From positions 1 through 33,301 of the forward strand of contig CAJQGR010000037.1 in the NCBI GenBank assembly GCA_905477785.1: a DNA stretch of 33,301 nt. The letters run 5' to 3'. The notes beneath the pieces were generated by a model that was not told where the DNA came from, did not search any database, and saw only the letters and a list, made by a program, of their open reading frames with translations. Shown here in pieces: positions 1 to 33,301 of this stretch; the first letter of the stretch is position 1, and every line of letters starts with the position of its first letter. The position numbers were made by a program, and so were the translations under genes. The stretch comes from an uncultured Hellea sp. (GTDB lineage: Bacteria; Pseudomonadota; Alphaproteobacteria; Caulobacterales; Maricaulaceae).

Positions 1-692
1 TAGGAGTTTTCATTTTCCGGGACAAATGTACCAAAAATCTTATCCCAAATAATAAAAGTTCCAGCATAGTTACTATCGAGATATTCAGGATTTTTACCGT
101 GATGTACCCTGTGATGGGAAGGGGTATTAAATACTGCTTCAAACCATTTTGGTAATTTATGTATAGTTTCAGTATGTAAAAAGAATTGATATACTGCGTT
201 TAATGCTCCGCAAAATATAACTAGTATTGGATCAAATCCAACAAGAACCAAAGGAATTTTTAAAACTGTTGTACCTGTAAAGTGTTTAGTCCAGCCTTGC
301 CTTAATGCAACTGCAAGCGAATATCTTTGACTTGAGTGATGGATTATATGCATTGCCCATGGCCAACGGCATCTATGTGCAATCCTATGATGTAAATAGT
401 AACGAAGATCATCTAAAATAAAACATGCAATAATAACTGTTATAGTAAGTGGTAAATCAAATATCTTAAATTGTTCCGCCCAAAGGAGCATTCCCAGAGT
501 AATAAAAGCAGCCGCTCCGTTTGTAACTACACTCATTAATCCCATAAAAATACTAACGGAGTCATCTTTGGAGTGAAGTGTACCGCGAGCATTCAATATT
601 TTTTTAGCCAATATTTCTATAAAGATTGCGATAAAGAATATGGGTAGAGCAAACAAAGTTACTTTTGCAGAAATTATATTTTCTAAATTCAT
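1..692 (-). CDS. Fatty acid hydroxylase / sterol desaturase family membrane protein, 3' end outside window
   Basis: An integral-membrane di-iron oxygenase of the fatty-acid-hydroxylase superfamily. The 230 codons visible have no stop before the window edge, so the C-terminus is missing. Histidine clusters expected to bind two irons are present: H102-x3-H106, H115-x2-H118-H119 and H194-x2-H197-H198. Hydrophobic segments lie near residues 10-29, 48-70, 80-95 and 143-170. The stretch after the last cluster (HHGKNPEYLDSNYAG, then IIWDKIFGTF) resembles alkylglycerol monooxygenase-like members of the family, but the substrate cannot be read from sequence. The ATG start at 692 follows a GAGG about 8 bases upstream. 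It lies 30 bases downstream of ubiB on the same strand, so the two are probably co-transcribed. Family assignment is secure; lipid versus quinone or sterol substrate is open. Confidence 0.88.
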   Translation of the reverse strand, partial: MNLENIISAKVTLFALPIFFIAIFIEILAKKILNARGTLHSKDDSVSIFMGLMSVVTNGAAAFITLGMLLWAEQFKIFDLPLTITVIIACFILDDLRYYLHHRIAHRCRWPWAMHIIHHSSQRYSLAVALRQGWTKHFTGTTVLKIPLVLVGFDPILVIFCGALNAVYQFFLHTETIHKLPKWFEAVFNTPSHHRVHHGKNPEYLDSNYAGTFIIWDKIFGTFVPENENS

Positions 693-722
693 TTATTATG
701 CCTCATATACCTATTTCTAACT

Positions 723-2279
723 TTAGCCTACTAACCATATGCCACTCATAACAACAACAATAGTGGATGACAATATAGCCATGGTTTTCCATGAGTGATA
801 AGACGGGCTCTTATCAATATTCATTTTATTTTTTGTTAAATCTATCTCTCCTTTACTCCATGCCTTTGCTAATGCTGCAATATCTTTTGTAGCATCGGGA
901 AGTATTTCTAATGTGCGCCTTGCTTTATTTAGGCCACGTAGCAAGTCGTTTATGTGCCCTTGTGGACCAAGTTCACGTTGCATAGACTTTTCTACTATTG
1001 GTCTACTTATCTCCCACATATCAAATTCAGGGTCTAAACGACGACATACACCCTCTGTTTGCATCATTGTCTTTTGTAACATAATAAGTTGGGGTTGCAT
1101 TTGCATATCAAATATTTCTGTAATTTCGAATAATTGAAGTAGTACCTTTGTCATAGCTACATTTTCGGCAGTTTGACCAAATATGGGTTCGCCTACAGAA
1201 CGTAAGGCACTCGCAAAATCTTCAATTGAATGATTTTTTGGCACGTATCCAGCTTCAAAATGCACCTCTGCTATTCTTGTATAATCCCGCATTAGAAAGC
1301 CATAGAGTATCTCTGCATGAAAACGCTGTTCCGCTGGCGCAAGTCTACCAAGAATTCCAAAATCCACCAACCAAAGTTGTTCATCCGAATCAATGATCAT
1401 GTTACCTTCATGCATGTCTGCATGAAAAACTCCGTAATCAAATGAGCAGGCAAGAAAACTTTGCATAACTTTCTTTGCTATTTCTTTTTGATTAAACCTA
1501 TCTTTTTCAAGTATTTTTTTATCTGAAACTGCAGTGCCTTCAATCCATTCGGTTACCAAAATATTTTTACTGCCATGGTTCCAGTAAATTTTTGGTACAT
1601 TAAATAATCCTGTTTCTTTTGAAGGTTCTGATAATTCAGAGGCTGCTGAAGCTTCCAGTCTTAAATCAAGCTCTAACATAACTGCCCTGTCGGCTGTCTC
1701 AACAAATTTTTTAGGACCAAGACGCCTAGATGATGGAATTAAGCTTTCTGCCATTCCTGCTACCATGTGCAGTACATCCATATCATTACGCATTCGTTTG
1801 TGAATATTAGGTCTTAGTATTTTTATAGCTACAACTTCGCCACTCAGAAGAGTGGCTTTATGAACCTGAGCTATAGAGGCTGCTGCTATGGGTTGTGAAA
1901 AGTGGGAGAGTTTATCTTGCCATTTAACGCCCCATTCCTTAAAGATTATATCTTCTGCAGCTTTCATGGAAAACGGCGGTACTTTATCTTTAAGACGTGA
2001 TAGACCTTCAACAAAAACTGGATCAAGCATATCGCCGCGAGTAGAAAGTATTTGACCAAACTTTATGTAGGCAGGTCCTAATTTCTCTAAAGCTAAAGCT
2101 AACCTTTCACCAGGGTTTATTGATAGATTGCGTAAAGTGAATATTCGTGAGATTAGGCCTAAGATACGAGCTAATATGGGAACCGAGCTAGCATATTCTG
2201 ATGGTACCAAAGCGTCGTGTCTTGCTAGAATCCACCCAGTCCTAATCATACGTATGAATGTATACAGTTGTGTACTCAT
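723..2279 (-). CDS. ubiB: UbiB, ABC1-family atypical kinase/ATPase for ubiquinone biosynthesis
   Basis: 518 residues, normal for UbiB. Family knowledge: a membrane-associated ATPase of the protein-kinase-like fold, needed for ubiquinone biosynthesis and thought to help mobilise hydrophobic intermediates. Visible hallmarks are the KxGQ motif (K73-F-G-Q76), the Ala-rich loop that replaces the glycine-rich loop (AAAS, 132-135), the lysine K153 in VAIKILRP, the catalytic-loop-like HADMHEGN (286-293) and the DFG triad (306-308). The C-terminal 25 residues form a hydrophobic helix ending in WLVG, the expected membrane anchor. The ATG start is preceded by AGAGGGA, although this lies very close to the start; an internal Met at residue 11 is an alternative. 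It is divergent from glmM and upstream of the membrane hydroxylase. No ubiE or coq7 is in the window. Confidence 0.95.
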   Translation of the reverse strand: MSTQLYTFIRMIRTGWILARHDALVPSEYASSVPILARILGLISRIFTLRNLSINPGERLALALEKLGPAYIKFGQILSTRGDMLDPVFVEGLSRLKDKVPPFSMKAAEDIIFKEWGVKWQDKLSHFSQPIAAASIAQVHKATLLSGEVVAIKILRPNIHKRMRNDMDVLHMVAGMAESLIPSSRRLGPKKFVETADRAVMLELDLRLEASAASELSEPSKETGLFNVPKIYWNHGSKNILVTEWIEGTAVSDKKILEKDRFNQKEIAKKVMQSFLACSFDYGVFHADMHEGNMIIDSDEQLWLVDFGILGRLAPAEQRFHAEILYGFLMRDYTRIAEVHFEAGYVPKNHSIEDFASALRSVGEPIFGQTAENVAMTKVLLQLFEITEIFDMQMQPQLIMLQKTMMQTEGVCRRLDPEFDMWEISRPIVEKSMQRELGPQGHINDLLRGLNKARRTLEILPDATKDIAALAKAWSKGEIDLTKNKMNIDKSPSYHSWKTMAILSSTIVVVMSGIWLVG

Positions 2280-2458
2280 ATCCCTCTATAAGCAATTATA
2301 TAGCGACGGTATATGGATAAATGCGCGCAGTATTAAATCTCTTTCATTTTTAATATCGACTATTAAACAACCTCTAAATTGAATTAAGGTTTGTTAATTT
2401 GCTTCAGTTTCTTTAGTGATTTAAGAAATAAATACATAACAGCAATTCACCTAGGTTA

Positions 2459-3820
2459 ATGATGGCAAAAAATAAACTTTTTTTTGGAACAGATGGCATT
2501 CGAGGCCCAGCGAACGTAGGAGTGCTAACTCCTGATAATGTCATGAGGTTTGGTATGGCAGCAGGGAAGTATTTTTTACGAAATAACATTCACAAACATT
2601 CTGTAATTATAGGAAAAGATACCCGATTATCTGGATATATGATTGAGCCAGCCCTTGTTGCAGGCTTTGCTTCCGTTGGTATGGATGTTAAACTCTGCGG
2701 CCCTATCCCAACGCCAGCTGTCGCTTTATTGACTACGCGTCTAAGGGCAGACCTTGGCGTTATGATTACAGCATCGCATAATGGTTTTTCTGATAATGGC
2801 ATAAAGTTATTTGGCCCTGATGGAAGAAAGCTTTCTGATGAAGCAGAATTAGCGATTGAAGCTTTAATGAAAGAAGGATGGAAAAAGGGGCTTGCTATAA
2901 ATGAAAAGTTAGGACGTGTTAGAAGATATGAAGACTTTCAGGCTAGATATATCGAAATTGCTAAAAGGACATTTCCACTTGGTATGAGCCTGAAAGGTAT
3001 GAAGATAGTTATAGATTGTGCTAACGGTGCGGCTTATAAAACAGCTCCTGATACTTTTTGGGAATTAGGCGCAGACGAAGTTATTTCAATAGGAGTGTCC
3101 CCGAATGGTAGTAACATAAACGATAAATGTGGTTCAACTCATACTGATGCAATAATTAGTAAAACACTCGAAACCGGTGCGGATATTGGAATAGCTTTAG
3201 ATGGTGATGCTGATAGAGTCCTCATTTGTGATGAAAAAGGTAACTTGATTGATGGTGACCAGCTTCTAGCTTTAATTGCAACGGGTTGGAGAAATAATGA
3301 TCAATTAACCAATGGTGGAGTAGTTTCCACGGTTATGTCAAACCTTGGCCTTGAGCGTTACTTTGAAGGTCAGGGGCTTGACTTTATTAGAACTAATGTA
3401 GGTGATCGGCACGTTGCAGCCCGTATGCTAGAAGGTGGATATAATCTGGGGGGAGAGCAGTCTGGACACATATTAATGACTGACTTTGCATCAACAGGGG
3501 ATGGAACAATAGCATCTTTGCAAATTTTAGCGCAAATAATACGTTCTGGTAGGCTTGCCAGTGAAGTACTTAATGTCTTTGAAACTGTACCCCAAGTATT
3601 GGAGAATATTCCATTTAGTGGAACTTCACCGCTGGAAAAACCTGAGGTTATTTCTGCTATAAAAGAGTCGCAAGTGATGCTTGGAAACTCTGGGCGTATA
3701 TTAGTTCGACCGTCGGGCACTGAAAAACTTATTAGAGTAATGGTTGAGAGCGATGATGAATCTAAAGTAAATAAAATAAAGGGTGAATTAGTATCTTTAA
3801 TTCAAAATAATACCCATTGA
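2459..3820 (+). CDS. glmM: Phosphoglucosamine mutase GlmM
   Basis: Converts glucosamine-6-phosphate to glucosamine-1-phosphate in the cytoplasm, on the way to UDP-GlcNAc for peptidoglycan and lipid A. 453 residues, full length. The phosphoserine signature TASHN carries the catalytic Ser106. The metal-binding loop DGDADR is at 248-253, the sugar-binding GEQSGH at 332-337 and the phosphate-binding [10 protein letters not shown] at 417-426. Two tandem ATGs (2459 and 2462) are possible starts, with a weak AGG just upstream. The gene is divergent from ubiB across a 179-base gap and followed by the kinase gene 93 bases later. In many relatives glmM sits near ftsH or folP; neither is here. The recycling enzymes AmgK and MurU, encoded a few kilobases away, feed the same UDP-amino-sugar pool. 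Confidence 0.97.
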
Positions 3821-3913
3821 CCATTAAGTTTTAAATCTTACAGATTACTTCTAAAAACAGATCTTTTAAATTGTTGTAGTTCAGGCTATGCCCGATTAAT
3901 TGAAAGGTTTTAT

Positions 3914-6355
3914 GTGTTTAAAGAAACATTAGATATCGATTCAGTCGTTTCTTTGGCTTCTGTATTTTTGGTTGTATTACTAATTATTATTTTACTATTA
4001 GTTTTTTTTATTAGTAAAAAAAGGTTACAGTTTTGGAAAATTAAATATCTAAATTTATCCAATAAAAACGAGAAGATTGTTTCTGTATTAGAGTCGTATG
4101 ATGGTCTAACTATTATATGGGAAGGCTATATACCAGATATAAAAAAAGGTTGGGGTCGGCCAAAGCATTATGGTTCGCAGGAGTTTTTTTCTGAGTTAGA
4201 TACTCAAGAAAGCACAGACACACTCGATGGTATACTCCTCGAATTTCTAGATTTCATAGCTGATTTAAATACTTCTAATTCAGACGGCGCAAATGAAACT
4301 TTAAGAATTAATATTGCTAGATTATCCAAAACAGGCCTACCTTTTTCAATAACTATTAGTCTGTCTGATGAGTTGATTATAAAAGTAAGTGGCCGTGTTA
4401 CAGGAAATCAGATTGTCCTTTGGCTAAATAGCAATAAAAATAATACTATTGATTTGAAGTTATTACTTTCATCAAATGCTAATCCAAGTAATCAATTAAA
4501 TTCTGTGACATCAAGCTTTTCAGAAATTCTAAACCGTTCCCCTTTTCCCAAATGGAGGATGACGAGCACAGGTAAGATAACTTGGGTGAATGCAGCTTAT
4601 GTAGATGCAATTGGTGGTGGTAACTCAGCTAAAGTTATTGAAGAGCAAAATCACTTAGACAATAAAATTATTGTTCAAGGAAAAAAAGCATTAGAGACTA
4701 ATAAGTCTTTTACAAATGTAAGAAACATAATCCTGCATGGAAATAATAAGCCTACCTCAATAACTATCTACCCAATTTCAGGGGGAGTCGCAGGTATTGC
4801 GCTTGATGCTGCTGAGGTTGAAAGTTTAAAACAAAATTTATCAACTTACAAAACCGCTCATCACGAAATTCTAAATAAAATGGATGAAGCTGTTGTAATT
4901 TTTGGTTCTGATCAAAAAGTAACTTTTCATAATGCTGCATTTACTTCTCTTTGCTCCATAGACACTGAATGGCTTAAGACTCGGCCTACTCATGGAAGTT
5001 GGCTTGATCATATGAATGAGAAAAATCTTATCCCTGCGCAATCTGATTATGTTTCATGGAAAAATTCAGAGCTGGCGCTTTATAAGATATGGCCTGAAGA
5101 AATGCCTGACGAAATTTGGTCATTACCAGATGGAAAAACATTAAGGCTTGTTAGAATGCGTGACTCACACGGAGGTATTTCGCTACTTTTTTCTGATATG
5201 ACTGACTCAGTAAAATTAAAGACTGAATTGGGAAGGCTAATTAATGTACAAAAAGCAACATTGGACAAATTATCTGAAGGGATAGCTGTTTTTGGAACTG
5301 ATGGTAGATTAAGAATTCACAATGCAGCCTTTGCAACGATATGGAATCTTTCTGGAGATGATTTAGAGAACTCCCCGCGTTTTTCCTATTTAATTAAGTT
5401 ATGCTTACCATTATATAATAATTCAGATTTCTGGAATAGTTTGCGAGCAAGAGCAACAAACCCTAACCCAGAAATTCGACATCAAGACTCTGGGGAAATC
5501 ATACGTTCTGACAGCCGAATTTTTACATGGCTTTCCCGCCCACTTCCTGATGGGGCAACTTTATTGGCATGGGAGGATGTAACAAGCGCTAGAAAGGCAC
5601 AAGCTGCTTTGATAGAGAGAGCAGAAGCATTAGAACAGGCGGATCGAATGAAGTCAGAGTTTGTAGGACATGTCAGCTATCAGTTACGTACACCATTAAC
5701 AACGATTTCTGGATATTCTGAATTTCTTCAAAATAGCGGTGCTGGAGAAATCACAGATAAGCAAAGTGAGTATATTTTTGCAATTCAGAGTGCATCAGAA
5801 GATCTTGCAAAGACAATTAATGATATTCTTGATATTGCTGCTATCGAAGCAAATGTTCTTGACTTAGAATTAAGTGATATTGAGATTCATCAAATACTTG
5901 AGCAGTCTTTGGACTATGTAGCCACTAAGGCAGAGGACACTAAAATCTCACTAGCCTTAAAATCAAACTCTAAAATAGGTAAAATTAGAGGAGATGAAGT
6001 GAAATTAAAGCAGGTGTTGTATAATTTATTAACTAATGCCTTGAGATTTACAAAACCTGGCGGGGTTATTGAGCTTGGGGGAAAGAAAGCTGATGGTGGT
6101 GGAGTCATTATATGGGTTAAAGATGATGGAGTTGGAATACCTACAGACCTACAGCCCCAAGTTTTTAGTTCATTTAAAAGTAGTCGCGGCGGAACCGGTT
6201 TAGGTCTAGCTCTGGTTCAAAGGTTTGTAGAGCGCCATGGAGGCTGGGTAGAGTTAGAGTCAGAAGAGGAAGTGGGCACATGTGTTAGTATATACTTGCC
6301 TAGAGAAGCTCCAGAAGCTCAGTCTCATGTCGAGTTGTTTAATAAATCTATTTAG
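3914..6355 (+). CDS. divL: DivL-like atypical sensor histidine kinase with Tyr at the phospho-acceptor position
   Basis: 813 residues, starting at GTG (an ATG two bases upstream is out of frame). One transmembrane helix (about 12-33) is followed by PAS-like modules (about 205-300, 315-430 and 445-555), a short linker coiled coil (about 560-580), a dimerisation/H-box helix (578-610) and a HATPase domain with N box (N704-N708), G1 (DDGVGIP, 737-743) and G2 (GGTGLGLAL, 759-767). The H box reads HVSYQLRTPL: Tyr589 stands where sensor kinases have the phosphorylated His. Family knowledge: Caulobacter DivL has Tyr550 there and modulates CckA, and thereby CtrA, in response to DivK. Position upstream of tsaE-amgK-murU-addB-addA supports orthology with the alphaproteobacterial locus. 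Involvement in a CckA/CtrA pathway is inferred; none of its partners is in the window. Confidence 0.82.
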   Translation: MFKETLDIDSVVSLASVFLVVLLIIILLLVFFISKKRLQFWKIKYLNLSNKNEKIVSVLESYDGLTIIWEGYIPDIKKGWGRPKHYGSQEFFSELDTQESTDTLDGILLEFLDFIADLNTSNSDGANETLRINIARLSKTGLPFSITISLSDELIIKVSGRVTGNQIVLWLNSNKNNTIDLKLLLSSNANPSNQLNSVTSSFSEILNRSPFPKWRMTSTGKITWVNAAYVDAIGGGNSAKVIEEQNHLDNKIIVQGKKALETNKSFTNVRNIILHGNNKPTSITIYPISGGVAGIALDAAEVESLKQNLSTYKTAHHEILNKMDEAVVIFGSDQKVTFHNAAFTSLCSIDTEWLKTRPTHGSWLDHMNEKNLIPAQSDYVSWKNSELALYKIWPEEMPDEIWSLPDGKTLRLVRMRDSHGGISLLFSDMTDSVKLKTELGRLINVQKATLDKLSEGIAVFGTDGRLRIHNAAFATIWNLSGDDLENSPRFSYLIKLCLPLYNNSDFWNSLRARATNPNPEIRHQDSGEIIRSDSRIFTWLSRPLPDGATLLAWEDVTSARKAQAALIERAEALEQADRMKSEFVGHVSYQLRTPLTTISGYSEFLQNSGAGEITDKQSEYIFAIQSASEDLAKTINDILDIAAIEANVLDLELSDIEIHQILEQSLDYVATKAEDTKISLALKSNSKIGKIRGDEVKLKQVLYNLLTNALRFTKPGGVIELGGKKADGGGVIIWVKDDGVGIPTDLQPQVFSSFKSSRGGTGLGLALVQRFVERHGGWVELESEEEVGTCVSIYLPREAPEAQSHVELFNKSI

Positions 6356-6357
6356 GC

Positions 6358-6675
6358 CTACTGATTTTCTGGTGTGGTGACAGTGATACCATCAAGTTCA
6401 TCATTCATAAGTATCTGACAAGATAGTCTTGAATTATCTTGAACTTCTTCTGCAAAATCTAGCATTGAGTCCTCCATGTCATCTTTAGCTTTTAATTTAC
6501 CTATCCAATCGTCAGATATATAAACATGACATGTTGCGCAGGCGCAAGCCCCGCCACAGTCAGCATCAATGCCTGGTATCATATTCTGTACCGCTGCTTC
6601 CATTACTGATGTTCCATTTTTGGTTTCGACCACCCGATTTGTGCCTTCAGAGTCTATGAAATTAATTTTTGGCAT
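6358..6675 (-). CDS. [2Fe-2S] ferredoxin, adrenodoxin type
   Basis: A 105-residue plant/vertebrate-fold ferredoxin, probably a cytoplasmic one-electron carrier. The four cluster cysteines are C40, C46, C49 and C86, spaced C-x5-C-x2-C-x36-C, as in adrenodoxin/putidaredoxin and the Isc-associated ferredoxins. The C-terminal ETP-like segment (TVTTPENQ) also fits. It is monocistronic here: convergent with divL (two bases between stop codons) and divergent from tsaE 73 bases away. No isc genes or P450 are in the window, so the partner is unknown; candidate roles are Fe-S assembly or supplying a monooxygenase. Confidence 0.93.
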   Translation of the reverse strand: MPKINFIDSEGTNRVVETKNGTSVMEAAVQNMIPGIDADCGGACACATCHVYISDDWIGKLKAKDDMEDSMLDFAEEVQDNSRLSCQILMNDELDGITVTTPENQ

Positions 6676-6748
6676 ATTTTGTCCCTGTGGATTAGTTTTT
6701 TCTTATTTAGAGGCTTGTCATCAATTTGCAAGCGCGTATCAATGCCGC

Positions 6749-7174
6749 ATGCAAGTTGTACAATTATTAAATGAAAATGATACATTAAACCTTGGGTCTA
6801 AACTTATGGAGATTTTGACCAAAGGTGATGTCTTGGCAATAACAGGAGATTTAGGCGCTGGTAAAACTACACTTGCTCGCGGAATGATACAATCTGAACT
6901 TGGAAATATAGAGGTTCCTTCTCCTACTTATACATTAGTGCAAATATATGATATGAAAAATTTTGAACTATGGCACTGTGATATGTATCGATTAGAATAT
7001 CCTGAAGATGCACATGAACTTGGGTTGTTTGATGCCTTTGAAGATGCTGTTTGTGTAATTGAATGGCCAGAAAAGCTTGGTTCTTTATTACCTAAAAATA
7101 TTTATAATATTTATCTAAAATTCGATGATAATGGGCGATTAGCTTATCTAGAAGGTTTTGAAAAAAATTTATGA
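6749..7174 (+). CDS. tsaE: TsaE, ATPase of the t6A tRNA-modification complex
   Basis: 141 residues from the ATG at 6749. The reading frame is open further upstream, but that extension is antisense to the ferredoxin gene and has no TsaE-like sequence, so I reject it. P-loop GDLGAGKT is at residues 33-40; SPTYTLV and the Trp-containing VIEWPEKLG are typical of TsaE. Family knowledge: TsaE works with TsaB and TsaD to transfer the threonylcarbamoyl group, made by TsaC, to A37 of ANN-decoding tRNAs. A tsaC homologue is encoded at 25291-25872. Its stop overlaps the amgK start by 4 bases (ATGA), implying translational coupling. Confidence 0.93.
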   Translation: MQVVQLLNENDTLNLGSKLMEILTKGDVLAITGDLGAGKTTLARGMIQSELGNIEVPSPTYTLVQIYDMKNFELWHCDMYRLEYPEDAHELGLFDAFEDAVCVIEWPEKLGSLLPKNIYNIYLKFDDNGRLAYLEGFEKNL

Positions 7175-8253
7175 CTACTTCAAAGGATATAGAAATTTTT
7201 CTAAATAGAAGTGGGTGGCAGAATTTTGAACGTACTCAAATAAAAGGAGATGCTTCATCGCGCAGATACGAGAGAGTAAGCAGTAAAAATCAAAATGCTA
7301 TATTAATGATCACACCTAAGGCAAACCCAAAAAATTATGAAATTGAAAATAAAAAAACTAATAATCGTGAACGTATAGGATATAACTCACTGGCTCGACT
7401 AGCAGGAAATAGATTAGAGGCATTCATCTGTGTTTCGAATGAACTACGTATAAGGGGTTTTTCAGCACCAAAAATCTTTGCATCGGACTTAGATATGGGG
7501 TTGTTATTATTAGAGGATTTGGGGGATAATTTATTCTCTAAATTTATTCAAAATAATAAAAACCAAGAAAAGAAATTGTATTATGCCGCCGTTGATTGTT
7601 TGGCAGCCATTTACAGATGTACTTTTTCAAGAAAAATGAACTTTAAAAATTCTTATTGGGAAGTAAAGGAATATGATGATTTGGCGATGCTTACTGAAGT
7701 GGATTTACTTTTAGATTGGTATGCGAAAGATCTGGGTCATCTAATTGATAATCAGGCACGGCAAGAATGGCATTCAATATGGAAAAAACTTTTTGTTACG
7801 TTTAAATCGGCAGCTTCAGGCTTGGGGTTAAGAGACTTTCATGCTGAAAATATCTTTTGGCTTAGTGAACGGCAGGAAGTATCAAAAATTGGTCTAATTG
7901 ACTTTCAAGATGCTCTTTTTGTTCATCCTTCATATGATCTGGTGAGTTTAGTAGAAGATGCTCGGCGTGATGTCTCACCAGAGCTCGAAGAAATTTTAAT
8001 CGATAGGTTTTGCCAGAAAGCAGGTATTAAAAATGATGAAAAATTTCAATCAGCATATGCTATTATGGGAGCACAGCGTAATTCAAAAATTTTAGGTATC
8101 TTTGTAAGACTGGCTAAACGTGATAAAAAGTTGCAATATATTGATCTTATACCCCGAGTTAAAAAGCACCTTATGAGAAATCTTAATACCCCAGCCTGCT
8201 ATGAGTTGAGACAATGGTTGGAGCAACATATACCTGAGATTTTTTATGATTAA
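7171..8253 (+). CDS. amgK: AmgK-like N-acetylmuramate/N-acetylglucosamine anomeric kinase (APH fold)
   Basis: 360 residues of the aminoglycoside-phosphotransferase fold. The catalytic loop RDFHAEN (221-227) supplies Asp222 and Asn227; the metal-binding segment is DFQD (244-247). The hinge-like LLLLEDLGD lies around 111-119. In Pseudomonas and Caulobacter, AmgK phosphorylates the anomeric position of MurNAc (and GlcNAc) recovered from cell-wall turnover, and MurU then makes UDP-MurNAc. Here the next gene is a MurU-like nucleotidyltransferase whose start overlaps by 8 bases, which is why I prefer AmgK over an antibiotic-resistance APH. The start overlaps tsaE by 4 bases. Substrate specificity is inferred from context. 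Confidence 0.85.
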   Translation: MTTSKDIEIFLNRSGWQNFERTQIKGDASSRRYERVSSKNQNAILMITPKANPKNYEIENKKTNNRERIGYNSLARLAGNRLEAFICVSNELRIRGFSAPKIFASDLDMGLLLLEDLGDNLFSKFIQNNKNQEKKLYYAAVDCLAAIYRCTFSRKMNFKNSYWEVKEYDDLAMLTEVDLLLDWYAKDLGHLIDNQARQEWHSIWKKLFVTFKSAASGLGLRDFHAENIFWLSERQEVSKIGLIDFQDALFVHPSYDLVSLVEDARRDVSPELEEILIDRFCQKAGIKNDEKFQSAYAIMGAQRNSKILGIFVRLAKRDKKLQYIDLIPRVKKHLMRNLNTPACYELRQWLEQHIPEIFYD

Positions 8254-8971
8254 AACGGCAATGGTAATGGCAGCGGGTTACGGAACTAGAATGCGACCAC
8301 TTACAAGTAATATTTCAAAGGCAATGGTAAAAATTGATGGGAAACCATTAATTGACCATATGCTGAAAAGACTTAAGCATATAGGTATAGAAAAAGTAAT
8401 TGTTAATGTTCATGCCTTTGCCCCGCATTTGATATCACACTTAAGGAGTGTAAATTTTGGCCTTAAAATAGATATTTCCGACGAGACTGATCTACTTTTA
8501 GAGACAGGTGGGGGGGTTGTTAAAGCATTGCCCATGCTAGGCCAAAAGCCTATTTTGATTTGTAATATTGATTCGATTTGGATTGAATTTGAACCAGTTC
8601 TTGAAAAGTTAATCAATTATTGGAAACCAAATCAGATGGATGAACTTTTGTTGTGCGCAAAGGCAGAGTGGTCACTTGGTTACAGTGGAAAGGGCGATTT
8701 TGATCTCGATAAAAATAATAGGCTTACAAGACGAACAAATGAAAGCTCTGAATATATTTATGCTGGAGTTCAAATATTTAAACCTGCACTAGCAAAATCT
8801 TTTAAATTAGAAAAATTTTCGCGGAATAAGATATGGGATGAAAGCTTAAAAAGAAAAAAAATCTACGGTATGCAATTGCCAGGCTATTGGATGCATGTAG
8901 GAGATCCTAATTCATTAATTGCTGCAGAGGCTGTGATTAATCAAGTAAAATTAAATGGATACAATGGTTAG
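8246..8971 (+). CDS. murU: MurU-like N-acetylmuramate-1-phosphate uridylyltransferase
   Basis: 241 residues with a nucleotidyltransferase (GT-A/NTP_transferase) fold. The nucleotide-binding signature GYGTRMRPLT is at residues 11-20 with Lys25 following. Typical further segments are the glycine-rich LETGGGVVKALP and CNIDSIW, where Asp is the likely metal ligand. It is shorter than RfbA or GalU and has no acyltransferase domain, unlike GlmU, which fits MurU. Together with AmgK it would convert recovered MurNAc directly to UDP-MurNAc, bypassing the GlmM/GlmU/MurA/MurB route and its fosfomycin-sensitive step. It overlaps amgK by 8 bases and addB by 17. Confidence 0.85.
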   Translation: MIKTAMVMAAGYGTRMRPLTSNISKAMVKIDGKPLIDHMLKRLKHIGIEKVIVNVHAFAPHLISHLRSVNFGLKIDISDETDLLLETGGGVVKALPMLGQKPILICNIDSIWIEFEPVLEKLINYWKPNQMDELLLCAKAEWSLGYSGKGDFDLDKNNRLTRRTNESSEYIYAGVQIFKPALAKSFKLEKFSRNKIWDESLKRKKIYGMQLPGYWMHVGDPNSLIAAEAVINQVKLNGYNG

Positions 8972-11924
8972 TCCAAATGTATATAACATGCCATCTGGAG
9001 TTGCATTCTTACCTGCGTTAGCCCGAGGCCTTAAAGATATTTATAGGGATCGCCTTGAGGAGGCTCTTATTTTATTGCCAACACGAAGGGCTGTTAGAGC
9101 TCTAGGTGAGACTTTTGCATCTCAGAGCGGTACTTCTATTCTACCAAGGATAAGAGCTTTAGCTGATATTAACCCTGAAGAACCACCATTTGAACCAGGA
9201 GAATTATCAGGAATGGTGAAGCCTGCCATTAATAATATTCAGCGACGCTTTGAAATAGCTAAACTACTTTTATATTATCATAATAAAATTTCAACAGTTC
9301 CTATGAACATTGCTGCGGCTTTGGCGATGTCAGATCCTCTAATTAGTATATTAGATGATGCAGATATGGAGGAAATTGATAGTTTAAATATTACTAATCT
9401 TGATCAAATAAGAGATTTTTCAGCAGAACATTACCAAAATTCAATAGAGGTTTATAAAGTAATTCAAGATTATTGGCCCAAGCGACTTGCCGAATTAAAT
9501 TTAATGGGGCCAATGGCAAGACGAGTTTCATTGCTCAAAGCCTTGCGATCTGTATGGGATAAAAATCCGCCTAAATACCCAGTTATTATTGCCGGTTCAA
9601 CAGGTACTTTAAAAGCTACTGCAGAGCTTATTAAATGTGTGTCTTATCTTGGTGAAGGTTTAATAGTACTACCTGGTTTGCAAAACCTTGAAGGCGAATC
9701 TTGGGAGAATATTGGTGTACAGCATCCACAATATTCATTGAAAAAACTTACCCAAACAATAGGTGTCAGTCCAAAAGACATTAAAATCTGGCCTTATATT
9801 AACGAGGATGATGGATTATCTGCACGAAGAATAATTATCTCGGAAGCACTTATTCCTGTTCAAGAGACGGGAGACTGGCCTGGTCGAATAGCAGCAATTA
9901 GAAAAACTGAATCTGCAGGTAGTAAACCTTTTGAAGAAGCTATAAAGAACTTGTCAATATTAGAAGCAGAAAATGATGAAGAAGAAGCTTCATGTATTTC
10001 GCTTATTTTAAGAGAGACTTTAGAAAACCCGAATCAAACAGCTTCACTGGTGACACCAGATCCTGCTTTAGCTCTAAGAGTAAAATCAAAGTTAAGACGT
10101 TGGGGCGTGAATGTAGACAGCTCTTTGGGTAAACCATTAGAGGAAACAGAAATTGGCAGTTGGGTCTCGTCTCTTATGACTGTTATTACTGACCCCTGCC
10201 ATCCAGTAGCTTTAGCAAATTTCTTTAAACATAGATTAAGTACATTAGGCGAACTTGAAGGCAAAGTATCTGATACTTGGTCTAGATTAGAATGGAAAAT
10301 ACGTGGCCTGAGAATAGATAAAAATATTAAAGATATTTCATGTGTTCAAATACTTCATCAATACATTTTACCATTAACAAATATTGATAAATCGACAGCT
10401 AATGTGTGGGCAACAACTTTAGTTGAAGTTTTAGAAAATATTTGTAGTACCCCTGATCAATATGGTGATGAAAGACTTTGGGTGGGTGAATCTGGTGAGA
10501 AGCTTTCGTCAATAATTCAGGATCTAATATCTTACGGCAAAATTACACCTAATTTAAATGCTAAAGATTTTTCAAAACTTCTTAATCAACTAATGCGTGA
10601 TCAAGTTGTTAGGCCTCGATATGGTACGCACCCTAGGTTATCTATACTGGGCCCTCTGGAGGCTAGACTGCTAACTGCTGACCGTATTATTTTGGGAGGT
10701 TTAAATGAAGGGGTATGGCCGGCTAAGTCAAAGAGCGATCCTTTTTTATCACGAGGTATGAGGGGTGCTATTGGATTATCTTTGCCAGAAAAAAGGTTTG
10801 GATTAGCTGCCCATGATTTTTCTGAATTAGCAACTTGTTCTAACGTTATTATAACGCGATCAATTAATTCTGAAGGCACCCCTAATGTCGCGTCGCGTTG
10901 GCTATGGCGTTTGCAAGCCTTGATGAATGGAGCTCTAGGAGAAAACTCGACTGAATTATTATATTCTTCCAATCATTATCTTGAGTGGTCCCGCGGTCTC
11001 GATGCGGTCTCACTTGATGAGTACAATGATAGTCAAATTTCTAAACCTACTCCTAGCCCTGAATTAATAAACCGGTGGCCTAATAAAAGAAAATTATCAG
11101 TTACGTCTGTTACAAAAATGATACGTGACCCTTACTCTATATATGCTAGATATATTCTTAATTTGGCTTCTCTTGATCCACTTGATATGGATATAGGTTC
11201 CAGGGAATATGGAACCGCAATGCATCAAGGATTAGAAAGTTTCTTTGACCTTCATAAAGAAAGATTACCAATAAATGCTACAAAGCTATTAAGCGATGAA
11301 TTAAATAAAGCTCAAATTGAAGCAGGTTTTAACGATAACGAAGTTTATAAGAATAAAATTAGGACTGAAAAAATTGCGAAGAATATAGTAGATTGGATGC
11401 TAAGAAAATTTAATGCTGGCTGGTCGATTTACGCAACTGAAATTAAAGCTGAATTATATCTTAATAAATTTGATTTTATTTTAACTGCTAAAGCAGACCT
11501 TATTATGAAAAGTAAAGATGGCTATGCGATTATAGACTATAAGACTGGTAATCCCCCCTCAGACAAAGAGGTTGTTGCGGGCTTCGACCCTCAATTACCA
11601 TTATCAGGATATCTATTAAATAAAGGTGCCTTTGATGGCATAGGGCCTGTCACGGTTACGGAGCTAGATTATGTGCGCGTTAAGGCTAAGTTAGATTCCA
11701 ATAATATTGAAACGAAATTAGGGGGTAAAAATAGTTCTTCAACTGTTGATACAATGATTGCTGATGGAGCCTACAATTTAGAGCAATTAATTACTGAATT
11801 TGATAAAAAGGAGACGATTTATTATTGTCAACCAAGAGTAAAGTATACTTATGATTATAGTGATTACGATCACTTAGCCCGCAGAGAGGAGTGGATGCGG
11901 TCAGGGAGCAATGTAGATGGTTGA
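8955..11924 (+). CDS. addB: AddB, subunit of the AddAB double-strand-break helicase-nuclease (alphaproteobacterial type)
   Basis: 989 residues. Pairs with AddA to resect double-strand ends for RecA-dependent repair, the role RecBCD has in enterics. The N-terminal helicase-like region has only a degenerate P loop (GSTGTLKATA, 214-223), as expected for the alphaproteobacterial AddB, whose helicase core is thought to be inactive. The C-terminal PD-(D/E)xK nuclease has its DYK core at D861-Y-K863 followed by TG. I see no four-cysteine Fe-S motif flanking the nuclease, unlike Bacillus AddB. The start at 8955 lies within the end of murU; another ATG at 8964 is in frame. The stop overlaps addA by 8 bases. 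Confidence 0.93.
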   Translation: MDTMVSPNVYNMPSGVAFLPALARGLKDIYRDRLEEALILLPTRRAVRALGETFASQSGTSILPRIRALADINPEEPPFEPGELSGMVKPAINNIQRRFEIAKLLLYYHNKISTVPMNIAAALAMSDPLISILDDADMEEIDSLNITNLDQIRDFSAEHYQNSIEVYKVIQDYWPKRLAELNLMGPMARRVSLLKALRSVWDKNPPKYPVIIAGSTGTLKATAELIKCVSYLGEGLIVLPGLQNLEGESWENIGVQHPQYSLKKLTQTIGVSPKDIKIWPYINEDDGLSARRIIISEALIPVQETGDWPGRIAAIRKTESAGSKPFEEAIKNLSILEAENDEEEASCISLILRETLENPNQTASLVTPDPALALRVKSKLRRWGVNVDSSLGKPLEETEIGSWVSSLMTVITDPCHPVALANFFKHRLSTLGELEGKVSDTWSRLEWKIRGLRIDKNIKDISCVQILHQYILPLTNIDKSTANVWATTLVEVLENICSTPDQYGDERLWVGESGEKLSSIIQDLISYGKITPNLNAKDFSKLLNQLMRDQVVRPRYGTHPRLSILGPLEARLLTADRIILGGLNEGVWPAKSKSDPFLSRGMRGAIGLSLPEKRFGLAAHDFSELATCSNVIITRSINSEGTPNVASRWLWRLQALMNGALGENSTELLYSSNHYLEWSRGLDAVSLDEYNDSQISKPTPSPELINRWPNKRKLSVTSVTKMIRDPYSIYARYILNLASLDPLDMDIGSREYGTAMHQGLESFFDLHKERLPINATKLLSDELNKAQIEAGFNDNEVYKNKIRTEKIAKNIVDWMLRKFNAGWSIYATEIKAELYLNKFDFILTAKADLIMKSKDGYAIIDYKTGNPPSDKEVVAGFDPQLPLSGYLLNKGAFDGIGPVTVTELDYVRVKAKLDSNNIETKLGGKNSSSTVDTMIADGAYNLEQLITEFDKKETIYYCQPRVKYTYDYSDYDHLARREEWMRSGSNVDG

Positions 11925-14900
11925 TTCAATAACTCCTGATTACATCGATGCATTAAATGCGCAAAGAAGTGCAGCTGATCCATCTCATATGAGATTTGTT
12001 ACAGCTAATGCAGGCTCAGGAAAAACAAGAGTTTTAGTAGCCCGAGTATCAAGAATACTATTGCAAGGAACTTTGCCCAATAAAATACTTTGCTTGACTT
12101 ACACAAACGCTGCAGCGTCTGAAATGCAAAGCCGCCTTTTTAGAACATTAGGTGAGTGGTCTGTGTGCAGTGAAGATAAATTAGAAAAAGAATTAGTAAG
12201 TCTCTTTGGAAGACATCAACCGGTAAAAGATCTATCAAAGGCTCGGCGTCTTTTTGCTGCTGCATTAGAGACGCCTGAAGGACTTAAGGTTCAAACAATA
12301 CACTCTTTTTGTGAGAATCTTTTATTACGCTTCCCTATTGAAGCAGGAATTCTTCCTGGTTTTAAAACATTAAAAGAAAAAGAAAAAATAAAACTTGAGA
12401 AGTTAACTCAAGATGAGATTTATCAAACCATTAAAGAAGATAGCAATAGCGATCTATGTAAAGCTATTCAGTTTTTATCATCTGATAATAAAGACCTTTT
12501 GGATGATATCTTTGAGTGGGCAATTGAAAACGAAGATAAGGTTGAAAAGTGGAAATTAGTCGGTGGCACAAGTCAGTTGGCAAGTATTTTAGGTATTAAA
12601 GAAGAGAGTACCAAAGAAGAGCTGTTAAAAGAGGCATATGATTTAACGGATTGGAATTCTCTCAGACTGAAAGCTAAACTACTATTAACCGGTAAAACTC
12701 AATATCAAGATATGGGAAAAGTAATACTTCAATGTTGCGATAATTCTAACAAAATTGAAGCTATTACTAATTATATTTACCTATTTCTGAATCAAGCAAG
12801 AACCTTAAATAAACGTCTTATTGCGAAAGGTTTTAATCAAGAACTCCATGAGTTTTTTTGGTGGGAGAATAAAGAAGCACAAAGAATTTTTAATGTGCAT
12901 CAAAAGTCTCTATCCTATGATTGTTTGAGATTAAATGATTCAATATTGACTATTTCTGAAGCCTACTTAGGAAAATATAAATATAATAAATTGTTAAATT
13001 ATAAATTAGATTTTCAAGATCAAATTTCAATGGTCCGCAATCTTTTAAAAAACAAACACGTTTCAGATTGGGTTAAATATAAGCTTGATGGCGGTATTGA
13101 ACATATACTACTGGATGAAGCGCAAGATACATCGGAGACACAATGGGAGATTATTGATACCCTTAATGAGTCTTTTATTAATGAAAGCCCTCAGAAAGAT
13201 CGTAAAAATCCAAGGACTTTGTTTGCTGTGGGGGATGAGAAACAATCTATTTATTCTTTTCAAGGAGCTGAGCCAGAAATTTTTCTAAAAAAGATTAATG
13301 AATTTTTGGGCACTAATGATAATGAAATACGAATGCAGATGTCATTCAGGTCTGCACCGGAAATACTAAAGTTTGTGGATCAAATCTTTGTTGATAATTG
13401 CTACCTTGAAAAAATGTTTGATGATAGAATTATCACACCAGAATCAAGTATTAATCGTCATTTGGCTCATCGAACTGACCAAGGCCGCGTAGAAATATGG
13501 CCATTGACTGAAACTCCAAAAACGATGGAAGAGGCTGACCCATGGAATACAAGGCCTGTTGACGCTTTATCAAAAGTATCATCAAGAGAAAGTTTAGCAA
13601 AAAATATTGCTTCACAATTAAAAAAATGGATAGATTCTAATGATTTGATTTACGATAGGTCAAAATCTGAAAATGAAAAAAAACCGATATATAGGCCGAT
13701 GGAAGCAAGTGATGTCATGATTCTTGTTCGCAAAAGGGATCCATTTTTTCATGCAATTATTCGAAATCTAAAAACCTTAGGTATTCCTGTGTCGGGTGCT
13801 GATAGATTAAAACTACAAAGTACAATTGTTGTAAAAGATATGATTTCTTTGGCGAAGTTTACTTTATTACAATCTGATGACTTATCTCTTGCGGAAGTTT
13901 TAAAAGGGCCTTTATTTTGTTTTTCTGAAGAGATGCTATTTGAAGTTTCATATGGTCGTAATAAAAAAGGTACCCTTTGGAAATCACTAAAAGAGAAAAA
14001 ACCAAAAATAGCTAATGTGCTCAAAAAAATTATTCATGCTTCAAAAATATACCCTCCCTATGAATTTTTTAACTTTGTTCTAAATTTTAAACCGGAACCG
14101 AGTTCAAGTTTTTTGCGGAAAATTTATTTACGTTTGGGCCTAGAGGCCAAAGACGCATTAGAAGCGTTCCTTGCTCAAACTCTTGAACATCAAAGAACAA
14201 GAGCTCCATCTCTACAATACTTTGTACATGAATTTATTAGTGAGGAGCTAGAGCTCAAACGCGAAATGAGTGAGAATAGGGGGCAAGTTCGTGTTATGAC
14301 AATTCACGGTGCTAAAGGCCTTGAGGCACCAGTTGTTATCTTACCGGATACTACTGGGATGCCGAAAGTGCAAAATAATGCTTTACTTCCAATATTTGAA
14401 AATGAAGAAAATAAAACCTTCGCTGGGTATTACAAAAATATATCGAAAACAAATTCTCTAGAAAAACTTAGTCATTGTAAGGAAGCTAAAGAAGGTAAAA
14501 TTCAACAAGAATATTTGCGCCAGCTCTATGTGGCTCTAACTCGAGCGGAATCACGACTCATTATATGCGGCTATATGTCAGGTAACAGTAGTAAAGTGAA
14601 CGAAAACTGTTGGTATGAAATTGCCTCAAAAGCCTTTGAGGGTATGAATACTTTTGAAACAGAAGCAGCTTTTGGTAAGGTTCAAGCTTATGGAAAAGGC
14701 CCTGAAAGCCCTTCTGTGCAAAGATTAAAAAAACAAACCATCAATGTCTCTGTCCCAAATTGGTGTCATGAGATGGTAACAAAACAGGACGAAGCTAAAG
14801 TTTATATAAACCCATCGAGGCTTTTAACTGATAAAAAATATAAATTTCCTGTTCATTCGCCATTGAGAAAAAATAATGATTTCAAGTTCAGTCATGGAAA

Positions 14901-15405
14901 TATTATTCATAAATTACTTGAAATTTTGCCTGATGTTGAATTAGATAAACGTCTGGATGTGGCAGATAAAATTTTACAAAATCACAATATAAATGACAAA
15001 GAATACAAAAATAAGATTTCTACTGAAGTGTTTTCAATACTTGATAGCCCTGAATTTTCAAAAATATTTTCTCCAGGAAGCAAGGCAGAGGTCTCAATCA
15101 TAGGATCTACCAAGAACTTTGGTAAGAATGTTTTTTTGAATGCACAAGTAGACCGTATTTATATAACAGATAATGAGGTTTTTATTGTAGACTATAAATC
15201 AAATAAGGATGTTCCTAAAACTATAGGTGATGTGCCTAGTATTTATTTAGGCCAAATGGCTGTATATCGCGATTTAGTTCGTTCAGTATATCCAAAACAT
15301 GAGATAGTTTGTTCATTACTTTGGACAAATAAACCAAAAATGATGATATTAGATGGGGATCTACTAGATGCAACCTTGACGCAGTTAAACTCAGTTCCTA
15401 ATTAG
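11917..15405 (+). CDS. addA: AddA, helicase-nuclease subunit of AddAB (UvrD/Rep superfamily)
   Basis: 1162 residues, usual size. SF1A helicase motifs are visible in order: Walker A (ANAGSGKT, 30-37); motif Ia around CLTYTNAAASEM; Walker B/motif II (LLDEAQDTSETQW, acidic pair D400-E401); motif III (GDEKQSIYSFQGAEP); motif V (VMTIHGAKGLEAPVV); and motif VI (LYVALTRAESRL). The C-terminal RecB-type nuclease has VDYKSN with D1092 and K1094. AddA is expected to be the translocating 3'-5' motor and to cut one strand, with AddB cutting the other. ATG 11917 overlaps the addB stop by 8 bases; a gap of 32 bases leads to trxA. Both active sites look intact. Confidence 0.96.
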   Translation: MVDSITPDYIDALNAQRSAADPSHMRFVTANAGSGKTRVLVARVSRILLQGTLPNKILCLTYTNAAASEMQSRLFRTLGEWSVCSEDKLEKELVSLFGRHQPVKDLSKARRLFAAALETPEGLKVQTIHSFCENLLLRFPIEAGILPGFKTLKEKEKIKLEKLTQDEIYQTIKEDSNSDLCKAIQFLSSDNKDLLDDIFEWAIENEDKVEKWKLVGGTSQLASILGIKEESTKEELLKEAYDLTDWNSLRLKAKLLLTGKTQYQDMGKVILQCCDNSNKIEAITNYIYLFLNQARTLNKRLIAKGFNQELHEFFWWENKEAQRIFNVHQKSLSYDCLRLNDSILTISEAYLGKYKYNKLLNYKLDFQDQISMVRNLLKNKHVSDWVKYKLDGGIEHILLDEAQDTSETQWEIIDTLNESFINESPQKDRKNPRTLFAVGDEKQSIYSFQGAEPEIFLKKINEFLGTNDNEIRMQMSFRSAPEILKFVDQIFVDNCYLEKMFDDRIITPESSINRHLAHRTDQGRVEIWPLTETPKTMEEADPWNTRPVDALSKVSSRESLAKNIASQLKKWIDSNDLIYDRSKSENEKKPIYRPMEASDVMILVRKRDPFFHAIIRNLKTLGIPVSGADRLKLQSTIVVKDMISLAKFTLLQSDDLSLAEVLKGPLFCFSEEMLFEVSYGRNKKGTLWKSLKEKKPKIANVLKKIIHASKIYPPYEFFNFVLNFKPEPSSSFLRKIYLRLGLEAKDALEAFLAQTLEHQRTRAPSLQYFVHEFISEELELKREMSENRGQVRVMTIHGAKGLEAPVVILPDTTGMPKVQNNALLPIFENEENKTFAGYYKNISKTNSLEKLSHCKEAKEGKIQQEYLRQLYVALTRAESRLIICGYMSGNSSKVNENCWYEIASKAFEGMNTFETEAAFGKVQAYGKGPESPSVQRLKKQTINVSVPNWCHEMVTKQDEAKVYINPSRLLTDKKYKFPVHSPLRKNNDFKFSHGNIIHKLLEILPDVELDKRLDVADKILQNHNINDKEYKNKISTEVFSILDSPEFSKIFSPGSKAEVSIIGSTKNFGKNVFLNAQVDRIYITDNEVFIVDYKSNKDVPKTIGDVPSIYLGQMAVYRDLVRSVYPKHEIVCSLLWTNKPKMMILDGDLLDATLTQLNSVPN

Positions 15406-15425
15406 ATGTAGATACAAAAAATTCT

Positions 15426-15430
15426 GAGGA
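15426..15430 (+). promoter_or_regulatory. Shine-Dalgarno site of trxA
   Basis: GAGGA sits 7 bases before the trxA ATG. It is one of the clearer ribosome-binding sites in the window, where many other genes have weak ones or rely on start-stop overlap. It suggests trxA is translated independently of the upstream addA. Confidence 0.7.
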
Positions 15431-15437
15431 AAAATAG

Positions 15438-15761
15438 ATGGCCACTATTAAAGTTACAGACGCAAGTTTCAAAACTGATGTTATTGAGTCTGAAGCACCA
15501 GTTTTAGTTGATTTTTGGGCTGAGTGGTGCGGACCATGTAAACAAATTGGGCCCGCTTTAGAAGAAATCTCAAATGAAATGGGAGAAAAGATTAAAATTG
15601 CTAAAGTTAATATTGATGATGATCCCGATACACCTGCTAAATTTCATGTTAGAGGAATTCCAACCCTCATGATATTTAAATCTGGTCAAGTTGTAGCCAC
15701 CAAAGTAGGAGCAATGACTAAAACAAAACTTTCTGAATGGGTGAATGAGCATACTGATTAA
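15438..15761 (+). CDS. trxA: Thioredoxin TrxA
   Basis: 107 residues, a standard single-domain cytoplasmic thioredoxin. The active site is WCGPC with C31 and C34, the buried Asp lies in VDFWAEW, and the cis-Pro is in RGIPTLMIF. It reduces protein disulfides using thioredoxin reductase, which is not in the window. It lies 32 bases after addA on the same strand and is convergent with folC, 42 bases away. The addA-trxA adjacency followed by folC-accD is a recurring alphaproteobacterial arrangement. Confidence 0.98.
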
Positions 15762-15803
15762 TATAAAATTTTTTGTATACTGAGCTCTTTAAATACTATT
15801 ATT

Positions 15804-17129
15804 TTAAAGCTTTAACACCTCTCCAGCTAAATAAAGAGAACCGCAGATTAATATTCTTGGCGGGACAATAGGTTCATCTGCTGACTCTCTTGACATAGCC
15901 TCTCCGGTATTAATTGCTCTTTGAACGGCATCAATTAAATTATTAGCTATCTGACCATCTATCCCTTGTGCCCGGGCAGAATCTACTATTTCTTCTGGAG
16001 TAAACGATGCATGTCCTGGGATGTCAACGGCTACTACATAGCAAGCAAGACCTTTGAAGGCTTTCAAATATCCGTTGAAATCTTTATTTTTGAGCATTCC
16101 TATAATAAGTATTAAGGGTCTTGATAGTTTTGCTTCAAGCCCTGCTAAAGTATTTCCTACCGCAAGAGCTGCATGGGGGTTATGACCTCCGTCAAGCCAA
16201 AGTTCTCCACCACTATCGATTACCATATCAGCTAAACCCCCATTTTGAAGATTTTGCATGCGAGCCGGCCAAGATACAGACTTTAATCCTTTGCTTATAG
16301 ATTTTTCAGATATGCCAAATTGCAGTGCAACAGCTATTGCTGTTCCTGCATTAATAATTTGGTGATCACCATGTAATGCCGGTAATGGTAAGTCCATGAG
16401 CTGACTATTACTTTCAAAAATAAGTCTGCCTTGTTGTAGATATGACCTAAAGTCTGTTCCCCAAAACGTTATCTTTGATTTATTTTTATTAGCCTCGGTT
16501 TCCAAAATAGAGCGTGCAATCTCTGATTGCGGGCCTACTATTATTGGATTATTTGCCTTAATAATACCGGCTTTTTCTTTAGCTATTTTAGCAATGTCAT
16601 TTCCAAGAAATTCTGAGTGGTCAAGGTCTATAGGTGTTATGGCACAGCAATGTGGTGTGATTACATTAGTAGCATCGTATCTCCCCCCAAGCCCCACTTC
16701 TATAATGCATAAATCTGCTTTTATTTCAGAAAAGGCTAAAAGTGCAGCTGCTGTTGTGGCTTCAAAGAAAGATAATGGCTGATTATTATTTATGGTGGTT
16801 ACACGATTTAGGACACTCACTAAATATTTATCGGAAATTATTTCTGATGCAATGACTATTCTTTCATTAAAATTAACAAGATGAGGTGATGTATATACGT
16901 GAACTTTTTTACCCTGTGCTTCTGCAAATGCTTTGATGTATGCTACTGTTGAACCTTTCCCATTTGTTCCAGCAACATGTATTGTTTGAGGAAGTTTTTT
17001 TTGAGGATTACCTAATTTTTTTAAAACGCGTTCGATACGGCCTAAGCCTAAATCAATTTTTTTGGGATGAAGCCTCTCTAATTTGGATAGTGCTTTGAGA
17101 AGCTCATGGTTAGCTTCTACTTTATTCAT
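15804..17129 (-). CDS. folC: Folylpolyglutamate synthase / dihydrofolate synthase FolC
   Basis: 441 residues of the Mur-ligase family. The P loop is GTNGKGS (54-60), with the typical VYTSPHLVNFNERI following. The Mur-ligase-like LGGRYDATN, TPIDLDHSEFLG and the C-terminal LDGGHNPHAA are all present. The enzyme adds glutamate to dihydropteroate and to tetrahydrofolate using ATP. The start overlaps the end of accD by 8 bases, so translation is probably coupled. A short A+T-rich inverted repeat spans the trxA-folC convergent junction, but it is too weak to call as a terminator. Confidence 0.96.
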   Translation of the reverse strand: MNKVEANHELLKALSKLERLHPKKIDLGLGRIERVLKKLGNPQKKLPQTIHVAGTNGKGSTVAYIKAFAEAQGKKVHVYTSPHLVNFNERIVIASEIISDKYLVSVLNRVTTINNNQPLSFFEATTAAALLAFSEIKADLCIIEVGLGGRYDATNVITPHCCAITPIDLDHSEFLGNDIAKIAKEKAGIIKANNPIIVGPQSEIARSILETEANKNKSKITFWGTDFRSYLQQGRLIFESNSQLMDLPLPALHGDHQIINAGTAIAVALQFGISEKSISKGLKSVSWPARMQNLQNGGLADMVIDSGGELWLDGGHNPHAALAVGNTLAGLEAKLSRPLILIIGMLKNKDFNGYLKAFKGLACYVVAVDIPGHASFTPEEIVDSARAQGIDGQIANNLIDAVQRAINTGEAMSRESADEPIVPPRILICGSLYLAGEVLKL

Positions 17130-17985
17130 TTTCTATATTATCTAATTTTAGTAGTACGGATAGAATATTTGCTAATGTATCACGCATATCATGTCTATTA
17201 ACAACACGATCTATCATTCCTTTTTCTTCAAGAAACTCGGCTCTTTGAAATCCATCAGGAAGTTTTTCTCTAATTGTTTCTTCAATAACCCGTGGGCCCG
17301 CAAAGCAAATTAGTGCACCAGGCTCAGCGAGTTGTATGTCCCCAAGCATTGCATAACTTGCTGTTACTCCTCCTGTAGTAGGGTCACATAGAACTGTAAT
17401 ATATGGTAAATTTGCTTCACGTAATTTTTGAACAGCTATTGTTGTTCGAGGCATTTGCATCAGGCTAAGTGCGCCTTCTTGCATTCGTGCTCCGCCAGCT
17501 GCTGTAAAAACAATTAATGGCAAGTTATTTGAAATTGCATGCTCTGCTGCTGTTATGAATCCTTCCCCAGCTGCCATCCCCAAAGAACCACCCATAAAAG
17601 CAAAATTTTGAACTAATACCACGGTATCTATTCCATGAATTTTTCCTATACCAATTGTCATTGCATCTTGATCGCCTGTCTTTGTTCGTGCTTTTTTTAG
17701 ACGATCAGTATACTTTTGGTCATCCTTGAATTTTAATGGATCTTTTGCAACTTCTGGAATACTTATTTCAGAATAGGTTTTATTATCGAATGTGTAATCC
17801 ATTCGCATTTGAGGCCCTATGCGTAAATGATGCCCTGCTGGAGTAACATGTAATAAGCCTGGTAGATCAGCAGAAAAAACCATTTCGTTTGATTTAGGGC
17901 ACTTTATCCATAGGTTGTCTGGTGTGTCTCTTTTAGAGAATATATCTTTAATACCCGGAGGGGTAAGTTTATTGAGCCAATTCAT
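17122..17985 (-). CDS. accD: Acetyl-CoA carboxylase carboxyltransferase subunit beta AccD, zinc-ribbon cysteines mostly lost
   Basis: 287 residues. With AccA it forms the carboxyltransferase half of acetyl-CoA carboxylase, the first step of fatty-acid synthesis. The crotonase-fold core is intact: TAAGGARMQEGALSLMQM and TGGVTASYAMLGD supply the acyl-CoA and oxyanion sites. The N-terminal zinc ribbon of the Escherichia coli enzyme is degenerate: only C29 remains, the second ligand position is S32, and the later pair is replaced by VTPAGHH (47-53). Reduced ribbons are, to my recollection, common in alphaproteobacterial AccD. An in-frame stop lies just before the ATG, fixing the start. The gene is preceded by the short ccmI (50-base gap) and followed by the overlapping folC. 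Confidence 0.96.
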   Translation of the reverse strand: MNWLNKLTPPGIKDIFSKRDTPDNLWIKCPKSNEMVFSADLPGLLHVTPAGHHLRIGPQMRMDYTFDNKTYSEISIPEVAKDPLKFKDDQKYTDRLKKARTKTGDQDAMTIGIGKIHGIDTVVLVQNFAFMGGSLGMAAGEGFITAAEHAISNNLPLIVFTAAGGARMQEGALSLMQMPRTTIAVQKLREANLPYITVLCDPTTGGVTASYAMLGDIQLAEPGALICFAGPRVIEETIREKLPDGFQRAEFLEEKGMIDRVVNRHDMRDTLANILSVLLKLDNIENE

Positions 17986-18035
17986 AATTTAGCTTTTGCA
18001 CTAAGTCTAAAAGTTGAGCAATAGGAAAGGTTTTT

Positions 18036-18482
18036 TTAGAAGCCATCTAAAATATCTTTTAATACGATAGGGTTGTTTTTGAATATTTTTTGTATTTTAA
18101 TTTTATCTTTTTCTATCTGAGTTGATTGACTTAAAAAACTTCTAGCCTGTAAAAGAGCTTTCCAGCCTTCAATATTATCTGGTTTTGATTCTAAACTTTT
18201 TGCTAATTTATTAACCATGAATAATATTTCTTCCATTTGTTTTTCAGGAGGGGTGGTCTCTAAAGTGGCTAAATTTTTAAGATTTACTATTGCATTTGTA
18301 TTGCTTTCAAATTCTTTATAACTCGGATAACTGATAAGAATATATGTAGATATAGACAGTATTGAAAACCCAAGAAAAAAACTTATTTTTAATAATCGAT
18401 AGTTTTTTAGTGTATTAGTTAATGGTGCTGATATTATCAAAATAACAAAAATCGTAAGTATAGAAATTATTACCCAAATCAT
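18036..18482 (-). CDS. ccmI: Short CcmI-like cytochrome c biogenesis protein
   Basis: 148 residues from the ATG at 18482; the frame is open upstream but would run into ccmH, so I choose this start, 4 bases past the ccmH stop. Two hydrophobic helices occupy roughly residues 3-20 and 30-50. They are followed by a segment reading MVNKLAKSLESKPDNIEGWKAL, split here at SLESKP for brevity, which is the hallmark linker and first repeat of CcmI. Typical CcmI is much longer, with a periplasmic TPR domain that binds apocytochrome c; here the protein stops soon after that first repeat. It is last in the ccmF-G-H group. Identity rests on context plus this motif. Confidence 0.7.
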   Translation of the reverse strand: MIWVIISILTIFVILIISAPLTNTLKNYRLLKISFFLGFSILSISTYILISYPSYKEFESNTNAIVNLKNLATLETTPPEKQMEEILFMVNKLAKSLESKPDNIEGWKALLQARSFLSQSTQIEKDKIKIQKIFKNNPIVLKDILDGF

Positions 18483-18486
18483 AGAA

Positions 18487-18852
18487 TTACTTTTTAGTTT
18501 TAAAAAACCATGCGCCAGATACAGCAATCAATATAAACGGTAATAGCCATAGAGTGAGTGTATTGCCTTGAAAGGGAGGTTTGAGAAGTACAAAATCCCC
18601 ATATTGATTTCTCATATAATTAATAACTTCATCATTAGTATCACCCTCTGAAATTCTTTTTTTAACAAGCTGACGCATATCTGCTGCTAGAGGTGCATCT
18701 GAATCTTCTATAGATTGATTTTGGCAGACAACGCAGCGTAGAGATTTACCTATAGCTTTACTTCTAATGTCTATGTCATTTTGTGGAACACTCGATATTG
18801 CATTGAAGGACAAAGCTACTGCCATGAAGGGTATAAGGCACCATTTTCTCAT
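18487..18852 (-). CDS. ccmH: Cytochrome c maturation protein CcmH/CcmL
   Basis: 121 residues. A signal peptide or N-terminal helix (about 3-20) leads to a periplasmic helical domain with the LRCVVCQNQ motif, C40 and C43, then a C-terminal membrane helix (about 98-117). In System I this thiol-disulfide protein handles the apocytochrome CxxCH cysteines, together with CcmG, before haem attachment by CcmF. The start overlaps the ccmG stop by 4 bases. All family features are present at normal length. Confidence 0.95.
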   Translation of the reverse strand: MRKWCLIPFMAVALSFNAISSVPQNDIDIRSKAIGKSLRCVVCQNQSIEDSDAPLAADMRQLVKKRISEGDTNDEVINYMRNQYGDFVLLKPPFQGNTLTLWLLPFILIAVSGAWFFKTKK

Positions 18853-19376
18853 ATCTTATTCAGGCCATTTATCACGGGCAGTATATCTTTTTCCCAAATT
18901 TTATTATTAATTACTCCAACGTGTTTATATTTAATTTGGCCTTGATAATCAATTATGAAGCTTTCCGGCGCACCAGTTACTCCCAATTGAATTGCTAAAG
19001 TACTTTCGTCATCAAAAATTATTTTTTCATAGGGATCGCCATAATATTTAAGCCAATCTATTGCTTTAGCCCTATCGTCTCTCCAGTTCATTCCAATTAG
19101 GTTAATATTTTCATTTTTGGATATTTCCATTAAATATGGGTGCTCTGTAATACATGCTGCACACCAAGACCCAAAGACGTTAACTAAAGAAACCTTATTT
19201 AATAAGTCCTTCTCGGTAACAATACTTTCTTCATCATATAGTTCAGATAAGTTAAAACTAGGGAATTTTTGGTTAATTAATTCAGAGGGGATAGAACTTG
19301 GATCTTTTGTCAATCCAATAGCAAAAAGTAATGAAATAATAAATAAAGTTATTAAAGGTATGAGTGATCTGATCAT
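18849..19376 (-). CDS. ccmG: CcmG/DsbE thiol-disulfide oxidoreductase
   Basis: 175 residues: an N-terminal membrane anchor (about 4-21) and a periplasmic thioredoxin-fold domain with active site WCAAC (C72, C75). The glutamate of TEHP after the active site is typical of the CcmG group, and GAPESFIID contains the cis-Pro loop (GxPE being the CcmG form). It keeps CcmH and apocytochrome c reduced for haem ligation, with electrons normally from DsbD/CcdA, not seen here. The active site residues between the cysteines (Ala-Ala) differ from the more usual Val-Pro or Gly-Pro. The start overlaps ccmF by 4 bases. Confidence 0.94.
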   Translation of the reverse strand: MIRSLIPLITLFIISLLFAIGLTKDPSSIPSELINQKFPSFNLSELYDEESIVTEKDLLNKVSLVNVFGSWCAACITEHPYLMEISKNENINLIGMNWRDDRAKAIDWLKYYGDPYEKIIFDDESTLAIQLGVTGAPESFIIDYQGQIKYKHVGVINNKIWEKDILPVINGLNKI

Positions 19377-21292
19377 AAAATTTCTTGTTTTCTATAGTAA
19401 CTTTTATCGAAAAGTGATACGAAGCCTGCAAGTGACATTAATAATGCACCTATCCATATCCAAGTTACAAATGGGTGGTAGTTTGCTCTAATGATCCATC
19501 CATCTTGACTATTCCCTTCGCTGATAGCAGTAAAAATAGTTGGTCCCATTGTAAAATGAAAACCCGCTTCAGTTGTAACTATATTGCGAGTGGGGTAAAA
19601 TCTTTGTTCAGTTGATAAAGCTTTTATAAAAGCTTTTTTCTTAGTAACATCAATAGTTGCATTGAGGTATTCATAGTTTTTGCGTTTTCCTGTATTAATT
19701 GATGATAATGTGAAGCTATAATCTGCTACATTTAGCTTTTCGCCAACCTTGAGGCGATTTATATTATCTTCAGACCAAACTGACATAAAAACTACTCCAG
19801 CAGTAAAAATTGCAACGCCTAAATGTGCAACTGCAAAACTATATGTTTTAGGTTGCAAACTTTTCCAAGACTTAAAATTTTTGGTCCTGACTTTAATGGC
19901 AATTAATGTCGTTATGGCTAAATATGCTGCAATAGAAAGGCCGAGAGCGCCCCAAAAAGATTTTCCTATTAAGCCCGTAAGGCTGATTATGACTAGCATA
20001 GGTATGGCTATCTTTTTAAATAAAGAAATTATTTGGCCTCCTGAATTTTTATTCCATTTTAGCAATGGCGCAGTTCCCATACATAGTATTAATAAAAGCA
20101 TAATTGGTGTAAATGTTAAATCAAAGTATGGCTTTCCAACGCTTATTTTATCGCCATATATAGCGTCGATGAAAAGTGGATAGAAGGTTCCTATAAAAAC
20201 AGTAATGCACGAGATAACTAACAGTAAGTTGTTAAGAATAAGCCCGCCTTCACGAGAATAGGGTTCGAATTTTAAATGTTTTCTTATGTTTTTTGAACGA
20301 AAGGCATACAACGATAGTGCGCTGCCAGAAACTATAATGAGTAACATTAAAATAAAAATTCCACGTGTTGGATCTGTAGCAAAAGAGTGGACAGACACAA
20401 GAACCCCAGAGCGGACTACAAAAGTACCAACTAGGCAGAGTGAAAATGTACAAATACCTAATAAAACAGTCCAGTCAGCAAGTTTATGTCTTGTGCCTAA
20501 AGTCATTATAGAATGTAGAAGGGCCGTTCCTGCCAACCAAGGCATGAAGCTTACATTTTCGACTGGGTCCCACATCCACCAGCCACCCCAACCAAGTTCA
20601 TAATAAGCCCAAATTGAACCTAGAGTAATACCCAGGGTTAAAAAGCTCCATGATGCCATAACCCATGGTCTTAACCATTTTGCCCACAATGCATCAACTT
20701 TTCCTTCTATGAGCGCTGCTACGGAAAATGAAAATACTACAGAAAAACCAACATAACCTAAGTATAAAATTGGAGGGTGAATTGCTAAACCTGGGTCTTG
20801 TAAAAGAGGGTTCAAGCCCAAACCCTCAACAGGAACTGGATTAATTCTTTGAAATGGGTTTGAAGTGAACAGTATAAATGTAAAAAACCCTACTGCAAGA
20901 ATCCCTTGGATGCCTATTGCGCGCGACTTTAAAAGCAACGGCAGATTTTTTCCAAATAGTACAATTAGTGCGCCATACATTGTGAGTATTAGTGTCCAGA
21001 GTAACATAGACCCCTCATGATTAGCCCAAACACCTGATATTTTGTAAAGTAATGGCTTAAGTGTGTGCGAATGACTTGAAACTAATAAGAGGCTAAAGTT
21101 TGACTCAACAAAAGCTAATATTAAAATCATGAAAGAAAAAAAAGTTAGAGCAAAAACAGTTGTTGCTGTATAGCGACCCGCCCTCATCATACCTTCTGAA
21201 TTTTTGTGAGCACCTATCAACGAGAAGTACCCTTGTGCTAATGACCCATAAAGGGCTAATATTAACATGAAATGAGCTATTTCTTCGAACAT
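19373..21292 (-). CDS. ccmF: CcmF, cytochrome c haem lyase subunit
   Basis: 639 residues from the ATG at 21292, which begins MFEEIAHFML as CcmF proteins usually do; a longer frame starts 17 codons upstream, but I see no support for it. A polytopic protein of the haem-handling family. The tryptophan-rich WWD segment WGGWWMWDPVENVSFMPW is at about 235-252. Conserved periplasmic histidines occur in the HSHTLKPLLYKISGVWANHEGS region, broken here after HSHTLKPLLY, and in ALLHSIM. CcmF takes haem from holo-CcmE and attaches it to apocytochrome c with CcmH/I. No ccmE, ccmA, B, C or D is adjacent, so System I is split in this genome. Divergent from rfbA. Confidence 0.96.
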   Translation of the reverse strand: MFEEIAHFMLILALYGSLAQGYFSLIGAHKNSEGMMRAGRYTATTVFALTFFSFMILILAFVESNFSLLLVSSHSHTLKPLLYKISGVWANHEGSMLLWTLILTMYGALIVLFGKNLPLLLKSRAIGIQGILAVGFFTFILFTSNPFQRINPVPVEGLGLNPLLQDPGLAIHPPILYLGYVGFSVVFSFSVAALIEGKVDALWAKWLRPWVMASWSFLTLGITLGSIWAYYELGWGGWWMWDPVENVSFMPWLAGTALLHSIMTLGTRHKLADWTVLLGICTFSLCLVGTFVVRSGVLVSVHSFATDPTRGIFILMLLIIVSGSALSLYAFRSKNIRKHLKFEPYSREGGLILNNLLLVISCITVFIGTFYPLFIDAIYGDKISVGKPYFDLTFTPIMLLLILCMGTAPLLKWNKNSGGQIISLFKKIAIPMLVIISLTGLIGKSFWGALGLSIAAYLAITTLIAIKVRTKNFKSWKSLQPKTYSFAVAHLGVAIFTAGVVFMSVWSEDNINRLKVGEKLNVADYSFTLSSINTGKRKNYEYLNATIDVTKKKAFIKALSTEQRFYPTRNIVTTEAGFHFTMGPTIFTAISEGNSQDGWIIRANYHPFVTWIWIGALLMSLAGFVSLFDKSYYRKQEIL

Positions 21293-21377
21293 TTCCCGCT
21301 TTAACCTGTAAAGCTTTAGGAAGCAATTGTAGGGGTGTCGCACTTGCGCATTTAAGTAAATTAGATAAAAAGAATAT

Positions 21378-22262
21378 ATGATAAAAGTTTCGAGAAAAGG
21401 AATTATAATTGCTGGGGGAACAGGTACTCGTTTGCACCCTTCTACTATAGCTACTTCAAAGCAATTAATGCCTATTTATGATAAGCCTATGATTTTTTAT
21501 CCTCTCTCTGTACTCATGGAAGCGGGCATTAGAGAAATAATGATTATCACAACCCCGCATGAACAAATAAGTTTTAAAAGGTTATTAGGTGATGGCTCAA
21601 AATGGGGTTTAAACTTCACTTATGGAATTCAAAATACCCCACGAGGAATAGCTGAGGCTTTAATTATAGCCGAAGATTTTTTGAATGGTGATCATTGTGT
21701 ATTAATTTTGGGCGACAACTTTTTTTATGGCGAGACTTTTTCAAGTGGCCTTGAGACAGCTATGTCACTAGAAGAGGGCGCCACAATATTTGGTTATCGA
21801 GTAAATAATCCAAGTAGATATGGTGTAGTGGACTTCGACAAATCTGGACAGGCTTTATCAATAGAAGAAAAACCTCTTATCCCTAAGTCCAATTATGCAG
21901 TCACTGGGTTGTATTTTTATGATGAAAATGCTTCAAAATATGCGCATATGATAACGCCATCTGAACGGCAAGAATTAGAAATTTCTTCTTTAAATCAAAT
22001 ATATCTTTCAAAAGGATTATTAACTGTGAATATTCTGCAAAGCGGGATTACTTGGCTTGATACAGGTACTCATAAGTCACTTTTTGAAGCAGCTCAATTT
22101 GTTAATGTATTGCAATCTCGTCAAGGTATCAGAATATGTTGTCCAGAAGTAATAGCATACAGAAATAACTGGATCACAAAAAGTGATCTTATGGCTCAGG
22201 CAAAAGAATTAGAGAAAAGTGGTTATGGAAATTACTTGATGAAAGTATGCCATACTACTTAA
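21378..22262 (+). CDS. rfbA: Glucose-1-phosphate thymidylyltransferase RfbA/RmlA
   Basis: 294 residues, full length. Makes dTDP-glucose from glucose-1-phosphate and dTTP, the first step to dTDP-rhamnose and other dTDP-sugars of surface polysaccharides. Nucleotide-binding signature GGTGTRLHP is at 13-21, followed by SKQLMPIYDKPMIFYPLSVLM-type sequence; the LILGDNFFYG Asp binds metal, and EEKP and TWLDTGTH are present. rfbB, C and D are not next to it, so the rest of the pathway must lie elsewhere. It stands alone between divergent ccmF (85-base gap) and convergent yggT, whose stop codon it overlaps by 4 bases. Confidence 0.95.
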   Translation: MIKVSRKGIIIAGGTGTRLHPSTIATSKQLMPIYDKPMIFYPLSVLMEAGIREIMIITTPHEQISFKRLLGDGSKWGLNFTYGIQNTPRGIAEALIIAEDFLNGDHCVLILGDNFFYGETFSSGLETAMSLEEGATIFGYRVNNPSRYGVVDFDKSGQALSIEEKPLIPKSNYAVTGLYFYDENASKYAHMITPSERQELEISSLNQIYLSKGLLTVNILQSGITWLDTGTHKSLFEAAQFVNVLQSRQGIRICCPEVIAYRNNWITKSDLMAQAKELEKSGYGNYLMKVCHTT

Positions 22263-22561
22263 GCAAAAATTATATATAATTGTGGTACTAAATACCCACG
22301 TACCCAGCTTAAACCTAAAACAACAACTAAAAATGCCATATCCAAACCACCAAAAGGAGGAACAAACCTGCGAATAGGATCTAAAATTGGGTCACAAATT
22401 TTTCTTATTAAGTTGTAAATTCTTAAAGTAGAATAATTACGCATGTTAATGATATTAAATGCTATCAGCCATGAGAAAATCATATACGCTACAAAAATCC
22501 AGAACAATAATGTTAAAATAGGACTTAAAAGGTAAATTATAAGGGATTGTATAAATGACAT
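22259..22561 (-). CDS. YggT family integral membrane protein
   Basis: 100 residues with two hydrophobic blocks (about 7-35 and 72-96) separated by a conserved amphipathic loop with IRKICDPILDPIRRFVPP, the YggT signature. The biochemical function is not established; family members are linked to osmotic or envelope homeostasis and, in some lineages, to division-associated gene clusters. ATG start is preceded by a GAGAGA purine run. The TAA stop falls inside a TTAA palindrome that also holds the stop codon of rfbA on the other strand. Confidence 0.9.
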   Translation of the reverse strand: MSFIQSLIIYLLSPILTLLFWIFVAYMIFSWLIAFNIINMRNYSTLRIYNLIRKICDPILDPIRRFVPPFGGLDMAFLVVVLGLSWVRGYLVPQLYIIFA

Positions 22562-22719
22562 GTGTCTCTCTATAATTTAAATCAAAAAACCTTATTACTT
22601 TATAAAAACATATCTTGCATTATAAATATATACAAATAATTTAAAATAAACACTTCCCAATAACTTAAAATATTGATTAAGTAACATGCATGAATTTGTA
22701 ATTTTATTTAGGTAAAAAA

Positions 22720-23124
22720 ATGATAGGTTTGGTCATAGTAACACATGGGCTCCTGGCAATAGAGTTAAAACATGCTGCAGAACATGTTGTAGGTCAGCAA
22801 GATAATCTTGAAACTGTTTGCATTGGCCCTGATGATGATATGGAGTTACGAAGAGAGGATATCCGTCTAGCCGTTAAAAAAGTTGACTCCAACAATGGCG
22901 TTATTTTACTCACAGATATGTTTGGCGGAACACCTTCTAATTTAGCCATATCAATGCTTCGTGAGGGCAAGGTTGAAGTTTTAGCTGGAGTGAACCTTCC
23001 TATGTTAATTAAACTTGCAGAAGCACGTAAAGATGCCTCGCTATCTGATGCAGCTCAAAAGGCAAAAGACGCCGGTCAACGTTATATTGCGATTGCTTCG
23101 CAAATATTAGCGGGTAAAACTTGA
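22720..23124 (+). CDS. PTS EIIA component, mannose family, regulatory PTS
   Basis: 134 residues of the EIIA(Man) fold. His9 in the opening MIGLVIVTHG is the expected phosphoryl acceptor, and TDMFGGTPSNLA is the second conserved segment. No EIIB, C or D sugar permease is present, so this is most likely the alphaproteobacterial regulatory EIIA (called PtsM or ManX) that receives phosphate from HPr rather than importing sugar. An AGG 7-8 bases before the ATG is a plausible ribosome-binding site. The stop overlaps the next gene by 4 bases. hprK, rapZ and ptsI, often nearby in relatives, are absent from the window. Confidence 0.92.
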   Translation: MIGLVIVTHGLLAIELKHAAEHVVGQQDNLETVCIGPDDDMELRREDIRLAVKKVDSNNGVILLTDMFGGTPSNLAISMLREGKVEVLAGVNLPMLIKLAEARKDASLSDAAQKAKDAGQRYIAIASQILAGKT

Positions 23125-23417
23125 CTCTGAGTTTGGTAAAAACCGCGACAGTTAAGCTCACTAATAAAAGAGGGCTTCATGCACGTGCTTCGAATAAATT
23201 CATGGAGTGCGTTTTAAAATATAATGCTAAAATCACTGTTCGTAGTCATAATGCTGTTTGTGCTGAAACGGTTGAAGCTGACTCAGTAATGGAGCTTTTG
23301 CTATTAGGTGCTGCCTGTGGTGAAAGAATAACAGTTTCTGCATCTGGTGAAGAAGCAGCGATTGCTATTCGGGCCTTGACCGATCTTGTTAAATCTAAGT
23401 TTGGTGAAACTGAGTGA
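23121..23417 (+). CDS. ptsH: HPr phosphocarrier protein
   Basis: 98 residues starting at TTG in a TTGA overlap with the EIIA stop. The catalytic His20 lies in KRGLHARAS and the second conserved segment, ADSVMELLLLGA, contains Ser55 at the position that HPr kinase phosphorylates in other bacteria. HPr passes phosphate from EI to EIIA proteins. The N-terminus carries about six residues more than typical HPr. The next gene starts at GTG within a GTGA overlap, so three genes are chained by 4-base overlaps using non-ATG starts. Confidence 0.94.
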   Translation: MTLSLVKTATVKLTNKRGLHARASNKFMECVLKYNAKITVRSHNAVCAETVEADSVMELLLLGAACGERITVSASGEEAAIAIRALTDLVKSKFGETE

Positions 23418-23827
23418 GGTTTTTTCAATTTTTATTGTCTCTTTTTATTTTGATAGGTTGCACTAACATAAAGGCTTTTAAACCTGTAAGTCAGTACCCC
23501 CCAGACCCTTGGGTCAAAGGATATGCTAACCCTATTGATTGCATTGGGGGTGAGAACCTAGCCGTAAGTAAATTCGTTCTTCCGGTTTATCCAAGAAGAG
23601 CTTTTAAATCTGGGCGACAAGGGTGGGTCTTGGTAAAGCTTGATGTAAATATGTATGGTGAGACAAAGAATGTCGTGATTGAAAGGTCTCTGCCAGATGG
23701 ACTGTTCGAGGCATCAACAAATAAAGCGATTAAACAATGGATATTTGACCCACCACCAAGTGGTGAAATGAAAAACTGTAGAATACTAATAAAATTTAGA
23801 GCTGGTGAAGTGTCCTTAGGGGGATGA
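23414..23827 (+). CDS. Small lipoprotein with a TonB C-terminal-like domain
   Basis: 137 residues from a GTG that overlaps the ptsH stop by 4 bases. Residues 1-16 look like a lipoprotein signal ending in the lipobox LIGC, with Cys16 as the lipidation site and Thr at +2. Residues about 50-130 match the TonB C-terminal pattern: PVYPRRAFKSGRQGWVLVKL, then a DVN-x-YGET beta turn, and NKAIKQWIFDPPPSG. C43 and C122 could form a disulfide. There is no inner-membrane helix or proline-rich spacer, so it is not a conventional energy-transducing TonB. The function is unknown; periplasmic binding or envelope scaffolding is a guess. Confidence 0.72.
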   Translation: MRFFQFLLSLFILIGCTNIKAFKPVSQYPPDPWVKGYANPIDCIGGENLAVSKFVLPVYPRRAFKSGRQGWVLVKLDVNMYGETKNVVIERSLPDGLFEASTNKAIKQWIFDPPPSGEMKNCRILIKFRAGEVSLGG

Positions 23828-23866
23828 TTGCGATATTGAATTGTAAATTTTTAGTAATTTTATTGT

Positions 23867-23884
23867 TTTAGCTCTAAAGCTAAA
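23867..23884. repeat. 7-bp inverted repeat between convergent genes
   Basis: TTTAGCT and AGCTAAA form a perfect 7-base stem around a CTAA loop, between the lipoprotein gene and the FAD dehydrogenase gene. An imperfect direct repeat, AGCTAAACTCC (23878-23888) and AGCTAACTCC (23895-23904), overlaps it and the dehydrogenase stop codon. No T-run follows the stem on either strand, so it is not a classical intrinsic terminator; an attenuated or Rho-assisted bidirectional terminator is possible. Confidence 0.4.
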
Positions 23885-23896
23885 CTCCATAGGGAG

Positions 23897-25294
23897 CTAA
23901 CTCCTATATAATAACACCCGCGGATTCATTGTGTTGTCCGGGTCTAATGCGTTCTTGATTAATTTAAGCATATTATATTTTACTGGGTCAGATCTTTTAG
24001 CCAATTCTCTTTTTTTCATGACACCAATACCATGCTCTGCTGAAATTGAGCCATTTAGCTCAGTGACAATGTCAAAAACTATTTCCGAAGCATCATCCCA
24101 TTTTTTTAAGAATTTTTCTTTATCAACATTTGGTGGCTGCGATATATTGTAATGAATATTTCCATCTCCAAAATGACCGAAAGCAATTGGTCTGCATCCA
24201 GGTATTAACTTTGTTACTAATTTATCAGCCTTTTTTAAAAAATCTGGAATAAACTCAATTGGTACTGTTATATCAAACTTGATAGACCCTCCTAGAAATT
24301 TTTGTCCAGCTGATATGTTTTCTCTTATGGATAAAATTTCTTTAGATTGAGTTTCATTATGAGCAATAACAGCATCATGTATTATTTTTTTTTCATAAGC
24401 GGTCGATAATAAATTTTCAGCTAGCTCTAAACCCATAGCTTTTGAATCAGAATCCCAATCTATCAAAACATACCAAGGGTATGTTTTCTTGAAGGGGCTC
24501 CTAATCGCTGAGAAATTTTTAGTAACTGCATTCAAGCTTATGTGTGACATTACCTCAAACATACTCATTCTACCACCACAGCGACTATGATCTAATAATT
24601 CGAGTGCCATTTTGGGACTTTGCAAAGCTATTAATGCCCGCTGAGTATGTTTAGGTAATTCAAAAAGCTTTAAACTTGCTGCTGTAATTATACCAAGAGT
24701 ACCTTCAGCCCCTATAAATAAATTTGAAAGATCATATCCAGTATTATCTTTTCTTAAGTTTGTTAATCCATTATATATGTCACCATTAGCTAGAACAGCC
24801 TCCACTCCAAATACCAAATCTCTAGTGGTGCCATATTTTAAAACATGGTTTCCTCCAGCATTCGTGGATAGATTTCCTCCAATAGTGCATGACCCTTGTG
24901 ATGAAAGGAATAATGGAAATTGTTTATTAATATTATTTGCTGCGTTATGAACCTCTTGTAGTGTGGCACCTGCCTCTACAATTATTGAGCTATTTACTTT
25001 ACTAACCTCTCTAATTCTGTTCATTTTGGTCAATGATATCAGCACTTCACCCATTGGAATTTGCCCCCCAACAAGGCCAGTATTTCCTCCTTGTGGTACA
25101 ATTTTAAAGGCATTCTGGCGACAGGCATTTACACACTTGATTACCTCATCAGTAGTTCGTGGTGTTAACATAATGGGAGTGTTGCCATTATATATTTCAC
25201 GCCACTCTTTTAAATGTGGTGCAATTATATTTATATCCTCTGACCAGATGTCTTTTGGGAGCTGTGATTTAAGAGTTGTGATTGATTGTTTCAT
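23897..25294 (-). CDS. FAD-linked 2-hydroxyacid dehydrogenase, D-2-hydroxyglutarate dehydrogenase/GlcD-like
   Basis: 465 residues from the ATG at 25294, which overlaps the tsaC stop by 4 bases; a TTG three codons upstream is the alternative. The N-terminal FAD-binding (PCMH-type) domain covers about 40-215, with PQGGNTGLVGGQIP (67-80) and GTLGIITAASLKLF. The C-terminal FAD-oxidase domain has the family motif GHFGDGNIHYN and SAEHGIGVMKKREL, which contribute His and Glu to substrate and metal binding. Such flavoenzymes oxidise D-2-hydroxyacids (2-hydroxyglutarate, lactate or glycolate) and pass electrons to ETF or quinone. The overall pattern is closest to D-2-hydroxyglutarate dehydrogenases, but the substrate is not provable from sequence. 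Confidence 0.85.
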   Translation of the reverse strand: MKQSITTLKSQLPKDIWSEDINIIAPHLKEWREIYNGNTPIMLTPRTTDEVIKCVNACRQNAFKIVPQGGNTGLVGGQIPMGEVLISLTKMNRIREVSKVNSSIIVEAGATLQEVHNAANNINKQFPLFLSSQGSCTIGGNLSTNAGGNHVLKYGTTRDLVFGVEAVLANGDIYNGLTNLRKDNTGYDLSNLFIGAEGTLGIITAASLKLFELPKHTQRALIALQSPKMALELLDHSRCGGRMSMFEVMSHISLNAVTKNFSAIRSPFKKTYPWYVLIDWDSDSKAMGLELAENLLSTAYEKKIIHDAVIAHNETQSKEILSIRENISAGQKFLGGSIKFDITVPIEFIPDFLKKADKLVTKLIPGCRPIAFGHFGDGNIHYNISQPPNVDKEKFLKKWDDASEIVFDIVTELNGSISAEHGIGVMKKRELAKRSDPVKYNMLKLIKNALDPDNTMNPRVLLYRS

Positions 25295-25872
25295 GAAACC
25301 CAATCTAACTTAATATTTTCCAATTCTTTTAAGGGTATTTTTCCTTCACGGATAACTCTTACACCATCTGTTTTAGTAAAAATTATTGTTGAAGGAATTT
25401 TACCGTGCGTGGGTCCTTCATCAAGAACTCCATCAACTGATGAATTTATAGATGTGTCCGCATCTTTAGGATTTGCTTCTCCTGAACGGTTTGCACTCGT
25501 CAAAGCCAAAGGTTTATTGATAAGAAATTTCCTCCAAGCAACATCTGGGCATCTAAAAGCAATAGTATTATTTAGGTAACATCGTTCATCAAATATATTA
25601 TTTTTGGAGGAAACTATAATCGTGACTGGACCTGGCCAATACATTTTAGCTAATTTTATTGCATATTTATTGAAATCGCCATATTTTTTCGCCTGCTCCA
25701 AATTACATACGCACACTGCAAGAGATTTACTAAAGTTTCTTCCTTTAATTGCGTATATGCGATCGATTGCTTTTGTATCTTCAGCACAGCCTGCGATGCC
25801 GTAAATTGTTTCGGTTGGGAGAATGCAAACGCCTCCAGACCTCTTTAGAATGTTTTTATACTCATTGTACAT
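25291..25872 (-). CDS. tsaC: TsaC/Sua5-type threonylcarbamoyl-AMP synthase
   Basis: 193 residues from the ATG at 25872; an upstream TTG-started extension lacks family sequence and is rejected. The YrdC domain is recognised by the opening ILPTETIYGIAG, the binding segment YAIKGRNFSKSLAV, WPGPVTIIV, AFRCPD and LTSANRSGE. It makes threonylcarbamoyl-adenylate from threonine, bicarbonate and ATP for t6A37 formation, completed by TsaE (encoded at 6749-7174) with TsaB/TsaD. It lacks the extra C-terminal Sua5 domain, so TsaC is the better name. Divergent from lepB; coupled to the dehydrogenase by an ATGA overlap. Confidence 0.92.
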   Translation of the reverse strand: MYNEYKNILKRSGGVCILPTETIYGIAGCAEDTKAIDRIYAIKGRNFSKSLAVCVCNLEQAKKYGDFNKYAIKLAKMYWPGPVTIIVSSKNNIFDERCYLNNTIAFRCPDVAWRKFLINKPLALTSANRSGEANPKDADTSINSSVDGVLDEGPTHGKIPSTIIFTKTDGVRVIREGKIPLKELENIKLDWVS

Positions 25873-26027
25873 AATTTGAACTATAGTACTGAAATTAAAA
25901 GAAAGAAACACTTGTTGAAAAATCAAACTCTTTCATTTAGTTTATTTAATTACTTAAAGACATTCTCTTAACCTTTCGTTTGATTTGAATTACAAGTTAA
26001 ATGCGATCTCTGCTAAAACTCACTTTC

Positions 26028-26034
26028 TAGGAAA
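26028..26034 (+). promoter_or_regulatory. Shine-Dalgarno site deciding the lepB start
   Basis: TAGGAAA ends 4 bases before the ATG at 26039 (AGGA core 6 bases before it). It favours this ATG over a TTG 18 codons upstream that keeps the frame open. Confidence 0.6.
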
Positions 26035-26038
26035 TTTT

Positions 26039-26809
26039 ATGAAAAATGATGGCGTGGATTTTGATAAAAAAAACAAAAAGCCTAGTACTGTTAGATGGAT
26101 TATAAGTGAAATTAAATTTTTTGGACTCATGTCATGTGTGATGTTGGTTTTTTTAACAACAGTTTGGGGTCATTATAAAATACCTTCTGAGTCTATGCAG
26201 CCTACACTCGAGGTTGGTGACCATCTTTATGTATCTAAATTTGCTTATGGATATTCCAGGCACTCAATGGTCTTTAACTTACATAAACTCCCGTTTTTGA
26301 AAAATGGAAAACTTTTTAGTAAGTTGCCAAAGCGAGGTGATATAGCTGTATTTCGTAATCCTCAATCTGATATTATTATGATTAAACGCGTTATAGGATT
26401 GCCAGGAGATAAAATTTTCTTGAAAGAGGGCCGCCTTTTTATAAATGATAAGCTTGTTAAAAGAAAAAATGCCATCGATTTTTTTTATAGGGAGCACAAA
26501 GGTTCTATTGTCAATGTGAAGAAGTATGATGAGATATTATTAGATTCAAATAAAGTTTACTCAATATATGAAAGAGACGATGAGGGGCCACTCGATATAA
26601 CAGAAGAATTTATAGTCCCTGATGGGAAAATCTTTTTCATGGGAGATAATAGAGATAATTCACTGGATAGCAGGGCTTATGGAGGTCCAGGTTACGTTCC
26701 TCTTGACCATTTAATTGGTAGGGCTGAAATTATTATGTTTTCTTTTAAAAAATGTAAAAAGGAAGAAAATTTAGTTTGTCCACCTTTTCGTTTAATGAAA
26801 AGAATTTAA
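26039..26809 (+). CDS. lepB: Signal peptidase I LepB
   Basis: 256 residues from the ATG at 26039. A charged cytoplasmic N-terminus is followed by one membrane helix (about 26-43) and the periplasmic catalytic domain. The nucleophile Ser52 is in IPSESMQPTL, the general base Lys116 in IIMIKRVIGLPGD, and box E reads GDNRDNSLDSRAYG. Together they form the Ser-Lys dyad that removes signal peptides from exported proteins. The family often sits with rnc and acpS; neither is here. The 166-base gap to divergent tsaC should hold promoters for both, but I could not identify convincing boxes. The stop is 5 bases from the convergent aminotransferase stop. Confidence 0.95.
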   Translation: MKNDGVDFDKKNKKPSTVRWIISEIKFFGLMSCVMLVFLTTVWGHYKIPSESMQPTLEVGDHLYVSKFAYGYSRHSMVFNLHKLPFLKNGKLFSKLPKRGDIAVFRNPQSDIIMIKRVIGLPGDKIFLKEGRLFINDKLVKRKNAIDFFYREHKGSIVNVKKYDEILLDSNKVYSIYERDDEGPLDITEEFIVPDGKIFFMGDNRDNSLDSRAYGGPGYVPLDHLIGRAEIIMFSFKKCKKEENLVCPPFRLMKRI

Positions 26810-26814
26810 AATCT

Positions 26815-28008
26815 TTAAATAACTTTTAGAACTGCTTCTGCCACACGGTTTATATTTTTTGTATTTGCTCCTGCTATATTAATTCTTCCTGAATTCATTA
26901 AATATATCGCATGATTAGATCGCAGACTTTCTGCTTGTTGGGCATTTAAGGGCAGCATAGAGAACATTCCGTTTTGATTAATAATAGCATTAGCAATATT
27001 ACTAGCGCCCTGTGAATTAAAGGCTTCAGAAAGTTTAAGTCGTAAGTTTTTTATTCTATTTCGCATCTCGTTTAGTTCCATTTCCCAAACATCAAATAAT
27101 TTATGATCTGTAAAAATTTTATTAACTATTGCCGCACCATGGTCAGGTGGCATTGAAATTAACTTTCGTTGTATCGCACCAAATAATACCTTGATCATCT
27201 GTGTTTTTTCTTGATCTTTACAAATTGCTGCCACGAACCCAGTTCGATCACGGTATAACGCAAAATTTTTCGAGCAGCTGGCTGCTAGCAGAACTTCTGG
27301 GCAAATTTGAGTAACTTTTCTGAGTCCATATGTATCTTCTTTCATGCCTTTTCCAAGACCAAAATAAGCAAGATCAATAAATGGGTATAATTCATTTTCA
27401 TTAAGAAATATTGCTAAGCGGTCCCATTGGCTATCACTAAGATCTGCTCCGGTGGGGTTATGGCAACAACCATGAAGTAAAATTATGTCCCCAGGTTTTG
27501 CTTTTTTTGATAAATGAGAAAGCATTTCTTCAAAATCAACCTGTAATGTTGATTTGTTATAATATGGGTACTGTTTCATTTTTAAACCAACTGAGCTAAC
27601 TAAAGGTATATGGTTTGCCCATGTAGGAGTTGATGTCCAAACAGTAGCCTCTGGGGATGCAATTTTTATGAGTTCAGCACCTATTCTTAGTGCTCCAGAA
27701 CCTCCAGCTGATTGAGCGCTACAAATACGATCTTCTTGAAAAATGGGGTTATCTTTTTCGAATATAAATTGAAGAATATTCTTACAAAAATCTTGATTGC
27801 CTATAGTACCAATATAAGATTTTGTAGTTTCTTCTTGATTACATATTTTTTCGGCCAATTTAACTGAATTTAAGATGGTTGTGTGTCCATTATCATCTTT
27901 ATAAACTCCTACACCAAGATCTATTTTATGTGGACGGGGGTCAGATTTGCATTGATTCATTATGGCCATTATTGGATCATCTGGACGCGGAGTAACATTT
28001 TCAAACAT
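26815..28008 (-). CDS. Class I aromatic-amino-acid/aspartate aminotransferase (TyrB/AspC type)
   Basis: 397 residues, PLP-dependent fold type I. PLP-binding Lys247 lies in SCSKNFALYRDRTG; the ring-stacking and cofactor residues are in CCHNPTGADL (181-190) and the IDLAYFGLG segment (Asp212). The C-terminal SGRINIAGA carries the substrate-carboxylate Arg. N-terminal LGVGVYKDDNG is the Asp/Tyr aminotransferase pattern. It would exchange amino groups between aspartate or aromatic amino acids and 2-oxoglutarate; the two activities cannot be told apart here. Divergent from the hydrolase gene across 101 bases. Confidence 0.93.
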   Translation of the reverse strand: MFENVTPRPDDPIMAIMNQCKSDPRPHKIDLGVGVYKDDNGHTTILNSVKLAEKICNQEETTKSYIGTIGNQDFCKNILQFIFEKDNPIFQEDRICSAQSAGGSGALRIGAELIKIASPEATVWTSTPTWANHIPLVSSVGLKMKQYPYYNKSTLQVDFEEMLSHLSKKAKPGDIILLHGCCHNPTGADLSDSQWDRLAIFLNENELYPFIDLAYFGLGKGMKEDTYGLRKVTQICPEVLLAASCSKNFALYRDRTGFVAAICKDQEKTQMIKVLFGAIQRKLISMPPDHGAAIVNKIFTDHKLFDVWEMELNEMRNRIKNLRLKLSEAFNSQGASNIANAIINQNGMFSMLPLNAQQAESLRSNHAIYLMNSGRINIAGANTKNINRVAEAVLKVI

Positions 28009-28049
28009 AATTCTTCTATATAGTTTTTTTGCTGGCTGTATATTTTTAA

Positions 28050-28078
28050 TTGGAAGCTAAAATAGAGTTAATTAATAA
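28050..28078 (+). promoter_or_regulatory. Candidate sigma-70-like promoter for the alpha/beta hydrolase
   Basis: TTGGAA (28050-28055) and TAATAA (28073-28078) are separated by 17 bases, 31 bases upstream of the hydrolase ATG. The match is partial and the region is A+T-rich, so chance similarity is likely enough to keep confidence low. Confidence 0.3.
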
Positions 28079-28109
28079 TGCTATTTGATATTTTAGTCCA
28101 TATGTTTTT

Positions 28110-29216
28110 ATGTTAGAAAAATATTCTATGTTGAGTTTTATTGTTATTATAACTTTTGTTTTTATTTCTTTAATTTGTGTTTATAAATCATTGAGGGGTG
28201 AGAATTTAGGTAAGTATACTATAGATAGCTTTATAAAATATGAAGTTCAGAGTTCTGATGGTCTTTCGCGTTTATACGACTATTTACAGTCCACTTTTAG
28301 TATTGAAAAACAACCAGTATTATCAAGATCAGGCTGGTCAAATAAGCGAGAAGCATTTGATGCCGCAGCACTAGTAAGAGAATATGATTGCGAATTCCGT
28401 AAAGATCAGTTTTCTGTAAGAGATCACGTATTAGATGGCGCATGGACACTCGTTGAAGGTTTTAGTTCTGATAATCGAATACTATATCTTCATGGTGGCG
28501 CTTATACTGTAGGCAGCGATGTTTCACACCGCCCAATCACTTATCAAATTGCAAAAAGAACTAAATGTGCAGTTTTCGCACTTAATTATCGTTTAATGCC
28601 TGAATTTGATAGAAAAGATTCTATTTCCGACTGTCAGGATGCTTATGATTGGATTCTTAATACCGGACCAGATGGTCTACACCCTATTAGTGCTGTTGCT
28701 GTAATAGGAGACTCTGCAGGTGGAAATTTAGCACTTATGCTAAGTCACTGGTCGAGAAAGCCAGAAATAAAATCACCTAATGCTATCGTAGTTTTGTCCC
28801 CACAAACAGACTGCACTTTCCAAAGCCCATCTATGCAAAGAAACCTAACCACCGATCCAATGCTTAAGCCTCTTTTAAGACGACTACTAAAAATGCCTAA
28901 GCTTACTCTTCTGTGGTTGTTATATTGGCAATTGGGTTACAAGCCATCTGACCCTCTTGTATCTCCAATTTTTGATGAACTATCAAATTTGCCGCCGACG
29001 TTAATTCAAGTAAGTAGCTCCGAAATGTTATTTGACGATAGTTTAAGATATGTTGCAAAAGCTAAAGAGCATGGATCTGAAGTAAAGCTCCAAACTTGGA
29101 ATAATTTACCTCATGTATGGCAAATTTTCGATAACTTTATTAATGAAGCGCATGACGCATTAGATGAAATAAGTAAATTTCTTTCCATTAACGGTCTCAA
29201 TGATCACATTCATTAA
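28110..29216 (+). CDS. Membrane-anchored alpha/beta hydrolase, hormone-sensitive-lipase-like esterase
   Basis: 368 residues. A hydrophobic N-terminal segment (about 7-25) likely anchors the protein to the inner membrane. The hydrolase domain has the oxyanion motif YLHGGAYTVG (HGGA at 128-131) and the nucleophile elbow GDSAGGN (200-206, Ser202), both characteristic of the HSL/bH family. The acid is probably in the SSEMLFDDS segment and the catalytic His in LPHVWQIF. Expected to cleave carboxylic esters; the natural substrate is unknown. Residues 40-110 before the domain are not recognised, as a small lid or cap region would be. A Met at residue 7 is an alternative start. Confidence 0.85.
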   Translation: MLEKYSMLSFIVIITFVFISLICVYKSLRGENLGKYTIDSFIKYEVQSSDGLSRLYDYLQSTFSIEKQPVLSRSGWSNKREAFDAAALVREYDCEFRKDQFSVRDHVLDGAWTLVEGFSSDNRILYLHGGAYTVGSDVSHRPITYQIAKRTKCAVFALNYRLMPEFDRKDSISDCQDAYDWILNTGPDGLHPISAVAVIGDSAGGNLALMLSHWSRKPEIKSPNAIVVLSPQTDCTFQSPSMQRNLTTDPMLKPLLRRLLKMPKLTLLWLLYWQLGYKPSDPLVSPIFDELSNLPPTLIQVSSSEMLFDDSLRYVAKAKEHGSEVKLQTWNNLPHVWQIFDNFINEAHDALDEISKFLSINGLNDHIH

Positions 29217-29229
29217 ATTCATTTAATCT

Positions 29230-29248
29230 TTTCGAAATATTCTCGAAA
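29230..29248. repeat. Short dyad downstream of the hydrolase gene
   Basis: TTTCGA and TCGAAA flank a 7-base spacer (AATATTC), beginning 13 bases after the hydrolase stop. It could be a weak hairpin ending hydrolase transcription or an operator for the following gene. No T-run follows, so function is uncertain. Confidence 0.3.
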
Positions 29249-29332
29249 CCTAATCCATGTTATGAATTAATAATTAGAGACGTCACTAAAAAGTTAATTG
29301 GTAATAACTATACATGACATCTCATTAAGCTT

Positions 29333-29336
29333 GGAG
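29333..29336 (+). promoter_or_regulatory. Shine-Dalgarno site of the glycine-zipper gene
   Basis: GGAG lies 6 bases before the ATG at 29343 and decides that start against an open frame that begins at a TTG 15 codons upstream. Confidence 0.65.
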
Positions 29337-29342
29337 AAAACT

Positions 29343-29882
29343 ATGAATTCATTTCTTTCTAGAAAAACATTAAAATCTTTAATTGCTTTTTCAGGCGTTT
29401 GTTTTTTATCAACAGCTTCTTATGCTTCTGACTATTCAAGTAGATATTATAGTAATGATTGCTACCAAAATAGTAATGATCAATTAGCAGCAGGATTATT
29501 TGGAGCTCTCGTTGGTGGAGTGGTTGGTTCTCATGTTGCTGGCAGAGGGGACAGGACAGAAGGATCTGTTATTGGTGCAATCTTAGGTGGTACAACAGCT
29601 GCTGCGATTAGCGACAGCAGCCGAACAAGCGGATATAATCCAAATTGTGATAAAACAAGACGTCAAACACGAAACCGTAATTATCGTAACAATCAGTATT
29701 CACGTAACACCAATATAAATAATTTTTCTAACCAACAGGATTATTATTCAGTAAGAAATAGAGTTAATTCAAATAACCGAAGGAATTCTAGAAATACTCG
29801 TGCTCATAGTATCCATCATCATGATTATACGCATTACCATGAACATCATCATGATCATCATCATGATCATCATCATGATTAA
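29343..29882 (+). CDS. Secreted glycine-zipper protein with a histidine-rich tail
   Basis: 179 residues from the ATG at 29343. A Sec signal peptide (about 1-28, possible cleavage after SYA) is followed by C40 and a glycine-zipper hairpin (about 48-90): AAGLFGALVGGVVGSHVAG, then GSVIGAILGGTTAAAIS. This resembles the Rickettsia 17-kDa surface antigen/2TM glycine-zipper group, usually outer-membrane-associated, though no lipobox Cys is at the cleavage site. Residues 95-155 are rich in Asn and Arg, low-complexity and probably disordered. The last 25 residues hold 15 His in HHHD-type repeats, a likely metal-binding or pH-responsive tail. No function is assigned. Convergent with tlyA, 20 bases away. 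Confidence 0.8.
   Translation: MNSFLSRKTLKSLIAFSGVCFLSTASYASDYSSRYYSNDCYQNSNDQLAAGLFGALVGGVVGSHVAGRGDRTEGSVIGAILGGTTAAAISDSSRTSGYNPNCDKTRRQTRNRNYRNNQYSRNTNINNFSNQQDYYSVRNRVNSNNRRNSRNTRAHSIHHHDYTHYHEHHHDHHHDHHHD
29814..29879 (+). repeat. In-frame 12-bp repeats CATCATCATGAT encoding HHHD
   Basis: Three perfect tandem copies occupy 29844-29855, 29856-29867 and 29868-29879, immediately before the stop codon. A fourth identical copy is at 29814-29825, separated by 18 bases. The unit is four codons long, so gain or loss of copies would change the length of the His tail without a frameshift. Confidence 0.9.
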
Positions 29883-29902
29883 ATATATTTCTTTATAAGA
29901 GC

Positions 29903-30631
29903 TTAATATTTGAATTTAGCATGTAACAAATATTCCGTATTACCAGAAGTACCTTTTATGGGAGACTTAGAGCTCGCAGCAATGTCCCAACCTTTTTCTG
30001 TTAGCCATTTGGAAACTTCAGATAAAGAATTCAAAGCTAGAGACTCTGATTTTACGACTCCTCCCTTTGAGATGCCCTGTTTTCCTACCTCAAATTGCGG
30101 CTTAACAAGTACTATAAGTTCTGTTTTCTGAGTGCATAGATTTAAAACTTGACCGAGAACTTTCGCTACTGATATAAAACTGGCGTCACAAACAATAATT
30201 TTAGGTAACTCTATAAAATGTTGTTTTGTCAAATTCCTGGCATCAAAGTTTTCCATAGAAACAATTTTTTCAATGTTTTTTAAGCGGTCGTGTAATTGGT
30301 TGTGCCCTACATCAACTGAGTAAATTTTTTTTGCTCCATTGCTATAAAGCACTTCGGTGAAGCCGCCTGTAGATGCACCAATATCTAAACACACCTTTTC
30401 TCTAACGGAAACATTGAATTTTTTAATTGCATACGCTAATTTGACACCACCTCGAGAAACCCAGGGAAATTCTTTTTTAGCTTCTATAACACTATTTTCT
30501 GATATTTTTTCTGATGACTTTTTTATTACTCGGCCATCAACAATAACTAATCCTAATTTAATTGCTGATTGTGCACGGGCCCGAGATTCATATATCGCCA
30601 TTTTTGTTAGTAAAAGATCGGCGCGTTCCAC
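29903..30631 (-). CDS. tlyA: TlyA family rRNA 2'-O-methyltransferase (hemolysin A homologue)
   Basis: 242 residues starting at GTG, one base overlapping the dxs stop (TAGTG). An S4 RNA-binding domain (about 1-60, MERADLLL, SAIKLGLVIVDGRVI) precedes an FtsJ-type methyltransferase domain with the SAM-binding motif LDIGASTGGFTEVL (about 83-96), then DVGHNQL, CDASFIS and LVKPQFEVGK. In mycobacteria TlyA methylates 16S and 23S rRNA cytidines at the 2'-O position; older annotations call it a hemolysin. The ispA-dxs-tlyA order is common in alphaproteobacteria. Confidence 0.93.
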   Translation of the reverse strand: MERADLLLTKMAIYESRARAQSAIKLGLVIVDGRVIKKSSEKISENSVIEAKKEFPWVSRGGVKLAYAIKKFNVSVREKVCLDIGASTGGFTEVLYSNGAKKIYSVDVGHNQLHDRLKNIEKIVSMENFDARNLTKQHFIELPKIIVCDASFISVAKVLGQVLNLCTQKTELIVLVKPQFEVGKQGISKGGVVKSESLALNSLSEVSKWLTEKGWDIAASSKSPIKGTSGNTEYLLHAKFKY

Positions 30632-32541
30632 TATGCAGTATTAAGATTTATTGTTTTATCACGACCAAGAGCTTTGAATACAGTCTTTACAATGGCCTTA
30701 GAGTCCAATCCTGCTTTTTCATACATCTTATCCGGTGTGTCATGCTCAATAAATTTATCAGGTAAATGCATTAAGCGTATTTTTAATCCCGCGTCGAGGC
30801 GCCCTCCTTTGGCAAGCTCATTAAGAACAAATGAACCAAATCCCCCTATTGAGCCTTCTTCTATAGTAATGAGCACTTCATGATTGTCGGCTAATTGAAA
30901 TATAAGTTCTTTATCGAGTGGTTTTGCAAATCTTGCATCAGAGACTGTTGTCGATAGACCTAAGGTTTCTAATTCTTTTGCTGCCTTAAGAGCTTCTTCA
31001 AGACGGGTTCCATATGAAAGAATGGCTATTTGACTACCTTCTTTTAAAATACGCCCCTTGCCAATTTCTAGTATTTTAGAATCTGATGGAATTTCAATTC
31101 CTGTCGCTTCCCCACGCGGATATCTAAATGCAATTGGTCCTTCATTATAATCCACCGCAGTAGCCACCATACTTGCAAGTTCTACTTCATCAGCTGCAGC
31201 CATTAAAACCATATTCGGCAGACAACCAAGATAAGCGATATCAAACGAACCCGCATGTGTCGGCCCATCAGCACCCACTAAACCTGCTCGGTCCAATGCA
31301 AAACGAACTGGTAAGTTTTGTATCGCAACATCATGAACAACTTGATCATAACCTCTTTGAAGAAAAGTAGAATATATAGCGCAAAATGGTTTATAACCTT
31401 CGGCAGCAAGACCTGCCGCAAAAGTTACGGCATGCTGTTCTGCAATTCCAACATCAAACATACGGTCAGGAAATGTTTTTCCAAAAATATTCATACCAGT
31501 GCCGCCTGGCATGGCTGCTGTTATACCAACTATTTTATCGTCATTATGAGCATGTTTTATTAGCTGGTTCCCAAAAATATTGGTATAAGTTGGAGCATTA
31601 GGTATGGACTTGCTTTGTTCGCCTGTAACTACGTTGAACTTTGATACACCATGATATTTGTCAGCTGAGACTTCTGCAGGCTTATAACCTTTCCCCTTTT
31701 GTGTAACTACATGAATAAGGGTAGGTCCATTTTTCATTTTTTTTACGTTTTCTAAAACAGGTATCAGTGTGTCTAGATCATGGCCATCCACTGGGCCTAC
31801 ATAGTAAAAACCGAGTTCCTCAAACCAGGTTCCGCCCATAAACATTCCCCGAGTATATTCTTCTGCTTTGCGTGCTGTAGATTTTATAGGCCTCGGAGCA
31901 TCCTTTACTATTGCTTTTCCTGCTCCACGTAGTTTTTGGTAACCACCTGAGCTAACCATTTTTGCTAGCATGTGACTCATAGCGCCAACAGGAGGAGCAA
32001 TAGACATATCATTATCATTAAGTATAACAATTTGTTTTGAATCTGTTGCTCCTGCGTTGTTCATAGCTTCGTAAGCCATACCTGCTGTAATTGATCCATC
32101 ACCTATCACTGAGATTACATGACTGTCCTGATTTGATAAGTCTCTTGCAGTAGCGAAACCCATACCTGCTGATATAGATGTTGAACTATGTGCAGCACCA
32201 AAGGGATCATAGATACTTTCGCTACGCTTCGTAAATCCAGATAATCCACCACCTTTACGAATTGTTCTCATTCGGTCTCTTCTGCCAGTTAACACTTTAT
32301 GAGGGTAACACTGATGACCTACATCCCAAATTAATTTATCATTGGGCGTGTCAAAAACATAATGAATTGCAACTGTTAATTCAACAACACCTAGTCCAGC
32401 TCCTAAATGTCCACCTGTTACTGATACAGCATCGATAACCTCTTCGCGTACTTCTGCAGCTAAATCTTTGATTTGGGTAACAGGTAATTTTCGTAAGTCT
32501 TCAGGGTATTTAATTTTGTCTAAAAGTGGCGTTATGGGCAT
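30631..32541 (-). CDS. dxs: 1-deoxy-D-xylulose-5-phosphate synthase Dxs
   Basis: 636 residues, full length. The thiamine-diphosphate enzyme condenses pyruvate and glyceraldehyde-3-phosphate, the entry to the MEP isoprenoid pathway. [16 protein letters not shown] is at 73-88; the cofactor/metal motif starts GDGS (147-150) and ends NDND (175-178). The glutamate that activates the cofactor lies in [13 protein letters not shown], and [14 protein letters not shown] and EEGSIGGFG are typical of the transketolase-like C-terminal half. A purine-rich AGAGAG precedes the ATG. It lies 22 bases after ispA and overlaps tlyA by one base. Confidence 0.98.
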
Positions 32542-32563
32542 ATAATCTCTCTAATTCTTTTCG

Positions 32564-33301
32564 TTAATATGCGCGATTTAAAATAAAGTCGACTGTTTTA
32601 GAGAGTATTTCTGCTTTATTACCGAAAGGTTTAAGGTGTCTTATTGCATTTTTTCCTAATTGACTCGCTTTAGCCTTAGCATTTTCTAGGCCAAGAATAG
32701 ATACAAACGTTACCTTTCCCAAAGCATCATCTTTTCCAACTGATTTACCAACTATTTCTGCATCGCCCTCAACATCTAGAATGTCATCTTTAATTTGAAA
32801 TGCTAAACCTATATCTCTGGCATAATTTTTTAGAGCGGTTTTTTCACTTTCAATTGCATTTGATAAAGTAGCTCCAGCGGTGACAGCGTATTCAATTAGT
32901 GCACCTGTCTTGAGTTTTTGAAGTTGCGATATAAATACTTCATCTCTGAGTATTTCTGAATTTGATATATCAATAACTTGACCGCCAATCATACCGTTCG
33001 CACCTCCTGCTTTAGCAAGATCCTTTATTAATGACATTCTAACATTTGGGTTTTCATGAACCTCTGGATTTGTAAGAAGTTCGAAACTAATTGTTAATAG
33101 GTTGTCTCCTGTTAGTACCGCTAATGCTTCATTATATTTTTTGTGTACTGTAGGTTTTCCGCGTCTGAAATCATCATTATCCATACAGGGTAAATCGTCA
33201 TGCACTAATGAATAAACATGCATGCATTCTAAAGCGGCACCTGCAATATATACTCCTTTATTTAGGTGGCCTAACATACGAGCGGTTTCTATCATTAAGA
33301 A
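32564..33301 (-). CDS. ispA: Polyprenyl (farnesyl) diphosphate synthase IspA, 5' end outside window
   Basis: 246 codons are visible; the frame is still open at the right edge. Comparison with the family suggests about 50 N-terminal residues are missing, so the apparent Met at 33295 is internal (FLMIETARML corresponds to the segment just after the KRxRP motif). The first aspartate-rich motif is DDLPCMDNDD, followed by FRRGKPTVHKKY; the second is QIKDDILD. The enzyme extends DMAPP with IPP to C15 (or C20), supplying ubiquinone, undecaprenyl and other isoprenoids. It is followed by dxs in the same operon. Confidence 0.94.
   Translation of the reverse strand, partial: FLMIETARMLGHLNKGVYIAGAALECMHVYSLVHDDLPCMDNDDFRRGKPTVHKKYNEALAVLTGDNLLTISFELLTNPEVHENPNVRMSLIKDLAKAGGANGMIGGQVIDISNSEILRDEVFISQLQKLKTGALIEYAVTAGATLSNAIESEKTALKNYARDIGLAFQIKDDILDVEGDAEIVGKSVGKDDALGKVTFVSILGLENAKAKASQLGKNAIRHLKPFGNKAEILSKTVDFILNRAY

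Follow-up and report, generated by a model that had tools for sequence, protein, structure and literature searches.

A DivL orthologue with tyrosine at the phospho-acceptor site in a Hellea clade with a reduced DivK input module

Introduction

A gene with the architecture of a histidine kinase, in which tyrosine stands at the position of the phospho-acceptor histidine, raises the question of what the encoded protein can still do, and of how much of the associated cell-cycle relay persists in the same genome. Such a gene, divL, lies in the window examined here, a stretch of 33,301 nucleotides that forms an entire contig (C37) of a 1.83 Mb assembly (97% complete, 92 contigs; G000 hereafter). In Caulobacter crescentus, DivL is a DivK~P-sensing pseudokinase with neither kinase nor phosphatase activity, and the tyrosine is conserved in DivL across the alphaproteobacteria, with alanine in Magnetospirillum (PMC4211667). 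The DivL kinase module is retained where DivK is retained (PMC2877005), and in alphaproteobacteria without DivK the module (DHp-CA) is usually lost (PMC2877005, PMC4211667). Among named records, Hellea sp. SI034_bin32 comes nearest to the kinase module studied here, at 95% over the module, with other close records from Caulobacterales, Hyphomonadaceae and Maricaulis, and the host thus appears to be a streamlined marine, Hellea-like member of the Caulobacterales. Since this is Caulobacter's own order, a DivL with tyrosine is to be expected. A search of the open-licence literature returned no paper on the cell-cycle genes of this Hellea clade.

Results

The acceptor site and the ATP-binding boxes

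The divL reading frame is uninterrupted and full length (Table 1), and its matches to HisKA and HATPase_c both far exceed the Pfam cut-offs. PAS_7, PAS_4 and PAS_8 were matched N-terminal of DHp-CA, and the predicted model has one long N-terminal helix, then PAS-like folds, then DHp and CA, although its pTM of 0.32 makes the long-range arrangement unreliable. By the Pfam matches and the secondary structure of the model, therefore, the kinase module is preceded by several PAS domains and, N-terminal of these, by a probable membrane helix. The H box reads FVGHVSYQLRTPLTTI, and direct reading of the sequence bears out the description in an earlier note on this DNA, in which the acceptor histidine was said to be replaced by tyrosine (TAT, codon 589) with the N, G1 and G2 boxes intact. 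The N box is NLLTNALRFTKPGG (core NLLTNALRFT), the G1 box KDDGVGI and the G2 box RGGTGLGLAL; the F box, PQVFSSF, is likewise intact. On alignment of the H boxes, the comparison that the note had proposed, Tyr589 pairs with Tyr550 of Caulobacter DivL.

Table 1. Coordinates of the features discussed. Positions are those of the window unless a contig or locus is named.
Feature	Position	Strand	Remarks
divL	3914..6355	+	813 aa from a GTG start; predicted single N-terminal membrane helix, about 3-4 PAS-like domains, DHp and CA
PAS_7 domain adjoining kinase module	5261..5602	+	residues 450-563 (Pfam)
HisKA/DHp domain with DivK-docking residues	5648..5851	+	residues 579-646 (Pfam)
Tyr589 (TAT) at phospho-acceptor His site	5678..5680	+	Tyr550 in Caulobacter DivL
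Gln590 (CAG) at site of usual post-acceptor acidic residue	5681..5683	+	Glu551 in Caulobacter DivL
HATPase_c/CA domain, N, G1, F and G2 boxes intact	5990..6307	+	residues 693-798 (Pfam)
2Fe-2S ferredoxin gene, outside relay	6358..6675	-	adjoins divL in Phenylobacterium too
tsaE	6749..7174	+	141 aa, neighbourhood marker only
Gene for 194-aa His-rich protein	29298..29882	+	
DivJ orthologue, soluble kinase core	G000:C19:4941-5597 (L023)	-	218 aa, shortened ATP lid
Empty pleC site	L024 8870-8914 (G000:C10)		same in G001, G005
divK without following pleD	L028 7602-7979 (G000:C69)		

In HisKA kinases the residue that follows the acceptor histidine is usually acidic and acts as a catalytic base. Active sensor kinases of this kind, such as PleC, DivJ and PdhS, carry the histidine followed by an acidic residue; the present DivL has Tyr-Gln instead, so that the acidic catalytic residue normally present would also be missing, Gln590 taking its place. 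Because both positions are altered, the protein is presumably unable to accept a phosphoryl group at the DHp helix in the usual way.

The tyrosine was found in 30/30 orthologues of the order, those of the sisters G001 (85% identity) and G005 among them. These loci were recovered with the full-length protein as query and without any H-box pattern, and the count is therefore free of pattern bias; chance or sequencing error as the source of the tyrosine was rejected because all 30 share it. When 80 named loci are added, the acceptor site of Caulobacterales DivLs is tyrosine in 108/110, valine in 2/110 and histidine in 0/110, the collections overlapping such that a few records may count twice. The residue after the tyrosine is glutamine in 29 of the 30 orthologues and histidine in the other, whereas Caulobacter and Phenylobacterium DivL have glutamate; the Tyr-Gln count in the named set is biased, since the H box itself was one of the two scan patterns. 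Hence the tyrosine is the family norm and the textbook hallmark of DivL, to which this gene adds one more member, and glutamine after the acceptor site in this lineage is a detail beyond the textbook picture.

Three individual loci may be recorded separately. The orthologues L135 and L149 have valine at the acceptor site (VSVQLRDP), and divL of G020 (L044) has a single in-frame TAG in an otherwise intact gene, with a Tyr-His H box (GHISYHLRTPL) as opposed to Tyr-Gln.

Identity of the protein and constraint on its kinase module

The best solved relative of the kinase module is Caulobacter DivL (4q20; 182 bits, 1.1e-52), the next scoring 116 bits (1.1e-32). The 18 DivL sequences in a tree of kinase cores, 4q20 and Phenylobacterium among them, all group together with a support of 77/96, which is not above 95 on both measures. 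The group is separate from the CckA, PhoR, NtrB and EnvZ-like kinases of this genome and from the PleC and DivJ of its relatives. Sequence, architecture and this placement together confirm that the protein is a DivL.

Residues R592, T596, Y601 and A642 correspond to the docking residues R553, T557, Y562 and A601 of Caulobacter DivL, all four being conserved, while H579 and D595 of the Caulobacter protein are represented by tyrosine and asparagine. In Caulobacter, the H579E exchange disrupts the binding of DivK. Across G000, G001 and G005, identity in the response-regulator docking stretch is 95-100%, and comparison of G000 with G001 gave dN/dS values of 0.029 for DHp, 0.030 for CA, 0.06-0.08 for the PAS region and 0.36 for the N-terminal 200 residues. 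The strongest purifying selection within DivL is thus on the DHp and CA domains, where DivK docks and ATP binds.

The neighbourhood of divL

The earlier note had also placed tsaE directly beside divL and taken the shared locus as an argument for a conserved relay. The two genes are not immediate neighbours, as a ferredoxin gene sits between them (Table 1), and the argument is weak: only 24/80 named loci, mostly of this lineage, have tsaE near divL, and near divL of Phenylobacterium it was not found. Elsewhere in the window, a 194-aa protein with a glycine-zipper-like middle has a very histidine-rich C-terminus (HHHDYTHYHEHHHDHHHDHHHD) and is possibly metal-binding.

The core of the relay

The genome has 10 receiver domains and 11 HATPase_c matches, most of which are accounted for by gyrB and mutL and by paired systems, namely PhoR-PhoB, NtrB-NtrC, NtrY-NtrX, RegB-RegA, EnvZ-OmpR and one further pair (names by sequence reading). 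What remains is CckA, CtrA, CpdR, DivK and DivL, together with a 218-aa orphan kinase. CtrA scored 415 bits (NF045991, cut-off 350). CckA (580 bits, NF046026) and CpdR (151 bits) score below their NCBIfam cut-offs, which are narrow, as are those for DivJ and SpmX, matches to which also fall below; cckA starts near a contig end and the N-terminus of its product may be incomplete. DivK has 125 aa, and its identity to the DivK of the sisters G001 and G005 is 87-88%.

A search of this assembly for ChpT (PF10090) gave no match, although the family was present in 40/40 relatives. In G001 and G005, the neighbours of chpT are pheS, identified by family search as well as by reading, and apaG and dcd, both named by reading alone. 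By family search pheS too is absent from this assembly, despite being present in 14/14 control genomes and 4/4 relatives tested, and the 10-kb chpT region of G005 found no match here in a DNA search conducted without a positive control; it is the pheS search, as opposed to the DNA search alone, that carries weight. Since ChpT is universal among the relatives, pheS is missing as well and the G005 stretch is unmatched, the absence of ChpT is attributed to an assembly gap. Real loss of ChpT was rejected, the universal pheS that adjoins it in relatives being missing too. The genome search that the note had called for therefore recovered CckA, CtrA and DivK, with CpdR in addition, ChpT alone being unseen; with ChpT counted by way of the gap, DivL occurs here in the company of CckA, ChpT, CtrA and DivK.

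The DivK input module

Only G001 and G005 have an orthologue similar in size to the 218-aa orphan kinase; a membrane kinase of about 530-600 aa is what it matches best in the other close relatives. The counterpart in G006 (576 aa) matches the DivJ model from the membrane region through to the end and occupies the same locus, in the order efflux gene, M13 peptidase, kinase, 108-aa gene and MATE, the order from M13 peptidase to MATE being common to G000 and G006. In the kinase-core tree the short kinases group with DivJ (support 88/90) on a long branch. Shared locus and shared clade with full-length DivJ-like kinases thus mark the 218-aa protein as a DivJ, albeit one with no N-terminal region, hence no membrane sensor, and with an incomplete CA domain. 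The ATP-lid region is about 16 columns shorter in all three short forms, and the G1 motif is lost in those of G001 and G005, while the acceptor histidine is kept in all three. A DHp-CA fold is predicted to be retained, and dN/dS values of 0.20-0.32 indicate that these genes are still constrained, if less so than divL.

In G006, G009 and G017, pleC is flanked by a two-component kinase gene on one side and, on the other, by a gene of 241-253 aa that reads as EAL-like and precedes pepN. In G000, G001 and G005 the two-component kinase gene abuts pepN, pleC and the EAL-like gene both being gone. Similarly, divK is followed by pleD in six relatives, but in G000, G001 and G005 no pleD stands beside it. 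Assembly gaps were rejected as the cause of both losses, because in each of the three genomes both empty sites are internal to a contig. SpmX (PF00959, NF051871) was found in the six relatives and in none of G000, G001 and G005, an absence that, in assemblies 97, 92 and 88% complete, is weaker than those of pleC and pleD. In this clade of three genomes, the upstream DivK module is reduced to an eroding, fast-evolving soluble DivJ core. The earlier proposal that the relay is conserved accordingly stands for its core (CckA, CtrA, DivK and CpdR), but not for the DivK input, PleC, PleD, SpmX and the sensor part of DivJ having been lost.

FliF is absent from the Hellea genomes G000, G001, G003, G005, G006, G007 and G009 and present in two other genera of the family, which fits a non-motile genus. 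Loss of the flagellum was rejected as the cause of the stripped input, because the FliF-less G003, G006, G007 and G009 still have full-length DivJ-like kinases as well as SpmX and PleD.

Discussion

Taken as a whole, the data are best explained (with a probability of roughly 0.9) by an orthologue of DivL that is a pseudokinase in a Caulobacter-like CckA switch, in a clade whose DivK input has been stripped. By homology, the role of DivL in that switch is most likely as in Caulobacter. The membrane-bound, PAS-containing protein would act as a pseudo-histidine-kinase whose DHp helix does not accept phosphoryl groups in the normal manner; unbound, it would promote CckA kinase activity and so phosphorylation of CtrA via ChpT, and docking of DivK~P on the DHp domain would turn CckA towards phosphatase activity. 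As no PleC, PleD or SpmX was found and DivJ is stripped in the clade, the DivK~P would have to come from the DivJ remnant or another source, without the usual polar kinase/phosphatase pair. Counted against this explanation were the support of the DivL clade, the substitutions at the positions of H579 and D595, and ChpT being unseen in the assembly, for which the gap is the explanation.

The reduced input could also mean that DivL has become independent of DivK in this lineage, serving as a constitutive activator of CckA or a PAS-based sensor, with DivK a passive leftover. The absence of PleC, PleD and SpmX is consistent with this, as is a DivJ core that has no sensor, a shortened ATP lid and, in two of three species, no G1 motif. 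Nevertheless DivK is well conserved between G000 and its two sisters, as is the docking surface of DivL, and true loss of DivK usually brings loss of the DivL DHp-CA module (PMC2877005, PMC4211667), rendering DivK independence rather doubtful. Indeed, that DivK and the kinase module of DivL have been kept together suggests that contact between the two proteins is still important. We lean towards a reading, held with some reserve, in which this small-genome Hellea clade runs the DivL-DivK-CckA-CtrA core without the polar antagonists by which it is defined in Caulobacter (PleC, PleD and SpmX being lost) and with a soluble, eroding DivJ that may be becoming a second pseudokinase, such that DivL would read a non-polarised DivK signal in a state transitional towards the DivK-less Rhodobacterales systems.

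Under the first proposal made for Caulobacter DivL, the protein would still be an active kinase, autophosphorylating Tyr589 and acting on CtrA or DivK. The ATP-binding boxes are indeed intact and strongly constrained, and the PDB title of 4q20 still reads tyrosine kinase. However, the usual acidic catalytic base is replaced by glutamine or, in one orthologue, histidine, and even Caulobacter DivL, which has glutamate there, shows no autokinase activity and binds ATP weakly (PMC4211667); activity of this kind is accordingly very improbable. The least probable account, in which the tyrosine is one lesion among many in a decaying kinase dispensable to a reduced genome with an eroding DivJ partner, is refuted by the selection estimate (DHp dN/dS 0.03), and the full-length frame and the same tyrosine across the order also speak against it.

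The tyrosine as such is known, and only the stripped DivK input is of real interest. The three related genomes constitute a natural experiment: the presumed driver of DivL-CckA control, kinase/phosphatase asymmetry, has been lost, and yet no part of DivL is more strongly constrained than its pseudokinase domain. The clade therefore makes it possible to test whether DivL depends on a polar DivJ and PleC at all, or just on a level of DivK~P.

Comparison with known systems

The closest parallel is DivL of Caulobacter crescentus (4q20; PMC4211667), with which the present protein shares the membrane helix, PAS domains, DHp-CA module, tyrosine at the acceptor site and Arg/Thr/Tyr/Ala docking residues, as well as the company of DivK, CckA and CtrA. 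It differs in having glutamine for glutamate after the tyrosine, tyrosine for H579 and asparagine for D595, and in a host without PleC, PleD or SpmX and with DivJ only as a core. Phenylobacterium, of the same family as Caulobacter, shares the ferredoxin gene next to divL. DivJ and PleC of other Hellea-like genomes (L240, L242) are also HisKA/HATPase_c kinases, but have the acceptor histidine (SHELRTPLN) and group apart from DivL in the kinase-core tree. In the Rhodobacterales with a DivL that lacks the kinase module (cluster B of PMC2877005), the lineage has likewise lost DivJ and PleC; there, however, DivK and the DivL kinase module are gone, whereas both are kept here, and relative to that cluster the Hellea clade is an intermediate state.
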